A DNA stretch of 64,000 nt from Ruminococcus sp. (GTDB lineage: Bacteria > Bacillota > Clostridia > Oscillospirales > Ruminococcaceae). The DNA lies in NCBI RefSeq assembly GCF_017464355.1, contig NZ_JAFUAG010000004.1, positions 186,001-250,000 of the forward strand. The letters are read 5' to 3'. The position numbers and the translations under genes are program-made. Position 1 is the stretch's first letter, and each line of letters begins with the position of its first letter. Below, piece by piece: positions 1-64,000 of this stretch. Under the pieces are notes generated by a model. The model worked only from the letters and a program-made list of their open reading frames with translations, was not told the origin of the DNA and ran no database searches.

Positions 1-828
1 AATTCTTCTGCCGATGAAACTATGGGTGAATTAGAAACAGTATCCTCTGATAAGGAAAAGAGATCATCAAAGGCTGAGAAAACATCAAAAGCAGAGAAAA
101 CCTCTAAGGCGGATACCACGAAAGTCACAACAACTAAAAAGCCTAAGGAAAGCAAGACCACGACCTCTAAAACGACAAAGGAAAAAACGACTACTACAAA
201 ATCCACAAGGACAGGCAGGACAGATGATGAAGAGGAAATAGTGATAGACTTCCCTATCGATATCAATCAGGTGACGTTTGAGGAACTTACCGCCATTGAC
301 GGTGTAGGCGAAATCACTGCTGATGCCATACTGGCTTTCAGAGAACGCAGGGGAAAGATAACCTACATGGAAGAGCTGCTGGAAGTAACTGGCATAGGGC
401 GAAGCAAACTTGAACTGCTGGAAAGATATCTCTATGTTTCGGAAGAAGACTACTATCGGCCGATAGAAACGATATCCGAAAAGCAGACAGCCGCACCTGT
501 TGAAACCGATCCGCCGACGGTGGCACCCACAGAAACTGTGACCATAACAGAAACATCCCCTCCCGAAGAAACGGTCATGACCACCGAGGAGACCGAGCCT
601 CCCGAACAGGCTGAGCCTGAACGGCAGCCTGTCAACATAAACGAGGCTGACAGCGAGGAGCTTATGGAAAAGCTGCTCATCGACGAAGAACTTGCTGAGG
701 AGATAATAGCTGTTCGAGAAGAGCTTGGCGGTGAATATGAGAGTTATCTGCAGCTGCTGTATGTCAAGGGCATAAGCAAAGATATGCTGGCAGAGATGAA
801 AGAATTCATACTTCTGGAAGACGAATAA
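1..828 (+). CDS. ComEA-like helix-hairpin-helix protein, 5' end outside window
   Basis: Two ComEA-type helix-hairpin-helix units are visible. The first begins at the IDINQVTFEEL stretch and ends in VTGIGRSKLELL; the second, more divergent one begins VNINEADSEEL and ends near YVKGISKDML. They are separated and preceded by low-complexity Lys/Thr/Ser/Glu-rich linkers (many KTTT and TET runs), as expected for a segment outside the membrane. ComEA proteins bind incoming double-stranded DNA at the cell surface during transformation. The frame is open to base 1 and the ATG at 22 has no ribosome binding site, so the true start, probably with a membrane anchor, lies upstream. The comEC gene lies 12 kb away, so this is not the classical comEA-comEC operon. 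A competence role is inferred; a DNA-binding surface protein of other use is possible. Confidence 0.8.
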   Translation, partial: NSSADETMGELETVSSDKEKRSSKAEKTSKAEKTSKADTTKVTTTKKPKESKTTTSKTTKEKTTTTKSTRTGRTDDEEEIVIDFPIDINQVTFEELTAIDGVGEITADAILAFRERRGKITYMEELLEVTGIGRSKLELLERYLYVSEEDYYRPIETISEKQTAAPVETDPPTVAPTETVTITETSPPEETVMTTEETEPPEQAEPERQPVNINEADSEELMEKLLIDEELAEEIIAVREELGGEYESYLQLLYVKGISKDMLAEMKEFILLEDE

Positions 829-833
829 AAAGA

Positions 834-883
834 AATGCCATAGTACTTATGAAAATCATAAATACTATGGCATTATTATTTTT
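834..883. terminator. Bidirectional terminator between convergent genes
   Basis: A 12-bp perfect inverted repeat, AATGCCATAGTA paired with TACTATGGCATT, is followed by a T-rich run on the plus strand and preceded by an A-rich run. It lies 5 bp after the ComEA-like stop codon and just past the stop of the convergent gene, so it can serve both. Confidence 0.85.
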
Positions 884-885
884 CA

Positions 886-1770
886 TCAGCCCCAGTAGCT
901 TCTCCAGATAGAGAAGTAGCCCCACGGGATCTTGAAGGAATATGCGATCTTGCTGCTGCTGGTGTAGTAGCTTCTGTTGCACCAGTAAAAGACATCGTAG
1001 TCGTTAGCAATGCCCTTGTAGGAAGGCAGAGCGTATACTGCACCCCATACGGCCAGCTTTACTTTCTGGGGAACATTGACGTAGTTGCAGCCGTCTCTGG
1101 AAAGTCCTGCGTCAGACATAAATCCGCCGCTCTGGTAAATGATAGACTGGATATTGCTGTAATTCTTGTAATAAGGCGCCCACAGGGGGTCGTTGGTATA
1201 CTTTGCGCAAACATAGCGGTTTGCTACACAGTCAGCCACATAAACGATAGGCTTATCCCACATATCGTCATTTATCCTGCCGACTTCGTGGTATACTATA
1301 CGGCACATAGCCTCCCAGCCGCCTTTATCGTAGTTCATTCTTGCAGTGCTTATCTTCTGCACAGGCGAGAAAGAAGAATAGGTGTTGCCTGAATAGATAG
1401 CCCTGATCTTGAACTGATAGGCAGTTGCTCTGGTAAGATTTTTTACTGTAACAGTGTTAAGTGTGGTCGTGCAGTATCTGGTCCAGTTCTTGTAATTACC
1501 GCCCTGGATATAGACCTGATACCTGTTAGCACCCGAAGTCTTGTTCCAGTGGAGAACAATGGTATCTATCTGCCTGTTGTACGGATGAGTATAGGGAGTA
1601 TCAAAAGTCTGCTCCGCTGAGAACTTTGGAACTGCTACCCTTGATGATACCAGGGCAGAAGCCTTGATACCCGAAATATCTGTCATTACAAAAACTACAG
1701 CCAGTGTCATGATAAGCACTATGATCTTATTCAATTTGGCTGCGACCCCTTTTCTGTTAGTAAAACCCAT
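886..1770 (-). CDS. Secreted FnIII domain plus SleB-like cell-wall hydrolase
   Basis: An N-terminal basic and hydrophobic stretch (about residues 10-40) looks like a signal peptide. A fibronectin type III-like domain follows (about 45-145; ITVLHW..ANRYQVYI, LTRATAYQFKIRA). The C-terminal 140 residues resemble the SleB/Hydrolase_2 fold, with the YHE motif holding the expected catalytic Glu and VADCVANRYVC matching the usual VAQVVLNR helix. Such enzymes cleave peptidoglycan. The start is uncertain. The ATG at 1770 has no clear ribosome binding site; a TTG at 1734 follows an AAAAGGGG sequence and gives a cleaner signal peptide. A promoter lies about 200 bp upstream, giving an unusually long leader RNA. 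Confidence 0.75.
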   Translation of the reverse strand: MGFTNRKGVAAKLNKIIVLIMTLAVVFVMTDISGIKASALVSSRVAVPKFSAEQTFDTPYTHPYNRQIDTIVLHWNKTSGANRYQVYIQGGNYKNWTRYCTTTLNTVTVKNLTRATAYQFKIRAIYSGNTYSSFSPVQKISTARMNYDKGGWEAMCRIVYHEVGRINDDMWDKPIVYVADCVANRYVCAKYTNDPLWAPYYKNYSNIQSIIYQSGGFMSDAGLSRDGCNYVNVPQKVKLAVWGAVYALPSYKGIANDYDVFYWCNRSYYTSSSKIAYSFKIPWGYFSIWRSYWG

Positions 1771-1969
1771 TAAAATCTGACACGGCTCACCGCTGGTTCT
1801 CTTTTTTATCCGAACGGAAAACCTGCCGTTTCACACCCTTTCCTATCTGCGGACTATCGTCCTGAATGATATATTTATGTCTCCAAAATAACTGTCTTAT
1901 TTTCTGTACCATTTTGTAATCAGAAAAGCTTGGTATCAGCCAAAAGATTACAATACGATTACAAACAAC
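1771..1969 (-). promoter_or_regulatory. Long structured 5' leader of the FnIII-SleB gene
   Basis: The promoter at 1976-2004 predicts a leader of roughly 200 nt with no credible gene in it. Read on the minus strand it can form a 7-bp stem GGTTTTC/GAGAACC enclosed by ACGGC/GCCGT, plus a GGAC/GTCC hairpin further upstream. Wall hydrolase genes of clostridia are often under riboswitch control, but I could not match this leader to the c-di-AMP, c-di-GMP or other consensus I know. If it is a regulatory RNA, the TTG start at 1734 becomes more likely. Confidence 0.4.
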
Positions 1970-1975
1970 GTGAAT

Positions 1976-2004
1976 AGTGTAACACATTGTTTTATTTTTG
2001 TCAA
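1976..2004 (-). promoter_or_regulatory. Sigma-A promoter of the FnIII-SleB gene
   Basis: On the minus strand there is TTGACA (1999-2004), a 17-bp spacer and TACACT (1976-1981). The -35 is one arm of an inverted repeat, TGTCAA-GGTA-TTGACA (1999-2014). The other arm points towards the divergent S1-domain gene, but no good -10 was found at the right distance there. Confidence 0.75.
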
Positions 2005-2177
2005 GGTATTGACAGAAAATAATGTATTTCTGCACAAATTTTACCACCATATCAGAATATTATTGGTGGGTTTTGCATAACATATTACAACGAATTCAAA
2101 TTCGCACAAAAACAACGAAACCGAAAACGATTTAGCATGGCACATTTACCTGCCCTGCAAGAAAGAGGTGCAAAGCA

Positions 2178-3095
2178 ATGAAAAACTATTTACCCGAGGG
2201 AAAGCTCTTCAACTCGCCAGAGAACAAATATTATCTGCAAAAGCCTGAGCGCATGGAAGAGGCCATGAGAAACGGGCTGATACTTGAGGGCCACGCAGTT
2301 ATGTGTACCGCTGAGCATGACCTGATAGTTGAACTTCCCTTTGGCAGGGGCATTATACCTCGTGAAGAAGGTGCGCTTGGGATAACCGAGGGCACGACGC
2401 GGGATATAGCACTGCTTTCAAGAGTAAACAAAACTGTCTGCTTCAAGGTCACTGAAATGTCAGAGAACGAAAATGGCATTGAATTCAGGTTATCCCGCAG
2501 GCTTGCCCAGAAAGAATGTGCAGAGAACTACATCTCCACCCTGAAATGCGGCGATGTGATACCTGCCAAGGTAACTCACCTTGAACCCTTCGGAGCCTTT
2601 GTGGACATAGGCTGCGGCATACCCTCGCTGATACCCATAGATGCTATCTCAGTATCACGGATATCCCACCCGAACGACCGTTTCTTCAACGGGCAGGATA
2701 TCTATGCTGTTATCAGGAACATCGAGAATGGCAGGATATGCCTTACCCATAAGGAGCTTCTGGGCACATGGCAGCAGAATGCATCGCTGTTTTCCGCGGG
2801 AGAAACTGTAGGCGGGGTCATACGCTCAGTGGAACCCTACGGGATATTCATTGAGCTTTCGCCCAACCTTGCAGGCCTGGCAGAACCCAAGGAGGGCGTA
2901 CACCCTGGGCAGGCCGCAAGCGTATACATAAAGGCACTTATCCCCGAAAAAATGAAAGTCAAGCTGATAATAGTTGATGTGTTTGAAAACCTGTGTTTTC
3001 CTGGAAAGATAAATTATTTTATCAATTCCGGAAGGCTTAACAGATGGGAATATTCAACTAAAAACAGCGGTAAAACTATGATTTCGATTTTCTGA
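2178..3095 (+). CDS. Protein with two S1 RNA-binding domains
   Basis: Two S1 (OB-fold) domains are recognisable: about residues 122-195 (GDVIPAKVTHLEPFGAFVDI) and about 207-285 (GETVGGVIRSVEPYGIFIEL). Both have the V..V.PFG.FV.L pattern that binds single-stranded RNA. The first 120 residues look like a weaker S1-type fold. At 305 residues it is shorter than ribosomal protein S1 of proteobacteria but of the size seen for S1-like proteins in clostridia. The start ATG follows AGAGGTG at an 8-nt distance. It stands alone, with a terminator directly downstream. A role in translation or RNA turnover is inferred. Confidence 0.8.
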   Translation: MKNYLPEGKLFNSPENKYYLQKPERMEEAMRNGLILEGHAVMCTAEHDLIVELPFGRGIIPREEGALGITEGTTRDIALLSRVNKTVCFKVTEMSENENGIEFRLSRRLAQKECAENYISTLKCGDVIPAKVTHLEPFGAFVDIGCGIPSLIPIDAISVSRISHPNDRFFNGQDIYAVIRNIENGRICLTHKELLGTWQQNASLFSAGETVGGVIRSVEPYGIFIELSPNLAGLAEPKEGVHPGQAASVYIKALIPEKMKVKLIIVDVFENLCFPGKINYFINSGRLNRWEYSTKNSGKTMISIF

Positions 3096-3109
3096 ACAAT
3101 AATAAAAAC

Positions 3110-3142
3110 AAGTCGGAGAAACGCTGTGTTTCCCCGACTTTT
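3110..3142. terminator. Bidirectional terminator
   Basis: The stem AAGTCGGaGAAAC / GTTTCcCCGACTT has one mismatch and a short loop, with A and T runs on either side. It lies between the convergent S1-domain gene and the M50-type protease gene. Confidence 0.85.
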
Positions 3143-3146
3143 ACTG

Positions 3147-4256
3147 TCAGTAATTTTCCTTGATATACTCTATGACCGACATTTCGCTCTTAGCTACCCC
3201 TGTATTGCTGTAATTCTCGGAGACTTTCACTGCCAAGTTATATTCCTTGTCAGCATTCATCTTGTCCTGCCTGTATATATAATAGTATGCATACATCAGA
3301 CGGCGCCTGCTTATCATGGTCTTGCCGGAAAGGGTGATATACTTCTTGAGGTCATCGTCATAAAGCTCGTCTATCTCATGAGGAGGACAGCCTGTGACTA
3401 TTTTGCAGAACAATAATTCACACTTGGCTTCATTGATAAGCACAGCCATTATTTTACTGTTATCTGCAATTTCCCCTGCTAGCGTCTTTGCTTCTTCAAA
3501 CCTGTGTTCTTCGAGAAGTCTTGATACTTTCATGAGTTTTAAATTCATGCTTATGTTGCTTTGGTACGTACCGTCATATTCAAACAGTTCCTCGGGAAGT
3601 TCGACAAGTAATTTACCTTGACTCTGTTCACTGTTTATTATGAGGATATTCAGTATCAGCCTTCTGAGCTTTATTGAACGGTACTGATCAAGTATATTGG
3701 CACCGTCATTGGCAAGCCCCAGTGCCCCCAGAGGAATGAGATTTACCACACCCAGCCATGCAGATATGATAGCAGCCAGTGCAAAGCCTTCGTGAACATA
3801 GCCGTTATCAGAGTACAGACAAACTAAACCACATATAAAAAATGTCAGAAGATTGAACAGACCGCCCCCTGCATTATACCAGAAGTAGGGTATGTCTTCG
3901 TCTTTTTCGACCATATCATGGGTCATAAGGCACTGCCCTGCTGTGCCTGAAAGTGAAAAACGTCTGATAACAAATTTGCCGTTCTGTTTAACAAGGATAA
4001 AGCTGCCGATACGGAATGACACGAACTTATATCCCGTCAGCAGACCCATTACAAGATGACCGCCCTCGTGAATGATGATCCCGGCGAAATATGATACTAC
4101 CAGAGATATCAACAGTACTGCGACGCGAAGTATCTTAGCGGATCTGTCAGTACCCGTGTCGGTGTTTAGCTTTTGCATCAACAGCAAGCCAAGCACTCCC
4201 CCTATCAGCATACCTGCAGCAATCATTATGAAATTCTTCAATTTTTTATTCTTCAC
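3147..4256 (-). CDS. Membrane metalloprotease, M50 (site-2 protease) type
   Basis: Hydrophobic segments at about 10-30, 43-60, 133-150 and 155-178 surround an HEGGH zinc motif at residues 63-67. A second motif, NLIPLGALGLANDG near 172-185, supplies the third metal ligand region (N..P....DG) of intramembrane M50 proteases. The C-terminal 170 residues are hydrophilic and probably cytosolic. The start is GTG at 4256, 7 nt after AAGGAG. It follows rarA by 21 bp and ends the operon. Known relatives cleave membrane-bound regulators; the substrate here is unknown. Confidence 0.75.
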   Translation of the reverse strand: MKNKKLKNFIMIAAGMLIGGVLGLLLMQKLNTDTGTDRSAKILRVAVLLISLVVSYFAGIIIHEGGHLVMGLLTGYKFVSFRIGSFILVKQNGKFVIRRFSLSGTAGQCLMTHDMVEKDEDIPYFWYNAGGGLFNLLTFFICGLVCLYSDNGYVHEGFALAAIISAWLGVVNLIPLGALGLANDGANILDQYRSIKLRRLILNILIINSEQSQGKLLVELPEELFEYDGTYQSNISMNLKLMKVSRLLEEHRFEEAKTLAGEIADNSKIMAVLINEAKCELLFCKIVTGCPPHEIDELYDDDLKKYITLSGKTMISRRRLMYAYYYIYRQDKMNADKEYNLAVKVSENYSNTGVAKSEMSVIEYIKENY

Positions 4257-4277
4257 AGTTGTTCTCCTTCAGTTAGG

Positions 4278-5549
4278 TTATTTCCCGCCTTTTATCTTCT
4301 GCCAGTAGGCCTTTGCCGCCTGTTCGGCTTTGTTCTCACCATAGGTGTAGTAGACCCTGCCTTTCAGCGCATCGGGAAGATACTGCTGCTGCACCCAATG
4401 GTTGGGGAAATCGTGAGGATAGAGATAATGCTGTCCTTTGACAGCTGCGTCTTCGCCGTCAAAATGCTTGTTTTGCAGATGTCTCGGAAAATCAAGGGCA
4501 CCGCTGCTTTTAACATCGGCCAGTGCAGCATCTATGGCGGACTCTGCGCTGTTGGATTTAGGCGAGGTCGCAAGCATTATAACAGCCTCTGCCAGGGGTA
4601 TCCTTGCTTCCGGCAGACCAAGCTGCAAAGCTGAGTCAACGCAGGACTTGGTCACTACAGCCGCCAGCGGATAAGCAAGACCGATATCTTCACTGGCTAT
4701 GACGAGCAGTCTTCTGCAAAGGGAAATAATGTCCCCCGCTTCGATAAGCCTTGCAGCATAGTGCAGGGCGGCATTTTCATCTGAGCCGCGTATGGATTTC
4801 TGCAGGGCCGAAAGGATATCGTAATGTTCGTCTCCCTCCCTATCATAGCGCATATTGCTCCGCTGTGTCAGTTCACGGACAACCTCCATGCGCACATGAA
4901 GTTCGCCGCCCATACCACTGTCAGCCGAAAGCACACAAAGTTCCACTGTATTGATCGACTTTCTCACATCTCCGCCGCAGCCGCGGGCAATGTGTTCGAC
5001 TACGCCCTCTTCAAGTTCCACAGTAGTATCGAGGTCTTTGGCCATAAGGTCAAAGGCACGCTTTATGGCAGGCTGTATCTGCTCAGGGGTGACAGGCTTG
5101 AACTCAAAGACTGTCGAACGGCTGATTATGGCATTATACACATAAAAATAAGGGTTTTCCGTGGTGGAAGATATCAGGGTTATCTTGCCGTTTTCTATGT
5201 ATTCAAGCAAAGACTGCTGCTGTTTTTTATTGAGATACTGTATCTCATCGAGGTAGAGCAATATGCCGTTGACACCGCCCAGCATTTCGGTTTCGGCAAT
5301 GATATTCTTTATATCTGCCACCGAAGCAGATGTGCCGTTGAGCTTATACATGGTCATGTTGGCATTTTCAGCTATGAAGCGGGCGATAGTGGTCTTGCCC
5401 ACACCTGACGGCCCATAAAAGATAAGGTTCGGTATGGTTCCGCTTTCTATGATACGGCGCAGAGGTTTACCCTCGCCCATAAGGTGGGGCTGACCGACTA
5501 TTTCTTCCAGTGTTTTAGGCCTTATTCGCTCCGCAAGTGGGATACTCAT
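4278..5549 (-). CDS. rarA: Replication-associated recombination protein A (AAA ATPase)
   Basis: Residues 1-20 hold the family opening MSIPLAERIRPKTLEEIVGQ. Walker A is YGPSGVGKTT (about 45-53), Walker B is LYLDEIQYL (about 98-106), and sensor 1 is STTENPYF (about 127). The C-terminal half carries the clamp-loader-like tetramerisation region ending in NHWVQQQYLP. RarA acts at stalled replication forks. The length (423 aa) is typical. The ribosome binding site AGGAGA overlaps the stop codon of the upstream small gene, so the two are probably translated from one message. Confidence 0.95.
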   Translation of the reverse strand: MSIPLAERIRPKTLEEIVGQPHLMGEGKPLRRIIESGTIPNLIFYGPSGVGKTTIARFIAENANMTMYKLNGTSASVADIKNIIAETEMLGGVNGILLYLDEIQYLNKKQQQSLLEYIENGKITLISSTTENPYFYVYNAIISRSTVFEFKPVTPEQIQPAIKRAFDLMAKDLDTTVELEEGVVEHIARGCGGDVRKSINTVELCVLSADSGMGGELHVRMEVVRELTQRSNMRYDREGDEHYDILSALQKSIRGSDENAALHYAARLIEAGDIISLCRRLLVIASEDIGLAYPLAAVVTKSCVDSALQLGLPEARIPLAEAVIMLATSPKSNSAESAIDAALADVKSSGALDFPRHLQNKHFDGEDAAVKGQHYLYPHDFPNHWVQQQYLPDALKGRVYYTYGENKAEQAAKAYWQKIKGGK

Positions 5550-5560
5550 TTTACATTCTC

Positions 5561-5851
5561 CTAGTCAAAAATATTCTGTATATCGGGAAGTTTCAGGTCG
5601 TAGGCACGGCTGTTTATCTTTTTGAGAAGATAATTCTTCGCCACCACCACCGCAGGCTGATACTTGGTATTTTCCATGCCTATATTTATCTTGTAAATTA
5701 TAAACTGCCCTGAGGATATTTTCATGACGATATGACGCTGACCCTCAAAGGTGCCGCGGAGGATCGAATTTGACCTTACAAAACTCCACAGTTCGCTGTA
5801 GGTGATACTTGTAACCTCATCTTCAAGAAACTGAGTTATAAGTTCTTCCAT
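5561..5851 (-). CDS. Small conserved-looking protein of unknown function
   Basis: This 96-residue protein has no motif I recognise. It is mixed charged and hydrophobic, with no membrane segment or signal peptide and a basic patch near residues 70-85 (KNYLLKKINSR). It has a strong AGGAGGT ribosome binding site 6 nt before the ATG and its own consensus promoter, and it heads the rarA operon with an 11-bp gap. Position suggests, but does not show, a link to replication or repair. Confidence 0.65.
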   Translation of the reverse strand: MEELITQFLEDEVTSITYSELWSFVRSNSILRGTFEGQRHIVMKISSGQFIIYKINIGMENTKYQPAVVVAKNYLLKKINSRAYDLKLPDIQNIFD

Positions 5852-5884
5852 AAAAATACCTCCTGTATACTATTATATATAGAC

Positions 5885-5913
5885 ATTATAGCACGTTTTC
5901 CATCATATTTCAA
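5885..5913 (-). promoter_or_regulatory. Sigma-A promoter of the small gene-rarA-protease operon
   Basis: Minus strand TTGAAA (5908-5913), 17-bp spacer, TATAAT (5885-5890). Confidence 0.8.
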
Positions 5914-5920
5914 TACATAA

Positions 5921-5952
5921 AAATAACTCCGACAGCTTTGCAGCTATCGGAG
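5921..5952 (-). terminator. Terminator after the amidase gene
   Basis: Minus strand stem CTCCGATAGCT / AGCTGTCGGAG with a short loop, followed by TTATTTTT. It separates the pyrB-amidase unit from the downstream rarA operon promoter. Confidence 0.85.
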
Positions 5953-5957
5953 CATTA

Positions 5958-7097
5958 TCATTCGGTCATCATAGGTTCGGTGTAATAACCCATACCGTCA
6001 GCGGTGTAGACATATTCGTCTTCGGTCTGTTCTTCATACTGTGAGGAATCGGCAGGTTCTTCATAGCCCCACTCATTGTAGGTGCTGTCATCAGTTTCTT
6101 CTGCAAAGGAACTTTCTTCTGCGATGCTTTCACTGCTGCCAGTGCTGTCATCAGTTTTGGCAACAACAAGCTCCGCCTCAGCTGCAGGCTTATCTGAACG
6201 TAGCTGACCTTCCTTCAGCCTTGCGCCATTTTCATCAACGATACCAAGATCAACGGCTGTTTCGATGATACCGTTGCCTATAGCGCGGGCATAGGCTTCC
6301 AGATTTGCATCAAGCAGCTGGTTATCTATATCACTGGTGACATAGCCCATATCCAGCAAAATACTGGGCATAGAGGTCTTTTCGTTTATAGGATAATCTG
6401 CCGTCTTGTCCTCGGGATATCCTACATGGACACCCTTGTTCTCGGAGATACCCATTTCCTGCAGCTTACTCATTATCTTTCCTGCGAATGCCTTGTCCAT
6501 TTCCGGCTGAGCGCTGTGTATCCAGGCCTCAAAGCCGTGCAGGTCACTTCCGGGCACCTCACTGCTGCTGCGGTGGATAGAAATTGTCAGGTCAGCCCCC
6601 TGAGAATTCGCTATAGAGCTGCGCTGCTCAACTGTAAGGTAGCTGTCGTCCTCTCTTGTCATAACGACCTTGACCCCGCAGCCCTCAAGATGTTCTTTCA
6701 GCGCCTGGGCAATTTTCAGCGTATCGTCCTTTTCGGCTCTTCCGCTGCCGTCCTCAGTCCCCTTGTCAAAACCGCCGTGAGCAGCATCAATGCAGACAGT
6801 AAGCTCAATACCGTTGTATTCAGTGTGTTTCTCCTTATTCTCAGGCTCGGCATAATAGTCATCATCGCTGTCAACAGCGGAGGAAACAGTTACCTTGTTC
6901 GGCTCCTCTTTTCCGCCCTTGACCTTACCGACGATGAACAATATAAGCTTAACTATGCCAAAGATGATAAGGGCAAGTATTATAAGGGCAATGATTATCC
7001 TGCCCCAGTAGACCTTGACTTTTTTCTTCCTGGGCTGAGCCCTCCTCGGCATACGGCCGTATACCTCGTAGAACTCCTCATCTGTCATCTTATACAT
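5958..7097 (-). CDS. N-acetylmuramoyl-L-alanine amidase (Amidase_3), membrane-anchored
   Basis: A basic N-terminus (RRAQPRKKKVKVYWGR) precedes one membrane segment (about 32-56), so the domain is outside the cell. The amidase domain spans about 95-275 with zinc ligands H107 (DAAHGG), E122 (GRAEKD) and H175 (ISIH). The C-terminal 100 residues are acidic and low complexity. Where most AmiC/CwlV enzymes have the catalytic Glu (VE.GF), this one reads LLDMGY, with Asp249, so activity may differ. I prefer ATG 7097 over GTG 7103 because AGGGAG lies 8 nt before the ATG and only 2 nt before the GTG. It follows pyrB by 32 bp. Confidence 0.85.
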   Translation of the reverse strand: MYKMTDEEFYEVYGRMPRRAQPRKKKVKVYWGRIIIALIILALIIFGIVKLILFIVGKVKGGKEEPNKVTVSSAVDSDDDYYAEPENKEKHTEYNGIELTVCIDAAHGGFDKGTEDGSGRAEKDDTLKIAQALKEHLEGCGVKVVMTREDDSYLTVEQRSSIANSQGADLTISIHRSSSEVPGSDLHGFEAWIHSAQPEMDKAFAGKIMSKLQEMGISENKGVHVGYPEDKTADYPINEKTSMPSILLDMGYVTSDIDNQLLDANLEAYARAIGNGIIETAVDLGIVDENGARLKEGQLRSDKPAAEAELVVAKTDDSTGSSESIAEESSFAEETDDSTYNEWGYEEPADSSQYEEQTEDEYVYTADGMGYYTEPMMTE

Positions 7098-7129
7098 GGG
7101 CACAACTCCCTAAAATCATAGGTGACATT

Positions 7130-8218
7130 TTATTCGACCAGCGTCCTTTCATCACAATACTCACATTCGAGCATAGTGCTGTCGCCCCTGAAATAGTGGG
7201 GCAGATAAGTTTCTTTATGGGTGATGCACAGGGGGTTCGCACAAGTCTGGTGCTTGTATATCTTTCCTGTCATCAGCGGTATCTTCATGGTGCTTTCTTC
7301 AAGCATTGTGAGTATGAGTGCCATTCTAACATACATACCGTACTTGGCCTGCTTGAAGTACATAGCCCTGGGATCATCATCGACCTCGATAGCTATCTCG
7401 TCCACACGGGGCAGAGGGTGCAGCACTATCATGTTATCCCTTGCCTTGGCCATTTTCTTTTTATCAAGGATATAGCATCCTTTCTGCTTTTCGTATTCCT
7501 CGGGACTTGAAAAACGTTCACGCTGTATGCGGGTCATGTACAGAACGTCCAGCATACCCACAGCCTCGTCAAGGCTTGATACCTCTTTATAAGGATGACC
7601 GCCTGCGGAAAGCACAGCCTTGATATATGCGGGCAGTGCAAGTTCAGGGGTGGATATAAGCACAAAGCTTGTACCCTTGAAGCAGGACATTGCCTTTATC
7701 AGCGAATGAACTGTTCTGCCGTTTTTAAGGTCGCCGCACAGGCCTATGCAGAGGTTTTCAAGGGTGCCCTTTTCCTCTTTCAGTGTAAGGAGGTCTGTGA
7801 GGGTCTGGGTGGGGTGGAGATGTCCGCCGTCGCCTGCATTTATCACAGGGCAGTCGGCTGTCAGTGCTGCCGCCTTTACAGAACCTGCAACAGGGTGTCT
7901 CATGACCATTATATCCGCATAACCCGAAACGATCTTGGTGGTATCCTTTATGTTCTCGCCCTTGGCCACAGAGGAGGTGGCAGGATTATCAAAACCGATG
8001 ATAGTTCCGCCCAGCCTGAGCATAGCTGTCTGGAAAGACATCTGTGTCCTGGTAGAGGGTTCATAGAAAAGGGTACCCATTATCTTACCCTTGCAGCTTT
8101 CGGCATAAGCCTGCGGGTCAGCCATGATAGCGTGGGCTTTATCCAGCAGCCCCTCCCACCACTTTACAGGGAAATCATTAAGATCGATCAAATTAAGGTT
8201 ATTGTAGATATTCGCCAT
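7130..8218 (-). CDS. pyrB: Aspartate carbamoyltransferase with C-terminal PyrI-type zinc domain
   Basis: This enzyme makes carbamoyl-aspartate, the committed step of pyrimidine synthesis. The catalytic chain shows the carbamoyl-phosphate motif FYEPSTRTQMSF, the GDGGHLHPTQTLTDLLT region and HPLPRVDEI. The last 45 residues hold four Cys in the pattern C-x4-C-x20-C-x2-C (326, 331, 352, 355) with CIT after the second, matching the zinc domain of the regulatory chain PyrI (CPNSNCIT...C-x2-C). So a PyrI zinc domain is fused to the catalytic chain without the nucleotide-binding allosteric domain. The start is ATG 8218, 8 nt after AAAGGA; the upstream in-frame GTG 8236 lacks a site. Confidence 0.9.
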   Translation of the reverse strand: MANIYNNLNLIDLNDFPVKWWEGLLDKAHAIMADPQAYAESCKGKIMGTLFYEPSTRTQMSFQTAMLRLGGTIIGFDNPATSSVAKGENIKDTTKIVSGYADIMVMRHPVAGSVKAAALTADCPVINAGDGGHLHPTQTLTDLLTLKEEKGTLENLCIGLCGDLKNGRTVHSLIKAMSCFKGTSFVLISTPELALPAYIKAVLSAGGHPYKEVSSLDEAVGMLDVLYMTRIQRERFSSPEEYEKQKGCYILDKKKMAKARDNMIVLHPLPRVDEIAIEVDDDPRAMYFKQAKYGMYVRMALILTMLEESTMKIPLMTGKIYKHQTCANPLCITHKETYLPHYFRGDSTMLECEYCDERTLVE

Positions 8219-8265
8219 AAGAAACTTCCTTTCCACTGATCTTAAAACTAATCACATACTGATAT

Positions 8266-8294
8266 ATTATAACACACTTTCTGACATAATGCAA
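8266..8294 (-). promoter_or_regulatory. Promoter of pyrB-amidase with palindrome over the -35
   Basis: Minus strand TTGCAT (8289-8294), 17-bp spacer, TATAAT (8266-8271) preceded by TGTGT. The -35 lies inside the palindrome ATAATGC-aa-GCATTAT (8286-8301), which also covers the stop codon of the upstream DHHW-like gene. It could be an operator or a weak hairpin. Confidence 0.7.
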
Positions 8295-8297
8295 GCA

Positions 8298-9401
8298 TTA
8301 TTTCAGCGTATCGAAATATCTTGCGTCTGAAAAACTATCTATGTCAAAAAGTACCAATATCTGGTCATAATCATCAGCATCAGCCACATCTGAAAGGGTC
8401 ATGCCCTCGTCCTTCAGCTTGTCGGGATCGACCATTGTTATGCGGCTGTAATGTGCGGTATAGAAAGGCACTATGGAATTGGCAAAGCTTCCCTTTATAA
8501 GCAGCAGGCTGGGGCCTTTTTTGATGTTGGTGTAGATATCCGTTTTGAGATATCTGTCGCCGTAGAGGAAAATATCTGTCTTTTTACTGCCCTTTGCTGC
8601 AGAACGGAAGTATACTGAGTCTGCCTGCTTTATGGTTTCACCGTCAAAGAGATCCACCTCAGTGACGGGGCTTTGGTACTTTGAACGGAAGATATTTATG
8701 CGGTCGGGTTTTATGCTTTCAAGCATGACATTGTTATACAGCGGGCCGTAATAATCCGATACAGCATATTCCTGGTCATAGTTATCAAGCTTTACCGCAT
8801 TAAGGCCAAGTTGTCTGGTGGACTCGGAATAAGCATAGTAGGCGCCGAAGCTTGTCCAGAGGTTCTCGGTGCGGTAAAACACATATTCATCTCTGGCGGA
8901 GTAGAGTGGATAGAAAGCATCTATAGAAGCTATACGTCGGTCCAGCTGCATATAGGCATCGTTTATCTTTTCCCGCTGGCTTTTGTCGCTGAACATATCA
9001 GGAACATCAGCGCTGTAAACACCCTCAGCTGTCGGTGTAAGCATTACATATATCTGGCTGTCGGTATTGGCGGCAAGTTCGTTGACATAGGCTATGTTTT
9101 CTATAGTGTGGTCGCCGGTATTTCTGCTGCCCAGCTTTATCAGTCTGTCATCTGTAAGGTAGGTATTGCCGAAACGCTTTTTACCTGCAAAGACCATTAT
9201 GTTCGTGTACATAGAGCGCCAGTTTTTATTCATGGGAAAGTTTTCAGCCACATATTCTGACACAGCACGCTGTACGCCCTTGTTGTCAGATGTCAGCTCG
9301 CTTATGGAAAAACCTCCCTGGAAAAACAGGGTGCTTACAGCAAACATCAGCAGTATAAGAAAGAAAGCCGCCACAGTTATGGCATCTGAAAATTTCTTCA
9401 C
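8298..9401 (-). CDS. DHHW/AlgX-like protein with degenerate active site
   Basis: A single N-terminal membrane segment (about 8-28) is followed by an SGNH/AlgJ-AlgX-like extracellular domain. Family members normally carry a (T)DHHWT motif and a D-S pair in the GDS block. Here the first reads TENLWT (178-183) and the second KGS (303-305), so the Asp and both His are gone while the Ser remains. Flanking family features persist (SFGAYYAY, FANSIVPF). Such proteins normally O-acetylate exported polysaccharide together with an MBOAT partner, which is the gene directly upstream. The start is GTG 9401, and its AGGGGGTG site overlaps the MBOAT stop codon. Loss of catalysis is inferred from sequence alone. 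Confidence 0.75.
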   Translation of the reverse strand: MKKFSDAITVAAFFLILLMFAVSTLFFQGGFSISELTSDNKGVQRAVSEYVAENFPMNKNWRSMYTNIMVFAGKKRFGNTYLTDDRLIKLGSRNTGDHTIENIAYVNELAANTDSQIYVMLTPTAEGVYSADVPDMFSDKSQREKINDAYMQLDRRIASIDAFYPLYSARDEYVFYRTENLWTSFGAYYAYSESTRQLGLNAVKLDNYDQEYAVSDYYGPLYNNVMLESIKPDRINIFRSKYQSPVTEVDLFDGETIKQADSVYFRSAAKGSKKTDIFLYGDRYLKTDIYTNIKKGPSLLLIKGSFANSIVPFYTAHYSRITMVDPDKLKDEGMTLSDVADADDYDQILVLFDIDSFSDARYFDTLK

Positions 9402-9412
9402 TAAAGCACCCC

Positions 9413-10798
9413 CTAGAACATATATGTGTACAGGCTGTTATTTCCAGAAACAAGAAAAGCCGTGCAGAATATCAGCAGTGCTATGACCCACACGGGCTGC
9501 ATGATAGTCTGGATATACTCGTTATTGAAGACTTTCTTGCGGAAGAAATAGCCGAAAACTCCACTGGACACAAGAAGACAAAGCACAAAAAGGATAAGAT
9601 AGGTGCTTATAAGATACTCTGAGGTCATATCCACCGCAACATGATTTCCGCCAAACATAGCACCTATGTAATTAAGCGCCGAAGCAGGTTCATTGAAAGC
9701 CATGAAAGGCATTATTATCAGCAGGCATAAGACAAAGAACATGGTCCTCAGGGGCTTGTACAGTTTTTTCAGCGGGACAGCAAGAATTTTCTCCAAACCA
9801 AGCATAAGTATCAGTGCTGCACCAAACAGCAGTGAATGCAGGCTTGTGCTGTACCACAAAGAACCCACCACCACCGTGATGATAACAGCCAAAAACTCAC
9901 TTACACCATGCTTGCCTTGTTTTTTTATACTGTGGAAAACATACTCCATGCACCAACGGTATAATGAACAGTTAAACTTTCTGCAAAAGGCAAGAAAGCT
10001 GTGGGATTTATAAGGTTCGCGGGAATTGCGCGGAAGTGTAAAGCCCATCATCGAGGCCAGGCCGCAGGCGATCGTGGAAAACGCATTCAGCTCAAAATAC
10101 AGGAAGAATGCAAAGGCCAGCATACCTATCCAGGCAGAGATAACAGGCAGGGTATTGGCAGGGATATCACGGACATCGTTCCACAATTCAAGCATGGTGT
10201 TTGAGATAAAAAGCTTGGTGAAAAGCCCCAGCACCAGCAGCCTTATTCCAGAGGCGCACTTATCTGCGGTTATCTCAGGTTCCTCAAGCATGGGTTTCAT
10301 CTTGTCATACCTGAGTATGGGACCTGCTGCAAAGGCAGGGAAAAAGGCTATATATTCCGCCACATTAATGAACTTATGCTCACAAACGTACTTTTTTCTG
10401 TACACATCAACACAGTAAGATATAGAATGCAGCGGCATGACAGAAGCGCCGATAGCAGATATGCTTTTTACCAGCGAACGCTGACCCAGAACAGAAAGCA
10501 GGTCGGAATTGTCATAAGCTGTTCTGTGGAAAAGCAGCAGCACCCCAGCATTCAGCATAACCTCCAGCGCAAGCAGGACACTGCTTATCTTTCGGTCACG
10601 GAAGTTATGTATAAAAATGCCAAACAGATATCCGCTGAGGATACATACCGACACGGGTATAATACCCGATGGTTCCTCCCAGCAGACAAGACCTATGCCG
10701 CCCAGCAGCAGAAGTCTGCTTTTTAATGACTTGGGCAGGAGCAGATAAAGCGCCATAAAAACGGGCAGGAAAAAGTATAAAAAGCTAAGACTTATCAT
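9413..10798 (-). CDS. MBOAT family O-acyltransferase-like protein, His motifs lost
   Basis: A polytopic protein of 461 residues with about ten hydrophobic segments. The MBOAT (AlgI/DltB) architecture is recognisable from LHSISYCVDVYR (about 123-134) and the later SLYRW..EYVF block. The three usual His sites are absent. FW.RWHISL reads FCRKFNCSL (271-279), GLWHG reads SLWYS (313-317), and WG..HG reads FGAALI (325-330). MBOAT proteins pass acyl groups across the membrane to polymers. It overlaps rnmV by 4 bp (ATGA) and precedes the DHHW-like partner. It is either a pseudoenzyme or a highly diverged transferase. Confidence 0.75.
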   Translation of the reverse strand: MISLSFLYFFLPVFMALYLLLPKSLKSRLLLLGGIGLVCWEEPSGIIPVSVCILSGYLFGIFIHNFRDRKISSVLLALEVMLNAGVLLLFHRTAYDNSDLLSVLGQRSLVKSISAIGASVMPLHSISYCVDVYRKKYVCEHKFINVAEYIAFFPAFAAGPILRYDKMKPMLEEPEITADKCASGIRLLVLGLFTKLFISNTMLELWNDVRDIPANTLPVISAWIGMLAFAFFLYFELNAFSTIACGLASMMGFTLPRNSREPYKSHSFLAFCRKFNCSLYRWCMEYVFHSIKKQGKHGVSEFLAVIITVVVGSLWYSTSLHSLLFGAALILMLGLEKILAVPLKKLYKPLRTMFFVLCLLIIMPFMAFNEPASALNYIGAMFGGNHVAVDMTSEYLISTYLILFVLCLLVSSGVFGYFFRKKVFNNEYIQTIMQPVWVIALLIFCTAFLVSGNNSLYTYMF

Positions 10799-11394
10799 TT
10801 TTTCTCCCCTTTCAGATCATTTACATATTCAATAAAAGCCTCCCGCCCCATAAGGGTGCTTACTGCATCACGCAAGGCGTTAGAAGAAAGTTTTTCGGGC
10901 AGACCCAATGACAGCGCTATCTTTTCCCTGAGATGAGAACTGTCAGGGGCGCCGTTGAGACCCAGAAATATCATATCCTGCCTGGTCACAGGTTCACGTA
11001 CAATATCTTTATCGCCTGTCAGACCAGCTTTTTTAAAAGCTTCTTTAAGCACGGCAATGCTCATGCCCTCAACACCAAGTTTGCCTTCCTTGGAGGCATG
11101 AAGCTTGCGGCGCTCCTTGCCATAGATGACGGGGCAGTAAACATTGATAATCTCAGCATCGCCCACGATGCTTTTTATCCTGCCGCGTATCTGCTGGCCT
11201 GCGGTGTCAGAATCGGTCAGTATGATAAGTCCGACGCTTTTAGCATACAGCTGTATGAGTTTGATAGTATCCTTGTTACTGTAAATGCCAAAGCCGTCGG
11301 TGGTGATGATAACACCGTCGATGACCTTGGAAAGGGCTATCTTATCATACTTGCCCTCCACCACTACAGCCTGTTTTACCTTTATCTTATCCAT
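10795..11394 (-). CDS. rnmV: Ribonuclease M5 (5S rRNA maturation)
   Basis: The Toprim domain is clear: VVVEGKYDK with the catalytic Glu (about 11-19) and the ILTDSDTAG DxD motif (about 58-66), followed by the M5-typical GKERRKLHASKEGKLGVE segment. The enzyme trims precursor 5S rRNA. The length (199 aa) is normal. The start ATG lies 6 nt after the holA stop, with AGGTGA as ribosome binding site, and the end overlaps the MBOAT start, so it is embedded in the long operon. Confidence 0.93.
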   Translation of the reverse strand: MDKIKVKQAVVVEGKYDKIALSKVIDGVIITTDGFGIYSNKDTIKLIQLYAKSVGLIILTDSDTAGQQIRGRIKSIVGDAEIINVYCPVIYGKERRKLHASKEGKLGVEGMSIAVLKEAFKKAGLTGDKDIVREPVTRQDMIFLGLNGAPDSSHLREKIALSLGLPEKLSSNALRDAVSTLMGREAFIEYVNDLKGEKK

Positions 11395-11400
11395 GCTTGA

Positions 11401-12465
11401 TCACCTGCCGCTGCCGACCATAAAGCATTCTGCCGCACGCTGTTCAAGCACAAGCATAGCGGCCTTCTTATCAAGAGATGTAGTCTTCATGGTAAGGTCT
11501 GTAGCGGACATTATTTTCAGCACTTCCTTTATTTTGAAAAGGGGTATGCTGCCGCAGATCTGGTAAGCTTTCTTTATGGCGAACTCTCTGTTTTTGGGAT
11601 AATTAAAATCCTCAAAGGCGTCCTTATAGCTCAGCCCCGAAGAACGGGCAAGCTTGGCCCTGTAGATATCAGTCAGCGAAAAACCAATGATACTTACGAT
11701 CTCATAGGCATCATAGTCCTGCTTGGCCAGTTCAAACAGGCGATTGTAAACGTACTTTGCGTTATTGTTGAGGATATTGACAGCCAGCTCATAGCCGTCA
11801 GACTCGATATGCTTTATGCAAAGCAGGTCGATATCCTCTCTGGTGACTTCCCTGCCCTGCACGTAGGCGGAAAGCTTTTCTATCTCCTGCTTGATATAGG
11901 CAGAATCACAGCCGCATATCTCTGCGAGGTATTCGGAGTTGCGTTTGTCGATATAACAGCCCTGTTTCTGCAAAGCTGAAACGATAGACCTGCCAAGCTC
12001 GGAAGATGTCTTATATGCAAACTCGCAGACTACACCATACTTGGCGCAGTGGTCACTGAAGCGCTTGTTCTTGTCGGTCAGGCTGCGCTTGTTCTTATAG
12101 AGGTCAACACCGGTGGAATAGATAATCACAGTGGTGGTATCGGAAAGCTTGGAAAGTATCTTCCTGAGGGCATCGCCGTCCTCTTTTACAAGGTCTTCCA
12201 TTTTAAGGTCATTGATAGCGATGACCACCCTGTCTGCGAACATGGGCAGTGCTTCGCAGGCATCAAGGAGGGCAGGTATAGTCAGCCCTTTGCCCTCAAA
12301 TTTATGGAAATTCATAAACTGGGCGTCCTTCGGACAAAGCTTGTTTATCATCCACCTGACAAAGCTTTCAATGGAAGCTGTATCATGTCCGTAAAAATAG
12401 TAAAGGCTGGCGATATCGCCATTCTTGATGTCTTTAGTTATATTGGTTGAATTGGTAACAGGCAT
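11401..12465 (-). CDS. holA: DNA polymerase III subunit delta
   Basis: The 354-residue protein matches HolA: an N-terminal AAA-like region with LYYFYGHDTASIESFV (the usual YLLYG.E), CEALPMFADRVVI (about 68-80; usual A.t.PfFa.rRlV) and IIYSTGVDLYKN..., then the middle CGCDSAYIKQEIEKLSAYV segment and a C-terminal collar. It opens the sliding clamp during loading. Only one base separates the comEC stop from this ATG, and AAGGAG lies inside the end of comEC, so translation is likely coupled. Confidence 0.93.
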   Translation of the reverse strand: MPVTNSTNITKDIKNGDIASLYYFYGHDTASIESFVRWMINKLCPKDAQFMNFHKFEGKGLTIPALLDACEALPMFADRVVIAINDLKMEDLVKEDGDALRKILSKLSDTTTVIIYSTGVDLYKNKRSLTDKNKRFSDHCAKYGVVCEFAYKTSSELGRSIVSALQKQGCYIDKRNSEYLAEICGCDSAYIKQEIEKLSAYVQGREVTREDIDLLCIKHIESDGYELAVNILNNNAKYVYNRLFELAKQDYDAYEIVSIIGFSLTDIYRAKLARSSGLSYKDAFEDFNYPKNREFAIKKAYQICGSIPLFKIKEVLKIMSATDLTMKTTSLDKKAAMLVLEQRAAECFMVGSGR

Positions 12466-12466
12466 T

Positions 12467-14428
12467 TCAAGTTCTCCTTAATGTTGTTCCTTCCAGCACC
12501 AGCACAGTTTTTTCCTTAGAGATATCCACCTCATGACTGCTGATGACTATCTTCCCTTTTCCAAGCAAATACTTCTCGCCGCCGAAGCTGACTTCATACC
12601 CGCCTGCAGTGGGTGTTACCGAGATAAAGCCCATATCCGCGGTATCTCCCTCTTTCAGGATCATCAGCTTGTCATCGCCGTCTGCAAGAGGGTCATCACC
12701 GATGAACACGACATCGAGCCGCAGGAAGAAGTCCTCTTCATAGGCCGCGGCAGTCAGCGCACCTTGCTCTGAGATAAAAGCGTAGGGCATTTGACTTATG
12801 CCAAGCTTATCCAGCTGACGCTGGGCGGCGCCGTCAAGTCTGCCTTTAGCGCCCACATCAAAAAGCACAGCCTTACCCTGACATGAAACTATGTATGCGG
12901 TCTTTCTTCCGCTTGGCAGCACTGTTATCCTGATATCATTATCAGCAGCCCTGCATATATTTGCCGCCGCACACCACACCGCCAGCACCGTAAGGGTAAG
13001 CAGCAGATAACGTCTTCCGTTCTTCTGTCTGTAGGCTAGATACAGCATGATAAGCGAGCTCAGTATAACGATGATGTACAAAGCCCTATGGGCGGTGAAA
13101 ACATAGCAGTAGTCCAGCAGAGAAAGAGCGTCTGCACAGAAAAGCACACCTCTTACAGGCAGGGCTGACAGCCGCAGCAAGGGCTTAGCTATGACAGGGA
13201 TACCACCTGTCAGCAGAACGGCAAAGCATAACTGCAAGGACAAGGTACACACAGGCACCAGCAGCAGATTTGATACTATGGACATTACCGAAACTCCGCC
13301 GAAAAAACCTGCAGAGGCAGGTGCTGTGGCAAATAGCACAGCGGACGATGTGCGCAGGGAAACTTCGGCTTTGGATCCTTCAGCTTCACGGTGTGACAAG
13401 CTAACTATCTCAATGGCTAGCACCGCGGCAAACGAAAGCACAAAAGAGGGCGATATAGCGGCATAGGGTTCAAAGGCTGTAAGCAGTATAGCACAAAGGC
13501 CGAGGGAATTAAGGCCGTCGCTTTTTCTGCCGAACCAGAAACTGCTGCGGGTAAGGGTGAGCATGACTGCCGCCCTGACAACGCTGACGGATAATCCCGC
13601 AAAAACAGCAAAGCCCCATATCTCGATCAGTGTGAGGGCATATACCAGCCTTTTTGATTTTATCAGCTTTTGGGCGATAAAGCTGAAAAATCTTACCGCG
13701 ATAACAAGGTGTATACCCGAAACTGCAAATATATGCCCAAGTCCGCTTCTGTAGAGTTCGGTCTTCATGGCGGAGGACATCTCGCTTTTGTCACCGCAGA
13801 GCATTGCCCCGAGAAAGGCACCTTCCCGCCCCTGACAGGTATCTGTTATCAGGCTGAACAGCTTGTCACGGTAAAGCTTGACAGAACGGAAAACAGCGTT
13901 CACCGATCTGCCCGTCAGCACATAGCTTCCCGTGCTGTAGCCCCCTTGCAGGAACACGCCTTTTGAGTAATTATATGTTCCGCTGTCGAACTTTACACCG
14001 TCCTCGATAAGGCTGACTTCATCGGTGACTTCTATCTCGTCATAATAGCGGAAATCATCATATGGCAGCACAAAGCTTATCTCACAACTTATGCCATTAA
14101 CTTTGCCGTCAACTACTACGCGGTCGTATTTACCGTCTATCTGGGAATAGTCATTTATATGACCTTTGACAGTAACTACCTGACCGTCAAGTGCAACAAG
14201 TCTGTTATAGACCAAACGGGTATATGCGCCGTTAAGAAGTATTCCCACCGTGAAGAATACCAGGCACACTATCACATGGCAGCGGTGCTTTTTCAGCGCA
14301 GCAAGACCCACTGCCGCAAGCCCGAAAGCTGTCAGCAGAAATACCATGTTCATCTCACTTCTGAAAGCAGCTGCCAGCATAAGCGCTGCCCAGAAAGAAA
14401 AGCCTGCCCATGCTGCCTTTCTGGTCAT
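12467..14428 (-). CDS. comEC: ComEC/Rec2-like DNA uptake channel with degenerate hydrolase domain
   Basis: The protein is polytopic. An N-terminal OB-like segment (VVTVKGHINDYS) is followed by the Competence domain: GAFLGAMLCGDKSEMS, YRSGLGHIFAVSGIHLVI, and several membrane helices. ComEC forms the channel for single-stranded DNA during transformation. The C-terminal 150 residues keep the start of the metallo-beta-lactamase fold (AVLFDVGAKGRLD) but have no HxHxDH metal motif, and the domain is shorter than usual. I place the start at ATG 14428, where AGGCGGTGA lies 5 nt upstream; the longer frame begins at a TTG without a site. It could be a working channel with an inert C-terminus. Confidence 0.88.
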   Translation of the reverse strand: MTRKAAWAGFSFWAALMLAAAFRSEMNMVFLLTAFGLAAVGLAALKKHRCHVIVCLVFFTVGILLNGAYTRLVYNRLVALDGQVVTVKGHINDYSQIDGKYDRVVVDGKVNGISCEISFVLPYDDFRYYDEIEVTDEVSLIEDGVKFDSGTYNYSKGVFLQGGYSTGSYVLTGRSVNAVFRSVKLYRDKLFSLITDTCQGREGAFLGAMLCGDKSEMSSAMKTELYRSGLGHIFAVSGIHLVIAVRFFSFIAQKLIKSKRLVYALTLIEIWGFAVFAGLSVSVVRAAVMLTLTRSSFWFGRKSDGLNSLGLCAILLTAFEPYAAISPSFVLSFAAVLAIEIVSLSHREAEGSKAEVSLRTSSAVLFATAPASAGFFGGVSVMSIVSNLLLVPVCTLSLQLCFAVLLTGGIPVIAKPLLRLSALPVRGVLFCADALSLLDYCYVFTAHRALYIIVILSSLIMLYLAYRQKNGRRYLLLTLTVLAVWCAAANICRAADNDIRITVLPSGRKTAYIVSCQGKAVLFDVGAKGRLDGAAQRQLDKLGISQMPYAFISEQGALTAAAYEEDFFLRLDVVFIGDDPLADGDDKLMILKEGDTADMGFISVTPTAGGYEVSFGGEKYLLGKGKIVISSHEVDISKEKTVLVLEGTTLRRT

Positions 14429-14471
14429 AGTGTCACCGCCTGTCATAAATAATAACGGTATATATACATAC

Positions 14472-14499
14472 GGCTGCCGCAAATCACTTTACGGCAGCC
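14472..14499 (-). terminator. Hairpin between hinT and comEC
   Basis: Perfect 8-bp stem GGCTGCCG / CGGCAGCC with a 12-nt loop and no T run on the minus strand. It is more likely a partial terminator or RNA-stability element inside the operon than a full stop. Confidence 0.5.
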
Positions 14500-14513
14500 T
14501 GAGAATTTATCGA

Positions 14514-14858
14514 CTAACCCGCAGGCCAGGTAAGAGGTCTGCCCGCAAGCAGGTGGAAGTGAATGTGGAACACGCTCTGTCCTGCACTTTCACCGCAGTT
14601 TGATACTACGCGGAAGCCGTCCTTCATAGCTTCATTTTCCTTGGAAAGCTTTGCGATGACCTCATAGATATGAGCTATAACTGCGCTGTTATCGGCAGTT
14701 ACCTCATCAAGCCTCGAAATATGAGCCTTGGGTATGACCAAATAATGTACAGGTGCTGTGGGTGCTATATCCTCAAACACATATACAGTTTCGTCCTCGT
14801 AGATCTTCTTTGAGGGTATCTCCCCTGCTACGATCTTACAGAATAAGCAATCAGACAT
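14514..14858 (-). CDS. hinT: HIT family purine nucleoside phosphoramidase-like protein
   Basis: The 114-residue protein has the HIT signature VFHIHFHLLAG near the C-terminus (His-x-His-x-His) and the N-terminal CLFCKIVAGEIPSKKIYEDE typical of Hint proteins, including the CxxC pair. These enzymes hydrolyse AMP-lysine and related phosphoramidates. It sits in the alaS operon, 28 bp after the GrpB-like gene. In other bacteria HinT is tied to adenylate by-products of aminoacyl-tRNA synthetases, so its position downstream of alaS may be meaningful (inference). Confidence 0.93.
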   Translation of the reverse strand: MSDCLFCKIVAGEIPSKKIYEDETVYVFEDIAPTAPVHYLVIPKAHISRLDEVTADNSAVIAHIYEVIAKLSKENEAMKDGFRVVSNCGESAGQSVFHIHFHLLAGRPLTWPAG

Positions 14859-14886
14859 TTTTCTTACCTCCGTTTTCTATTAGATA

Positions 14887-15399
14887 TCATATCCCTATCT
14901 CCTTATATATCCTCTCGATAAAAGGAGCTTTATGTTTTATATAACTATCAATATCTTCGGGATAAAGGGCAGCCCCCTCTTCTTTGATGCGGCTGTACTC
15001 GTATACGGCTTCGGGGTGAGAACGCAGATAGTCACGAAACATAAGATGCCTTTTAAGTTCACGGGTATTTTCCCTGCAAACATACAAATGGTGCTTCATC
15101 AGATGTTCCTTGTTCTCATATTTGAAAGCTTCACGACCTGATATCCCCAGGTCGCCCTCATGATGATAGCCTATGCTTTCCAGCGCCGAAACGATCTCGC
15201 TGAAAACAGCGTAATCCTCAATGACCACATCAATGTCAATGACGGGCTTAGCCGAAAGCCCCTTTACCGAGGTACTGCCTACGTGCTCGATACGCAGGTA
15301 AAGACCGCCCAGGGCAGCTTTCAGTTCGCAGCATATCTTCTCAAAATGACAGTGCCAGCTTTCATCATAGGGACATACAACTACTCTCTTGACGCCCAT
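14887..15399 (-). CDS. GrpB-like (UPF0157) nucleotidyltransferase-fold protein
   Basis: The 170-residue protein shows the UPF0157 landmarks: IEHVGSTSVKGLSAKPVIDI, SIGYHHEGDLGISGREAF, and the C-terminal LMFRDYLRSHPEAVYEYSRIK. The GSTSV...DIDV pattern is that of a minimal nucleotidyltransferase. The substrate is not known. The start is ATG 15399 with GGAGG 4 nt upstream; the longer frame from 15432 lacks a site. Confidence 0.88.
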   Translation of the reverse strand: MGVKRVVVCPYDESWHCHFEKICCELKAALGGLYLRIEHVGSTSVKGLSAKPVIDIDVVIEDYAVFSEIVSALESIGYHHEGDLGISGREAFKYENKEHLMKHHLYVCRENTRELKRHLMFRDYLRSHPEAVYEYSRIKEEGAALYPEDIDSYIKHKAPFIERIYKEIGI

Positions 15400-15465
15400 G
15401 TATCCTCCGAAAATATAGTGGTCAGGGGCCAAGGCCGAGCCTTCAGCCCCAGGACCGATAAATTA

Positions 15466-18123
15466 TTACTTGATGAATTCACCTGCTACCTCAGCAGCCT
15501 TTTCCAGGGCAGAAGCTATCAGTGATACATCGCCCACGCCTGCCATAGCAGAATCGGGACGTCCGCCGCCCTTGCCGTTGGTCAGTGCAGCTATCTTGCC
15601 TGCTATCTTGCCTGCGTGTGCGCCCTTGGCAACAGCTTCCTTGCCTGCGGCAGCTGCGATATTGCCCTTGCCGTCATTAACGGTGGTCAGTATAACTATG
15701 GCATTCTCGTTAGAAGCCTTAAGCTCATCAGCCATTTTCCTGAGGACATCGGGCTTTACACCGTCAAACTGAGCAGTAGCAACTGCAACACCCTTGACGT
15801 CAACTGCATTGTCAAGAACTGACTTAGCCCTCATGTTGGCCACGGAAGTCTCCAAAGAATCTCTCTCCTTCTCCAGGCCCTTTATCTCCTGCATAACAGC
15901 GCCACAGCGTGCAACCAGTTCAGCGGGGTTGTTGAGTTTGAGAGTTTCGGCAGCCTTGTTGATAGTTTCGATATTACTGTTGAGCAGTTCAAGAACACCT
16001 GTGCCTGTAACGGCCTCAACTCTTCTTACGCCCGATGCTACAGAGTTCTCGGAGATTATCTTGAACAGACCTATCTTAGAGGTATTATCAAGGTGAGTAC
16101 CGCCGCAGAACTCGATGGATGCAGCATCTGCCTTGTCGCCCATAGTAACTACTCTTACAGTTTCGCCGTACTTCTCACCGAACAGTGCCATAGCACCCAG
16201 CTTCTGTGCTTCGGCGATAGGCATTTCTTCCATGGTGATATCCAGTGCATCGAAAATGTACTTATTTACCAGTGCCTCGACCTTTGCCTTTTCCTCAGCT
16301 GTCATAGCCTCAAAATGAGAGAAGTCAAATCTCAGCCTCTGGCTGTCTACCAGCTGTCCTGCCTGATGAACGTGCTCACCCAGAACAGTTCTCAAAGCAG
16401 ACTGCAGCAGATGTGCGCAGCTGTGGTTTCTCATGGTAGCAAGACGCTTAGCCTTATCCACCTTGAATGTCACCTGCTGACCCTTGGTGAGGGCACCCTC
16501 GGTAACTTTTACCTTAAGAGCAAACTTTCCGCCGACGGCCTTCTGTGTATCAAGAACCTCTGCCTTGCCTGTAGCAGTTTCGATGACACCTGTGTCGCCT
16601 GCCTGTCCGCCGCTTTCAGCGTAGAAGCAAGTCTGGTCGGGAACGATGTATACGACATCTTCAACACCTGCATTCTCGATGAGGTCTTCATCGTTGGCAA
16701 GATAAGAGATAACGCCTGTATCCTCGGTCTTGTCATAACCTGTGAACTTTGTGGAAACATTCTTGTCTATCTTATGGAAAACAGTTTCCTCAGCGCCCAT
16801 GTAGCCCTGGGTCTCTCTGGCGCCGCGGGCAGTTTCTCTCTGCTTCTCCATGCAGGCAGCATAGCCCTCTTCGTCAGCAGATAGACCCTTTTCTTCCAGT
16901 ATCTCTCTGGTCAGGTCAAGGGGGAAGCCGTAGGTATCGGAAAGCTTGAAGCAGCTCTCACCGTCAAGGACAGTCTTGCCATCGCTCTGCAGCTTTTCGA
17001 TATACTCATCAAGTATCTTCATGCCGCGGTCAATGGTAGAATTGAAGTTCTGCTCCTCAGTGGTCAGCACCTTAACGATGTAATCGAACTTTTCTTCCAG
17101 CTCATTGTACTCGCACTTATTGCAGTCAACAACGGTCTTTACCAGGTCTTTCAGGAACAGTCCGTTGATACCAAGCAGCTTGCCGTGACGGACAGCACGT
17201 CTGAGAAGTCTTCTCATAACATAGCCTCTGCCCTCGTTGGAAGGCAGAACACCATCAGAAGCAAGGAAAGTAACTGCACGGATATGATCGGTGATGACAC
17301 GGATAGAAACGTCCTTCTTATACTCCTTGCCGTATTCACAGCCTGCTATCTTGCAAATGTGATCTCTGATAGCCTTGACAGTATCAACATCAAATATAGA
17401 GTCAACGCCCTGCATAAGAGCAGCAAGTCTTTCCAGACCCATACCTGTGTCTATGTTCTTCTGTGCAAGAGGAGTATAGGTGCCGTCCTCATGTCTTTCA
17501 AACTGGGTAAATACAAGGTTCCAGAACTCCATGTATCTGTCACAGTCACAGCCTACGCCACAGGTGGGCTTGCCGCAGCCGTACTTCTCGCCGCGGTCAA
17601 AATATATCTCAGAGCAGGGGCCGCAGGGACCGTCAGTACCTGCCTCCCAGAAATTGTCTTCCTTGCCCATGCGGACGATGTGATCCATAGGCACACCGAT
17701 CTCTTCATGCCAGATCTTTTCAGCTTCGTCATCGTCTTCATAAACAGAAACGTGCAGTCTGTCCAGGGGCAGCTTGAGGACCTCGGTGACATATTCCCAA
17801 GCCCAGGCGATAGCTTCCTTCTTAAAATAATCGCCGAATGAAAAGTTGCCCAGCATCTCAAAGTAAGTACCGTGACGTGCGGTCTTACCAACGTTCTCGA
17901 TATCACCTGTTCTTATGCACTTCTGGCAGGTGGTCATCCTTACCCTGGGGGGAACTTCCTGTCCTGTGAAGTAGGGCTTCAGTGGTGCCATACCTGCAAC
18001 TATCAGCAGCAGGCTCTTGTCGTTCTGGGGAACGAGGGGGTAGCTCTTATGCCTGAGGCAGCCCTTGCTCTCAAAGAATTTCAGATACGACTCTCTCAGG
18101 TCGTTAAGACTTGTCCATTCCAT
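15466..18123 (-). CDS. alaS: Alanyl-tRNA synthetase
   Basis: Full length at 885 residues. The class II catalytic core occupies the first 240 residues (ESKGCLRHKSYPLVPQNDKS, motif 2 around RTGDIENVGKTARHGTYFEM), with a Cys-rich insertion GCGKPTCGVGCDCDR. The editing domain has HSCAHLL and CGGTH zinc ligands (about 565-680), and the C-terminal domain ends at the stop codon. It charges tRNA-Ala. It is the second gene of a unit headed by a T-box leader whose candidate specifier is an Ala codon, which fits feedback by uncharged tRNA-Ala. Confidence 0.97.
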   Translation of the reverse strand: MEWTSLNDLRESYLKFFESKGCLRHKSYPLVPQNDKSLLLIVAGMAPLKPYFTGQEVPPRVRMTTCQKCIRTGDIENVGKTARHGTYFEMLGNFSFGDYFKKEAIAWAWEYVTEVLKLPLDRLHVSVYEDDDEAEKIWHEEIGVPMDHIVRMGKEDNFWEAGTDGPCGPCSEIYFDRGEKYGCGKPTCGVGCDCDRYMEFWNLVFTQFERHEDGTYTPLAQKNIDTGMGLERLAALMQGVDSIFDVDTVKAIRDHICKIAGCEYGKEYKKDVSIRVITDHIRAVTFLASDGVLPSNEGRGYVMRRLLRRAVRHGKLLGINGLFLKDLVKTVVDCNKCEYNELEEKFDYIVKVLTTEEQNFNSTIDRGMKILDEYIEKLQSDGKTVLDGESCFKLSDTYGFPLDLTREILEEKGLSADEEGYAACMEKQRETARGARETQGYMGAEETVFHKIDKNVSTKFTGYDKTEDTGVISYLANDEDLIENAGVEDVVYIVPDQTCFYAESGGQAGDTGVIETATGKAEVLDTQKAVGGKFALKVKVTEGALTKGQQVTFKVDKAKRLATMRNHSCAHLLQSALRTVLGEHVHQAGQLVDSQRLRFDFSHFEAMTAEEKAKVEALVNKYIFDALDITMEEMPIAEAQKLGAMALFGEKYGETVRVVTMGDKADAASIEFCGGTHLDNTSKIGLFKIISENSVASGVRRVEAVTGTGVLELLNSNIETINKAAETLKLNNPAELVARCGAVMQEIKGLEKERDSLETSVANMRAKSVLDNAVDVKGVAVATAQFDGVKPDVLRKMADELKASNENAIVILTTVNDGKGNIAAAAGKEAVAKGAHAGKIAGKIAALTNGKGGGRPDSAMAGVGDVSLIASALEKAAEVAGEFIK

Positions 18124-18158
18124 TATTTATCTTTCCTTTCAAAAATAAGTTTCATATA

Positions 18159-19028
18159 CTAGGTGAATGCGTCAAGTATCTCCAGCAGGATATCCAGTAT
18201 CACACCTCCGACGTTCCTGCCCTTTTTCTGACCCGTGCCACTTACGCTGCGGTCTTCATACCTGACTTTATTCATTTTTTTGAGCTGTATGCTTTTTACA
18301 TCATGGAGCGTATCGCCCATTTCTATCATTTCACGCACTCGGGGATAGCTGAGCCATTTCGGGTATTCGTCCAGCAGTTTTGTATAAAGCTCCGTGTCGT
18401 CCATGATATTTATATCCGAAAGATCGGGTATCATAAAGAAGTTTGCGTTGTCCACATATCTGCCTTCCATATCATCAAGCTTACGCAGATACCTGAATGA
18501 ATCCCCATGCTGTCGGCCTATGCCCACGAACTGGAAAAATATAGGGAAATGGGAAATATTCTTTATAACAACATCAGTTTCACCCTCATCATAATTATCA
18601 CCGTCGGTGATAAAAATAACATACGTCGGAAGACAGGCAGGTTCCTCCGAAATGAAGTAATTGCACACGTCCCGCATGACAGGAGAATAATTCGTCCCTC
18701 CGCCGTAGGTCAGGCCGTTGTCTTTTATGTAGTTATAAAAATTTCCACGGGTAAGTGGCGGGTGTCTTTGGAATTCCTTGTTGAAGGTCCAGACCTCCAT
18801 AGTACCGTCATCATCAAAGGCCATGGCAAGGGGCAGCAGCCTTTCAAGCGTTGCCTGCACCATTCCCGAACGAAAAGCCTCAGCCATTGAACTTGACACA
18901 TCAAGCACCACAGCAACACGGCTGACAAGATCAGACTTTTCTGTTTTTTTCAGGCAGACCTTCTTGATAGTTTCTTTTCTCAGGTCAAGGCGCTTTTCCG
19001 ACTCTTCCTTTGAAAGCCGTACACTCAA
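18159..19028 (-). CDS. vWA domain protein, TerF-like
   Basis: The protein has a von Willebrand A domain with the MIDAS motif DVSSSM (about residues 43-48), the Thr site in GGGTNYSPVM, and the Asp site ITDGDNYDEG. The family resembles the cytosolic vWA proteins of the tellurite (Ter) stress systems. The C-terminal 50 residues are basic, and there is no signal peptide. I choose TTG 19028, 6 nt after AGGAAGGTG. The longer ATG frame from 19106 would run through the T-box terminator and is rejected. It is the first gene under the T-box, 35 bp before alaS, an odd partner for a tRNA synthetase. Confidence 0.8.
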   Translation of the reverse strand: MSVRLSKEESEKRLDLRKETIKKVCLKKTEKSDLVSRVAVVLDVSSSMAEAFRSGMVQATLERLLPLAMAFDDDGTMEVWTFNKEFQRHPPLTRGNFYNYIKDNGLTYGGGTNYSPVMRDVCNYFISEEPACLPTYVIFITDGDNYDEGETDVVIKNISHFPIFFQFVGIGRQHGDSFRYLRKLDDMEGRYVDNANFFMIPDLSDINIMDDTELYTKLLDEYPKWLSYPRVREMIEMGDTLHDVKSIQLKKMNKVRYEDRSVSGTGQKKGRNVGGVILDILLEILDAFT

Positions 19029-19043
19029 AGAGAACACCTTCCT

Positions 19044-19283
19044 CAAATAAAAACAGCCCCGCCCCGAAAAATGGGACGAAGCCGAAAACTCCGTGATACC
19101 ACCCAAATTGACCGTGATATGAGATCATAACACAGCCCACTCGACATCTTTAACGCAGACATACGTCACTGTTTTCACAGCGCAAGCTCAGGTCAGCCAC
19201 CGCCGTTCGGACAAGGGCTTTCACCGACCGCCCTCTCTCTGAGTCCTCCCCATGCGGATAATTCCGTCACAGCATTTGCATAT
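19044..19283 (-). promoter_or_regulatory. T-box leader, probably tRNA-Ala responsive
   Basis: On the minus strand the leader contains the stem I landmark GGTGAAAGCC, the T-box core GGGTGGTATCACGG (19091-19104), and a strong terminator formed by GCTTCGTCCC / GGGGCGGGGC followed by TGTTTTTATTT (19044-19083). The TGGT of the T-box suits a tRNA with discriminator A, as in tRNA-Ala. A GCT codon at 19185-19187 follows a TGA in the expected specifier position; this reading is less certain because I did not fold stem I fully. The genes downstream are the vWA gene and alaS. Confidence 0.88.
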
Positions 19284-19289
19284 ATATTC

Positions 19290-19318
19290 ATTATATACGA
19301 AAATGCCTTATTTGTCAA
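19290..19318 (-). promoter_or_regulatory. Consensus promoter of the T-box operon
   Basis: Minus strand TTGACA (19313-19318), 17-bp spacer, TATAAT (19290-19295): a perfect sigma-A match. It drives the vWA-alaS-grpB-hinT-comEC-holA-rnmV-MBOAT-DHHW unit, in which no strong internal terminator was seen. Confidence 0.9.
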
Positions 19319-19401
19319 GTACCGGAGGATATATTTTTAAAACTGCAATTTCTCAGGAACAGCCATTCTGTATCATCGGCAATACACATCTGGATCTGGA
19401 A

Positions 19402-20328
19402 TTATTCAAACAAAGGTGTTGAGAAATATCTTTCAGCAGTATCGGGAAGTATAGTTACTACCGTCTTGCCCTCGCCCAGCTTTTCAGCCAGCTTAAGCGC
19501 AGCAGCCACGTTGGTACCGCTGGATATGCCGCACATGATGCCTTCCTTGGAAGCCAGATCCTTGGCAGTCTGTATAGCTTCCTCATCGCTGACTATGTAT
19601 ATCTCATCATAGATGTTCCGGTTGAGTATGTCGGGAATGATGCCGTCGCCGATACCCATCTGCAGATGTGTGCCAATGGTGCCGCCTGCGAGGATAGCCG
19701 CATTCTCAGGTTCAACTGCCCATATTTCCAGATCGGGGTACTGAGCTCGAAGAGCCTCGCCGATACCTGTGATAGTTCCGCCAGTGCCGATACCCGAGCA
19801 GAAGCCGTCTATCTTTCCTGCCGTCTGCTCCATTATCTCAAGAGCAGTGTGGTACTTATGCGCATATACATTATTGGGATTTGCAAACTGCTGGGGCACG
19901 AAGACATTGGGGTCTTCCTCCGCCATGCGCAGTGCAGTATCAAGGCATTCCTGAATGCAGGCGCCTATATCGCCGTCATCGTGTATGAGCATTACCTTAG
20001 CACCGTAATGCTCGACCAGCTTGCGTCTTTCTTCGCTGACAGAGTCAGGCATGATGATAATGGTCTTATAACCTCTTACCGCACCCACAAGTGCAAGGCC
20101 TATGCCTTGATTGCCGCTGGTAGGCTCAACGATAATGGTGTTCTCCTTGATGAGCCCCTGCTTTTCAGCGTCCTTTATCATATTATATGCTGTTCTGGTC
20201 TTTATGGAACCGCCCACATTCAGCCCCTCGAACTTTACCAGCACCTCTGCATTGCCCGGCTTGTTCATACGGTTGAGTCTTATCATGGGGGTGTGTCCAA
20301 GAGCTTCAAGTACATTATTATAGATCAT
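19402..20328 (-). CDS. cysK: Cysteine synthase (O-acetylserine sulfhydrylase)
   Basis: PLP-dependent enzyme making cysteine from O-acetylserine and sulfide. The PLP lysine lies in GGSIKTRTA (about 40-48), the substrate loop is EPTSGNQGIGLA, the phosphate-binding glycines are GIGTGGTITGIGE, and the C-terminus has CGISSGTNVAAAL. The length (308 aa) is normal. ATG 20328 follows GGAG by 8 nt; the longer frame upstream overlaps the promoter. It forms the pair with the serine acetyltransferase gene at 40.5 kb, although the two are not linked. Confidence 0.95.
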   Translation of the reverse strand: MIYNNVLEALGHTPMIRLNRMNKPGNAEVLVKFEGLNVGGSIKTRTAYNMIKDAEKQGLIKENTIIVEPTSGNQGIGLALVGAVRGYKTIIIMPDSVSEERRKLVEHYGAKVMLIHDDGDIGACIQECLDTALRMAEEDPNVFVPQQFANPNNVYAHKYHTALEIMEQTAGKIDGFCSGIGTGGTITGIGEALRAQYPDLEIWAVEPENAAILAGGTIGTHLQMGIGDGIIPDILNRNIYDEIYIVSDEEAIQTAKDLASKEGIMCGISSGTNVAAALKLAEKLGEGKTVVTILPDTAERYFSTPLFE

Positions 20329-20365
20329 ATCAATATCTCCGTTCGTAGTTATAAAAAACATATAT

Positions 20366-20394
20366 ATAATACTACAATTCGCAGTTTTTGTCAA
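20366..20394 (-). promoter_or_regulatory. Promoter of cysK
   Basis: Minus strand TTGACA (20389-20394), 17-bp spacer, TATTAT (20366-20371). Confidence 0.8.
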
Positions 20395-20441
20395 GTGTAA
20401 CCCTCACGGCGGGAAAGCATCAAGGTACACTCAGAGCAACA

Positions 20442-20475
20442 TAAAAAAGATACCCCCGCCACAGGCAGAGGTATC
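20442..20475 (-). terminator. Terminator ending the SCIFF operon
   Basis: Minus strand stem GATACC..GCC / GGC..GGTATC followed by TTTTTT (20442-20448), 7 bp after the stop of the small unknown gene. Confidence 0.85.
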
Positions 20476-20482
20476 TGCAAGA

Positions 20483-20836
20483 TCATTCTATCACAAGTTC
20501 ACCGTCATTATTACAGTACACGTGCTTGCCGAGGATAGTGCGCAGTGCTTTGATATTATCTATATCCTGGGAAGCAAATTCAAGGTGACAGACGGTCGAG
20601 CCGTAGTAAACATCATACTCGTAGTAATCCTGTACATAAACATTGAACTTGTGCAGGATATCCTCCAGCGGGTGCTGTGAGATATCGCTGGCATCATCAT
20701 GCTCACCAAATTCAGGCTCCTGCTCAAAGGACAGGCTGGTAAAATACAGCCCCTCAAATTCATATATGCCTGCCGCCACACAGTTCACGCCGTCAGCGCA
20801 GTATTTATCGGGATAATAATCAACAATATTCTTCAT
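20483..20836 (-). CDS. Unknown small acidic protein downstream of the SCIFF maturase
   Basis: The 117-residue product is strongly acidic and rich in Tyr (YYEYDVYYG near the middle), with Cys at about 12, 18, 83 and 107 and no signal peptide or membrane segment. I do not recognise the family. It starts 26 bp after the scfB stop and is followed at once by a terminator, so it shares the scfA-scfB message. ATG 20836 is preferred over ATG 20842 because GAGGAGA abuts the first and is about 7 nt from the second. Its place suggests a helper of the SCIFF system, but nothing in the sequence proves that. Confidence 0.75.
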   Translation of the reverse strand: MKNIVDYYPDKYCADGVNCVAAGIYEFEGLYFTSLSFEQEPEFGEHDDASDISQHPLEDILHKFNVYVQDYYEYDVYYGSTVCHLEFASQDIDNIKALRTILGKHVYCNNDGELVIE

Positions 20837-20862
20837 CGTCATTCTCCTCGTAGCCGAACATA

Positions 20863-22236
20863 TTACTCAGCTTCACCCAGAAGCTGTACAGCCTTCATGA
20901 GTATAGCCACCTCAAGGCGCTTCTTCTGTATCTGGCAGGACAGCTTGTGTGCAGCACGGATATCACCCTGATAGATGTAGTTGTTAGCATTGCAGCCGCC
21001 GCTGCAGTAGAACTTCGCCCAGCACTTCTTGCATTCGGGCTTGGTGTAAACATGGGCTCTGGCAAAATCATTCTTCATCTCCATGTTGAATGAACCGTCA
21101 TACAGGTTACCCATTTTGTACTCATCCACACCAACGAACTGATGACAAGGGAAAATATCTCCGTCAGGTGTGATAGCCACGTACTCATTGCCGCAGCCGC
21201 AGCCCCTGAGTCTCTTGATAGCGCAGGGACCCTGGTCAAGGTCCAGCATAAAGTGGAAGAAATTGATGAACTTTCCATTCTCTCTTATTTTGGCTATCTT
21301 GTCAGCCAGAACCTCATACTCCTTGAAAATGCGGGGCAGGTCGGCCTCAGTAATAGCATAGGGCTCTGAAGCATCTGTCATAACGGGCTCAACAGAGATC
21401 TGCTCAAATCCCAGGTCATACAGGTGCATAACGTCATCGGAGAAATCAAGGTTGTACTTGGTGTAAGTTCCGCGGACATACCAATCCTTATCATCGCCGC
21501 GCTTGTCCACAAGGCGCTTGAAATTCTTGGTTATAAGGTCGTAACACCCTGTGCCGTCCACACGAACACGCATTCTGTCATTGACTTCTTTTCTGCCGTC
21601 GATAGAAAGCACAACATTATACATTTCTCTGTTGATGAAATCTATCATATCATCGGTGAGGTGCATACCATTGGTAGTGGTAGTGAACCTGAATACCTTG
21701 CCAGTTTCAGCCTCTCTTGAACGGGCATACTCAACGGTCTTCATAACAACATCAAAGTTCATTGAAGGCTCACCGCCGAAGAAATCAACTTCCAGGAACT
21801 TTCTGTCATAGGACTTCTCAATGAGAAAATCTATAGCTCGCTTGGCAGTTTCCAGGTCCATGAGCTTTCTTCCCACACCGAAATCGCCTGTGGAAGCAAA
21901 GCAGTATTTGCACCTGAGGTTACAGTCATGAGAAACGTGCAGGCACATAGCCTTTATAGGTGAAGCCACCGAAGCCAGGGCGAACTTCTCGTAATCGTCC
22001 TCTGAGAACAGTATCTTATCATTATAAAGAGATACTATCTCCTGATAGCACTCTTCAACATCTTCCGCGGGATAGGTGCGCGAAAGTCTTTTCATGACAT
22101 CGGCGGGACATACCTCAGCAAAAGGAGGCTCTACCCTATCCAGCAGATCATAAGTAAGATCGTCAACTATATGCACACCGCCGCTGTTAACGTCCAGCAG
22201 GACATTGTAGCCTGACAGTTTAAACTTGTGGATCAT
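20863..22236 (-). CDS. scfB: SCIFF peptide maturase, radical SAM/SPASM thioether-forming enzyme
   Basis: The radical SAM cluster motif is CNLRCKYC (CxxxCxxC, about residues 104-111), followed by DFFGGEPSMN and FTTTTNGMHLT. The C-terminal SPASM part carries the auxiliary-cluster Cys: CGCGNEY, PCHQF, and CKKCWAKFYCSGGCNANN. The N-terminus has a short peptide-recognition-like region. The family installs Cys-to-Thr thioether bridges in the six-Cys SCIFF peptide, whose gene is directly upstream. The ribosome binding site GAGGGAAG lies 3-10 nt before the ATG. The length (457 aa) is typical. Confidence 0.95.
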   Translation of the reverse strand: MIHKFKLSGYNVLLDVNSGGVHIVDDLTYDLLDRVEPPFAEVCPADVMKRLSRTYPAEDVEECYQEIVSLYNDKILFSEDDYEKFALASVASPIKAMCLHVSHDCNLRCKYCFASTGDFGVGRKLMDLETAKRAIDFLIEKSYDRKFLEVDFFGGEPSMNFDVVMKTVEYARSREAETGKVFRFTTTTNGMHLTDDMIDFINREMYNVVLSIDGRKEVNDRMRVRVDGTGCYDLITKNFKRLVDKRGDDKDWYVRGTYTKYNLDFSDDVMHLYDLGFEQISVEPVMTDASEPYAITEADLPRIFKEYEVLADKIAKIRENGKFINFFHFMLDLDQGPCAIKRLRGCGCGNEYVAITPDGDIFPCHQFVGVDEYKMGNLYDGSFNMEMKNDFARAHVYTKPECKKCWAKFYCSGGCNANNYIYQGDIRAAHKLSCQIQKKRLEVAILMKAVQLLGEAE

Positions 22237-22282
22237 ATTCTTCCCTCACAATACAGATATTAACAAACATATAAAATGATAA

Positions 22283-22375
22283 CGGGCGACCAAAGCCCAG
22301 CCCTACGGGTCAGCCAAGACCGATAGAGTTGACCTGTGCTCGCCCGCTGTATCGGGGAGCTGTCTCACAGCCCCC
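22283..22375 (-). promoter_or_regulatory. Hairpins between scfA and scfB
   Basis: The 157-bp gap between the peptide and maturase genes holds a compact hairpin, GGGG.CTGT / ACAG..CCCC (22354-22375), and a wider inverted repeat, CGGGCGA (22283-22289) with TCGCCCG (22340-22346). No long T run follows. Partial termination or RNA processing here would give more peptide than enzyme (inference). Confidence 0.55.
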
Positions 22376-22393
22376 GCAAACGGTCTGCAATAA

Positions 22394-22537
22394 TTATGCT
22401 TCCTTCTCGCACTTCTGGTTAGCAACTGTGCAGGAAGTCTTGCAAGCTGACTGACATGAAGCCTGGCACTTGCCGCAGCCACCCTTAGCAGCAGTCTGCT
22501 TCAGATTTGCCTTGTTGATAGTCTTGATATGTTTCAT
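22394..22537 (-). CDS. scfA: SCIFF (six cysteines in forty-five) precursor peptide
   Basis: A 47-residue peptide, MKHIKTINKANLKQ..., with six Cys at positions 21, 24, 28, 32, 36 and 43. The spacing and the GGCGKCQASCQSACKTSC core are the SCIFF signature. Such peptides are near-universal in clostridia and are modified by the adjacent radical SAM enzyme to contain thioether links; the mature role is unknown. The ATG follows GGAGG by 9 nt. Thr residues available as acceptors are 34 neighbours T34 and T37. The gene is shorter than most ORF callers accept. Confidence 0.95.
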   Translation of the reverse strand: MKHIKTINKANLKQTAAKGGCGKCQASCQSACKTSCTVANQKCEKEA

Positions 22538-22569
22538 AACGTCATACCTCCATATACTGATTTAAAAGT

Positions 22570-22575
22570 ATTATA
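22570..22575 (-). promoter_or_regulatory. Extended -10 promoter of scfA
   Basis: Minus strand TGTTATAAT, a TATAAT with the extended TGn element. No convincing -35 was seen at 17 bp. Confidence 0.6.
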
Positions 22576-22653
22576 ACATATATCGACAGGTTATTTATGA
22601 ACATACAATTAACTATAAATAAACATTTCTCGCTATAAATCAAAATATTAAGT

Positions 22654-23055
22654 TTACGGCACCCTTTTGGTGTTTACACCCACTGCTCCGCCCACTGCAG
22701 CAGCTATCACGGAGAGAAATAGCTTCGCCAGCGGAGAAAAATTTTCCGTAGTCTTTACAAATATACCCCCCAGCACCAGTATGACCACAAATATCAGCAG
22801 ACCTGTCAGGGCGCCCATGGCAAGGCCATTGCGTTTCCGCCGTCTGCCGCCCACATATCCGCCGAAATAGGCACCTACTGCCAGTGCCCCTGTGGACATG
22901 GCGGAAAGCACTGACTTTCCCGCATCTATCTTAGTCACCAGAAAAGCCATAGCACACAGCACCAGCAGCATGATCCCTGCCGCAGCAGCCAGTGCTACAA
23001 ACTGTTCAGCTGCCAGGCCTATGCCCCTTATCCTGCACGATCTTTGTCTTCTCAT
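22654..23055 (-). CDS. TIGR04086-type small membrane protein of the SCIFF neighbourhood
   Basis: The 133-residue protein has four hydrophobic segments (about 17-38, 48-68, 78-98, 105-125) and a basic loop GGRRRKRNG between the second and third. This is the usual look of the TIGR04086 family, which is commonly found between yajC and the SCIFF peptide gene; the order here matches that. The function is unknown. ATG 23055 is preferred: GGGGG lies 8 nt upstream, while the first ATG of the frame has no site. Confidence 0.8.
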   Translation of the reverse strand: MRRQRSCRIRGIGLAAEQFVALAAAAGIMLLVLCAMAFLVTKIDAGKSVLSAMSTGALAVGAYFGGYVGGRRRKRNGLAMGALTGLLIFVVILVLGGIFVKTTENFSPLAKLFLSVIAAAVGGAVGVNTKRVP

Positions 23056-23117
23056 ATCAGCCGCCCCCATATGCATAGTATTTTATACTATACATATTCG
23101 CAGCGGGGCGAACGTAT

Positions 23118-23144
23118 GACAAAAGCCTGCATAAGGCAGGCTTT
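23118..23144 (-). terminator. Terminator after yajC
   Basis: Minus strand stem AAAGCCTGC / GCAGGCTTT with a 5-nt loop and a short T run. It separates yajC from the TIGR04086 gene. Confidence 0.75.
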
Positions 23145-23153
23145 AAGTATTAT

Positions 23154-23495
23154 TTACTTCTTGTCGTCGTCATCATCGTCATCGGTAACTACCTTTGCGA
23201 TAGCCCACTTCATGACACGTATCTTGCTCCTGTCGCCGCCTGTTTCGATGACAACAGTGTCGTCCTTGACCTGGGTAACGATACCTACGATACCGCCGTT
23301 GGTGATTATCTCGTCGCCTACATCGAGTTTATCTCTCATCTCCTTATCCTGCTTTTCCTGCTTCTTCTGGGGCTTGAGGATAAAGAAATAGAAGAAAACT
23401 ACGATCAGCACCAGGGGTGCAAAGGTGAGCAGATAACCGCTGGCAGAGGTAGAGCCGTTAGCGGTCATGAGCGTTAAAAACTGAGAAAAATTCAT
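23154..23495 (-). CDS. yajC: Preprotein translocase accessory subunit YajC
   Basis: One membrane segment (about 20-42) is followed by the YajC core: FILKPQKKQEKQDKEM (about 40-54), LDVGDEIITNGGIVG (about 58-72) and VETGGDRSKIRVMKWAI. The C-terminus is a run of Asp. YajC associates with SecDF in protein export. The ATG is preceded by AGGAGG. secD and secF, often nearby, are not in this stretch. Confidence 0.93.
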   Translation of the reverse strand: MNFSQFLTLMTANGSTSASGYLLTFAPLVLIVVFFYFFILKPQKKQEKQDKEMRDKLDVGDEIITNGGIVGIVTQVKDDTVVIETGGDRSKIRVMKWAIAKVVTDDDDDDDKK

Positions 23496-23530
23496 TTTAC
23501 TGCCTCCTGAACAAATATTATGATAATATG

Positions 23531-23559
23531 ATTATATCAAAAACGGAATAATTATTCAA
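23531..23559 (-). promoter_or_regulatory. Promoter of yajC
   Basis: Minus strand TTGAAT (23554-23559), 17-bp spacer, TATAAT (23531-23536). It sits just before nfnB's stop, so yajC has its own start of transcription. Confidence 0.7.
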
Positions 23560-23576
23560 GTATTTTAACAGAATGT

Positions 23577-24971
23577 TTACTCTTCTGCGGACTTATTTTT
23601 TATGTAAGCATCAATGGCAGCAGCAGCCTTCTTACCTGCACCCATGGCCAGGATAACCGTTGCAGCGCCTGTTACGGCATCGCCGCCTGCATAAACGCCC
23701 TCTTTGGTGGTAGCCTCGGTATCATCAACGATAAGGCAGCCCCTCTTGTTGACGTCAAGCCCGGGAGTAGTGTTGCGGATAAGAGGATTGGGCGAAGTAC
23801 CTATCGCCATGATAACAGTATCAACGTCAAGCTCATAGTCAGAGCCCTCAACTGCCACAGGGCTTCTTCTGCCGCTTTCGTCAGGCTCGCCAAGCTCCAT
23901 TTTTTTGCAGACCATTGCACGCACTCTGCCGTTGTCATCGCCCAGCAGTTCAACAGGGTTATTCAGCGTCAGGAACTCAACGCCCTCTTCCATGGCATGA
24001 TGAACTTCTTCCTTACGTGCGGGAAGCTCGTCCATGGAACGCCTGTAAACTACATATACCTTTTTCGCACCTATACGCAGTGCAGAACGGGCAGCGTCCA
24101 TAGCAACGTTGCCGCCGCCGACAACTGCCACCTTCTGGGATTTCATGATAGGAGTGGCATATTCTTTCTTGTAAGCCTTCATCAGGTTTATCCTGGTAAG
24201 GTACTCATTAGCGGAATAAACACCGATAAGGCCCTCGCCGTCGATACCCATAAATCTAGGAAGACCTGCGCCAGAACCTACGAACACAGCTTCGTAACCC
24301 ATTTCAAAAAGCTCATCGACAGACAGCACTTTTCCGATGACCATGTTTGTCATGACCTTGACACCCATCTTTGTCAGGTTATCTATCTCATGCTGAACAA
24401 TGGTCTTGGGAAGTCTGAACTCGGGTATACCGTACATAAGCACACCGCCTGCGGTATGGAAGGCTTCAAAAACCGTTACCTCGTAGCCAAGCTTAGCCAG
24501 ATCGCCTGCGGCAGTAAGTCCGCTGGGACCTGCGCCAACGATAGCCACCTTATGGCCGTTGGGCTCGGGTATAACTATCTCGGGTTCCTTATCACGCATA
24601 TAATCTGCAACAAAGCGTTCCAGTCTTCCTATGGCAACAGGCTCGCCCCTCTTGCCCCTTACGCACTGACCCTCACACTGATTTTCCTGGGGACAGACAC
24701 GTCCGCAGACAGCGGGCAGAGAGTTAGTGGTCTTTATGATATCATATGCCGAAGCAAAATCACCCTCGGCAACTTTAGCGATAAACTCAGGTATCCTGAC
24801 ACCAACGGGACATCCGTTCATGCAGGGCCTGGTCTTGCAGTTAAGGCAGCGGCGGGCTTCTCTTACAGCTTTTTCCAGCGAATATCCCAGTGTTACCTCA
24901 TCAAAGTTCTTTGCCCTTATCTCGGGCTCCTGTTCGGCAACGGGTATCTTATCCTGTCTCATATCAGCCAT
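23577..24971 (-). CDS. NfnB/GltA-type NADPH-binding flavoprotein subunit
   Basis: The N-terminus binds two [4Fe-4S] clusters through CLNCKTRPCMNGCPVG (about 42-57) and CGRVCPQENQCEGQC. Two dinucleotide-binding motifs follow: AIVGAGPSGLTAA for FAD and AVVGGGNVAMDAARSA for NADPH, and the C-terminus has GVYAGGDAVTGAATVI. It matches both the large subunit of electron-bifurcating NADH-dependent ferredoxin:NADP oxidoreductase (NfnB) and GltA of glutamate synthase. The partner gene directly upstream is of NfnA type, so NfnAB is the better reading. ATG 24971 lies 7 nt after GGGAGGT. The GTG of the longer frame lies inside that site. Confidence 0.9.
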   Translation of the reverse strand: MADMRQDKIPVAEQEPEIRAKNFDEVTLGYSLEKAVREARRCLNCKTRPCMNGCPVGVRIPEFIAKVAEGDFASAYDIIKTTNSLPAVCGRVCPQENQCEGQCVRGKRGEPVAIGRLERFVADYMRDKEPEIVIPEPNGHKVAIVGAGPSGLTAAGDLAKLGYEVTVFEAFHTAGGVLMYGIPEFRLPKTIVQHEIDNLTKMGVKVMTNMVIGKVLSVDELFEMGYEAVFVGSGAGLPRFMGIDGEGLIGVYSANEYLTRINLMKAYKKEYATPIMKSQKVAVVGGGNVAMDAARSALRIGAKKVYVVYRRSMDELPARKEEVHHAMEEGVEFLTLNNPVELLGDDNGRVRAMVCKKMELGEPDESGRRSPVAVEGSDYELDVDTVIMAIGTSPNPLIRNTTPGLDVNKRGCLIVDDTEATTKEGVYAGGDAVTGAATVILAMGAGKKAAAAIDAYIKNKSAEE

Positions 24972-25803
24972 TTGCCGCACCTCCCATCAATCTGCATACG
25001 TGCTGTTTTTCAGCCACGCTGTAGGTAGAATTTCTCCTTACCAGCTCATTGAAATCCACCTGATGACCGTCAAAGTCGGGGCCGTCAACGCAGGCATACT
25101 TTATCTGTCCGCCGACCCTTACACGGCAGCCGCCGCACATTCCCGTACCGTCTATCATGATAGGGTTAAGGGAAACTATGGTCTTTATGCCGTAAGGCTC
25201 AGTTACTTTACACACGAACTTCATCATGGGCACAGGTCCTATAGCTATAACTTCATCGAAATCATTACCTGCTTCGATAAGCTCCTTGAGCTTGTCGGTA
25301 ACGAAACCGTGATAACCGTAGGAACCGTCATCTGTGCAGATATGCAGTGCAGTAGACTCAGCTTTCATCTCGTCTTCGAGAATGATTATATCCCTGCTCC
25401 TGAAACCTGCGATGAGCTGTACATCAACGCCCATATTGTAGAGCTTCTTTGCCTGGGGATATGCTATAGCGCAGCCTACACCGCCGCCGATAACAGCGAC
25501 TTTCTTTATACCCTGCTCATATCCTGTAGCCGTACCGAGAGGGCCTACCACATCAAGGATAGCCTCCCCCTCTTTGAGAGCAGCCAGTGTCATGGTAGAA
25601 CCGCCGATAGTCTGGAAAATAATAGTAACAATACCCTTTTCTCTGTCAAAATCCGCGATAGTAAGCGGTATACGCTCACTGAACTCGTCCGCCCTTACTA
25701 TAACGAACTGACCTGCGTCAGCCTTCTTAGCTATAAAAGGGGCGTCGATATCCATAAGCACAACATTTTCGTTGAGCTGTTTTCTTCTGACGATCTTAAA
25801 CAA
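24964..25803 (-). CDS. NfnA-type FAD and [2Fe-2S] subunit
   Basis: A ferredoxin-NADP reductase-like fold: the FAD region FSERIPLTIADFD (about 44-56), VGPLGTATGYEQGIKKVAVIGGGVG with the nucleotide-binding glycines, and the C-terminal [2Fe-2S] ligands in GTGMCGGCRV and KYACVDGP (about 220-245). This is the small subunit that takes NADH and reduces ferredoxin with NfnB. The start is TTG 25803, 8 nt after GGAGGG. The stop overlaps the nfnB start by 8 bp (ATGGCTGA). Confidence 0.9.
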   Translation of the reverse strand: MFKIVRRKQLNENVVLMDIDAPFIAKKADAGQFVIVRADEFSERIPLTIADFDREKGIVTIIFQTIGGSTMTLAALKEGEAILDVVGPLGTATGYEQGIKKVAVIGGGVGCAIAYPQAKKLYNMGVDVQLIAGFRSRDIIILEDEMKAESTALHICTDDGSYGYHGFVTDKLKELIEAGNDFDEVIAIGPVPMMKFVCKVTEPYGIKTIVSLNPIMIDGTGMCGGCRVRVGGQIKYACVDGPDFDGHQVDFNELVRRNSTYSVAEKQHVCRLMGGAANG

Positions 25804-25834
25804 TCAATATCCCTCCACTATACATATTTCATTT

Positions 25835-25863
25835 ATTATACAACATTTTTGTAAAAATTACAA
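25835..25863 (-). promoter_or_regulatory. Promoter of nfnAB
   Basis: Minus strand TTGTAA (25858-25863), 17-bp spacer, TATAAT (25835-25840). Confidence 0.65.
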
Positions 25864-25908
25864 GTGGCTAAATAATGAATTTTATTGCATAACAATATTA
25901 TAAGAATT

Positions 25909-27114
25909 TTAATATAGAGCCAGTGCTTCTCTGACAGCTTTTCTTTCGGCGCAGGCGCGTTCACCGGTATCTTCACCGAAAAGGCTGTTATATGTGTAAA
26001 GTGATACACCTTTACAGCCAGCGCAATTCCCTATTTGTCGGCCTATAATGCCTACATCATCGACATACTCGCTTTCTTCGCCTATTTTGTAAACAGCAAG
26101 CCCTATACTCAGGCTGACTTGCCCGTCGCTGCACATATCCTGCCATTCTTCGAGTGTACTTATAAAAGGCTTGACAGGGTTTTCATAACCAAAGTATATC
26201 TGGGGTATTATCCTGTCGCAAAAGCCTTCCTCAGAACACCATTTTCTTACATCGGCATAAAGATATTCGTAATTGTTTTCAATGTTGCCCTGGGGGGATA
26301 TCTCCACCTCCACCTTTTCATTTATGTTTTTCACGCTTTCATAAATTTCTCTGCACATCTGCGAGATATTCTCTGTGCGCCACTCTTCAAGGGTACTGCC
26401 GCCCCCTGAAACAGCAAAGCACTCAGCGTCGAAATCTTCATCTGTGGTGGGATAGAAATAGTCGTCATAATGTATGCCGTCTACCTGATAATTCTTCACT
26501 ATCTCAGCTGCGCCATCAGCTATAAGCTTTCTTACCTCGGGATAAGCGGGGTCAAGCCACAGGTGGCTGTCGTCATCGACCGCCTGCACCATGCCGTTGT
26601 CTTCCAGATACCACTCAGCAGTGCTGAAACCTTCAATCTGCGAAAGCTTGTCCGCTGTCTGCAAGCGCAGAGGGTTTATCCAGGCATGAACAGAAAGCCC
26701 TTTTTCATGGGCGATATCACAGATGATTTCCAGAGGGTCGTATTCTCCGCAGATATATTCCGAGGGCGGAAATAACTGCGACTCATACAATGCGTCGCCA
26801 AAAGGCCGCACATGGACGTATATAGTATTACAGCCAAGTTCCGATATATTGTTGCAGGCTTCTTCAAAGCGGCCGCTGAATTCACCTGTGTCCTCCGCTG
26901 AAAGCATTGGCGCAAGGTCAATATAAGAGAGCCACATACCTTTCTGTATCGGGTAATTCAGCGGCTCATAGCCTGTATCTTCTTCACTGCACACATTTTC
27001 CCCGACAACAGGCGGAGATTGTACCCTTACATCAGTAATGCCCGTCTTTGCGGCTTGATATGTACAGCCTGTCAGCAGCACAGCTGCGGCCGCAGTTATC
27101 GAAATAAGTTTCAT
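25909..27114 (-). CDS. Lipoprotein of the GHL10 (DUF187) glycosidase-like family
   Basis: The N-terminus is a lipoprotein signal with lipobox LLTGC (Cys17). The rest follows the GHL10 plan: MWLSYIDLAPML, GCNTIYVHVRPFGDALY, KGLSVHAWINPLR, and NYQVDGIHYDDYFYPT with acidic residues at the end of a barrel strand, then EVEISPQG and IIPQIYFGYENPVKPF. The fold is a TIM barrel related to glycoside hydrolases; the substrate is unknown, perhaps cell-wall glycan. It has AGGGGG upstream of the ATG and a possible weak promoter (TTGTCA, 17 bp, TAATAG). Confidence 0.85.
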   Translation of the reverse strand: MKLISITAAAAVLLTGCTYQAAKTGITDVRVQSPPVVGENVCSEEDTGYEPLNYPIQKGMWLSYIDLAPMLSAEDTGEFSGRFEEACNNISELGCNTIYVHVRPFGDALYESQLFPPSEYICGEYDPLEIICDIAHEKGLSVHAWINPLRLQTADKLSQIEGFSTAEWYLEDNGMVQAVDDDSHLWLDPAYPEVRKLIADGAAEIVKNYQVDGIHYDDYFYPTTDEDFDAECFAVSGGGSTLEEWRTENISQMCREIYESVKNINEKVEVEISPQGNIENNYEYLYADVRKWCSEEGFCDRIIPQIYFGYENPVKPFISTLEEWQDMCSDGQVSLSIGLAVYKIGEESEYVDDVGIIGRQIGNCAGCKGVSLYTYNSLFGEDTGERACAERKAVREALALY

Positions 27115-27164
27115 ATATCATCAGCCCCCTGTAAATTCTATTACAAAGGCTTTCTGCATATGAC

Positions 27165-27192
27165 AAAAAGCCGTCGGGAAACCGACGGCTTT
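27165..27192 (-). terminator. Terminator after the P-type-ATPase-like gene
   Basis: Perfect 11-bp stem AAAGCCGTCGG / CCGACGGCTTT with a GAAA-type loop, followed on the minus strand by TTTTTG. It lies 5 bp after the stop codon. Confidence 0.88.
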
Positions 27193-27196
27193 ATAT

Positions 27197-29611
27197 TCAG
27201 ACTTTTCTGCTGCTCAGCATAAGCAGTGTCGCTCCTGCAAAGACCAGATGATAAACAATTACCAGCGTGGGGGTTATCTGGGAGAAAGATCCCAGCAGCA
27301 TGGAGATAATGCATATCGCTGCGGCCAGTGCCACAGAACCCACCTGGATAGCAATGCCAAGATGTGCCGCAGCCTTTATCCGCTTGACACCTGTGATGAG
27401 CATGGCAAATGCTGGGAAATTTCCGCTGCACAGCATTGAAGATGACTCCCGTTCCTTATAACCAACTTCTTCCTCATACTCCTTATGATATCTGAAAGGC
27501 AGAAGCTTTATGGAGCCGTGGTCAAGGTCAAACAGGCTTTCAAGGAAAGCTTCGTTGAGGAAACCGTCAACGTTCCTGATAACGGTGACGATACCCTCTC
27601 TCTCCAGGGATTTCATCCACTTGCATACAGATACCGAGGGATTGACCTTGATGACGTACATAGTTGACACAACACCTGAGATAGACAGGTAAAGTATCAC
27701 GTTGCCCTTGCCGTATTCATCTTCTTTGGAGATAGGCGGCAGGCCGTCGATAGAATGGTCTTCCATATGTCTGCGGGTGCCCAGCAGCACACGCTTGTTA
27801 TCTATCCAGCCCGAGATACCGCGGTCATCTTCAAAGATGTAGCTTTCCACGGAGTATAGCATATCGACCTTGCCTTTGAGTATCTTGTAGAAGGAATTTT
27901 TCAGCACGCTGTCAGACCTGAACACCAGGCTTGCAGCCATGAGAATGCACTCATCAAGGGGGTCGGTGGAGAGCAGCTTGAGGTTTACCAGTTCAATGCT
28001 TTCCTTCGGGAAAAGCTGCGCTGCGTCCACAAGAACAGAATTTGTTTCAGCATACTCCTCCACTGCGCTGTAGCCCAGTATAACGGAAGAATACTGCAGA
28101 TACTTGTTCGTCGCCCTGTTTATGGGGATATTCACTGCAAGTATGAGCGAAAGTGAGGAGCACATGGTAACTGTGCCCGAAAATGCTGCCAGTGCAACAT
28201 ATATCTTTTCAACGCTTGAAGAAGCGTTCTTGTCACACACAAATGAGAGCAGACCTGTCAGCAATCCTGCCACCAGTATTATAGGCGCGGAGAACTTTGC
28301 AAATCTGTCGGAAATATCGGGTGCATAGCTGTTCTTGATAAAGTCATCGACAAACTCGGTCTTGCGCATAGCCGCCATGTTTGCGTTTATGGGAACAGCT
28401 CCCCTGCCGAAGTTGACCGCCGTACTGCTGTCAACGCTCTTGACAGCGTATCTGTCGAACTCACCTGCAATATACCTGAAATTCTTCTCGGTGCGCTGGA
28501 CTATCATCATCTTGCCGAGGGTATTAAAGATAAGTCCCACAATGGCCGCAGAAATATAAACGTGATAGTAGCAGTCACGGACAGAATCAGGCTCAAACAA
28601 AGTGGCAATGCCCGCAATGACCGAAACAAATATGCCAACAGCGGCGATCGAATCATTATCGGGTCTACGAAGGAACATATTTTTAAGCCCCGCTGTCATG
28701 ACAGAATAGGAAACACCCAGCGCCAGCAGACCCATTATCGTATTGGAAAACAGGTATGCCGATGGTGACACCGACCTGTCAAACACCCTGATGACCGACA
28801 TTTCAAGGTCATTGGCGATAGTTATCAGCAGGCTGGAAAGTCCCGTGAAAAGCAGCACGCACATACGCAAAAACAGATTACTCTTGACCTGCAGGATATC
28901 GCTCAGCACCTTGGAAGCTTCATCGTAGCTTTCAAATTCCTTTTGGCCGTAAATGGTCTTTTTACGCTTGGGCTTGGCATTTTCGCTGTCAGTATCATCG
29001 TCCATGCTATCAAGCACGAAGTCCTTGACCTTCTTGCTCCTTCGGGCTTTTACCTGGGAAGATTTGCGGAAATACTCCTCGTCACTGCTCTCTTCCCTGT
29101 CTTCGGTAACATCTATCTCGCCGGTATCCTGTATTATCTTGTTGGTAAGACCCAGCTTAAGGTCCTTGATACTGGTGCGCTTGACAGGTTCGTCCACAGG
29201 CTCGCCCTTGACCTTGTCCTTGCCGCTTTCCTTAGAAAGCTCGCTGATCTTCTTAGCAGTATCAACTGCACTAGCTTCATCAAGAACACTTTCAAGCTCT
29301 TCGGCAGCCTCACTGAAAACTGCTTTGTCTTCCTCAGCATCTGTATTCTCTGCCTCAGTAGCCCGGGCAGCTTCCACGATAACAGGCTCGACCTCAACAG
29401 TTTCGGCCGTTTCATTTATCACAGCTTCTGCCTCTGAAATAACAGGGGCTTCAACTCTGACATCTTCGGCGTCATCTGCGGACTTGGAAGTTTCGGGTCT
29501 TGAAAAGCTTATATCAAAATCATCGGCACCTTCCGCCGTCTTATCATCTTTTTTATTGTAATTTTCGCTGAATTCCGACATGAAATCGTCGATGGAATAT
29601 TTATCAGCCAA
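27197..29611 (-). CDS. Degenerate P-type ATPase-like membrane protein with long acidic N-terminus
   Basis: Residues 1-240 are hydrophilic, acidic and low complexity. About six to eight membrane helices follow in pairs (near 248-268, 288-306, 322-338, 350-365, 443-460, 472-495, 757-775, 780-798). The soluble part after helix 6 aligns in order with a P-type ATPase: the phosphorylation site DKTGTLT reads DAAQLFP (D529); the N domain shows AASL (559-562) and GWIDNKRVLLGTRRHMED; TGDN reads RNVD (679-682); and the GDGxNDxP region reads CSGNFPAF before GIAIQVGS. TGES is absent. It cannot run the normal phosphorylation cycle. It follows rlmB by 17 bp. The function is unknown. Confidence 0.8.
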   Translation of the reverse strand: MADKYSIDDFMSEFSENYNKKDDKTAEGADDFDISFSRPETSKSADDAEDVRVEAPVISEAEAVINETAETVEVEPVIVEAARATEAENTDAEEDKAVFSEAAEELESVLDEASAVDTAKKISELSKESGKDKVKGEPVDEPVKRTSIKDLKLGLTNKIIQDTGEIDVTEDREESSDEEYFRKSSQVKARRSKKVKDFVLDSMDDDTDSENAKPKRKKTIYGQKEFESYDEASKVLSDILQVKSNLFLRMCVLLFTGLSSLLITIANDLEMSVIRVFDRSVSPSAYLFSNTIMGLLALGVSYSVMTAGLKNMFLRRPDNDSIAAVGIFVSVIAGIATLFEPDSVRDCYYHVYISAAIVGLIFNTLGKMMIVQRTEKNFRYIAGEFDRYAVKSVDSSTAVNFGRGAVPINANMAAMRKTEFVDDFIKNSYAPDISDRFAKFSAPIILVAGLLTGLLSFVCDKNASSSVEKIYVALAAFSGTVTMCSSLSLILAVNIPINRATNKYLQYSSVILGYSAVEEYAETNSVLVDAAQLFPKESIELVNLKLLSTDPLDECILMAASLVFRSDSVLKNSFYKILKGKVDMLYSVESYIFEDDRGISGWIDNKRVLLGTRRHMEDHSIDGLPPISKEDEYGKGNVILYLSISGVVSTMYVIKVNPSVSVCKWMKSLEREGIVTVIRNVDGFLNEAFLESLFDLDHGSIKLLPFRYHKEYEEEVGYKERESSSMLCSGNFPAFAMLITGVKRIKAAAHLGIAIQVGSVALAAAICIISMLLGSFSQITPTLVIVYHLVFAGATLLMLSSRKV

Positions 29612-29628
29612 TCCATATCACTCCATAT

Positions 29629-30396
29629 CTACTTATTGGCGCGCTGTCGCACTACCTCATACATAAAGATACCTGCCGCCACAGAGGCATTCAGCGAGGT
29701 TATCTTTCCTGCCATGGGAAGACTCAGCAGAAAGTCACACTTCTCTTTCATCAGCCTGCCCATGCCGAAACCCTCAGAACCTACTACCAGCCCGATAGGC
29801 CCCCGCAGGTCAACGCCAGAATAGCTTTCTCCTGCACCGTCTGTGCCATATATCCAAATACCTTGTTTCTTCAGTTCATCAACTGCCGCAGGAAGATTAG
29901 GCACCCTGGCCACAGGCAGCCAGCTTGCAGCTCCCGCCGAGGTCTTGAAGACCGTGTGGTTGAGCGAGGCACTTCTGCGCTTTGGTATGATGATACCATG
30001 AGCACCTGCAGCCTCGGCTGTACGAATGATAGCGCCGAGATTATGAGGATCCTCAATCTCATCGCAGATGATTATGAAAGGGTCTTCGCCCTTTTCCTGA
30101 GCGACAGCAAGTATATCCTCGACCTCAACATACTCAGCACAGGCGCCTATAGCTATAACACCCTGATGCGATGCACCGTTAGCCATGTTATCAAGCTTGA
30201 CCTCACGCACCTGCTTTACGGGTATGTCCCTTTCCTTAGCCAGCTTCAGTATCAGCGACACCGAACCTTTTGCATCGGGGTTGACAAATATAGTATCTAT
30301 CAGCTTATCCGCCTTAAGGGCTTCGATAACGGGGTTCCTGCCAAGGATAAGTTCTTCTTCGCGTTTATTATCGTTATTTCTGTTATTATCTTTCAT
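29629..30396 (-). CDS. rlmB: 23S rRNA 2'-O-methyltransferase, TrmH/SpoU family
   Basis: A charged Asn/Lys-rich N-terminal tail is followed by the substrate-binding domain (LILGRNPVIEALKA) and the SpoU knot: CDEIEDPHNLGAIIRTAEA (motif 1), PIGLVVGSEGFGM (motif 2) and LPMAGKITSLNASVAAGI (motif 3). The family methylates G2251 of 23S rRNA. Length (255 aa) and motif order are normal. It is the first gene of a two-gene unit with the P-type-ATPase-like gene. Confidence 0.93.
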   Translation of the reverse strand: MKDNNRNNDNKREEELILGRNPVIEALKADKLIDTIFVNPDAKGSVSLILKLAKERDIPVKQVREVKLDNMANGASHQGVIAIGACAEYVEVEDILAVAQEKGEDPFIIICDEIEDPHNLGAIIRTAEAAGAHGIIIPKRRSASLNHTVFKTSAGAASWLPVARVPNLPAAVDELKKQGIWIYGTDGAGESYSGVDLRGPIGLVVGSEGFGMGRLMKEKCDFLLSLPMAGKITSLNASVAAGIFMYEVVRQRANK

Positions 30397-30427
30397 ATCA
30401 GTTTTCCTTTAAAAAGCAATTATTTTA

Positions 30428-30456
30428 AATTATAACACAAAAATCCTCAAAAGCCA
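30428..30456 (-). promoter_or_regulatory. Promoter of rlmB
   Basis: Minus strand TTGGCT (30451-30456), 17-bp spacer, TATAAT (30428-30433). The -35 lies in the loop of the terminator of the upstream gene. Confidence 0.6.
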
Positions 30457-30475
30457 ATAGCCCATGAGGATTTTT
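30438..30475. terminator. Terminator of the small TM-protein gene
   Basis: Stem AAAAATCCTCA / TGAGGATTTTT with a 15-nt loop, and A/T runs on both sides. Confidence 0.75.
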
Positions 30476-30520
30476 TGCAGATTAGACAAATATAGCATAT
30501 TATTTTTATTGAATATGCAT

Positions 30521-30913
30521 TTACTTACAAATAAGATAGGCCGCAAACATCAAGGCTGAAACAAGCATACCCGAAAAGACGGCAAGCACGATCTTCAGAT
30601 AACTGTTACACAAGATATTTCTGTTAACTTTATCGTCTGAGATATCTTCTGTCAGTTCACTGATAAGGTCTTCTGCGGCGGCATCTATGGGCACCTCAGA
30701 AAAGAGATCCCGGCTGCGGTTTACGAACAGAAGTGCTCTATCAAAATATTCATTATTTGTACATTTAATGTCAATAATTCGTTTGTTTACCCCTTTTATC
30801 ACTGTTTCGACATCTCCCTTGTATGCTGTTTTCACATTTAAGTCCATTTGAATGTACTTCTCAACAAAACGCTGTTGAAAAGTTGAAAACTTGGTATTCA
30901 TCAACATCATCAC
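30521..30913 (-). CDS. Small protein with C-terminal membrane anchor, unknown
   Basis: About 126-130 residues: a mixed charged N-terminus, an acidic middle (AAAEDLISELTEDISDD) and one hydrophobic helix in the last 22 residues (IVLAVFSGMLVSALMFAAYL). This suggests a tail-anchored protein with its bulk in the cytosol. No family is recognised. The start is unclear: GTG 30913, ATGs at 30910, 30907 and 30901 follow each other and none has a good ribosome binding site. A terminator follows the stop. The repeats just upstream run into its first codons. Confidence 0.55.
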   Translation of the reverse strand: MMMLMNTKFSTFQQRFVEKYIQMDLNVKTAYKGDVETVIKGVNKRIIDIKCTNNEYFDRALLFVNRSRDLFSEVPIDAAAEDLISELTEDISDDKVNRNILCNSYLKIVLAVFSGMLVSALMFAAYLICK

Positions 30914-31000
30914 TGTGCAAAAATGTTGAAAAGTCTGTTGAAACAGTTGAAAAGCCTGTGGATTTTCGGGGTTTTCAACATTGGAAACTTTTGTTGAAAA
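30874..31000. repeat. Cluster of GTTGAAAA repeats
   Basis: GTTGAAA(A/C) occurs at 30874, 30882, 30925, 30937, 30946 and 30993, and once inverted as TTTTCAAC at 30972, all within 127 bp. Two copies are in direct tandem. A TGTGGATTT (30957-30965), a near match to a DnaA box, lies among them. The cluster covers the start and upstream region of the small tail-anchored gene. Confidence 0.7.
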
Positions 31001-31021
31001 TACTTCTAATGGTCAAAAATA

Positions 31022-31251
31022 TGTACAAAAGGCGAAAAAATGAAAGGAAAACTAAATGAATTTCGCTTGTAATATATTTCTATTTTGTGAACAAGAGAAT
31101 AGTTTCCAAAGGTACTTAGCCTCTTTTGAACTTATATCGGGGATAGTGACAACTGTTAATTTGTTCTGTGATGATCTTCTGTTTTTGTACAAAATATTGT
31201 ACAGCTAAATCTCAGCTGACGAAATAATATTCATCAGTAAAATTCTGTACA
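31022..31251. repeat. TGTACA palindromes in the intergenic region
   Basis: TGTACA occurs at 31022, 31186, 31198 and 31246. The middle pair forms a perfect inverted repeat TGTACAA-AATA-TTGTACA (31186-31203). The stretch 30914-31309 is AT-rich and holds no credible gene. A short GTTACAgttTGTAAC hairpin (31291-31305) follows the DUF6062 stop. Confidence 0.6.
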
Positions 31252-31309
31252 GAAAAATGTATTTTTATTCAATTTGAATATTACAAAATAGTTACAGTTT
31301 GTAACGAAA

Positions 31310-31993
31310 TTATCTGGTTGTCAAAAATTTTATAGCGCGCTCGATGGAATCCTTGGAATTTCCCCAATCCGCATCAGAACCATTGTTGCGGTAGTCGTAC
31401 ATATTGCAGTAGTGGGTAACGTCTTTTTCCAGTTCAGCCAGATATTTCTCGGTCAGGGCAGCACAAGCTTCCTTGAAACCGTTCTGCAGCTTCTTGTCCA
31501 TTTTGTCAGTGCAGGCAGATACCAGCATATCATAGTGGGGCAGGCAGAGCATTTCCTGCTCGGCAAAAAGCTCACGGAACTCGCTCTGCTGCTCATAGAG
31601 TTCAAACAGCGTCACCATTATCCTGGACATACCCCATTCCACCTTGTTGCAGACGAAGCAGTCATTATTTACAGCCGATACTCTCTTCTGCCTGGCACTT
31701 TTGCCCTCGAATATGCTCTGACGTTTCAGCACGTTCTTCTGCAGGGACTGCAGGTGCGTTGACAGCATCAGTGCCAGAGAAAGGCGGTTCTTGCAGGCAC
31801 GCATCTGTTCAAAATGCACCTTGCAGAAACCCTGTTTGTTGGTCTCTATGCGGACATCAGGTTCCATCATGGCGGCACCCATTATGTAATCGACTGTGCG
31901 CTGTTCAAGGGTATCCCTCAGGCGGCAGATAGGGCAGCCGCATTTCGGCTCGAATATCTCTGTTACAGGTATGGTAAGTATGCTTTCTCTCAT
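31310..31993 (-). CDS. DUF6062-type protein with CxxC/CxxH pairs
   Basis: The 227-residue soluble protein has paired metal-type motifs: CGCPIC near the N-terminus, FCKVHF, CFVC in the middle, and CLPHYD. The layout is that of DUF6062 proteins in clostridia, whose role is unknown; zinc binding or thiol chemistry is plausible. ATG 31993 is chosen because AAAGGA lies 8 nt upstream. The longer frame (to 32044) runs into the promoter. It is a single-gene unit. Confidence 0.75.
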   Translation of the reverse strand: MRESILTIPVTEIFEPKCGCPICRLRDTLEQRTVDYIMGAAMMEPDVRIETNKQGFCKVHFEQMRACKNRLSLALMLSTHLQSLQKNVLKRQSIFEGKSARQKRVSAVNNDCFVCNKVEWGMSRIMVTLFELYEQQSEFRELFAEQEMLCLPHYDMLVSACTDKMDKKLQNGFKEACAALTEKYLAELEKDVTHYCNMYDYRNNGSDADWGNSKDSIERAIKFLTTR

Positions 31994-32028
31994 ATGATCT
32001 GTCCTTTCATGGAATAGCAAAAAAATAC

Positions 32029-32078
32029 TTGAAAAATGTTTCAATATATAGTATAATGTATTCTGAAAGAATTTGCAA
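32029..32078. promoter_or_regulatory. Overlapping divergent promoters
   Basis: Plus strand: TTGAAA (32029-32034), 17 bp, TATAAT (32052-32057), towards the Imm1-like gene. Minus strand: TTGCAA (32073-32078), 17 bp, TATACT (32050-32055), towards the DUF6062 gene. The two -10 elements share four base pairs, so polymerase can occupy only one at a time. Confidence 0.75.
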
Positions 32079-32183
32079 GCTTTTTTATTTTACAAAATAA
32101 CATCCGAAAAAGCTTCATATACCCGAATAATGCAAAACGGCATTCTTGATCCGTTTCAGCGGGATAATTATGCTGAGGAGGAA

Positions 32184-32552
32184 ATGATGCAGGTCAGCAC
32201 CGAAAGCGGAACTTTCAGCATTGATAGTTTTTATAAGATAGAAAAACTCATAAGGCAGAATGCGGCAAATGGCTTTGCTGAGATATGGCTCAGCGGAGAC
32301 TCCCCCTACCCTGCGCTCGCACTGCTGATAAACGGCGTATATGCCTGCGTGAATTATTTTGGCACTGACGAGGCTGATATGAAAATGTCCCTTGGCAGCA
32401 GTGATAAAAGTGTGATCTTCAAAGCGGGCGGAGTTGAGTGGCTTTCCCCTGAAAATGCGGTGATAAGCCTTGACGAAGCTGTTGCCTGCGCAGAAGGATT
32501 TTTCAAAAACTTAGATCTACCTGCCTGTATGCTGTGGCAGGACGGAGTGTGA
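32184..32552 (+). CDS. Imm1-like protein of unknown function
   Basis: The 122-residue product has the alternating pattern of Imm1-type immunity proteins: FAEIWLSGDSPYPALALLIN, a VNYF strand, SVIFKAGGVEWLSPENAVIS and a C-terminal helix with a late Trp (ACMLWQDG). No toxin gene is adjacent, and the neighbour is a DNA glycosylase, so an immunity role is only a family-level guess. AGGAGG precedes two ATGs at 32184 and 32187; the longer frame upstream lacks a site and runs through the promoter. Confidence 0.6.
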   Translation: MMQVSTESGTFSIDSFYKIEKLIRQNAANGFAEIWLSGDSPYPALALLINGVYACVNYFGTDEADMKMSLGSSDKSVIFKAGGVEWLSPENAVISLDEAVACAEGFFKNLDLPACMLWQDGV

Positions 32553-32557
32553 ATATA

Positions 32558-33367
32558 ATGGACTATAAGACAGACGGAAAGGACATACTGCTCAAGCAGG
32601 CGGACTTCGGGCTTGATGACACCCTTGACTGCGGTCAGGCTTTCAGGTGGGAGAAGACTGCCGAGAATACATACAGCGGCGCTTTCCTGAATAAAAAGCT
32701 GGTCATCAGCTGTGAGAACGGCAGCGACCTGTTCAGGCTGCATGATACGTCTGAGGAGGACTTGCTGAATGTCTGGGCTGATTACTTTGACCTTGGCACT
32801 GATTACGGTGAGCTGAAAAAGCAGTTCTCGGAGGACGAAACCCTTTCAAAGGCCTGTGCCTATGCAGGCGGCATACGCATTCTCAGGCAGGACAAGTGGG
32901 AAGCACTCTCATCTTTCATAATCAGCCAGAACAACAATATCCCCAGGATAAAGGGAATTATCGGCAGATTGTGCGAGCATTACGGCGGCTATCCCGATTG
33001 GAAAGATATGACGGAAGAAACTGCGGAAAGCCTTGGTTTCCTGCGGGCGGGCTTCAGGGCGAAATATCTGGTGGACGCCGTTGACAAGATAAAGGGCGGC
33101 AGCATTGATCTGAATAAGATATCAGAAATGGAAATAGATGAAGCCAGAAAGACCCTTATGACCATAAAGGGCGTAGGACCCAAGGTCGCTGAATGTGCGC
33201 TGCTTTTTGGCTTTTACAGAACAGAAGCTTTCCCGAAGGACGTATGGGTGAAGCGTGTAATGGAAAACTGGTACCCCAACGGACTTCCCGAATGTGTAAA
33301 AGGAGTGGAGGGCATTGCCCAGCAATACCTCTTCCATTATATAAGAACATCGGGTATCGAAGTCTGA
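32558..33367 (+). CDS. 8-oxoguanine DNA glycosylase (OGG family)
   Basis: The N-terminal OGG domain shows LDDTLDCGQAFRW. The HhH-GPD core has FIISQNNNIPRIKGII, FLRAGFRAKYL, the hairpin TIKGVGPKVAECALLF with the catalytic Lys, and AFPKDVWVKRVM with the catalytic Asp. The enzyme removes oxidised guanine from DNA. It has 269 residues from ATG 32558, 8 nt after GGAG; the GTG at 32534 lies inside the upstream gene. It forms a unit with the Imm1-like gene and prsW. Confidence 0.9.
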   Translation: MDYKTDGKDILLKQADFGLDDTLDCGQAFRWEKTAENTYSGAFLNKKLVISCENGSDLFRLHDTSEEDLLNVWADYFDLGTDYGELKKQFSEDETLSKACAYAGGIRILRQDKWEALSSFIISQNNNIPRIKGIIGRLCEHYGGYPDWKDMTEETAESLGFLRAGFRAKYLVDAVDKIKGGSIDLNKISEMEIDEARKTLMTIKGVGPKVAECALLFGFYRTEAFPKDVWVKRVMENWYPNGLPECVKGVEGIAQQYLFHYIRTSGIEV

Positions 33368-33392
33368 AAAAATATAAAACGGAGGTCAGGAG

Positions 33393-34619
33393 ATGTCAAA
33401 AAATCTGTTGATGATCGCGGTACTGCCGACATTTGTCATATTTGCGATCGTCATTAAAAATGCCAGGGCGGCGAAAGAGCCCTTTAAGAAGATAGCAAAG
33501 GTCTTCGGTATAAGTGTGGCTTCGACCATCGTTGCCATTATACTTGAAGCCCTGGGCGATGCTCTGCTGGACGCAGTTTTTAAGAGCATGGGTCTGCAGT
33601 CTCATTCGGTGCTGTGGATACTGGCAGAATGCTTTTTCGTTATAGCGCTGGTGGAGGAAGGCTGCAAATACTTCTCTTTCAAGCTGATGATATTCCAGGA
33701 CCGGGCCTTTGACAATACATATGACGGTGTGATCTACGGCGCAGCTTCTGCTCTGGGATTTGCTACACTGGAAAATATACTCTATGTTTTCCAGACAGGT
33801 TTCGGCACAGGCATACTGCGTGCGGTGCTGTCAGTTCCTCTTCATGCCTGCACGGGTATCTACATGGGCTACAAATTCGGTATATCAAAGTACAATAAGT
33901 ATAACGATATCCGGGAGAATAAAAACCCCCAGAGGTTAGCCTACGTTGTTGCAGTAGTTATCCATGCGCTTTATGACTTTTTCGCCATGGGCAGCAATGC
34001 GGTAGATGCGCCCAAGGATTTCTTCGTTGTAACACTGGTAGGTATACTGGTCATAATGATAATCGTTTATACCCTCATGATAATCACTATCAAGAAAGCC
34101 AAGCGTGAAGACCAGCCTATCTACAACTGGTACTACTATCAGCATCTCAACGGTGCTTATCAGGATATGCGCGGCACCACCAGTGAGAAAATGGAGGGCG
34201 ACATTCCCATGAATCCCACGATGGCGCCTCCTGTGAACGCACCCTATGGCGCACCAATGGGCGCACCTATGGCACAGCCCTACGGTCAGCCAATGCCCAG
34301 ACAGAACATGAACCCTGTTTACAGGCCGCCTGTATACTCTGCACCTAATATGCCGCCGCAGAATTTCGGTCAGCCTGCTCCACAGTTCAACATGAACGCA
34401 GCCATGGCCGCCAACAGGAATATGCCAGGCGGATACAGACCGCCCGCCCCCGGCTACGGCGCACCCATGAACGCACCCGTACCACAGAGGGCACCTTCCG
34501 CTGTACAGACCATGGAACCCCCAACGACACCTGCTGTACATTTCTGCAACGAATGCGGAAACAGGCTTGAAGGCTTTGTAAGCGTATGCCCTGTATGCGG
34601 AAGCAAAATAGATAGATGA
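33393..34619 (+). CDS. PrsW-type intramembrane protease fused to a zinc ribbon
   Basis: Eight or so membrane segments cover residues 5-245. The PrsW motifs are all present: EEGCKYF (E88, E89), TLENILYV (E127 N128), PLHACTG (H151) and HALYDFF (H191, D195). A Pro/Met/Gly-rich linker (about 265-375) leads to a C-terminal zinc ribbon (CNECGNRLEG...CPVCGSKI). PrsW cleaves membrane anti-sigma factors in other Firmicutes; the target here is unknown. The ATG has GGAGG 7 nt upstream and lies 25 bp after the glycosylase gene. Confidence 0.85.
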   Translation: MSKNLLMIAVLPTFVIFAIVIKNARAAKEPFKKIAKVFGISVASTIVAIILEALGDALLDAVFKSMGLQSHSVLWILAECFFVIALVEEGCKYFSFKLMIFQDRAFDNTYDGVIYGAASALGFATLENILYVFQTGFGTGILRAVLSVPLHACTGIYMGYKFGISKYNKYNDIRENKNPQRLAYVVAVVIHALYDFFAMGSNAVDAPKDFFVVTLVGILVIMIIVYTLMIITIKKAKREDQPIYNWYYYQHLNGAYQDMRGTTSEKMEGDIPMNPTMAPPVNAPYGAPMGAPMAQPYGQPMPRQNMNPVYRPPVYSAPNMPPQNFGQPAPQFNMNAAMAANRNMPGGYRPPAPGYGAPMNAPVPQRAPSAVQTMEPPTTPAVHFCNECGNRLEGFVSVCPVCGSKIDR

Positions 34620-34665
34620 CATTATATGCCAAGGGGTATATAATAACTTCACACATACAAAATTT

Positions 34666-34699
34666 ATGCCCCTGCGTGTCACACGATACGCAGGGGCAT
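34666..34699. terminator. Hairpin terminator between convergent genes
   Basis: Perfect 12-bp stem ATGCCCCTGCGT / ACGCAGGGGCAT with a 10-nt loop; T-rich tails are weak. Confidence 0.7.
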
Positions 34700-34777
34700 A
34701 GTGTTGATTTATGTCGATAAGAAAGATCAGAAGTTACAGTGACATCAAATCACATATCAGCAGCAAAGAACGATGAT

Positions 34778-35251
34778 TCAATATACACCACCGATTGTAG
34801 CTATCTTAACTACTTTAACTTCGGAGACATTATTACCCAATGCAATTCTTATACCCATTCCTTCTTCTTCATCCCATGTACAATCATAAAAAAGAGTTAT
34901 TGTTTGTTTTCCGGAATATGCTTCATCAAAAACCATGAGTCCACGTAATGATGCCATCTCATACATTTTATTCTTATCCTTGACTTCAGGAAATAGTTCG
35001 TCATCAGGTTCAGTAATTCCCCACTCATCTCTGCAGTCTTTATAGTATTCAAAAATATGATCTAATAAGAACTGTTTATATTCTGAGTAGTTGTCCAAAA
35101 AGAATTCCAGTGTTTTCTTCTCTACATCAGGTATTTCACCATTATCATCTGGTTGAAGCTGTGCAGTAATTTCTTTATTGGAATCTTCCTCTATTACTAT
35201 TTTTCCATGTAGATTTACTCCATGTTCAAATTTACTGTAATCTACTTTCAT
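34778..35251 (-). CDS. Tandem paralogue 1, DUF6985/immunity-like protein
   Basis: The 157-residue protein has an acidic C-terminal block with LFYDCTWDEEEGMGI (about 118-132), which recalls DUF6985-type proteins, and KDKNKMYEMASL in the middle. There is no signal peptide or membrane helix. It is the last of three tandem copies spaced by 23 bp. GGAGG lies 6 nt before the ATG. The family is often found in immunity-gene arrays, but no toxin is adjacent here. The function is unknown. Confidence 0.7.
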   Translation of the reverse strand: MKVDYSKFEHGVNLHGKIVIEEDSNKEITAQLQPDDNGEIPDVEKKTLEFFLDNYSEYKQFLLDHIFEYYKDCRDEWGITEPDDELFPEVKDKNKMYEMASLRGLMVFDEAYSGKQTITLFYDCTWDEEEGMGIRIALGNNVSEVKVVKIATIGGVY

Positions 35252-35274
35252 AATTAACCTCCATTATTTATTGC

Positions 35275-35751
35275 TTAATAAACATCGCCTATATTGCCGA
35301 TCTTAACAACTTTAGTTTCTGAAACAGTATTTCCTAAAGATATATCTATACCCATTCCTTCTTCTTCATTCCAGGTGCAGTTATAAAACAGACTTATTGT
35401 TCGTTTTCCGGAATATGCTTCATCACGAACTAAGAATCCATGTAATGACGCCATCTCATACATTTTATTCTTATCCTTGACTTCCGGAAACAATTTGTCA
35501 TCCGGTTCAGTAGCTCCCCACTCATCTCTGCATTCTTTATAGTATTCAAAAATATGCTCTAATAAGAACTGTGTATATTCTGAGTAGTTGTCCAAAAAGA
35601 ATTCCAGTGTTTTCTTCTCTACATCAGGTATTTCACCATTATCATCTGGTTCAAGCTGTGCTGTTATCTATTTATTGTAACCGCCATCATCTATTACTAC
35701 TTTTCCATGTAAATGTACTCCGAGTTCAAATTTACTGTAATCTACTTTCAT
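35275..35751 (-). pseudogene. Tandem paralogue 2, broken by an in-frame stop
   Basis: This copy aligns end to end with its neighbours, starting MKVDYSKFELGVHLHGK at 35751. Codon 28 is TAG (35668-35670), where paralogue 1 has GAA (Glu). The ribosome binding site has also changed, from GGAGG to GGTGG. Downstream the frame stays intact to the stop at 35275 (106 residues from an internal ATG at 35595), which suggests the break is recent. It is otherwise very close in sequence to paralogue 1. Confidence 0.85.
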
Positions 35752-35774
35752 AATTAACCACCATTATTTATTGT

Positions 35775-36251
35775 TTAATAAACATCGCCTATATTGCCGA
35801 TCTTAACAACTTTAGTCTCTGAAACAGTATTTCCTAACGCTATAGCTATACCCATTCCTTCTTCTTCATCCCATGTACAATCATAAAAAAGACCTATTGT
35901 TCTTTTATCAGAATATGTTTCATCATAAACAGTGACTGTATTTAATGATACCATCTCATACATTTTATTCTTATCTTTGACTTCAGGAAATTTTGGGTCG
36001 TTCGGCTCTACAGTTCCCCATGATTTTCTTTGCTTTTGATAATATTCAAAAATATGATCTAATAAGAACTGTTTATATTTTGAGTAATTGACTAAAAAGA
36101 ATTCCAGTGTTTCCTTTCCCGATTCCGGAATTTCATGATTATTGTCAGGTTGTATCTGAGCTTCTATTGTTTTATCAGAACCTCCATCTTCAATGATCAC
36201 ATCTGCACAAAAGTTTATTCCTCGTTCAAATTTACTGTAATCTACTATCAT
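35775..36251 (-). CDS. Tandem paralogue 3, DUF6985/immunity-like protein
   Basis: This is the promoter-proximal copy of the triplication (158 residues), intact, starting MIVDYSKFERGINF and ending with the same VSETKVVKIGNIGDVY as the broken copy. It differs most in residues 85-110 (YYQKQRKSWGTVEPND, VTVYDETYSDK). GGGAGA lies 6 nt before the ATG, and a consensus promoter lies just upstream. The three copies probably form one transcript. Confidence 0.7.
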   Translation of the reverse strand: MIVDYSKFERGINFCADVIIEDGGSDKTIEAQIQPDNNHEIPESGKETLEFFLVNYSKYKQFLLDHIFEYYQKQRKSWGTVEPNDPKFPEVKDKNKMYEMVSLNTVTVYDETYSDKRTIGLFYDCTWDEEEGMGIAIALGNTVSETKVVKIGNIGDVY

Positions 36252-36296
36252 AATAAATCTCCCGTTACGAAGGCCCAGCCCGTTTTTTCAGATATA

Positions 36297-36325
36297 ATTA
36301 TAGCATTACGCAGCTGCATTGTCAA
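36297..36325 (-). promoter_or_regulatory. Consensus promoter of the tandem array
   Basis: Minus strand TTGACA (36320-36325), 17-bp spacer, TATAAT (36297-36302). Confidence 0.85.
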
Positions 36326-36531
36326 TAAATATTACAATACTTCCGACCCTGATCTTATTTCGGTTCATTCTTGTATCAAAGGGTCTGAGCATGAAAGTTT
36401 CACCCATACCGCTTACGGAATAGGATATAATTATTTGACCCGGTTGTCTAAGTATAGGTAGGAAAACAAGGATATTTCCTGTGAACAAAAAAATAAATTA
36501 TTGTTCTGTCCTCAGATTTGCAGTTTTTCTG
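36326..36531. other. Intergenic stretch without a supported gene
   Basis: Between the two divergent promoters there is about 200 bp with no gene I can support. A 60-codon minus-strand frame (36306-36488) starts at TTG without a ribosome binding site and overlaps the array promoter. Confidence 0.5.
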
Positions 36532-36560
36532 TTGACAATCGAGCAAAAAAGCGCTATAAT
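36532..36560 (+). promoter_or_regulatory. Consensus promoter of aspS2
   Basis: TTGACA (36532-36537), 17-bp spacer, TATAAT (36555-36560); the leader is about 45 nt. Confidence 0.88.
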
Positions 36561-36610
36561 ATTAGATGTATGTAAAATCTTAGGGGTCAGTCCCGAACGG
36601 AGGAAGTAAC

Positions 36611-37945
36611 ATGAACAGGACATACATCAAAGACGTAAAGGAGCATCTTGGCGAGACCATTAAGGTACAGGGCTTTGTTGAGAATTTCAGAAACAGCCGC
36701 GCCATGGCTTTTATCGTCGTTAAGGACATAACAGGCAAGCTTCAGGTAACTGTTGAAAAGGAGAAGCTGCCCCAGCTCAACGAGAAGCTCGATGAACTGA
36801 CAGGTGACTCTGTAGTTACCATTATCGGCAAGGTATTTGAGAACGACTATGTTAAGCTGGGCGGTCTTGAAATGATACCTGATGAGATCATCAACGAGAG
36901 CATTGCGGACGCTATCCCGATAGCACGCAAGGAAATTCCCGCTACCAAGAAGAAGAAGGCTGTTGAGCGCTCCAGCATCGACCAGAGGATAGACTACCGC
37001 TGGATAGACCTGAGAACTGACGAGAACCAGCTGATGTTCAAGGTTCAGACAACTTTTGTAAATGCCATGAGGAACTTCCTGCTGGGCGAGAACTTCATTG
37101 AGATACACACCCCCAAGCTTATCGGTGCTGCCAGCGAAAGCGGCGCAAGCGTGTTTGAGGTAGAGTATTTTGACAGAAAGGCTTATCTGGCACAGTCTCC
37201 CCAGTTCTACAAGCAGATGGCTATGGCCAGCGGCTTTGAGAGGATATTTGAAGTAGGCCCTGTATTCAGAGCTGAAAAGAGCTACACCAGCAAGCACACC
37301 ACTGAGTTCACAGGCTTTGACCTGGAGTTCAGCTACATCGAAAGCTACAAAGATGTTATGGCTATGGAAGAACAGCTGCTCAGGGCAGGTCTTGCTGCTG
37401 TAAAGGAAAAGCACGGCGATGAGATAAAGGAACTGTTCGGGCAGGAAGTTATCGTTCCTGAAACTCCTTTCCCTGTTGTTAAGCTGGCTGACCTGTACAA
37501 GGCGCTTGAAGAAGAGTTCGGCTACACTGTTCCCGAAGAGGAAAAGGGCGACCTGACCACCGAGGCTGAGAAGCTGAGCTATGAGTGGGTACAGAAGCAC
37601 TACGGCCACGAGTTCCTGTTCATCACAGACTACGATGCCGAGAAGAGAGCATTCTACCACATGAGAGATGAAAACGGCGTGCCTATGGGCTACGACCTTA
37701 TCTGGAGAGGCGTTGAGATAACCACAGGTGCCCAGCGTGAACACAGATACGATGTACTGAAAAAGCAGGCACAGGAGAAGGGTCTGGACGAGGACGTTAA
37801 GTTCTATCTTGAATTCTTCAAATACGGCTGCCCTCCTCACGGCGGTTTTGGTCTGGGTGTTGACAGACTTACCATGCTGCTGCTGGGTCTGCACATCAAG
37901 GAGGCTATGTTTATCTTCCGCGGTCCTAACAGACTTAATCCATAG
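36611..37945 (+). CDS. aspS: Archaeal-type aspartyl-tRNA synthetase, probably non-discriminating
   Basis: A class II synthetase of 444 residues without the GAD insertion of bacterial AspRS, hence the archaeal type (AspS2). The N-terminal OB fold (ETIKVQGFVENFRNSR) binds the anticodon. Motif 2 is FEVGPVFRAEKSYTSKHTTEFT and motif 3 is GGFGLGVDRLTMLLLG. In clostridia this enzyme can charge both tRNA-Asp and tRNA-Asn with Asp, the latter then amidated by GatCAB; that specificity is inferred here. GGAGG lies 7 nt before the ATG. It is a single-gene unit. Confidence 0.92.
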   Translation: MNRTYIKDVKEHLGETIKVQGFVENFRNSRAMAFIVVKDITGKLQVTVEKEKLPQLNEKLDELTGDSVVTIIGKVFENDYVKLGGLEMIPDEIINESIADAIPIARKEIPATKKKKAVERSSIDQRIDYRWIDLRTDENQLMFKVQTTFVNAMRNFLLGENFIEIHTPKLIGAASESGASVFEVEYFDRKAYLAQSPQFYKQMAMASGFERIFEVGPVFRAEKSYTSKHTTEFTGFDLEFSYIESYKDVMAMEEQLLRAGLAAVKEKHGDEIKELFGQEVIVPETPFPVVKLADLYKALEEEFGYTVPEEEKGDLTTEAEKLSYEWVQKHYGHEFLFITDYDAEKRAFYHMRDENGVPMGYDLIWRGVEITTGAQREHRYDVLKKQAQEKGLDEDVKFYLEFFKYGCPPHGGFGLGVDRLTMLLLGLHIKEAMFIFRGPNRLNP

Positions 37946-37957
37946 TATAAAAGTTCA

Positions 37958-37987
37958 AGCCCCGAAGCAAGTACTTCGGGGCTTTTT
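37958..37987. terminator. Bidirectional terminator after aspS2
   Basis: Perfect 10-bp stem AGCCCCGAAG / CTTCGGGGCT, with TTTTTC on the plus side and a short A-rich stretch on the other. Confidence 0.9.
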
Positions 37988-38136
37988 CATTTGCTTTTAT
38001 CATTGTCCTGCGGAGTTTTCCTGACCCGCTTTTTTCGGCGTTCAGCTGCTTTCTCAGCCACCTGCGCAGGATAGCTGCCTGTATTGCTGAGATATCCTGC
38101 CAGGCGCCTCAGCTTTTCTTTTAAAGAATTCTTCAT
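37987..38136 (-). CDS. Small basic protein of 49 residues
   Basis: A frame MKNSLKEKLRRLAGYL... that begins 4 bp after the stop of the phosphoesterase gene and ends at the terminator it shares with aspS2. The product is very basic (KAAERRKKRVRKT). The ribosome binding site is poor, so translation would depend on coupling. No family is recognised. It may be real given its fit between stop codon and terminator, but support is limited. Confidence 0.45.
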   Translation of the reverse strand: MKNSLKEKLRRLAGYLSNTGSYPAQVAEKAAERRKKRVRKTPQDNDKSK

Positions 38137-38140
38137 ATGG

Positions 38141-38842
38141 TCAGACTATCTGCAGTATGTGGTTGAACAGCAGATTTACTCTGTTATCAATATTGCTGGT
38201 CAGGTCGGTGTGATAGTGTCCGTGGAACCAACCCTGAAATTCCAGCTTATCGTGGATCTCCTGCAGAAAGTCAGTGAGCCTGTTTCCGGGATATTCGTTT
38301 TCAAGACCTATGGCTGCTGCTATCTCATGCTGTATGGAGGTAGGTGCGCAGTGGGTTATGACAAAATCTGTCTTATAGTCATATTTTTCCAGTGTTTCAA
38401 GCGCATGGGCATATTCTTCATCGCTGGGCAGCTCCTGTTCCCAGATAGATTCCCCCAGAGTTCGGTACTCCTTGTCGTGTGACTCAGCGCCGCCCATGGT
38501 AAAGAAACGTCTGCCCTGCAGTTCAAACATCTCGCCCCGCATAAGATGATATATGGACTCACCTATCCTGTGCGCCCTGCCGCCGTGAAAGTCTACCTCT
38601 TCAAACTCATTCAGCAGGTCGAAGTTCTCGTGATTGCCGTCAATGAACAGGGTGGTATATGGCTTTTTATCCAGCCATTTCCTCCACCAGAGGTCCTCTG
38701 CATCGTTGTTCCATACAAGGCCGAAGTCCCCTGCTATTATGAGGAAATCTTCCTTGGTCATCTGCTTTTGTATCGGGTTTGCTTTTACAGAAAGCTTGCC
38801 TATATCGGCACAGCCGTGTATATCTCCTGTTACAAGTATCAT
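38141..38842 (-). CDS. Metallophosphoesterase
   Basis: The calcineurin-like motifs appear in order: VTGDIHG (D6, H8), IAGDFG (D38), DGNHENF (about 68-74), a late ITHCAPT His, and FHGHYH near 201-206. This is a cytosolic phosphodiesterase or phosphatase of unknown substrate. The Trp-rich WWRKWLDKK block is unusual but seen in this subfamily. AAGAAGGT precedes the ATG. It follows exoIII by 17 bp. Confidence 0.88.
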   Translation of the reverse strand: MILVTGDIHGCADIGKLSVKANPIQKQMTKEDFLIIAGDFGLVWNNDAEDLWWRKWLDKKPYTTLFIDGNHENFDLLNEFEEVDFHGGRAHRIGESIYHLMRGEMFELQGRRFFTMGGAESHDKEYRTLGESIWEQELPSDEEYAHALETLEKYDYKTDFVITHCAPTSIQHEIAAAIGLENEYPGNRLTDFLQEIHDKLEFQGWFHGHYHTDLTSNIDNRVNLLFNHILQIV

Positions 38843-38859
38843 AGTATAACCTTCTTATG

Positions 38860-39612
38860 TCAGAGAGTGATATCTAGTTCTACGGGACAGTGGTCACTGC
38901 CTGTGATATCGGTGAGTATCTTAGAGTCTTCAACCTTGTCCATAAGTCTTTCGGATACGACAAAATAGTCGATACGCCAGCCTGCGTTGTTCTTTCGTGC
39001 ATTGAAACGGTATGACCACCAGGAGTATACCCCTGTGACATCGGGATAGAGGCGCCTGAAAGTATCGGCAAAGCCTGCGGCCAGCAATTCGGTGAACTTT
39101 CCTCGCTCCTGGTCGGAGAATCCTGCGTTGCCCACATTTGACTTGGGATTTTTCAGGTCTATCTCCTCGTGGGCAACATTAAGGTCGCCGCAGTAGATGA
39201 CAGGCTTTTTTTTATCAAGCTCTGAAAGATAAGCACGCATATCATCTTCAAATTCCAAGCGGTAATCAATACGCTTAAGTTCGTTCTGGGCATTGGGCAC
39301 ATAGCAGCACACAAAATAGAATTTCTCAAACTCACAGGTAATGACCCTGCCCTCATCGGTGTGGGCGCCGTTCAAGCCATAGGTGACATTCAAAGGCTCC
39401 TGCTTAGTGTAGACAGCTGTTCCCGAATAGCCTTTTTTTATGGCGCTGTGGAAATATTTATTGTAACCCTCGGGAGAAAAGTCTGCCTGGTCGGGCTGCA
39501 TTTTGGTTTCCTGAATGCAGAATATATCAGCGTCGATATCGCCGAAAAAATCACCGAAGCCCTTTTGCAGACAAGCCCTGAAGCCATTGACGTTCCATGA
39601 TATCAGTTTCAT
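38860..39612 (-). CDS. xth: Exodeoxyribonuclease III
   Basis: A 250-residue ExoIII/APE1-type enzyme: LISWNVNGFRACL, IFCIQETKMQ (catalytic Glu), YCGDLNVAHEEIDL (Asp, Asn), RIDYFVVSE and the final GSDHCPVELDI with the His. It cleaves DNA at abasic sites in base-excision repair. GGGGAG lies 5 nt before the ATG. Confidence 0.95.
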   Translation of the reverse strand: MKLISWNVNGFRACLQKGFGDFFGDIDADIFCIQETKMQPDQADFSPEGYNKYFHSAIKKGYSGTAVYTKQEPLNVTYGLNGAHTDEGRVITCEFEKFYFVCCYVPNAQNELKRIDYRLEFEDDMRAYLSELDKKKPVIYCGDLNVAHEEIDLKNPKSNVGNAGFSDQERGKFTELLAAGFADTFRRLYPDVTGVYSWWSYRFNARKNNAGWRIDYFVVSERLMDKVEDSKILTDITGSDHCPVELDITL

Positions 39613-39648
39613 TATAACTCCCCTTTTCTACTTACTTAATCGTTTTCT

Positions 39649-39677
39649 ATTATAACATATCATGCAAAAAAATGCAA
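39649..39677 (-). promoter_or_regulatory. Promoter of the exoIII operon
   Basis: Minus strand TTGCAT (39672-39677), 17-bp spacer, TATAAT (39649-39654) with TGT before the -10. Confidence 0.75.
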
Positions 39678-39678
39678 G

Positions 39679-39704
39679 AGGACGGCAAACTAATTTACCG
39701 TCCT
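39679..39704 (-). terminator. Terminator of the 222-residue unknown gene
   Basis: Stem AGGACGGtaaa / tttgCCGTCCT, with T-rich sequence further downstream that is also the exoIII promoter spacer. Confidence 0.7.
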
Positions 39705-39710
39705 TTCATG

Positions 39711-40379
39711 TCAGCTTTCAAATTTTCGTATCTCAAAGGGTGTCCACACAACAGGTTCGCCTTTGCCCAGAATGAGGTCAGCAAAACTAAGCACTTCATC
39801 AAAGCTGTTTTGCAGAAAGCCTGTGTCAGGGGCAGGCTTAAGCTCATATTTTTCCGAGATGTCTTTTTCAAGACCGTTTACCAGATAACTGCAAAACTGG
39901 AACTCACCGTTCATATTTTCACAACCAAGTATCTCATGCCCCATAAAAAAGCCTTCTTCTTCGCTCTCGGCAACGGGTACCTCCTCAAAAAATTCACTGC
40001 CGAACTCGGCAGCTATATCACTGCGGGTGTAAATACCCACTATCATGCATCCGCTGATATTACGGGCAAAGGACAGCATTTTTCTTGCATCTTCCAATGA
40101 ACCGAAGCGCGTATCAACAGACATTCTTTTCTGTGCGATAAGCTCATTGACAAGAAAGCAGAACTCTGAGAACTCTTTTTCATCAAGACCCAGCCTTGCT
40201 GCATAGGCTTCCCTCTCTGATTTTGGATAGTTTGTGAACCAGCATTTTGTAAGATCGGGGAATTTGCCGTCAAACTCATATTCGCTGACGGTGAGTATAT
40301 GCGATGCTGCCAGGGTGCAATACTCGGGCTTTGGTTCGGGATAAACGATATAATAGCCGAGAAGCTGCATATCAGACAT
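39711..40379 (-). CDS. Hypothetical protein of 222 residues
   Basis: A soluble acidic protein with no signal peptide or membrane helix and no motif I recognise. It has an FDGKFPDLTKCWFTNY block near the N-terminus and an ESEEEGFFMGHE segment near residue 145. It has its own promoter and terminator. The ribosome binding site is AGGTG before the ATG at 40379. Confidence 0.65.
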   Translation of the reverse strand: MSDMQLLGYYIVYPEPKPEYCTLAASHILTVSEYEFDGKFPDLTKCWFTNYPKSEREAYAARLGLDEKEFSEFCFLVNELIAQKRMSVDTRFGSLEDARKMLSFARNISGCMIVGIYTRSDIAAEFGSEFFEEVPVAESEEEGFFMGHEILGCENMNGEFQFCSYLVNGLEKDISEKYELKPAPDTGFLQNSFDEVLSFADLILGKGEPVVWTPFEIRKFES

Positions 40380-40403
40380 AAGAACACCTCATTTCTGCAT
40401 ACT

Positions 40404-40432
40404 ATTATAACACACAATCTTCCCTGATGCAA
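40404..40432 (-). promoter_or_regulatory. Promoter of the 222-residue unknown gene
   Basis: Minus strand TTGCAT (40427-40432), 17-bp spacer, TATAAT (40404-40409). It lies back to back with the cysE promoter. Confidence 0.75.
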
Positions 40433-40438
40433 GCGCTG

Positions 40439-40467
40439 TTGACAATGATATAAAAATATGCTATAAT
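40439..40467 (+). promoter_or_regulatory. Consensus promoter of cysE
   Basis: TTGACA (40439-40444), 17-bp spacer, TATAAT (40462-40467). Confidence 0.88.
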
Positions 40468-40514
40468 AAATCATATTAATTCTATATGTTTATTAAAGTT
40501 ACGGAGGATAGCTT

Positions 40515-41471
40515 ATGAATGAGATAGAATCGAAGATACACGGCCTTGTGGACGATCTTATGGAAGATTACAGCAAGGGTCGGGTGATAGATGAGATAAA
40601 AATGTTTGAACACCCTGATAAAGATGCTGTGGTGGATATACTTGAAAAGCTGAGAAGGATAGTATACCCGGGGTATTTCAGGAACAAGAATTTCAAGATA
40701 TACACGGTGCGCAACAACATCTCCATGATGCTGGAAGATGTCATATACAACCTGACCAAGCAGATTGCACTGGTGCTGAAATATGTGCCTGAGTACACTG
40801 ATTTTTCCGCTGAGGAAACTTCTGCCAAGGCCGAGGAACTGACCTTTGCTTTTCTGGAAAAGATACCGAAGATAAGAGAATACATCGAAACAGATGTGCA
40901 GGCTTTCTTTGACGGCGACCCTGCGGCATACAACACTGATGAGATAATATTCTCTTATCCGGGTATTTATGCCATACTCACCAACCGCATAGCCCACGAA
41001 CTTTTCCTGCTGGGCGTGCCACTTATCCCAAGAATAATGACAGAACACGCCCACAGCGTTACAGGTATAGATATCCACCCGGGCACTACCATTGGAAAAT
41101 ACTTTTTCATTGACCACGGCACGGGCATAGTTATCGGTGAAACTACGGTGATAGGCGACAATGTCAAGATATATCAGGGTGTTACCCTGGGTGCCCTTTC
41201 CACCCGCGGGGGACAAAGTCTGCGCAACAAGAAGCGCCACCCTACTATCAAGGATAATGTTACCATTTATTCAGGAGCTTCCATTCTGGGCGGAGATACT
41301 GTGGTCGGGAAAAACGTTGTTATCGGGGGCAACGCTTTCATCACGACCTCAGTGCCCGACGGCGCAAAGGTCAGCGTAAAATCCCAGGAACTCCGCTTCA
41401 ACTACGACAGCGGTCACCCCGTAGAATGCAAAGAGCTTGATCCAGAGGAGACATGGTATTACATCATATGA
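40515..41471 (+). CDS. cysE: Serine O-acetyltransferase (EpsC/long type)
   Basis: The 318-residue enzyme acetylates serine for cysteine synthesis. An alpha-helical N-terminal half is followed by the left-handed beta-helix: GIDIHPGTTIGKYFFIDHGTG, VIGETTVIGDNVKIYQGVTLG and VTIYSGASILGGDTVVGKN, with the catalytic His and Asp in DHGTG. GGAGG lies 7 nt before the ATG. The cysK partner is 20 kb away. No cysteine-linked regulator site was seen in the short leader. Confidence 0.92.
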   Translation: MNEIESKIHGLVDDLMEDYSKGRVIDEIKMFEHPDKDAVVDILEKLRRIVYPGYFRNKNFKIYTVRNNISMMLEDVIYNLTKQIALVLKYVPEYTDFSAEETSAKAEELTFAFLEKIPKIREYIETDVQAFFDGDPAAYNTDEIIFSYPGIYAILTNRIAHELFLLGVPLIPRIMTEHAHSVTGIDIHPGTTIGKYFFIDHGTGIVIGETTVIGDNVKIYQGVTLGALSTRGGQSLRNKKRHPTIKDNVTIYSGASILGGDTVVGKNVVIGGNAFITTSVPDGAKVSVKSQELRFNYDSGHPVECKELDPEETWYYII

Positions 41472-41556
41472 ATATTTTTATATCGCAGTAAAATATTTAT
41501 ATGTACTGTACAGAAAAATTCCCCACAAATCTTTTCAGCTGTGATATAATGATTTA

Positions 41557-41660
41557 TGTTATCGGAGACATCTCCAATTCCGATAGTAATATCTCCAAAA
41601 TGATACTGTTTTTTCTGGCCGAATGGCAGAGCCGCACTTGTGAGAGGGTGCGGCTTTTTT
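41557..41660 (+). ncRNA. Candidate small structured RNA
   Basis: An extended -10 (TGATATAAT, 41542-41550) precedes about 100 nt with no gene and three stems in a row: TATCGGA/TCCGATA (41560-41585), CTGGCC/GGCAG (41614-41629) and a terminator AGCCGCAC/GTGCGGCT followed by TTTTTT (41630-41660). The next gene has its own promoter immediately after. It may be a stand-alone small RNA or only the cysE terminator with extra structure. Confidence 0.4.
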
Positions 41661-41661
41661 C

Positions 41662-41690
41662 TTGACAGAAAGATTTCTCTCTGGTATAAT
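41662..41690 (+). promoter_or_regulatory. Consensus promoter of the alpha/beta hydrolase
   Basis: TTGACA (41662-41667), 17-bp spacer, TATAAT (41685-41690), starting directly after the terminator T run. Confidence 0.85.
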
Positions 41691-41724
41691 TATATGTGTA
41701 ATAACTTGCAACGGAGGTACTTAT

Positions 41725-42456
41725 ATGGCAGGTCACAATATCAGAACTTCTACCCTTGATACTGAAAGGGGTACTATAGCAATAACAGAATTCATACCCG
41801 ATACTGAGGGAAAATTTCCCTGTGTACTCATGAGCCACGGCTTCAACGGCTGCACGGATGAAATGGCAGATGTTGCTGCCATGCTGGCAGACAAGGGCGT
41901 ATATGCCATTTGCTATGATTTCAACGGCGGAGGAAACAAGGGCAGAAGCACAGGCGATACCAGAAAAATGAGCGTTCAGACGGAGCAGGCTGACCTCGGG
42001 GACATGATAACTTTTGCCAAGGCACAGCCCGCTTTCGGCAGACTGTATCTCTACGGTGAAAGTCAGGGAGGTTTTGTTTCGGCACTGACAGCTCCCGAGT
42101 ATGACGACATTGAGGGGCTTTTCCTTGTGTACCCTGCCTTTGTAATACCCCACGACTGGCTGGGACGGGACGAAAGCACCATGCAGGGCGAATTTGATTT
42201 CATGGGTGTCACCCTTACCCGTGCTTATTATGACGGTGTGCCCAGATACGATGTTATCGCTAAGGCGACGGAATTCAAAAAGCCTGTAAAGATCTGGCAC
42301 GGCAGCGCTGACCCAGTGGTAGACCCCGAATACTCACTGAAACTGGTAAAGGGTTACGAAAAATGTGAGCTTACTGTTTTCAGCGGGCTGGGACACTGGC
42401 TGCCTCCCGAGGTAAGGGCGAGAGTCGCCGAAGAGATTGCTGAGGCTGTAAAATGA
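41725..42456 (+). CDS. Alpha/beta hydrolase
   Basis: The 243-residue protein has the oxyanion segment LMSHGFNGC, the nucleophile elbow YGESQGG (Ser), the acid site in GSADPVVDP and the His in GLGHWLP. The layout is that of small cytosolic esterases or acyl-peptide hydrolase-like enzymes. The substrate is unknown. The start is ATG 41725, 7 nt after GGAGG; the upstream frame start lies in the promoter. Confidence 0.88.
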   Translation: MAGHNIRTSTLDTERGTIAITEFIPDTEGKFPCVLMSHGFNGCTDEMADVAAMLADKGVYAICYDFNGGGNKGRSTGDTRKMSVQTEQADLGDMITFAKAQPAFGRLYLYGESQGGFVSALTAPEYDDIEGLFLVYPAFVIPHDWLGRDESTMQGEFDFMGVTLTRAYYDGVPRYDVIAKATEFKKPVKIWHGSADPVVDPEYSLKLVKGYEKCELTVFSGLGHWLPPEVRARVAEEIAEAVK

Positions 42457-42494
42457 TATCTAATTCAGTTTCATAAAATCAATGGTAAATAACG

Positions 42495-42529
42495 CAAAAG
42501 CCGAAGGACACCATGTTCTTCGGCTTTTG
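42495..42529. terminator. Bidirectional terminator
   Basis: Stem CAAAAGCCGAAG / CTTCGGCTTTTG with an 11-nt loop between the convergent hydrolase and Cys-motif genes. Confidence 0.85.
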
Positions 42530-42541
42530 TATTGGCATTGT

Positions 42542-42919
42542 TTATTTGTTCTCAGCGAGCAGTTCCTCCAGTATCTCGGCGGCATCGGTGACACAGCCGC
42601 GGCAGGGCCGCAGGACTTTGCCTGTGCCGAACCCCTTTAACTCACGGCAGACCACCGAGGTGTTCTTCTCAATGAACCTGCGTTCCAGCTCAGCTCTCAG
42701 TTCAGCGGAAGCTTCTTCGCCAAGCTTGTCTTTCAGTACCTGTTCAGCAGCAAGCACGGCGCCGCAGGTGACCATACGTCCTCCTGCAAAAGGACGGGCT
42801 TCTGTAAAAGCCTGTTCCTCCGATATGCCTGCATCATCGGCAAAGGCACACATGACCGCAGCAGAGCATGGATAACCGCTTTTGTGGAATTCAACAGCTT
42901 TATTGGTTTTATCAGGCAT
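42542..42919 (-). CDS. C-GCAxxG-C-C family redox-type protein
   Basis: The 125-residue protein shows the family Cys layout: YPCSAAVMCAF near residue 16, the GGRMVTCGAVLAAE block, and RPCRGCVTDAA near the C-terminus. Members are thought to bind a metal or iron-sulfur centre in anaerobes; the role is not known. AGGAGA lies 6 nt before the ATG. Confidence 0.8.
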   Translation of the reverse strand: MPDKTNKAVEFHKSGYPCSAAVMCAFADDAGISEEQAFTEARPFAGGRMVTCGAVLAAEQVLKDKLGEEASAELRAELERRFIEKNTSVVCRELKGFGTGKVLRPCRGCVTDAAEILEELLAENK

Positions 42920-42935
42920 AACATATCTCCTATCA

Positions 42936-42960
42936 AAAACCGCAGCCCTGGGACTGCGGT
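42936..42960 (-). terminator. Terminator after the LacI-type gene
   Basis: Minus strand stem ACCGCAG / CTGCGGT followed by TTTTTG. Confidence 0.75.
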
Positions 42961-42975
42961 CTTTCTTTTATAAAA

Positions 42976-43977
42976 TCATCTGTTCAGGGGCAGCACCGAG
43001 TTCTTGATAACAAGGTCGCCCTCGATAGTACGCATACGGTAAACAGTGCTGGGGTCGTTAAGGCGCTGGATAAGGGTGTTGACCGTAAGCTCGGCCATAT
43101 ACTCAGCATCAATGCTTATGGTGGTTATAGTGGGGTCGCTGACCTCAGAGATCAGGTAGTTATCATAGCCCACCACCGAAACGTCCTCGGGAACGGAATA
43201 GCCATGCTCACGCAGCTGCTTGATAGCCTGGAAAGCGACCTCATCACAGTTGCACACAAAAGCAGTAGGCATATCCTTTGGGAATACAAAATCAATGGGG
43301 TCGGAATACTTATCTCTGTCCTCGATTATCCAATCTTCCCTTATCTCCAGGTCATGCTCGATAAGGGCTTTCATGTAGCCCATATATCTGTCAAATATAC
43401 TGGAGGTAGCTTTCTTAGAGCCGATAAATCCTATGCGCCTGTGACCCAGGCTTATGAGGTAATTTGCCAGCTTATAGCCGCCGTTATAGCCGTTGGTGAC
43501 GATAGAGTCAACTTTCAGCCCGGGGACATAGTAATCCAGCAGGATAAGATGCTCTACGTTCTCAGAAAGCTTCTGGGCATAGACATGAGAGATCTCACCC
43601 AGGGAAATAAGGGCAGATATCTTTCTGTCAGTAACGATATTGGGCAGCACAAGATTTTCCTCGTCCTTGTACTCAAGATTTTCGATAACACAATACAGGT
43701 TCTCACGCTTCAATCTCTGCACAAGGCTGTTGTACAGCGTCCAGTAGAAAGAACCGCTGAGGCCTACATACTTTTCGGGGATAAGCACGCCTATATTGCT
43801 TTTCTTTCTTGAAGTAACTGTCTTGGAGGGCACATAGCCCATTTCTTCAGCGACCTGCTTTATCTTGGCTCGCAGTTCATCGCTGACACCGCTTTTGTCT
43901 GCAAGAGCCTTTGACACGGTAACATTACTGGTGTTACAAGCCTTTGCTATATCTATCAGGGTAACAGTTTTTTTCAT
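42976..43977 (-). CDS. LacI/GalR family transcriptional regulator
   Basis: The N-terminal HTH reads TLIDIAKACNTSNVTVSKAL, with the hinge after MGYVPSKT. The periplasmic-binding-like sensor follows (IGVLIPEKYVG, SLGHRRIGFIG, SVVGYDN near residue 275, ISIDAEYMAELTVNTLI). The effector is probably a sugar. ATG 43977 lies 8 nt after GAGGAG. No sugar-use genes are adjacent, so its targets lie elsewhere or are its own promoter, where a TTAATATTAA palindrome (44005-44014) sits downstream of the -10. Confidence 0.92.
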   Translation of the reverse strand: MKKTVTLIDIAKACNTSNVTVSKALADKSGVSDELRAKIKQVAEEMGYVPSKTVTSRKKSNIGVLIPEKYVGLSGSFYWTLYNSLVQRLKRENLYCVIENLEYKDEENLVLPNIVTDRKISALISLGEISHVYAQKLSENVEHLILLDYYVPGLKVDSIVTNGYNGGYKLANYLISLGHRRIGFIGSKKATSSIFDRYMGYMKALIEHDLEIREDWIIEDRDKYSDPIDFVFPKDMPTAFVCNCDEVAFQAIKQLREHGYSVPEDVSVVGYDNYLISEVSDPTITTISIDAEYMAELTVNTLIQRLNDPSTVYRMRTIEGDLVIKNSVLPLNR

Positions 43978-44018
43978 TGTTATCACTCCTCTAAGTTCTA
44001 TAACTTAATATTAACTTT

Positions 44019-44047
44019 ATTATAAACAATTTTCGTCAATTTGTCAA
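44019..44047 (-). promoter_or_regulatory. Consensus promoter of the LacI-type gene
   Basis: Minus strand TTGACA (44042-44047), 17-bp spacer, TATAAT (44019-44024). Confidence 0.85.
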
Positions 44048-44095
44048 TAGTTTTCCATAAATTCGTTAAAATTAATGTAAAATCTCAATGAAACA

Positions 44096-44125
44096 ACAAA
44101 AACGGACTGCATAAGGCAGTCCGTT
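44096..44125 (-). terminator. Terminator of the zinc-ribbon membrane protein gene
   Basis: Minus strand stem AACGGACTGC / GCAGTCCGTT followed by TTTTG. Confidence 0.85.
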
Positions 44126-44137
44126 CTGACAACGTTA

Positions 44138-45226
44138 TCACGGCCTTACCAATGCAAGATATGCAGGTATGCCGTCGTCCATATTGACAGTACCGAGGGC
44201 AAACTCACGGCCGTCTTCTATCCAGAAATAGTCAACTGTAACGGTAACATCATTATACGCAGATATTCCGCTGCCTACCACATCACCAAAGAAAGTCCTG
44301 TCATCAAGGTCTGTCAGGTAAGTAGGCTCGGAATTGGGTTCTTCCATATAGTACCAATCGAATGTCATATCCACCGCATCACCGTTTACACTGATGATGA
44401 CATTATCTATCTCCCGCATATAAGTTCCCTCATAGTTGGTGGGATTATAGATTATCATACACTTCCAGCCGCCGCTGAACCCCAGGGGTTCTGTTATCAT
44501 ATCTGCGTCCTCGGGAGGGGTATATATCAGCCCGAACTGTCCGTAGCACCACTCAAATTCGTCAAATGTAGGTCTGTCAGCTGTATCGTAAGACATAGCC
44601 TCGGCATAGGCGGCCATTTTGCGCTCGGTATCCTCTTCCACGGCTGACTTTGTTGTAGTCTCGGGCGCCTTTGTTTCGGCAGCAGCAGTTGTTGTGGTGG
44701 TAGTCTCTTTGGGTCTCTCAGCTCCTGAAAGCTTTGTAGTAGTCTTTTCTTCTCTGGACTTTTTCTCAGAGTCAGAACTTTCATCGGGTATCTTGGTCGT
44801 CACAGCCTCGGAAGAACTTTCTGCTTCGCTTTCAACAGCAGGTTCTTCCCTTTTAGTTTTCTTTGTCCTTGAGGAAGTTGTTTTTTCTGACTTTGAAGAA
44901 CTTCTGCTTTCAGACTTTTGTGTGCTTACAGCGCTGTCACCGTCTTTATTCAGAAGATACCCTGGTTTTATGAACAGCATAAATCCAGCCATAAGCACAA
45001 GGCCTATAAGCATTGTCAGGCTGAAAATAACAACTGGGTTGGGCTCCTTGGTTTTGGCTGCAGGCTGCGGCTGCTGATAAGCATTCTGATAAGGCTGCTG
45101 CGCTTGCAGGGGCGGTACAGCGGATCGATAGTTGTTCTGCGGAATGCCCGCAGTTAAACGATTTCCGCAGTTGCTGCAAAAGGTATCATTACCATTGATC
45201 TGTCTGTTACAAACGGGACACAGCAT
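44138..45226 (-). CDS. Zinc-ribbon membrane protein with Ser/Thr-rich linker
   Basis: Residues 2-23 form a zinc ribbon (CPVCNRQ...CSNCGNRL). A Gln/Pro-rich stretch and one membrane helix (about 66-87) follow, then a Ser/Thr/Lys/Glu low-complexity linker (about 95-215), and a C-terminal domain of 150 residues with many aromatic residues (DEFEWCYGQFGLIY, MTFDWYYMEEP). The ribbon would be cytosolic and the C-terminal domain outside. This plan is common in Ruminococcus-like genomes. The function is unknown. GGAGG lies 7 nt before the ATG. Confidence 0.75.
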   Translation of the reverse strand: MLCPVCNRQINGNDTFCSNCGNRLTAGIPQNNYRSAVPPLQAQQPYQNAYQQPQPAAKTKEPNPVVIFSLTMLIGLVLMAGFMLFIKPGYLLNKDGDSAVSTQKSESRSSSKSEKTTSSRTKKTKREEPAVESEAESSSEAVTTKIPDESSDSEKKSREEKTTTKLSGAERPKETTTTTTAAAETKAPETTTKSAVEEDTERKMAAYAEAMSYDTADRPTFDEFEWCYGQFGLIYTPPEDADMITEPLGFSGGWKCMIIYNPTNYEGTYMREIDNVIISVNGDAVDMTFDWYYMEEPNSEPTYLTDLDDRTFFGDVVGSGISAYNDVTVTVDYFWIEDGREFALGTVNMDDGIPAYLALVRP

Positions 45227-45284
45227 AGAGCCACCTCCTGAGATAGAAACAAATTAACAACTATTTATTAAATAATCATATCAT

Positions 45285-45329
45285 ATTTTAACATACTTTG
45301 CAATATATGTCAATGATTTGTCATTGACA
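45285..45329 (-). promoter_or_regulatory. Promoter with palindromic operator over the -35
   Basis: Minus strand TTGACA (45308-45313), 17-bp spacer, TAAAAT (45285-45290). The -35 is the inner end of a perfect 9-bp inverted repeat, TGTCAATGA-tttg-TCATTGACA (45308-45329). A repressor bound there would block polymerase. Confidence 0.75.
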
Positions 45330-45339
45330 AGAGCTTGCC

Positions 45340-45383
45340 TAAAAAACAAATATCCCCGAAAACAACAAGTGTTAACGGGGATA
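45340..45383 (-). terminator. Terminator of the feoA-dtxR unit
   Basis: Minus strand stem TATCCCCG / CGGGGATA followed by TTTGTTTTTT. Confidence 0.8.
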
Positions 45384-45406
45384 CTGCTATGGCTTATAAA
45401 GTACTT

Positions 45407-45778
45407 CTACTTGGCAAGTGAAAGGCTGTATTCTACCAATTTCTGCAAGGTATCTTCATCAAGCTCCGAGGCGATGACAACGCTGGCCTCCCGTGCCTTT
45501 TCTGCCGATACACCCACTGCTGTAGATAGAAAATTCTGCAGGATAACACTGGGGGTAAACAGCTTGTTAGCTTCACGGATACCTTTTTGTGTCAGCCTTA
45601 TCTCACGGTAAGGCTCTTTGATTATGTAGCTTTCTTCTATTAGCTTCTGTGTCATTTTTACAGTGCTTGCTTTGGACACGTTCAGAAAATCAGAAACTGC
45701 GGTCGATTTAACAGAACCACCGTCCTGACCCAGAAGATATATAGCAAACAAATATTTTTTCTGTGACTTGGTCAGCAA
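45407..45778 (-). CDS. DtxR/MntR family metal-dependent regulator
   Basis: The winged HTH reads VSDFLNVSKASTVKMTQKL (about 27-46), followed by the wing YREIRLTQKG. A short dimerisation and metal-binding part follows (about 70-123), including ASELDEDTLQKLVEY. It is shorter than full DtxR and has no SH3-like C-terminal domain. However, a separate FeoA (an SH3-like domain protein) is encoded just upstream. The start is TTG 45778, 8 nt after GGAGG. It is the best candidate to bind the GTTAG-N6-CTAAC sites at 46.07, 47.15 and 47.2 kb. Confidence 0.88.
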   Translation of the reverse strand: MLTKSQKKYLFAIYLLGQDGGSVKSTAVSDFLNVSKASTVKMTQKLIEESYIIKEPYREIRLTQKGIREANKLFTPSVILQNFLSTAVGVSAEKAREASVVIASELDEDTLQKLVEYSLSLAK

Positions 45779-45808
45779 GATAAATTCCTCCGTAAATAAA
45801 ATGTAAGC

Positions 45809-46018
45809 TCAGACAATAACACGGGAAGCCATATCGTGTGAAACTGCGACCATACTGCCGACAATATCAACGATAAGACTGCCGCACATACTGTTTATGA
45901 CCTTGACGCTGCTGCCCTCTTTAAACCCGAGATTTTCAAGAAATCTCCTGGTCTCGGCAGTGCCGTCGATCCCTTTTATGACATTTGTTTCTCCTGCTGC
46001 TGCAAGTGTTAAGGGCAT
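45809..46018 (-). CDS. feoA: FeoA-domain protein
   Basis: The 69-residue SH3-like protein has RRFLENLGFKEGSSVKV and GSLIVDIVGSMVAVSHDMASRVIV, the FeoA pattern. FeoA normally assists the ferrous iron transporter FeoB, but no feoB lies in this window. It is cotranscribed with the DtxR-type gene 30 bp downstream, from a promoter that carries a DtxR-type operator. Confidence 0.9.
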   Translation of the reverse strand: MPLTLAAAGETNVIKGIDGTAETRRFLENLGFKEGSSVKVINSMCGSLIVDIVGSMVAVSHDMASRVIV

Positions 46019-46062
46019 TGTTTTTTCCTCACTTTGCTATGCGGACATTTCCGCGGATATAC

Positions 46063-46117
46063 CTAGTTAGATAATTCTAACCATTACTATTTTATCAATC
46101 ATAAAACGATTTGTCAA
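46063..46117 (-). promoter_or_regulatory. feoA promoter with DtxR-type operator
   Basis: Minus strand TTGACA (46112-46117), 17-bp spacer, TAAAAT (46089-46094), then GGTTAGAATTATCTAACTA over the start of transcription (operator core GTTAG-N6-CTAAC at 46066-46081). Confidence 0.8.
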
Positions 46118-46195
46118 CCGATTTTTGTCGTTCGGACAATATTTCGTTAGTTTAAACAAACTCGCTTTGATGGCCGTGATTTATTTTGTACAATT

Positions 46196-46762
46196 TCAGC
46201 TTATGCGCAGGGCACTGTAGATATCCTTGCCTTTATCAAGGCATTCAACCATGTATCTGGTACACTTGGTGTACCTGCTGAATGTCCTTCTTGCGCCGTC
46301 GGCATCGCAGTAGACCTTCCAGTAGCCGCACAGCAGACAGTTCTGCCCCTTGTTGCGGATAAAGCCTTTGATATCATCAACGGGATAACCGAGGAAAAGT
46401 CCTATCTCATGGGGAAAATCCTCACTGCTCTCCATGCGGTCGCAAAGCTTTTCAAGATACTGGGGGCAGGTGCTGCACCCCGCATAGCCGAACTTGCTGA
46501 ACATTCTGCATACATCTTCCTCACAAAGTCGCTTGTTAAGCAGTTTTTCGTTATAGAGAAGCATAAGTGTCCTGCCGCCCAGGCGCTTTATCTCCCTGAT
46601 ATGAAGCCCCTTAGCCGAAGCCTTGCTATTAAATCTATCAATATTTCTGCGTATAAGCTTGTCATTACCCTCTACCGTCAGGAGGTTCGCAGGCTTTATT
46701 CCCAGCATTGTCGGTGCTGTATGCAGCGCCAGCTCACGCTCAAACTTTTCTGTTGATGACAT
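46196..46762 (-). CDS. DUF3793 family protein
   Basis: A 188-residue soluble protein with the DUF3793 look: HTAPTMLGIKPANLL at the N-terminus, NEKLLNKRLCEEDVCRMF in the middle, FPHEIGLFLGYPVDDIKGFI, and a CLLCGYWKVYCD segment. Several Cys (CSTCPQYLEKLC) suggest metal or cluster contact. The role is unknown, though the gene often sits near iron or flavodoxin genes. It follows the DUF2325 gene by 15 bp. ATG 46762 is preferred over GTG 46771, but both are possible. Confidence 0.82.
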   Translation of the reverse strand: MSSTEKFERELALHTAPTMLGIKPANLLTVEGNDKLIRRNIDRFNSKASAKGLHIREIKRLGGRTLMLLYNEKLLNKRLCEEDVCRMFSKFGYAGCSTCPQYLEKLCDRMESSEDFPHEIGLFLGYPVDDIKGFIRNKGQNCLLCGYWKVYCDADGARRTFSRYTKCTRYMVECLDKGKDIYSALRIS

Positions 46763-46777
46763 TCGTCTCACCGTCCG

Positions 46778-47089
46778 TTACTTTGATAATCTGCAGTTTT
46801 CACAGTTGCCGTTGCAATATTTGCAAAGCACTTTTTTCAGTGCAGATACGCTGGAGCTATGACAGAGTTCAATGGGAAAATTGAGCTTTTCTGCCCGTAC
46901 TTTCAGACTTCCCAGCATTTTATGAGAGACCGTATCGGTAAACACCACAGCAAAATCCGGGGAACCTATCTTCTTGTCAAGGTCGGTGGCATACTTGATA
47001 AACACCTTTGCCTTGATATCGAATGATTTGCAAATATCCTTATATCTGGTACACATACGGTCATTGCCGCCTATGATAACCACACTCAT
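46778..47089 (-). CDS. DUF2325 family protein
   Basis: The 103-residue protein starts VVIIGGNDRMCTRYKDIC, a Rossmann-like opening typical of DUF2325, and ends in a Cys-rich tail CKYCNGNCENCR. A conserved His/Ser pair lies in LCHSSSVSALKK. In other bacteria related proteins are tied to metal or heme handling. It is the first gene after a promoter with two DtxR-type operators. Confidence 0.82.
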   Translation of the reverse strand: MSVVIIGGNDRMCTRYKDICKSFDIKAKVFIKYATDLDKKIGSPDFAVVFTDTVSHKMLGSLKVRAEKLNFPIELCHSSSVSALKKVLCKYCNGNCENCRLSK

Positions 47090-47139
47090 TATAGTACCTC
47101 ATTTCTAAGAAAGAATACCTTTCCGTCTTATCGTCATTC

Positions 47140-47157
47140 AGTTAGCATATACTAACC
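47140..47157 (-). promoter_or_regulatory. Second DtxR-type operator upstream of DUF2325
   Basis: AGTTAG-CATATA-CTAACC, an inverted repeat with 6-bp spacer, in the leader of the DUF2325 gene. Confidence 0.7.
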
Positions 47158-47197
47158 GATATCTATTCAAAAAGCAGAATCAACTCTGCCGACATTC

Positions 47198-47252
47198 GGT
47201 TAGTCTATTCTAACCATAATAGTATTTTATCACAACTTCCCTGCTATGTCAA
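47198..47252 (-). promoter_or_regulatory. DUF2325 promoter with DtxR-type operator
   Basis: Minus strand TTGACA (47247-47252), 17-bp spacer, TAAAAT (47224-47229), then a perfect GGTTAG-N6-CTAACC (47198-47215) at the start of transcription: the same layout as at feoA. Confidence 0.82.
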
Positions 47253-47288
47253 TACCTTAAAGGAAAAAAGTTTTAAACAAAATAAAAA

Positions 47289-47315
47289 CCCCGCAGCTTG
47301 TCTCATGCTGCGGGG
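47289..47315 (-). terminator. Terminator of the PrsA-like gene
   Basis: Minus strand perfect 9-bp stem CCCCGCAGC / GCTGCGGGG followed by TTTTTATTTT. Confidence 0.9.
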
Positions 47316-47333
47316 AATTATCTCATTATTGAA

Positions 47334-48608
47334 TTACTGGATCTTAGCGTAATAATCGTTCTGCTTGTCAAGAACTGCCTGTGCCGTGTATCTCTTGATA
47401 GCTTCCTTATTCTCAGATATGCCTATCTCATCTACCCAGCTGTCGATCTTAGCCTGGAACTCGTCGCCCTTCATGGTCTGTACAAGGTTATCGCGGTTGT
47501 TCTCAGCGTACTTGGCGCTGTTCTCGGTAACGTCGCCCCTGATAACGATGTAGTAGAAGCTGTCGTCCTCATAAGCTGCTGCCTTGTCATAATCAAGTCC
47601 GTGAATGAACTCAGCCAGTTTGCCGGTGATAGACTCCTTGGCATCATCGTCCATAGCACCGTAGTTGTACATACTCTCGTTGGGATTGCTCTCTTCTGCA
47701 TCAGCATCTGCTGTTTCATCATCGGTGAGTGCCTCGTCGAGATCAACAGCCTCAGCTGCTTCATCAAGAACTTCTGCCTCTTCAAGACCCTCCTCATCAG
47801 CGGGAGCATCAACTGAAGTATCAGTCTCATCACCCAGAACGGGAGCAGCTATCTCATCGGAAGTATCCTCAGCATCGGAAGTTTCAGCCTCAAGCTTAGC
47901 CTGTGCGTACTCGCTGTATGCATCTATGACTTCATCAAATTCGTCATAAGAAAGACCCTCTGCCATAGCCAGATATTCATCTCTTACAGCTGCATTCTCT
48001 TCATTCTCAGCCTTAGCCTCTGCCTCATCTTCCGCATCGGACTTGGTTATCCTTACAGCCTTATATTTTATGAAATTATCCTCAACATATTTCTTAAGCT
48101 CATCATCGCTGACTGCCTCGGTGCCCTCTGCGCCATAGAAATAATCGAACAGTCTGGTACGCATGGTCTGTGCCCTGTATACCTGCTTTATAGACTCCTT
48201 GGAGATGCCCTCGGATTCCATCAGTTCGCTGTTAGCTTCCCAGACACCTGCAACATTATCGCTTATAGCCTTTGTTTCATCCTCTGTCAGTGTAAGACCC
48301 AGCTTCTCGAACTCATAGGATATAGCTGCATATTCCCTGGTCGCTTTTCTTGCCTGCTCAACGAGATAGTCGCGCATCTTCTGGCCTTCGATATCGCCGT
48401 CAAGGTCAAGTTCGGCTGAACCTGAAGAATAGTAAGCCATGGTCATCTGGTAAGACATCTCGTTATACAGATTATAGATGTAAACACCTGCATTTACCTT
48501 TTCACCGTTATTATATGTCATGGCATATCTCGTATCCGAGCAGCCTGTCATACTAAACATCATCGCAGAAGCTGCAAGAGCTGCAACTGCTTTCTTCAAT
48601 TTATTCAT
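47334..48608 (-). CDS. PrsA/SurA-like foldase lipoprotein lacking a parvulin domain
   Basis: A lipoprotein signal with lipobox SMTGC (Cys23) is followed by a SurA_N-like helical region (YIYNLYNEMSYQM, LGLTLTEDETKAISD). A very acidic low-complexity insertion (about 225-315) and a C-terminal helical part come next. I see no parvulin isomerase signature. The protein probably acts as a chaperone for exported proteins. The unusual acidic insert replaces the usual catalytic domain position. It has a good promoter and stands alone. Confidence 0.75.
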   Translation of the reverse strand: MNKLKKAVAALAASAMMFSMTGCSDTRYAMTYNNGEKVNAGVYIYNLYNEMSYQMTMAYYSSGSAELDLDGDIEGQKMRDYLVEQARKATREYAAISYEFEKLGLTLTEDETKAISDNVAGVWEANSELMESEGISKESIKQVYRAQTMRTRLFDYFYGAEGTEAVSDDELKKYVEDNFIKYKAVRITKSDAEDEAEAKAENEENAAVRDEYLAMAEGLSYDEFDEVIDAYSEYAQAKLEAETSDAEDTSDEIAAPVLGDETDTSVDAPADEEGLEEAEVLDEAAEAVDLDEALTDDETADADAEESNPNESMYNYGAMDDDAKESITGKLAEFIHGLDYDKAAAYEDDSFYYIVIRGDVTENSAKYAENNRDNLVQTMKGDEFQAKIDSWVDEIGISENKEAIKRYTAQAVLDKQNDYYAKIQ

Positions 48609-48660
48609 TTAATTCAGATCCTTTCCTGCTTTTTATATCAAAACAGACTTTAACCAATAC

Positions 48661-48689
48661 ATTATACTACATTTGTCCGAATAAGTCAA
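48661..48689 (-). promoter_or_regulatory. Promoter of the PrsA-like gene
   Basis: Minus strand TTGACT (48684-48689), 17-bp spacer, TATAAT (48661-48666). Confidence 0.8.
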
Positions 48690-48753
48690 GGGTTGACAAC
48701 AAATTTTTAAAAATGAGAAGGCTTCACTCTGACTATGGATATATTATATTCGT

Positions 48754-49401
48754 TCACACCACATCGTTCAGCTTTGTTTTCAGTGTTATCTTATTTCCCC
48801 GTGAGGATATTATGCCCGCATCGTTCAGGCGCTTTATCTCTCTCATCATGGCACTTCGGTCACAGCAGAGATAGTCTGCCAGTTCAGAAAGAGATACGGG
48901 CAGGGTCTGTTCGGTGCGCTTGTCCTTGTCAAGAAAATAGTCAAAAACTGTCAGCAGCTTTTCACGGATAGTCCTGCGGCTGAGGATATCGATGTGGGCA
49001 ACACTGCGCCTTGCAGCGGTCCCCAGCAGAAAATCTATGAGGTCAGCGTGCTTGTCACAGCTTTTGCCGCAGCAGTGGATAAGTCTGCCGTAATCGACAT
49101 AAGATATCATACACTTTGTTTTGGCGATAGCATAGCAGCCGCCCAGACCCTGTTCGGGAAAGATACCTCCGCCGAATGCATCACCCTCACGGCAGATATC
49201 AAGTATGCTCTTCTGGCCGTCGCTGTTGACATTGATCAACAGGACAGTGCCTTCCAGCACAATGGCCGTTTCCATGGTATCCCTCAGGTGTCGCAGTATC
49301 ATCTCACCTTTTGAATATGTATGCGTATGAGCCATATAGCAGGTATCCGCGCTGCCGTTGGGTTCTATGGAAAAGCCATTTTCAAGCAAAAGTTTATTCA
49401 T
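48754..49401 (-). CDS. Crp/Fnr family transcriptional regulator
   Basis: The N-terminal cNMP-like fold (about 28-115) includes YSKGEMILRHLRD and VLEGTVLLINVNSDGQKSIL. The C-terminal winged HTH is LSELADYLCCDRSAMMREIKRL. Several Cys lie in CCGKSC (about 109-114), which could hold a redox-sensitive centre, but this is not the standard Fnr cluster pattern. It is divergent from nrdD, with both promoters sharing one intergenic region. Confidence 0.85.
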   Translation of the reverse strand: MNKLLLENGFSIEPNGSADTCYMAHTHTYSKGEMILRHLRDTMETAIVLEGTVLLINVNSDGQKSILDICREGDAFGGGIFPEQGLGGCYAIAKTKCMISYVDYGRLIHCCGKSCDKHADLIDFLLGTAARRSVAHIDILSRRTIREKLLTVFDYFLDKDKRTEQTLPVSLSELADYLCCDRSAMMREIKRLNDAGIISSRGNKITLKTKLNDVV

Positions 49402-49439
49402 ATTAACTCACCTTATAATGTGTTGAAATTTATTAAGAA

Positions 49440-49511
49440 ATACTACATCTTGTATTATATCACAAAAATGTGCCTTTTGCAACAGACATAGAAAAACTTT
49501 TGTAGTATAAT
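49440..49511. promoter_or_regulatory. Back-to-back promoters of the Crp/Fnr gene and nrdD with flanking repeats
   Basis: Minus strand: TTGCAA (49477-49482), 17 bp, TATAAT (49454-49459). Plus strand: CAGACA (49483-49488), 17 bp, TATAAT (49506-49511). The pair is bounded by an inverted repeat ATACTACA (49440-49447) and TGTAGTAT (49501-49508), each near a -10. These could bind the Crp/Fnr protein or NrdR. Confidence 0.65.
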
Positions 49512-49575
49512 CAAAATTACCGACAAATTGGATATTATTTTTGACAAAGCATACTATACTTCGGAGGAATTTGAA

Positions 49576-51747
49576 ATGAAGATCATCAAGAGAAATGGTG
49601 CAGAAGAGATCTTTGACAGCGAAAAGATCTTCAATGCGGTACGCAAGGCAAACATCGCAGGAGAGAAAGGACGTATCAGCGATGATGAGATAGCTGATAT
49701 CGCTGATTATGTAGAATACAAGTGCAACAAGCTGGGCAGAGCCGTATCAGTTGAAGAGATACAGGACCTGGTAGAAAACCAGCTTATGGCAAAGGGTGCC
49801 TTTGAACTGGCAAGACGCTATGTGAGATATCGTTTTTCCAGATCACTGGTAAGAAAATCAAACACTACAGACGACAAGATACTCAGCCTTATAGAATGTG
49901 CAAACGAGGAGGTAAAGCAGGAGAATTCCAACAAGAACCCCACCGTCAACAGCGTACAGCGTGACTACATGGCGGGCGAGGTAAGCCGCGACCTGACCAA
50001 GAGGCTGCTGCTCCCCCCCGATATCGTTGAGGCCCACGAGAACGGCATAATACATTTCCACGATACCGATTACTATGCGCAGCATATGCACAACTGTGAT
50101 CTGGTAAATCTGGAGGATATGCTGCAGAACGGCACTGTCATCAGTGAGACCCTTATCGAGAAGCCTCACAGTTTCTCCACAGCCTGCAACATCGCTACTC
50201 AGATAATCGCACAGGTAGCATCGAACCAGTACGGCGGACAGAGCATAAGCCTTGCACACCTGGCACCCTTTGTTCAGGTATCAAGGGTTAAGATAAGGAA
50301 AGAGCTGGAAGTTGAAATGGCCAAGCTGGGTGTGACACCTACTCAGGACAAGCTTGACCAGATAACCGAGGAAAGGCTCCGCAAGGAAATTACCAGAGGT
50401 GTACAGACCATACAGTATCAGGTAGTCACACTGCTCACAACCAACGGTCAGGCACCCTTTGTGACCGTATTCATGTACCTTAATGAGGCCAAGAACGAGC
50501 AGGAGAAAAAAGACCTGGCAATGATAATCGAGGAGACCCTTAAGCAGCGCACCGAGGGTGTAAAGAACGAATCGGGCGTATGGGTGACACCGGCCTTTCC
50601 GAAGCTTATATATGTGCTGGAGGAAGATAATATCGAGGAGGGCACCCCCTACTTCTACCTGACCAAGCTTGCCGCCAAGTGTACCGCCAAGAGAATGGTG
50701 CCCGATTACATCTCAGAAAAAGTCATGCTGAAGCTGAAAGTTGACAAGAACGGTGAAGGTCACTGCTACACCTGCATGGGCTGCAGAAGCTTCCTGACAC
50801 CCTATGTTGATGAGAACGGCAAGCCCAAGTATTACGGCAGATTCAACCAGGGCGTTGTTACTATAAATCTGGTCGATGTGGCACTTTCCAGCGGCAGGAA
50901 CATGGAGACATTCTGGCAGGTTTTCGATGAAAGACTTGAACTTTGCTACAGGGCGCTCATGTGCAGACACGAAAGACTTAAAGGCACGCTTTCAGATGCA
51001 GCACCTATCCTCTGGCAGTACGGTGCGCTGGCAAGGCTGAAAAAGGGGGAGCCCATAGATAAACTGCTTTACGGCGGTTACTCCACCATATCTCTTGGCT
51101 ATGCGGGACTTTACGAATGCGTTAAATACATGACAGGCAAGAGCCACACCGATGCTGAGGCAAAGCCTTTCGCCATTGAGGTAATGCAGCACATGAACGA
51201 TGCCTGCAAGAAATGGAAAGCCAAGGAGAACATAGACTTCTCCATTTACGGCACTCCCCTGGAGTCCACCACATACAAGTTCGCTAAATGCCTGCAGAAA
51301 CGTTTCGGCATAATAGAGGGTATTACCGACAAGAGTTATATAACAAACAGCTACCACGTTCACGTTACCGAGGAGATAGACGCTTTCACCAAGCTGAAAT
51401 TCGAGAGTGAGTTCCAGCACCTTTCTCCCGGCGGTGCCATAAGCTATGTGGAAGTTCCCAATATGCAGAAAAATATACCCGCAGTACTGAAAGTTATACG
51501 CTTCATCTACGATAACATCATGTATGCAGAACTGAACACAAAGAGCGACTACTGTCAGTGCTGCGGATTTGACGGCGAGATACAGATAGTCGAGGACGAC
51601 GGAAAACTCATCTGGGAATGCCCCCAGTGCCACAACCGTGACCAGAACAAGATGAACGTTGCAAGACGTACCTGCGGATATATAGGTACCCAGTACTGGA
51701 ACCAGGGCAGGACTCAGGAGATACGGGACAGAGTGCTGCACCTGTAA
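49576..51747 (+). CDS. nrdD: Anaerobic ribonucleoside-triphosphate reductase (class III)
   Basis: The N-terminal ATP cone (KIIKRNGAEEIFDSEKIF, about 1-90) is followed by the catalytic barrel. The C-terminus has four Cys for zinc (CQCCGF and CPQCHN) and the glycyl radical site RRTCGYIG (Gly about 701). The enzyme makes dNTPs without oxygen and needs the NrdG activase. ATG 49576 has GGAGG 8 nt upstream; the longer frame has none. 723 residues, full length. Confidence 0.97.
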   Translation: MKIIKRNGAEEIFDSEKIFNAVRKANIAGEKGRISDDEIADIADYVEYKCNKLGRAVSVEEIQDLVENQLMAKGAFELARRYVRYRFSRSLVRKSNTTDDKILSLIECANEEVKQENSNKNPTVNSVQRDYMAGEVSRDLTKRLLLPPDIVEAHENGIIHFHDTDYYAQHMHNCDLVNLEDMLQNGTVISETLIEKPHSFSTACNIATQIIAQVASNQYGGQSISLAHLAPFVQVSRVKIRKELEVEMAKLGVTPTQDKLDQITEERLRKEITRGVQTIQYQVVTLLTTNGQAPFVTVFMYLNEAKNEQEKKDLAMIIEETLKQRTEGVKNESGVWVTPAFPKLIYVLEEDNIEEGTPYFYLTKLAAKCTAKRMVPDYISEKVMLKLKVDKNGEGHCYTCMGCRSFLTPYVDENGKPKYYGRFNQGVVTINLVDVALSSGRNMETFWQVFDERLELCYRALMCRHERLKGTLSDAAPILWQYGALARLKKGEPIDKLLYGGYSTISLGYAGLYECVKYMTGKSHTDAEAKPFAIEVMQHMNDACKKWKAKENIDFSIYGTPLESTTYKFAKCLQKRFGIIEGITDKSYITNSYHVHVTEEIDAFTKLKFESEFQHLSPGGAISYVEVPNMQKNIPAVLKVIRFIYDNIMYAELNTKSDYCQCCGFDGEIQIVEDDGKLIWECPQCHNRDQNKMNVARRTCGYIGTQYWNQGRTQEIRDRVLHL

Positions 51748-51762
51748 GACACGGGAGGTCGT

Positions 51763-52203
51763 ATGATAAAGCTAAGGCCTGTTGACAGGAACAATATTGA
51801 TGATGTGCTTGCTTTGCAGGTGCGTGATGACCAGAAGACATTTGTTTCCACTGCTGCGGAGTCATTGGCTCAGGCATATGTATATCCTGAAAATGCATTT
51901 CCCTTTGCAGTGTATGATGATGATGTCATGGTCGGTTTCATTATGATGGGCTATTACGAACTAAAGCATTACTATACTCTATGGAAATTTCTCATAGACA
52001 AGAAATATCAGCGCAAAGGCTTCGGCAGACAGGCACTGCTGCTCGGCATAGGATTTCTTAAAGAAAAATTTGACGTACATGAGGTATACACAGGTGTTAT
52101 TCCCGATAATATGGCAGCAAAAGCGCTGTACAGTTCTGTCGGTTTCAGGTACACAGGCCTTACAGAGAACGGCATGGAAGAAATGTGCTGTAAGATAAGC
52201 TAG
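51763..52203 (+). CDS. GNAT family N-acetyltransferase
   Basis: The 146-residue protein resembles the diamine/spermidine acetyltransferase branch: IKLRPVDRNNIDDVLALQV at the N-terminus, WKFLIDKKYQRKGFGRQAL as the acetyl-CoA loop (about 75-93), and NMAAKALYSSVGFRYTG. It lies between nrdD and nrdG, 15 bp after nrdD, an unusual insertion in this operon. GGAGG is only 4 nt from the ATG. Confidence 0.88.
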   Translation: MIKLRPVDRNNIDDVLALQVRDDQKTFVSTAAESLAQAYVYPENAFPFAVYDDDVMVGFIMMGYYELKHYYTLWKFLIDKKYQRKGFGRQALLLGIGFLKEKFDVHEVYTGVIPDNMAAKALYSSVGFRYTGLTENGMEEMCCKIS

Positions 52204-52216
52204 ATACACTTTAAAG

Positions 52217-52239
52217 ATATCCCCCATTTCGGGGGATAT
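52217..52239 (+). terminator. Hairpin between the GNAT gene and nrdG
   Basis: Perfect 9-bp stem ATATCCCCC / GGGGGATAT with a 5-nt loop and a short TTTGCT tail. It is probably a partial terminator that lowers nrdG relative to nrdD. Confidence 0.6.
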
Positions 52240-52266
52240 TTGCTATAGGAAAAGAGGTTCGGCAAT

Positions 52267-52791
52267 ATGTTTTACGGTGAGATAAAAAACAACGATATCG
52301 CTGATGGTCTGGGAGTGAGAGTAAGCCTGTTCGTTTCGGGGTGCAGGCATTGCTGCAAAGGCTGCTTTAATGAGATGACCTGGGATTTCAGCTACGGTCA
52401 GCCCTTTACCTCTGCGACCGAGGAGCAGATACTCGATATGCTGAAGCCTGACTACATCGACGGCTTTACACTTCTCGGCGGAGAGCCTATGGAGCCTGAG
52501 AACCAGAGGGTGCTGGTGCCTTTTCTCCGCAGGGTAAGGGAGGCTTTTCCCAACAAGGACATATGGTGCTACACAGGCTGTGTACTGGAGACCCAGCTGC
52601 TCTGCGAAAGTAAATGGCACTGTGAGGTCACTGATGAGATGCTCTCGATGATAGATATACTTGTGGACGGCGAGTTCGTTCTGGAAAGGCGGAATATCTC
52701 GCTGGCCTTTCGGGGCTCGGATAACCAGCGTATAATCGACCTGAAAAAGACCCTTGCCTCGGGGGAAACTGAGGTACTGCATTACGATTGA
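52267..52791 (+). CDS. nrdG: Anaerobic ribonucleotide reductase activating protein
   Basis: Radical SAM activase of 174 residues with the motif CRHCCKGC (CxxxCxxC, about 26-33), FTLLGGEPMEPENQ and WCYTGCVLE. It generates the glycyl radical on NrdD. AGAGGTT precedes the ATG. It is in its usual operon context apart from the inserted acetyltransferase gene. Confidence 0.95.
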   Translation: MFYGEIKNNDIADGLGVRVSLFVSGCRHCCKGCFNEMTWDFSYGQPFTSATEEQILDMLKPDYIDGFTLLGGEPMEPENQRVLVPFLRRVREAFPNKDIWCYTGCVLETQLLCESKWHCEVTDEMLSMIDILVDGEFVLERRNISLAFRGSDNQRIIDLKKTLASGETEVLHYD

Positions 52792-52797
52792 TAGGGT

Positions 52798-52830
52798 TCC
52801 CGCAGAGATGCTCTGCGGGATCTTCTATTT
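52798..52830 (+). terminator. Terminator of the nrdD-nrdG unit
   Basis: Perfect 10-bp stem TCCCGCAGAG / CTCTGCGGGA with a 3-nt loop, followed by TCTTCTATTT. Confidence 0.85.
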
Positions 52831-52938
52831 ATGAAATATCGGTAACTAGGGTATTTCACAAGCTTGTCCGCCGCAGAAATACAAGCGTATTCCACAAACG
52901 CACACTAAATTAGTTAGTAAAGTTTGTACATTTGACTA

Positions 52939-52967
52939 TTGACTAATTTTGAGAAATTAGGTATACT
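52939..52967 (+). promoter_or_regulatory. Promoter of the aspartate kinase gene
   Basis: TTGACT (52939-52944), 17-bp spacer, TATACT (52962-52967). The leader is about 65 nt, too short for a lysine riboswitch. Confidence 0.8.
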
Positions 52968-53040
52968 TTTTAAGGTGCTGAAATCAGGGTAAATTAACCG
53001 ATGTTCGGCGTACTATAAATCAAAAGGGGTCTACACGATT

Positions 53041-54360
53041 ATGACAAAGGTTGTAAAATTCGGCGGAAGCTCACTGGCAAGCGCTGAACAGTTCAGAAAA
53101 GTTAAGGATATCATCGCTGCTGAGGATTCAAGAAGATTTGTTGTTCCCTCTGCACCAGGCAAGAGATTTTCTGCCGATACAAAGGTAACAGATATGCTCT
53201 ACGGCTGCTATGATCTGGCAGTAAAGGGCAAGGACTTCACCAAGGAATTTGAGGCTATCAAGGAAAGATACAACGGTATCATCAGCGAGCTGGGTCTGGA
53301 TATGAGCCTGGACAGCGAGTTTGAGGTCATCAAGGCTTGCTTCATCGGTAAGGCAGGCAGAGATTATGCTGCTTCCAGAGGTGAGTTCCTCAACGGTATG
53401 GTACTTGCTAAGTATCTGGGTTACAATTTCATAGATGCTGCCGACGTTATCTACTTTGATGACAGAGGACAGTTCGATTCCGTAAGAACAAACAAGGCTA
53501 TGGCTGAAAAGCTTGAGGGTCTGGACAATGCAGTTATCCCCGGTTTCTACGGCTCTATGCCCAACGACACTATCAAGACCTTCTCAAGAGGCGGTTCTGA
53601 CGTTACAGGTTCTATCGTTGCTGCCGCAGTAAACGCTGACCTGTATGAGAACTGGACAGATGTTTCAGGCTTCCTGACCACCGATCCCAGGATCGTAAAG
53701 GACCCCGCACCTATCACCACTATCACTTATAAGGAGCTGAGAGAGCTTTCTTACATGGGCGCAGGTGTTCTGCATGAGGACGCTATCTTCCCTGTAAGAA
53801 AGGCAGGTATCCCGATAAACATCAAGAACACCAACAAGCCTGAGGACGTTGGCACACTGATAGTTGAGTCCACTTCCCAGAAGCCCGCATATACCATCAC
53901 AGGTATCGCAGGCAAGAAGGGCTTCACTGTTGTAAACATTGAAAAGGATATGATGAATGCTGAGCTGGGCTTCGGCAGAAAGGTGCTGGAAGTTTTCGAG
54001 AAGAACGGCGTAAGCTTCGAGCATATGCCTTCAGGTATCGACACCATGTCCATCGTTGTTCAGCAGGAAGTTTTCGCTGATAAGGAGCAGGAGATACTTG
54101 CAGGTATCCACCGCAACTGCCACCCCGATTCTATCGACATCGAGACAGACCTGGCACTCATCGCTGTGGTGGGCAGAGCTATGAAGTCCAACAGAGGTAC
54201 AGCAGGCAGGATCTTCTCTGCACTGGCTCACGCACACGTTAACGTTAAGATGATCGACCAGGGCTCCAGCGAGCTGAACATCATCATCGGTGTGAGCGAA
54301 AGTGATTTCGCAACAGCTGTAAAGGCAATCTACGATATTTTCGTTGAAACAAAGCTCTGA
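53041..54360 (+). CDS. Aspartate kinase
   Basis: The kinase domain opens with VVKFGGSSLASAEQFRKV and has NGMVLAKYLGY, FSRGGSDVTGSIVA and ENWTDVSGFLTTDPRI. Two ACT domains follow (about 290-439), including EHMPSGIDTMSIVV and SELNIIIGVSE, which normally sense lysine or threonine. It starts the aspartate family pathway. It is monofunctional and of typical length (439 aa). AGGGG lies about 11 nt before the ATG. Confidence 0.95.
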   Translation: MTKVVKFGGSSLASAEQFRKVKDIIAAEDSRRFVVPSAPGKRFSADTKVTDMLYGCYDLAVKGKDFTKEFEAIKERYNGIISELGLDMSLDSEFEVIKACFIGKAGRDYAASRGEFLNGMVLAKYLGYNFIDAADVIYFDDRGQFDSVRTNKAMAEKLEGLDNAVIPGFYGSMPNDTIKTFSRGGSDVTGSIVAAAVNADLYENWTDVSGFLTTDPRIVKDPAPITTITYKELRELSYMGAGVLHEDAIFPVRKAGIPINIKNTNKPEDVGTLIVESTSQKPAYTITGIAGKKGFTVVNIEKDMMNAELGFGRKVLEVFEKNGVSFEHMPSGIDTMSIVVQQEVFADKEQEILAGIHRNCHPDSIDIETDLALIAVVGRAMKSNRGTAGRIFSALAHAHVNVKMIDQGSSELNIIIGVSESDFATAVKAIYDIFVETKL

Positions 54361-54440
54361 TATAGGGCATTTTGATAAGATAAGCGAAGTATAGATAAGC
54401 AGTAGCCCGCTGTGTTATGCAGATCCCCGAATAGAAGTTT

Positions 54441-54476
54441 TGCCCCTGAGTGTTACAGAACGCTCAGGGGCATTAT
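54441..54476. terminator. Bidirectional terminator
   Basis: Stem TGCCCCTGAG / CTCAGGGGCA with a 12-nt loop and ATTATTT after it, between aspartate kinase and the convergent GNAT gene. Confidence 0.8.
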
Positions 54477-54889
54477 TTATCTTACATGATACATCATTTT
54501 GAGTCGCTGAGCCTCATTGGCATCAAATCCGAATTTTTCATAAAACGGTATCTTATCAGGCATTGCACATAATTCAACAAAAACATGAGTTTCATCGATG
54601 CCGTTATCATTGACAAATTTCAACAATTCGTTTATAAGCAGCCTGCCAATACCTTTGCCCTGATATTCAGGTCTGACGATAACATCTTTGATGTAGTAAC
54701 ACAAACCCATGTCACCTATCATTCTTGCCATTGCTATGACCTTGTCATCATCATATACAGAAACTCTGAACAAAGTGTGCTGCATAGCAAGTCTTGTCTG
54801 TTCTAATGAGGGTCCTTGCCCCATACATTCTCCCATAATAATATAAACTCTTCAGCAGTCAACTCATTGTATCTGATCGTATATTTCAT
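54477..54889 (-). pseudogene. GNAT acetyltransferase with a frameshift near its N-terminus
   Basis: A good start (GAGGTG, 6 nt, ATG 54889) reads MKYTIRYNELTAEEFILLWE..., then hits a stop after GKDPH. The other frame, open from 54836, carries GPSLEQTRLAMQHTLFRVSV and the rest of a GNAT, including VRPEYQGKGIGRLLINELL and FYEKFGFDANE. Removing one base near 54810-54816 joins WENVWGKGPSLEQ, the expected family sequence. So this is a full-length gene with a one-base insertion, a real lesion or a sequencing error. It has its own consensus promoter. Confidence 0.8.
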
Positions 54890-54928
54890 ATTAAACACCT
54901 CACTATATACCTAACTGCTACAAAATCG

Positions 54929-54957
54929 ATTATAGCACACCTCATATTCGCTGTCAA
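54929..54957 (-). promoter_or_regulatory. Consensus promoter of the frameshifted GNAT gene
   Basis: Minus strand TTGACA (54952-54957), 17-bp spacer, TATAAT (54929-54934). Confidence 0.85.
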
Positions 54958-55023
54958 CAGCATGAAATCTTATTGACATATTGGCAATTTTACAGGTAAA
55001 TTATGACAGTTTCTTCATTATGG

Positions 55024-55052
55024 TTGACTTGAAGTATTAAATGATGTATAAT
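55024..55052 (+). promoter_or_regulatory. Promoter of the kinase-TraB unit
   Basis: TTGACT (55024-55029), 17-bp spacer, TATAAT (55047-55052). Confidence 0.85.
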
Positions 55053-55088
55053 TAAATCTGACAGAACACGGCGAGAGGAGGGCTGGAT

Positions 55089-56213
55089 ATGAAGATCATC
55101 GAAGCGCTGAAAGTTCTTTATGCAGATAGTGATGAAAAGGTGATCTTTACTGACACCAGCCTCATGGTGCGCTGGAGGAGCAGTGATGACCTTCCCGATT
55201 GGCTGGATACCGAAAAAATGCGGCCTGCTGCTCACGAATATGTACATCTTCCCATAACTGAGAAGCTTGTGTGCAGATATTTCGGGGATAACTGCGAGAT
55301 GACCATGAGCATCACCCCTATGTCCGAGGACGGTGAACAGGTAGGCTACCTGATACACTGCCTGAATGAAAAGGAAGTTGATACTCTTGCCATGCAATCA
55401 ACTCTTAAAGACCGTCTAAGGAACTGCCTTGATGCCATACGTTTCCAGACAGGCAGCATACTTGGCCTGCTGAGTAACCACAAAGAACACTGGGCAGAAA
55501 GAAACATCGATGACATTGAACAATTAAATAAAGATGCCTATTCGGGTGTTATAAAAGTAATGGCGGCTACTGCCAATTATGAGGAGATAAGCGTTTACCT
55601 CGGTGACAGCATAAGGGTCGAGGAAAAGTTCATATCCGCTGTGCTGGCTGACCTTTCTGAAAGAGTTCGGATACGTGCAGAGCAAAAGGGCTATATCTTT
55701 GAGAGCGATGTCAAAGAAATGGTACACATGAAAATGAACACCGCCCGACTTGAAGCCGCGCTTTCAAACCTCATAGTAAATGCATATATGTATAACCATA
55801 AACCCGAAAAAATATGCAGATTGAATCTTATACGCAAAGACGGTGAAGTTATACTTGCGGTCACCGATAACGGCGACGGTATTCCCGAAGAGAAGCTGAA
55901 GAAACTGAAAGAACCACTTGTGTACAACAGCAATAACGATCTGAATGAATCCCTGGGACTTACCGTGGCCATGCTTTACTGCCAGCGTTTCGGCGGAAGA
56001 CTTGAGATAGAGAGTGAGGTCGGCAAATATACCACTGTTAAAATGATATTTAAGGACCCCGGAAAATATATACCAGGAGAGTTCAGGCAGTATTACCCGC
56101 CAATCATATTTGCATTGGATAACACCGGCTGTATACTTGGAAAATGCTTCGGCTATTACAACGATGACACATATTCAAAGAAAAAGAGAATGGAGCAGAT
56201 GTCAAAAAAATGA
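55089..56213 (+). CDS. Sensor kinase-like ATPase without a clear phospho-His
   Basis: The C-terminal HATPase domain is intact: N box ALSNLIVNAYMYN (about 220-232), G1 box DNGDGIPEEKL, and G2 region SLGLTVAMLYCQRFGG. The expected dimerisation helix (about 105-130, LKDRLRNCLDAIRFQTGSIL) has no HE.R or HD.R box. There is no membrane helix and no response regulator nearby. The first 100 residues may be a PAS-like sensor. It may act like an anti-sigma kinase or regulate by binding. GGAGGG lies before the ATG. Confidence 0.75.
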   Translation: MKIIEALKVLYADSDEKVIFTDTSLMVRWRSSDDLPDWLDTEKMRPAAHEYVHLPITEKLVCRYFGDNCEMTMSITPMSEDGEQVGYLIHCLNEKEVDTLAMQSTLKDRLRNCLDAIRFQTGSILGLLSNHKEHWAERNIDDIEQLNKDAYSGVIKVMAATANYEEISVYLGDSIRVEEKFISAVLADLSERVRIRAEQKGYIFESDVKEMVHMKMNTARLEAALSNLIVNAYMYNHKPEKICRLNLIRKDGEVILAVTDNGDGIPEEKLKKLKEPLVYNSNNDLNESLGLTVAMLYCQRFGGRLEIESEVGKYTTVKMIFKDPGKYIPGEFRQYYPPIIFALDNTGCILGKCFGYYNDDTYSKKKRMEQMSKK

Positions 56214-57241
56214 AAAAACAAATGATATCAGCGCTTTGCGCTATTATGATGACAATGGGGCTTTTATCTGCCTGCGGCGACAGCAGAGATAATAAAGCAA
56301 AAAAGGCTGACAGTTCAGGCAGCGATAAAACGACGGAAAGCGTTGATATCTCCTCTGATGATGAAACTATCATCGACGTTGAAACTACTGACAGTTCTGA
56401 GATGACCCCTGCTATGTGGAGAGTTGAGGGCGATAATGGCGCTGTGATAACACTTGCAGGTTCGATGCACGCACTGAACGAAAGCGACTATCCCCTGCCC
56501 GAGGAAATGATGAATGCCTTTGAGTCCTCTGAGATACTGGCCGTTGAAGCTGACCTTTCCAAGGGAGATGATATAAACTTCCAGTCTTCCCTGCTGGCTA
56601 GTATGTATTATGATGACCCCACGGAAACTCTTCATGACCACATCTCACAGGAAGCTTACGACGAACTGGATCGCTACATGGGCGAATATTCAATTTCGCT
56701 GAGCCAGTATGACAACATGATGCCCTGGGCTGTCAGCAACATTGCAGACAACCTGCCTTTGCAGTTCAGCGGACTTTCTGCGGATATGGGCATAGACCGA
56801 TATCTGACAGAAAAAGCCAAGGACAGCGGCAAAGAAGTTTATGAGGTTGAGGGGCAGGAATTCCAGATCGACCTGCTGATGAACTTTTCTGATGATATCT
56901 ACGAGATGATGTTCCTGACCTGCAAAAACAAGACCAAGCAAAATCAGGTGCAGCTGCTTATCGATACCCACAACGCCTGGAGAAAAGGCGATATGGACGC
57001 CCTTGAAGAACTCAGCGACGATACAGCAGAGATCCCCGACGACTACAAAGCCACCCTTGATGAATACTACGACCTTTTCCTATACAACAGAAACCGTGTC
57101 ATGGCTGACTCAGCGGAGGAATTCATCAAAGGTGACAAGAATGTTTTCTTCATGGTAGGCGCTGCCCACTACGGAGGAGATAAAGGTATCATAGCACTGC
57201 TCGAAAAAGACGGCTATAATGTCGAAAGGATAGAATACTGA
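56210..57241 (+). CDS. TraB/GumN-type lipoprotein
   Basis: A lipoprotein signal (lipobox LLSAC, Cys22) and an acidic linker (about 25-68) precede the TraB/GumN domain. Its hallmark blocks are LAGSMHALNESDYPLP (about 83-98), a VEADL segment, and the C-terminal FFMVGAAHYGGDKGII with GYNVERIEY. The fold is related to EreA/ChaN-type metalloenzymes. The function is unknown. It overlaps the kinase gene by 4 bp (ATGA), so the two are likely linked. Confidence 0.87.
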   Translation: MKKQMISALCAIMMTMGLLSACGDSRDNKAKKADSSGSDKTTESVDISSDDETIIDVETTDSSEMTPAMWRVEGDNGAVITLAGSMHALNESDYPLPEEMMNAFESSEILAVEADLSKGDDINFQSSLLASMYYDDPTETLHDHISQEAYDELDRYMGEYSISLSQYDNMMPWAVSNIADNLPLQFSGLSADMGIDRYLTEKAKDSGKEVYEVEGQEFQIDLLMNFSDDIYEMMFLTCKNKTKQNQVQLLIDTHNAWRKGDMDALEELSDDTAEIPDDYKATLDEYYDLFLYNRNRVMADSAEEFIKGDKNVFFMVGAAHYGGDKGIIALLEKDGYNVERIEY

Positions 57242-57268
57242 TAGCAGTGCTTTAAAAATCAATTTGAA

Positions 57269-57302
57269 AAAGGACAGGTATCGTTCAGATATCTGTCCTT
57301 TT
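57269..57302. terminator. Bidirectional terminator
   Basis: Stem AAAGGACAG.TATC / GATA.CTGTCCTTT, with A and T runs on both sides, between the TraB gene and the fibre locus. Confidence 0.88.
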
Positions 57303-57311
57303 ATCGTAATG

Positions 57312-58064
57312 TCAGTTTTGATCTATGACGCCCACAAGTACTCCCCTTGCGTTGTCAAATTCATAAGTACAGGTGGACAGCAGTAAAAGATGCTTGTCAA
57401 ACAGCTGTTCTTTTTCGTAGTTTTCTGTGAAGTCAGCAAGCGAAAAAAGTGTATCGAGATAATCCTGCTTATCGCTTTCTGTCATCAGAATTGTATTGTA
57501 AACGGGTGATCTGCTTTTAACGTTCAGATATGCGAAGAAATGCACGGTGTAAATACTATCGCTGACAATAAGTTGCCCTGTGCTGTGTGAATCAAAATAA
57601 GCTTTGTCCTTGAAGGAGTTTATCCGTGAAAACATAAGGGGACTATCAGTATAATGATGACCGTAAACAATAGAAACAAGATCTGAAAAATCTCCCGCAC
57701 AGCGATAGTCAAGAAAAGGTACGCCAAGGATATCAGCGGTGCCGTCTATGGAATGGGAAAGATAATAGTTGTTGTCATCGCACTGCACTATGGGGTAGTC
57801 TATCCCGGTATCGGGAATATATACCCAGCCCACGACATCATCGTTCAGGTCTTCGGCTTTTTCAAGATATTCTTCGCCTGCTTCGGCCTTTACTTCGTCT
57901 TCATTTATCTCAGGACGTATCTGCCTGACCATTTCATTTAAGCTGTCACTGTCCTTCTGAAGCTCCTGTTCAGGGAGATATACATCTTCACAATAGCGGA
58001 AGGCAGCATAACCAAAGGCTATGAACATGGCAGACAAAACCACTGCGATAATGTATTTTTTCAT
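57312..58064 (-). CDS. srtB: Class B-type sortase
   Basis: One N-terminal membrane anchor (about 3-21) and a sortase domain: VVGWVYIPDTGIDYPIVQ, catalytic His in VYGHHYTD, catalytic Cys in LLSTCTYEF and Arg in NARGVLVG. The position of these blocks and the IPDTGIDYPIVQ opening fit class B. Sortases join surface proteins to the wall or to each other. ATG 58064 overlaps the upstream gene stop by 4 bp (ATGA) with AAGGA upstream. The likely substrates are encoded next to it. Confidence 0.92.
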   Translation of the reverse strand: MKKYIIAVVLSAMFIAFGYAAFRYCEDVYLPEQELQKDSDSLNEMVRQIRPEINEDEVKAEAGEEYLEKAEDLNDDVVGWVYIPDTGIDYPIVQCDDNNYYLSHSIDGTADILGVPFLDYRCAGDFSDLVSIVYGHHYTDSPLMFSRINSFKDKAYFDSHSTGQLIVSDSIYTVHFFAYLNVKSRSPVYNTILMTESDKQDYLDTLFSLADFTENYEKEQLFDKHLLLLSTCTYEFDNARGVLVGVIDQN

Positions 58065-58813
58065 GCCCTGTGCTTTTCCTTTTTCAGTTTCGCTGTCAGA
58101 AGCGCTGCCATGACCAAAACTGCTACACCTGCCAAAGCCATGCATATTAGCCAGAATTTCCCGTTTACTGCAAGTATGCCGGTATTTGGCGGAGCATAGT
58201 TTTCATCAACCGCCGCATAGAAGATCCACTTGAATTCAACTTCTCCCTCCACATGGCCTGAACCGTCAGGACCCACCAGAACGTGTTCACCGTCTTTGTC
58301 GATAAGGCGGTGTCCGTTGTTGACATCATGCAGAACGTCAAGGTCATTCCATATAATGGTACAGGTCAGGGTATGGCTCTCCCCGGGGGCATAATACCCG
58401 CAGTCTTTGACTTCATTAGTCATGTCAAAGCTGCCGTCCCCTGTTATAGTGCCGTGGTAGAACTCCTCGCCGTCAAGGGAAAATCTGCATTCACAGCCTT
58501 CTTCAAGATCTATCTGTCCATCTTTCCAAAGAGGCTCAACGTAGAAATAGATATTGTAGGCTTTGTCATCACGAAGATTTATAAGCTGGATATCTTTTTG
58601 GTAAGTAACATTGTAGTCCATATTCTCTACACGGAAAAAATATTCTCCCGTATCAGAGCTTACTGCATTGCCCTCGCTGTCCATAGCGGTCAGCCTTTCC
58701 GGAAGGCCCTTTACAGCGCCTTCCGGCAGCATGACCACGGCATATGCCGTTAATTGGAAGGATAAGAAGAGGAATGTACTGCATAAAACGATGAACAAGG
58801 CTTTTATTCTCAT
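58061..58813 (-). CDS. Sortase-anchored surface protein with PPNTG signal
   Basis: A signal peptide (about 4-25) is followed by a secreted domain of about 180 residues rich in beta-strand patterns (YFFRVENMDYNVTYQKDI, YNIYFYVEPLW). At the C-terminus there is PPNTG (about 208-212), a membrane helix (about 219-240) and a basic tail KLKKEKHRA. This is a sortase sorting signal with an unusual pentapeptide. The gene directly downstream is srtB. It may be the base or anchor of the fibre encoded upstream (inference). Confidence 0.8.
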   Translation of the reverse strand: MRIKALFIVLCSTFLFLSFQLTAYAVVMLPEGAVKGLPERLTAMDSEGNAVSSDTGEYFFRVENMDYNVTYQKDIQLINLRDDKAYNIYFYVEPLWKDGQIDLEEGCECRFSLDGEEFYHGTITGDGSFDMTNEVKDCGYYAPGESHTLTCTIIWNDLDVLHDVNNGHRLIDKDGEHVLVGPDGSGHVEGEVEFKWIFYAAVDENYAPPNTGILAVNGKFWLICMALAGVAVLVMAALLTAKLKKEKHRA

Positions 58814-58842
58814 GCTACATTCCTCCTGTCATTAGCATTATA

Positions 58843-60039
58843 TCAATCAGCCCAGGTGACCTTGCCATTTGTATCGCTTACAGCCGTGCCCTGCTTACCG
58901 TTGACGGTACTGCCATTTTTCCATGAAGCAGCCGTTTCATTGGTGTAGTTCTTGTCCTCATCGACAGATGCCTGGATGCTTTCGAGAATTACATCAAGGT
59001 CATAATCCAGTTTGGTATAAGCGCTGTTCTGTACTTCGCTGCCCAGGGTGACGCTGTTGATGAGTGTGCCCTTTGTTTCTTCACCTGCGGGAAGTACATA
59101 GTTGTAATAGTATTTGTCATCATCGGCACTATAAGTATAATTGTCCTTTGCATTTTCATCAAAGGCCACATAGACCACGATATCGTCCTCAGAAGAAGCG
59201 GCGTCCTGACCTGCGTATGTTATCCTGATACCCTTAGCCTCGGCGAAAGAGGTCGTCTTGTTATCTACAGCGGGCTCAGCTGTGGGATCATCAGCTTCAA
59301 GTTCCTTTACGAAAGTCCAGGTCACGCTGTCATCTTCACCGTAAGTGAATACATAGGCTTCCCCTGTGGTGGGTATATTTACCTTTGCAAGGTCAACAGA
59401 GTCTGTCTCGCCGCTGTCAGCCTTGAATGCAACAGCATCGTCCTCAAGTTCGACACGATAATACTTTCCACCCTTAACATAATAGCCGTCATATCCGTAT
59501 TCCACCGATGTGAGTTTGTTGTCATCATCAACGGTCTTTTTAACTTCTCTGCGGAAAAGATAAAGTCCGTCCTCTGTAAAAGGATCCTCGGAAGCTTCCC
59601 TTGCCTCCTCAGCGACCTTGTTTTTGTTGTAGATGACAGATCCGCCTGCCTGGGCTGCCTTTGCCTCATCTTCAGTTATCTCGGCCGCATTCTTTGCAGC
59701 AAGGTCAGCAGACGCAGCAGCTGAAGCAGTAACAGGTACACCCTTGCCTGTAACAGTGAATGAATGTCCCAAAGACAGATTTACCAACGAATCTATATTG
59801 CCTGTATTTACAGCGCTGACATCCTTGTTTACCTCCTGTCCCGGAGTCCAGGACTCGGGAGGAGTAAAGCTCTCGGTTATGGCCACGTTGTAATCGGCCT
59901 CGGCTGAAAGTCTGTTGGTAACTTCATCCTGAGAAGTGAACCAGGCAAAAGTTGCCCCCGCCACTACAAATGCTGCAATACCTATAGAACCTGCAAGCAG
60001 TTTATTTTCGTTCTTTTTATTATTTTCAGGTCTGTTCAT
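58843..60039 (-). CDS. BsaA-type SipW-dependent matrix protein
   Basis: The N-terminus has a long signal of the SipW type, ending AGATFAWFTSQDEVTNRL (about 27-44), as in TasA and BsaA. The mature part is acidic, Thr/Ala-rich and beta-rich, with DYDLDVILESIQ near the C-terminus and no LPxTG motif. The Clostridium perfringens homologue forms polymeric surface fibres that need SipW and a sortase. The stop of the upstream sipW overlaps the AAAGGAG site of this gene (5-bp gap). Confidence 0.85.
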   Translation of the reverse strand: MNRPENNKKNENKLLAGSIGIAAFVVAGATFAWFTSQDEVTNRLSAEADYNVAITESFTPPESWTPGQEVNKDVSAVNTGNIDSLVNLSLGHSFTVTGKGVPVTASAAASADLAAKNAAEITEDEAKAAQAGGSVIYNKNKVAEEAREASEDPFTEDGLYLFRREVKKTVDDDNKLTSVEYGYDGYYVKGGKYYRVELEDDAVAFKADSGETDSVDLAKVNIPTTGEAYVFTYGEDDSVTWTFVKELEADDPTAEPAVDNKTTSFAEAKGIRITYAGQDAASSEDDIVVYVAFDENAKDNYTYSADDDKYYYNYVLPAGEETKGTLINSVTLGSEVQNSAYTKLDYDLDVILESIQASVDEDKNYTNETAASWKNGSTVNGKQGTAVSDTNGKVTWAD

Positions 60040-60044
60040 AAGAT

Positions 60045-60662
60045 CTACTCCTTTACATTATTCTCCCTTTCATCGGGTACTGTGCTTTCTTCTGAGGAAC
60101 TGTCATTTTTCAAGTCAAAATATTTGCTCATCAGCCTGAATGCCAACCATAGCATAAATGCAAGCGGCAACAGATAGTACCAGCGAAGCTGAACAAATCT
60201 TATGATATATCCAAGCTTTGGTATACTGAAACTGACTTTCCCGATGACCCTGTCCTCATCGACAAGAAAGCTGTCCTCAGTGTTATTTGCGTCACCCTTT
60301 GTCCTGAAACAGGTGATACCTGTGTTCTGATAGTCAGTGAGCTTCTGCGTTACCCTGTGGGTAAGGTATGCTTTGCTGTCAGCTGAGGGAACAAAGGTGA
60401 TAACATCACCCACACATATCTTATCAGCACCCTCTATCCTGACAACTACCATGTCACCCACTTTGTATGCAGGCTCCATTGAAGGTGTCAGCACGGTATA
60501 GTGCCTGAAACCGAATATGTTTTTTTCAGGAGAATTGTTTACTACAAATAATATCGCCGCGACGATCATACCTGCGCACAGTATACAGATGATCACCTTT
60601 CTTACGACGTTGTAAATGAGGGCAGCTTTCGTAGATGGCGGCCCCTTATTGATGTTGTTCAT
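60045..60662 (-). CDS. sipW: SipW-type signal peptidase I, copy 1
   Basis: An ER-type (Ser/His) signal peptidase: membrane helix (about 18-40), TPSMEP with the catalytic Ser (about 59-64), AYLTHRV with the His replacing the usual Lys, FRTKGDANNTED, and a C-terminal helix (about 165-180). SipW cleaves TasA- and BsaA-like precursors. GGGGAGG lies 8 nt before the ATG. It overlaps the second sipW gene by 17 bp and directly precedes its probable substrate gene. Confidence 0.92.
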   Translation of the reverse strand: MNNINKGPPSTKAALIYNVVRKVIICILCAGMIVAAILFVVNNSPEKNIFGFRHYTVLTPSMEPAYKVGDMVVVRIEGADKICVGDVITFVPSADSKAYLTHRVTQKLTDYQNTGITCFRTKGDANNTEDSFLVDEDRVIGKVSFSIPKLGYIIRFVQLRWYYLLPLAFMLWLAFRLMSKYFDLKNDSSSEESTVPDERENNVKE

Positions 60663-61176
60663 TGCTATTTCCTCCCCTTATATCCGAGATCTGTTTTTCA
60701 AGCAAATGATCGGCAGCTATCAGCAACAGTATGACAAGCACTGCAGTTATCGTGCCGTAAGGGCTTTTCAGAAAACGCACAAGCTTCCCTGCCTCAGGCA
60801 GAACGAAAACACATTTGCCTATGAAGTTTTCTTCTGTAACAAGCTCTGGGTCTTCCTCATAGTTACCGTCCCCCTTGGTAACAAAGCCCGAACTGTCTTC
60901 CCTGACTACCCTGTGGGTCACAAAAGCACCGCCCGAAGTGCGGAATGTTATGATATCACCTGAAACTATACTGTAAAGATCTGCCTTTTCGTACACCAGG
61001 ATAACACTATCAGCCTTAATTTGCGGTGCCATGGAAGCTGTTCTGACGATGTAGGCCCGTAACCCTGACAATACCATTACAACTGCAGCCAAAGCAGCAG
61101 CAGCGCATAGCGTGATGACAGTATTCAGCAGAAATCTCAGGTGTTTTTTTACAGCACTATCTCCAGGCTTCTTCAT
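60646..61176 (-). CDS. SipW-type signal peptidase I, copy 2
   Basis: A second Ser/His signal peptidase, clearly diverged from copy 1: RTASMAPQI with the Ser (about 46-51), FVTHRVVRE with the His, TKGDGNYEED, and a C-terminal helix (about 138-155). The N-terminal helix is at 15-38. It starts inside the end of the upstream gene (20-bp overlap) with a weak ribosome binding site, so coupling is likely. Two adjacent SipW enzymes suggest separate substrates. Confidence 0.9.
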   Translation of the reverse strand: MKKPGDSAVKKHLRFLLNTVITLCAAAALAAVVMVLSGLRAYIVRTASMAPQIKADSVILVYEKADLYSIVSGDIITFRTSGGAFVTHRVVREDSSGFVTKGDGNYEEDPELVTEENFIGKCVFVLPEAGKLVRFLKSPYGTITAVLVILLLIAADHLLEKQISDIRGGNSNEQHQ

Positions 61177-61756
61177 AGGTCATTCGCCCGCCGCTTTCGC
61201 CGTTTGCAGATACAGCTTCCGAATACACGAAAATATCATACTCATCTGCATTAACTGTATCATCATCGGGGAACACCGTTTTTACCCATTTTATCAGCGA
61301 AGCTGTAGCCTGCCCCGCAGGTACCGCTTTTGTGTAGTAATAGAAGCCGTCAGCCTCTCTATAGACCCAGCCCTCGGGCAATACAGACTCAGGGTAGTCT
61401 GCGGCATTTATATAAGCGCTGTCGTTATCTTTGTCGTCATCATTAGAAAACCACGAGATATCCCTTATCTGTGAAGAAGAAAACTCCAGCCTTACCCTGA
61501 TGTAGCAGTCTTCTTCACCGGTATTGCTGATACAAACGCTTTTCTGGAAAGGCTCGTCATTTTTCTCAGGAGGCGGATCAAAGTTTTCCGTAACGGATAT
61601 CATCACCCTTTTATCCTGAGTTTCCTCGTTTTCTCCCGTAAAGCTGTTGGTCACATGATCGGTGCTCATAAAAAATGCAAGGGTGTAGAACACCAGCACC
61701 AGAACGAATGATGATGCTGCCAGAATGATGTACTTCTTTTTTAACCTGAATTTCAT
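61157..61756 (-). CDS. Second SipW-type secreted protein, TasA-like
   Basis: The N-terminus has a basic stretch (KFRLKKKY), one long hydrophobic helix (about 10-30) and AFFMSTDHVTNSFTGE, the SipW cleavage-type region. The mature domain (about 160 residues) has TasA-like strands VCISNTGEEDCYIRVRLEFS and a KAVPAGQATASLIKWV block. It may be a minor or tip subunit next to the BsaA-type protein. ATG 61756 is chosen, 6 nt after GAGGTG. Confidence 0.82.
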   Translation of the reverse strand: MKFRLKKKYIILAASSFVLVLVFYTLAFFMSTDHVTNSFTGENEETQDKRVMISVTENFDPPPEKNDEPFQKSVCISNTGEEDCYIRVRLEFSSSQIRDISWFSNDDDKDNDSAYINAADYPESVLPEGWVYREADGFYYYTKAVPAGQATASLIKWVKTVFPDDDTVNADEYDIFVYSEAVSANGESGGRMTYEEAWR

Positions 61757-61766
61757 GGCGCACACC

Positions 61767-64000
61767 TCATTCCTCGTCCGTGTAGCTTATCTTGTTGTCA
61801 GCAAAGGCAGTATAGTCGTTAGGTAGGTTTTCTTCAAGGTGATCCAAAAACGACACTGTGACAATGTCCTCAGGGGTAATAGTGACCGTTGCTCTGGAAG
61901 CACTGCTTATTATAGCATGGTCGTCGCCCTCAACTGTCAGGCTTACAGATGTGTAATTTATGACAGATAATTCCTCCACCATATAGGTACCTATGGGAAG
62001 CCCGCTAAGCTGTGTTTCCTTGGAAGCTTCAACATCGGAACTATCAAAGTTTACAGCACAAATGTATTCAGGCCCGTTTCTGATGATATTCCCGTTTTCA
62101 TCTCTTGTCTGCGTTGCCTTGAACATGAATGTGGGATATCCTTTTGACACATCAATGCCGTCTATGGTCTTTCTTATGATGATATCTCCCGCAGCTTTTT
62201 CATTAGGGATATCTATCCTGACCACGTCATCATTTTTATACAACCACTTATCCAGAACGTTTTCCAGTTTCACATATTTCCCTGTCCTGCTTTCATACTT
62301 TACTGTATAAATGCTGTCAGGTTTATGGTCATCAGCACTTATATGTATAAATGTGCTTATTTCAGGCTTTACATATCCGTTGGGTGCTTTGGTCTCCTCG
62401 ATGAGGTAATATCCGCCTGCAAGACCACCGCTGAAGAACACACCGTTTTCATCAGAGATATCATTCTGATGACCTGCCAGAAGGTTCTTGCTGACAATTG
62501 CGCTGTCTGTCTTGTATATGGTAAATGTACCGCCTTTAAGCGGAATGCCCTCTGTGTCTGTCTTTCGGAATATTATGCCTTCAGGTCTGTCTTTTATGGT
62601 CAGTGTGCCTCTTTTTTTGTCGGCAGACAAAACCGTGGTGATATTTTCAGCATCTTCTGGCGAAACGTTGATATCCAGCTTTTCGCTTTCATCAACATTT
62701 ATAACTACGGGTGCTGACAGCACTGTATACCCCTTAGGGGCTGATACCTCTGTCAGCTTATAGCTGTGCCCCGAATTGAGATAACCGTCTGTTACATGAC
62801 CCTCTTTATCAGAGGTGAATTTCTTGAGGATAACATCGCCCTCAGTTATATCTGTCAGGGTAAATACCGCCCCGCTTAACGGTGTACCTTCAATGGACAG
62901 CTTTCTTATCTCTAGATGATCCCTTGAATTGGAAATGGTATCGGTTCTGACATTGTGTCCTGTTCCGCCTATCTCGCCCTGTTCATAGCCTACAGTGTAA
63001 TCGTAGATACAGGCCTCACCATTAAGGTCCTCAGCATTAAGAGATACTCTGCCTCCTGGCGGGTAAGGCTGACAATCGGTCACAACCGATGTATCCCCGT
63101 TCCAGTCAGCAGGCTGTACTGAGTCGGGTATGACTTCCATGGCGACATATTCGGCTGCCTCCTCCTCATCATTGAAATAGTAAATGGAGGTGTTTGGCGA
63201 AACAAGTTCCCTGAACGTATCTGCCACATATCTAAGTTCGCCATTTTCCTTATGGAACAGCGCTATGCAGATAGTATCGTGTGAAGTAGTGTATTCACTG
63301 TCTGACCATTCTTTATTGACGGTGATACCAAAGCCTTTCTGATTGACAACTATCATGTGGGCGTCGTTGTTTTCACGTATCTCACCTGTATTGATGACTC
63401 CGTCTTCTACCAGATTATAAGTTGCACCGCCCTCATTTGTCACACGCTCATAGCTTTTCCACTGATAACCGGGCGGCATTTTTGAAGGCAGTTCTTCGAC
63501 ATGGAATACTGTCTTCGGCAGCAGATCTTCTATCACCACAGAAAGACCGTTGGATATACCAGCCACCGAACCGTTGTTGCCCGATATACTGCAAACTGTC
63601 TTCTCTTTACCTATCTTTGAAAGCTTGCCGTTTATATAGGCATAGTAGTTCCAGTCATCGTCAACGACATAGTATTCGCCTTTCTGATAGGGTACAACGT
63701 TTCCGTTTTCATCTAAAAATCCTATCTGGAACTCAAATCCAGTCTTATCGTTATCCACAGTATGGCCATCCTTATCGACTACCTGCTTGGTTATGACAAG
63801 CTTTGTCAGGTAATCAGGGTCAACATGATTTTCGTAGATAACACGCTTGCGGTTGGTTATAGTATCTGTCTCAGAGGGAATGTCATAATATGTCAGTGAC
63901 CCGCTTTCATCATGATCACTGGTAAATGCCCTCTGAGAGTTGATATTGACATAGTCATACTGCTCATTCAGCACAGCAAGTTCAACGAAGTAATACTCGG
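61767..64000 (-). CDS. Large CnaB/SpaA-like repeat adhesin, 5' end outside window
   Basis: At least 744 residues are visible; the frame runs through the window end, and the GTG at 63974 is only an internal codon. Several CnaB/SpaA-type beta modules can be seen: TLTIKDRPEGIIFRKTDTEG, GGYYLIEETKAPNGYV, HSYKLTEVSAPKGYTV, and SGAVFTLTDITEG. These carry the E(V/T)KAP-type segments used for intramolecular isopeptide bonds. The C-terminus (LPNDYTAFADNKISYTDEE) lacks a sorting motif with a membrane helix. It is probably a fibre-associated adhesin. It lies 10 bp before the TasA-like gene, so it is in the same operon. Confidence 0.85.
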   Translation of the reverse strand, partial: EYYFVELAVLNEQYDYVNINSQRAFTSDHDESGSLTYYDIPSETDTITNRKRVIYENHVDPDYLTKLVITKQVVDKDGHTVDNDKTGFEFQIGFLDENGNVVPYQKGEYYVVDDDWNYYAYINGKLSKIGKEKTVCSISGNNGSVAGISNGLSVVIEDLLPKTVFHVEELPSKMPPGYQWKSYERVTNEGGATYNLVEDGVINTGEIRENNDAHMIVVNQKGFGITVNKEWSDSEYTTSHDTICIALFHKENGELRYVADTFRELVSPNTSIYYFNDEEEAAEYVAMEVIPDSVQPADWNGDTSVVTDCQPYPPGGRVSLNAEDLNGEACIYDYTVGYEQGEIGGTGHNVRTDTISNSRDHLEIRKLSIEGTPLSGAVFTLTDITEGDVILKKFTSDKEGHVTDGYLNSGHSYKLTEVSAPKGYTVLSAPVVINVDESEKLDINVSPEDAENITTVLSADKKRGTLTIKDRPEGIIFRKTDTEGIPLKGGTFTIYKTDSAIVSKNLLAGHQNDISDENGVFFSGGLAGGYYLIEETKAPNGYVKPEISTFIHISADDHKPDSIYTVKYESRTGKYVKLENVLDKWLYKNDDVVRIDIPNEKAAGDIIIRKTIDGIDVSKGYPTFMFKATQTRDENGNIIRNGPEYICAVNFDSSDVEASKETQLSGLPIGTYMVEELSVINYTSVSLTVEGDDHAIISSASRATVTITPEDIVTVSFLDHLEENLPNDYTAFADNKISYTDEE

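Follow-up and report, generated by a model that had tools for sequence, protein, structure and literature searches.

A protein derived from copper-type P1B ATPases, with its catalytic motifs lost, is conserved beside rlmB across a bacterial order

What use is a P-type ATPase that seems to have lost the means to be an ATPase? This question is raised by a gene in the 64,000-nucleotide stretch of Ruminococcus DNA (the window). For this gene, a first-pass annotation had claimed (i) an intact frame of 804 codons, (ii) a P-type segment order without catalytic motifs, and (iii) a conserved pseudo-pump, perhaps a sensor or scaffold, rather than a decayed gene. The frame was confirmed at 27197..29611 on the minus strand, and the parts of its product, hereafter the pseudo-pump, are listed in Table 1 with the flanking features. 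The N-terminal extension is acidic, as had been described, but ~213 residues, and not 240, precede the core. The hairpin that follows the stop codon stood out on folding (z -5.96, with 0 of 200 shuffles equally stable), though it was absent from the list produced by a consensus terminator scan.

Table 1. The pseudo-pump gene, its parts and its flanking features in the window
Feature	Residues	Position	Strand	Basis or remark
Terminator-like hairpin, Rho-independent type, 11 bp, T-rich 3' side		27167..27192	-	Just past stop codon
Pseudo-P1B-type ATPase gene, 804 aa, TTG start, uninterrupted frame		27197..29611	-	Homology, predicted structure
Last two transmembrane helices (M5, M6)	743-804	27200..27385	-	
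P-domain-like fold, second part; GDGxND erased, domain end shortened	658-742	27386..27640	-	
CSGNFPAF where GDGxNDxP expected	728-735	27407..27430	-	
Retained TGD Asp	D682	27566..27568	-	71/72 relatives
N (nucleotide-binding) domain fold; SEHP E and H lost	536-657	27641..28006	-	
N-domain glycine loops kept (G598 of GxG, G611 of GN/GTR)	598-613	27773..27820	-	
DAAQLFP where DKTGTLT expected	529-535	28007..28027	-	LFP is the family's own motif
M3 and M4 transmembrane helices; CPC metal site replaced	434-508	28088..28312	-	
Actuator (A) domain remnant, without TGES	383-433	28313..28465	-	Alignment, predicted structure
First four transmembrane helices (MA, MB, M1, M2, P1B order)	245-382	28466..28879	-	
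Acidic N-tail, poorly conserved	1-213	28973..29611	-	61 D/E, 30 K/R
N-terminal short motif, YSIDDFMSEF	5-14	29570..29599	-	Family consensus F-S-x-D-D-I-L-x-E-Y
rlmB, 23S rRNA (guanosine-2'-O)-methyltransferase		29629..30396	-	TIGR00186, 245 bits, above cut-off

By sequence comparison, the homology of the pseudo-pump to P1B ATPases is far above chance. A single-sequence search with the window protein matched LpCopA (3rfu) at E=1.9e-13 over residues 407-680. A profile search, a kind of check that the first-pass annotation had proposed, was run with a family profile and matched LpCopA at E=1.9e-38, and its second aligned stretch (LpCopA 81-216) supports the assignment of the first four helices. 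LpCopA was the best match both by sequence and by comparison of predicted structures. Among NCBIfam models, TIGR01525 matched the window protein at E=1.9e-6, with 27 bits against a curated cut-off of 346, and the models matched by most family members were CopA (61/72) and TIGR01525 (52/72); Pfam gave the window protein no meaningful family, the two rows returned (E 0.2 or higher) being at the level of chance. The predicted fold is confident overall and reproduces the P1B fold and helix order (MA, MB, M1-M6, N, P), with all eight transmembrane helices predicted at high confidence. Structure prediction, which had also been suggested as a check, placed both N and P domain folds in the protein, and the claimed segment order held, with AASL at residue 559 and GWIDNKRVLLG at 601. 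Alignment and predicted structure both show that the protein has kept its membrane body of eight helices as well as the folds of the N and P domains.

The catalytic motifs were compared between 72 family members and 12 genuine P-type pumps, of which the window's genome supplied three and other loci the remainder. At each compared catalytic position the genuine pumps keep the residue in 10-12 of 12 sequences, and in 12 of 12 at all five DKTGT positions. The corresponding columns of the family hold D in 46/72, K in 0/72, T in 6/72, G in 0/72 and T in 0/72, and at the place of TGTLT the family's LFP motif is found (frequencies of 0.93 for F534 and 0.90 for P535). Both acids of GDGxND are retained in 0/72; one alignment has gaps in these columns for every one of the 72 rows, and another is ungapped there, with F, L, I, M, Y, V or K at the place of the second acid. 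The P-domain Lys survives in 3/72. The TGES columns are unconserved, and the A domain is halved relative to genuine pumps, the TM2-TM3 loop that holds it measuring 52-71 residues (median 68) as against 133 in 11 uncut genuine pumps (the twelfth, cut by the end of its locus, was left out). The distance from the GDGxND place to the next helix is 23-26 residues in the family and 49-50 in genuine pumps. Judged from these alignments, all 72 relatives have lost the sites for metal and for phosphorylation, together with the Mg-binding and dephosphorylation loops.

The substitutions named in the first-pass annotation were thus all found (DAAQLFP at residue 529, RNVD at 679, CSGNFPAF at 728, and no TGES), but its statement that every catalytic motif is erased went too far. 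The DKTGT Asp (D529), whose conservation it had singled out for checking, is present in 46/72 relatives and absent in 26/72; the TGD Asp (D682) is kept in 71/72, as are G598 (second G of GxG) and G611 (GN), each in 71/72. With CopA (LpCopA 3rfu/4bbj), the pseudo-pump shares the helix order MA, MB, M1-M6, the N and P folds, the N-domain glycine loops and the TGD Asp; it differs in lacking CPC, DKTGT, GDGxND, the SEHP His and TGES, in its halved A domain and a P domain ~25 residues shorter, and in its long acidic N-tail of low conservation. Because the defining catalytic features were looked for and found missing, the pseudo-pump is P1B-derived by descent but is not to be classed as a P1B ATPase in function.

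When 297 genomes from the window's GTDB family were searched with the single protein, 288 gave matches. Such a search cannot split pseudo-pumps from genuine pumps, and profiles were therefore built from relatives. The narrower profile (A1, 21 sequences) had any match in 154 of 393 genomes and in 202 of 247; because it missed distant members, presence was scored with a second profile (A2), built from 72 sequences with 15-87% identity to the window protein and leaving out L004 (a near-duplicate), L005 (at a contig edge) and L056 (with a frame break). The 75 pseudo-pump loci are not independent, in that L004 and L007 look like one strain; the named loci belong to Ruminococcus. With A2, the pseudo-pump was found in 241 of 247 genomes (completeness 90% or more, E <= 6.6e-55) of an order that we take to be Oscillospirales. 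Among the A2 matches listed across the order, nearly all were full length and all were stop-free except that of one relative (G696, internal TGA). One of the six genomes without a match, G698, carries the start of a pseudo-pump, with its motif, at a contig end after rlmB; in G771 and G723, order genomes without the pseudo-pump, the best A2 matches turned out to be genuine pumps.

Within a 348-genome sample of the phylum, the six genomes from the order scored 311.5-812 bits over the whole A2 profile, and no pseudo-pump was found with A2 among the 342 genomes outside it (up to three candidates scored per genome). The best match outside the order (132.9 bits) covered positions 210-499 only, as expected of a genuine pump. 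Seven outside matches were read, namely the top four (G904, G1003, G1002 and G891) and three from lower down (G951, G1135 and G1170), and in six of the seven DKTGT, GDGIND, TGES and CPC were all present.

Selection on the gene, which the first-pass annotation had proposed to check through dN/dS of homologues, was estimated by the Nei-Gojobori method. The core gave dN/dS values of 0.033-0.072 in eight pairs and the N-tail 0.11-0.43 in seven of the eight, dS being saturated in the eighth; single values are rough because dS is high in several pairs. On these estimates the gene is under purifying selection, and together with its order-wide presence this upholds the claim of a conserved pseudo-pump. 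Sequence and model combined indicate a kept fold, lost catalytic residues and a gene under selection, the marks of a pseudoenzyme derived from a P-type ATPase.

In the window, rlmB ends 17 nt upstream of the pseudo-pump gene on the same strand, and the two are likely cotranscribed. In 72 of 75 loci, the gene directly preceding the pseudo-pump on its strand is rlmB; in L034 it is 593 bases ahead of the readable part of the pseudo-pump gene, in L056 it precedes the first piece of the frame-broken pseudo-pump, and L005, at its contig edge, is outside the reach of this count. Of the six order genomes without a pseudo-pump match, five are also without an RlmB-level match, and G698 has rlmB. In G194, rlmB is followed by only the start of a pseudo-pump ahead of the contig end; in the family set, search positions put rlmB at a contig edge in G223, G227 and G016, and no RlmB-level match was found in G070, G215, G234 and G266. 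Strict co-occurrence was rejected: the pairing is not obligatory, since G125 and G200 (genus g4; loci L130 and L131) have rlmB without the pseudo-pump. G003 and G255 of the same genus have the pseudo-pump, with rlmB pairing seen in G003, and the two pairs of genomes present a natural loss for comparison. Ten genomes of other orders have genes other than the pseudo-pump after rlmB, in five cases what is presumably an NYN nuclease of the Rae1/YacP kind.

After rlmB, the commonest neighbor family is elongation factor G (one member confirmed with NCBIfam, the rest by BLAST cluster), which at 12 of the 40 order-wide loci is the nearest downstream gene on the same strand; with cluster 2 (8/40), an antisense shadow of rlmB, set aside, the family ranked after it is present in 7 of 40. 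Downstream elongation factor G was seen in several families (L040, L042, L044, L045, L050, L056, L063, L065, L070, L073, L074 and L075). A conserved operon does not by itself prove joint function. At 31310-32044 (-), the window encodes a protein of 244 aa that has CxxC-like pairs and matches no NCBIfam model at E <= 1e-4; by eye it corresponds to neighbor cluster 6, recurring near rlmB in 7 of 75 loci.

The N-tails measure 56-909 residues (by script) and are net acidic in 67/72. Mostly near their N-terminus, the pseudo-pumps carry a short motif with the consensus FSxDDILxEY, a loose form of which occurs in 42 of 76 family ORFs as against 1 among the 2547 other ORFs at these loci, and this exception is apparently the beginning of the L034 gene itself. 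A shorter expression was positive in 51 of 71 tails (L004, L005, L034 and L056 left out), and the remaining 20 had no motif by this expression. It found 65 motifs versus 3.6 in shuffled tails (maximum 9), and second or third copies in 13 proteins (14 copies versus 0.13 in shuffles); the tails were taken stop to stop, and some contain a few residues ahead of the true start.

When 21 genomes were searched with a motif profile, 16 gave a match at E <= 1, and in 12 the best match (E <= 0.0012) was the pseudo-pump, identified by its known place in five genomes and by its frame length and tail in the others. The window's own genome yielded the pseudo-pump only. In two closely related genomes the N-terminus of MltG matched (E 0.015 and 0.09), as did MltG of a third at E 0.39; the MltG motif draws on three genomes of one genus and weak E-values, with a YceG domain found in two of the proteins and the third assigned by similarity. 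That MltG carries a like motif N-terminally suggests that the pseudo-pump and the cell-wall machinery have a partner in common. MltG/MpgA, a YceG-like endolytic transglycosylase, resembles the pseudo-pump in the motif and acidic tail at its N-terminus in these three Ruminococcus genomes; it is a cell-wall enzyme of unrelated fold, and the tail alone is alike. At the three loci (L119, L120 and L126), MltG has at its N-terminus a motif resembling the pseudo-pump one (MSDKNFDIDDIL...), together with a long acidic tail; in L126 there are several motif-like copies. A prolipoprotein diacylglyceryl transferase, Lgt, in genome G226 (L125) has a long acidic C-terminal tail with motif-like AEDIVAEV and VEDIISEV. 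The other weak profile matches (RsmB twice, NusB, HtrA, PflA and DprA, named by eye) lie inside folded domains and look like chance.

We favor, with somewhat more confidence than doubt, the reading that the pseudo-pump, a pseudoenzyme conserved across the order and descended from a copper-type P1B ATPase, acts as a membrane scaffold with a partner-docking N-tail. The engine is lost, yet the gene is kept beside rlmB in nearly every sampled genome of the order, suggesting that the protein is probably a membrane docking platform and not a pump. Of the two roles offered in the first-pass annotation, the scaffold gains support from the conserved motif and the sensor is kept as a rival. As a membrane-embedded scaffold or tether, the pseudo-pump would display one to three copies of FSxDDILxEY on its long N-tail, cytosolic if P1B topology holds, and the motif would dock a cytosolic partner. 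Retention of both the glycine loops and the TGD Asp suggests a headpiece that still holds a ligand or a fixed N-P interface.

The docked partner may be shared with MltG and would most plausibly be KhpB, a guess backed by literature from other genera: in the portions of these reports consulted, the Jag domain of KhpB binds the N-terminal region of MpgA (PMC12542702), and DivIVA interacts with MltG in S. suis (PMC10269899). The rlmB pairing, and elongation factor G downstream in some loci, suggest that envelope growth may be linked to ribosome or RNA processes. When these two associations are taken together with the candidate partner KhpB and the MltG tail motif, it is conceivable, if rather doubtful, that the order uses a dead copper pump as a platform tying ribosome/RNA processes to peptidoglycan growth through an often-repeated N-tail motif.

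The best-surviving alternative to the scaffold, though an unlikely one, is a ligand sensor, in which the pseudo N/P headpiece would bind a nucleotide or related small molecule and signal by shape change without hydrolysis, the N-tail passing the state of the headpiece to a partner. Consistent with this idea, the N domain ranks among the two segments that are best conserved (commonest-residue frequency averaging 0.51), G598, G611 and D682 are among the most conserved positions (71/72 each), and there is a precedent in human TMEM94, which, in the part of the report consulted, binds AMPPCP at micromolar concentrations though no ATPase activity was detected (PMC12134183). The pocket itself has fared less well: the SEHP His of the adenine pocket is retained in 0/72 and the Glu in 3/72, the first G of GxG in only 38/72, and the Mg loop of the P domain is gone. 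We consider it improbable that the membrane body of the pump was instead retained as a passive channel, be it a lipid- or ion-conducting pore, or as a secondary transporter. All eight transmembrane helices are kept in a high-confidence prediction, the M4 proline persists in 32/72, and a Cys stands one position before the CPC site in 36/72, but the CPC cysteines themselves are found in 1/72 each, and the membrane helices belong with the less conserved parts of the protein (0.38-0.42, versus 0.51 for the N domain).

A dependence of the favored scaffold on a copper pump can be judged in reduced genomes. G068 (0.7 Mb, 97% complete) and G160, G087 and G174 (0.8-0.9 Mb) have one A2 match each, which is close to full length (E from 1.3e-96 to 1.4e-105), and none of them has a further A2 match of the kind that genuine P1B pumps give elsewhere; pairing with rlmB and an N-tail motif are both present in the two loci read, G068 and G087. 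A general P-type model found one P-type ORF in each of the four (823-843 aa), which A2 does not match. Two further genomes of reduced size gave a partial A2 match at a contig end (G280, 68% complete) and no A2 match, with rlmB at the contig edge (G227, 89% complete). Presence in the four reduced genomes without a further A2 match argues, on sequence grounds, for a core role that would be independent of any P1B pump. These four genomes also make it very unlikely that the pseudo-pump serves a genuine P1B copper pump of its own cell as regulatory subunit or decoy partner: A2 does detect genuine P1B pumps in other genomes, and the one P-type ORF that the general model found in each of the four is unmatched by it. 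In favor of such a role, the window's genome has three genuine P1B ATPases above the family cut-off, and the pseudo-pump family is most like CopA (61/72 match the CopA model).

Pseudoenzymes are well known among kinases and proteases; to our knowledge, no bacterial P-type ATPase kept as a pseudoenzyme has been described, and we found no description of one of this kind in the open-access PMC literature. The portions consulted of two reports describe human TMEM94 (ERMA) as P-type-like, without TGES, and with DKQGI for DKTGT and GSSANL for GDGVND, and show its activity to be contested, ATPase being denied by one group and asserted by another (PMC12134183, PMC13322241). TMEM94 and the pseudo-pump have in common a P-type-like architecture with non-canonical motifs. 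By its published description, as far as consulted, TMEM94 belongs to the eukaryotic ER, has ten helices and an A-domain-like part, and is nearest to SPCA (PMC12134183), whereas the pseudo-pump is bacterial, P1B-derived and rlmB-paired, with eight helices and an A domain that is mostly gone.

It is highly improbable that the pseudo-pump is still a catalyst through a rewritten active site, as one side argues for TMEM94/ERMA. Such a catalyst could draw on the phosphorylation-site Asp (46/72) and the TGD Asp (71/72), and an Asp-to-Asn change in ERMA stops Mg uptake despite the non-canonical motifs, according to its authors in the part of the report consulted (PMC13322241). The phosphorylation-site Asp, however, is absent in 26/72 of the family, the DKTGT Lys and both GDGxND acids are found in 0/72, TGES is missing, and so is half of the A domain. 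A decaying copy or pseudogene, or a chance likeness to P-type ATPases, to which the missing motifs and the internal TGA of G696 could be taken to point, deserves next to no credence, given (i) relatives that are alike across the order and, among the matches listed, stop-free except G696, (ii) purifying selection on the core (0.033-0.072), and (iii) the matches to 3rfu (E=1.9e-13) and, by profile, to LpCopA (E=1.9e-38), with a confident fold that matches in structure.

The pseudo-pump is a bacterial P-type pseudoenzyme present in almost every sampled genome of its order, kept at genome sizes of 0.7-0.9 Mb and without a Pfam family. With a motif open to testing and a partner gene that is nearly fixed, it supplies a bacterial parallel to human TMEM94, whose case is disputed, and a concrete way into how an ion-pump fold can be reused without ATP.

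A second dead P1B-like protein was seen outside the order, in genome G1170 (L099, C15:11500-15000; L121 3411-5292 (-), 627 aa). Like the pseudo-pump, it is without DKTGT, GDGxND and TGES and has a short A-domain loop (76 residues); it carries CPG for CPC, GRSILLD for DKTGTLT and TSDS for TGDN. It differs in having no long N-tail and in its neighbors, which by eye are ispE- and glmU-like, and from its sequence it looks like an independent loss.

Elsewhere in the window, the minus strand carries a T-box leader RNA at 19069-19279 (Rfam RF00230, 94.3 bits versus a gathering score of 93), a SCIFF-peptide radical SAM maturase at 20863-22236 (TIGR03974, 678 bits, above cut-off), and, at 23154-23495, a YajC whose C-terminal part has seven consecutive Asp (DDDDDDDKK).
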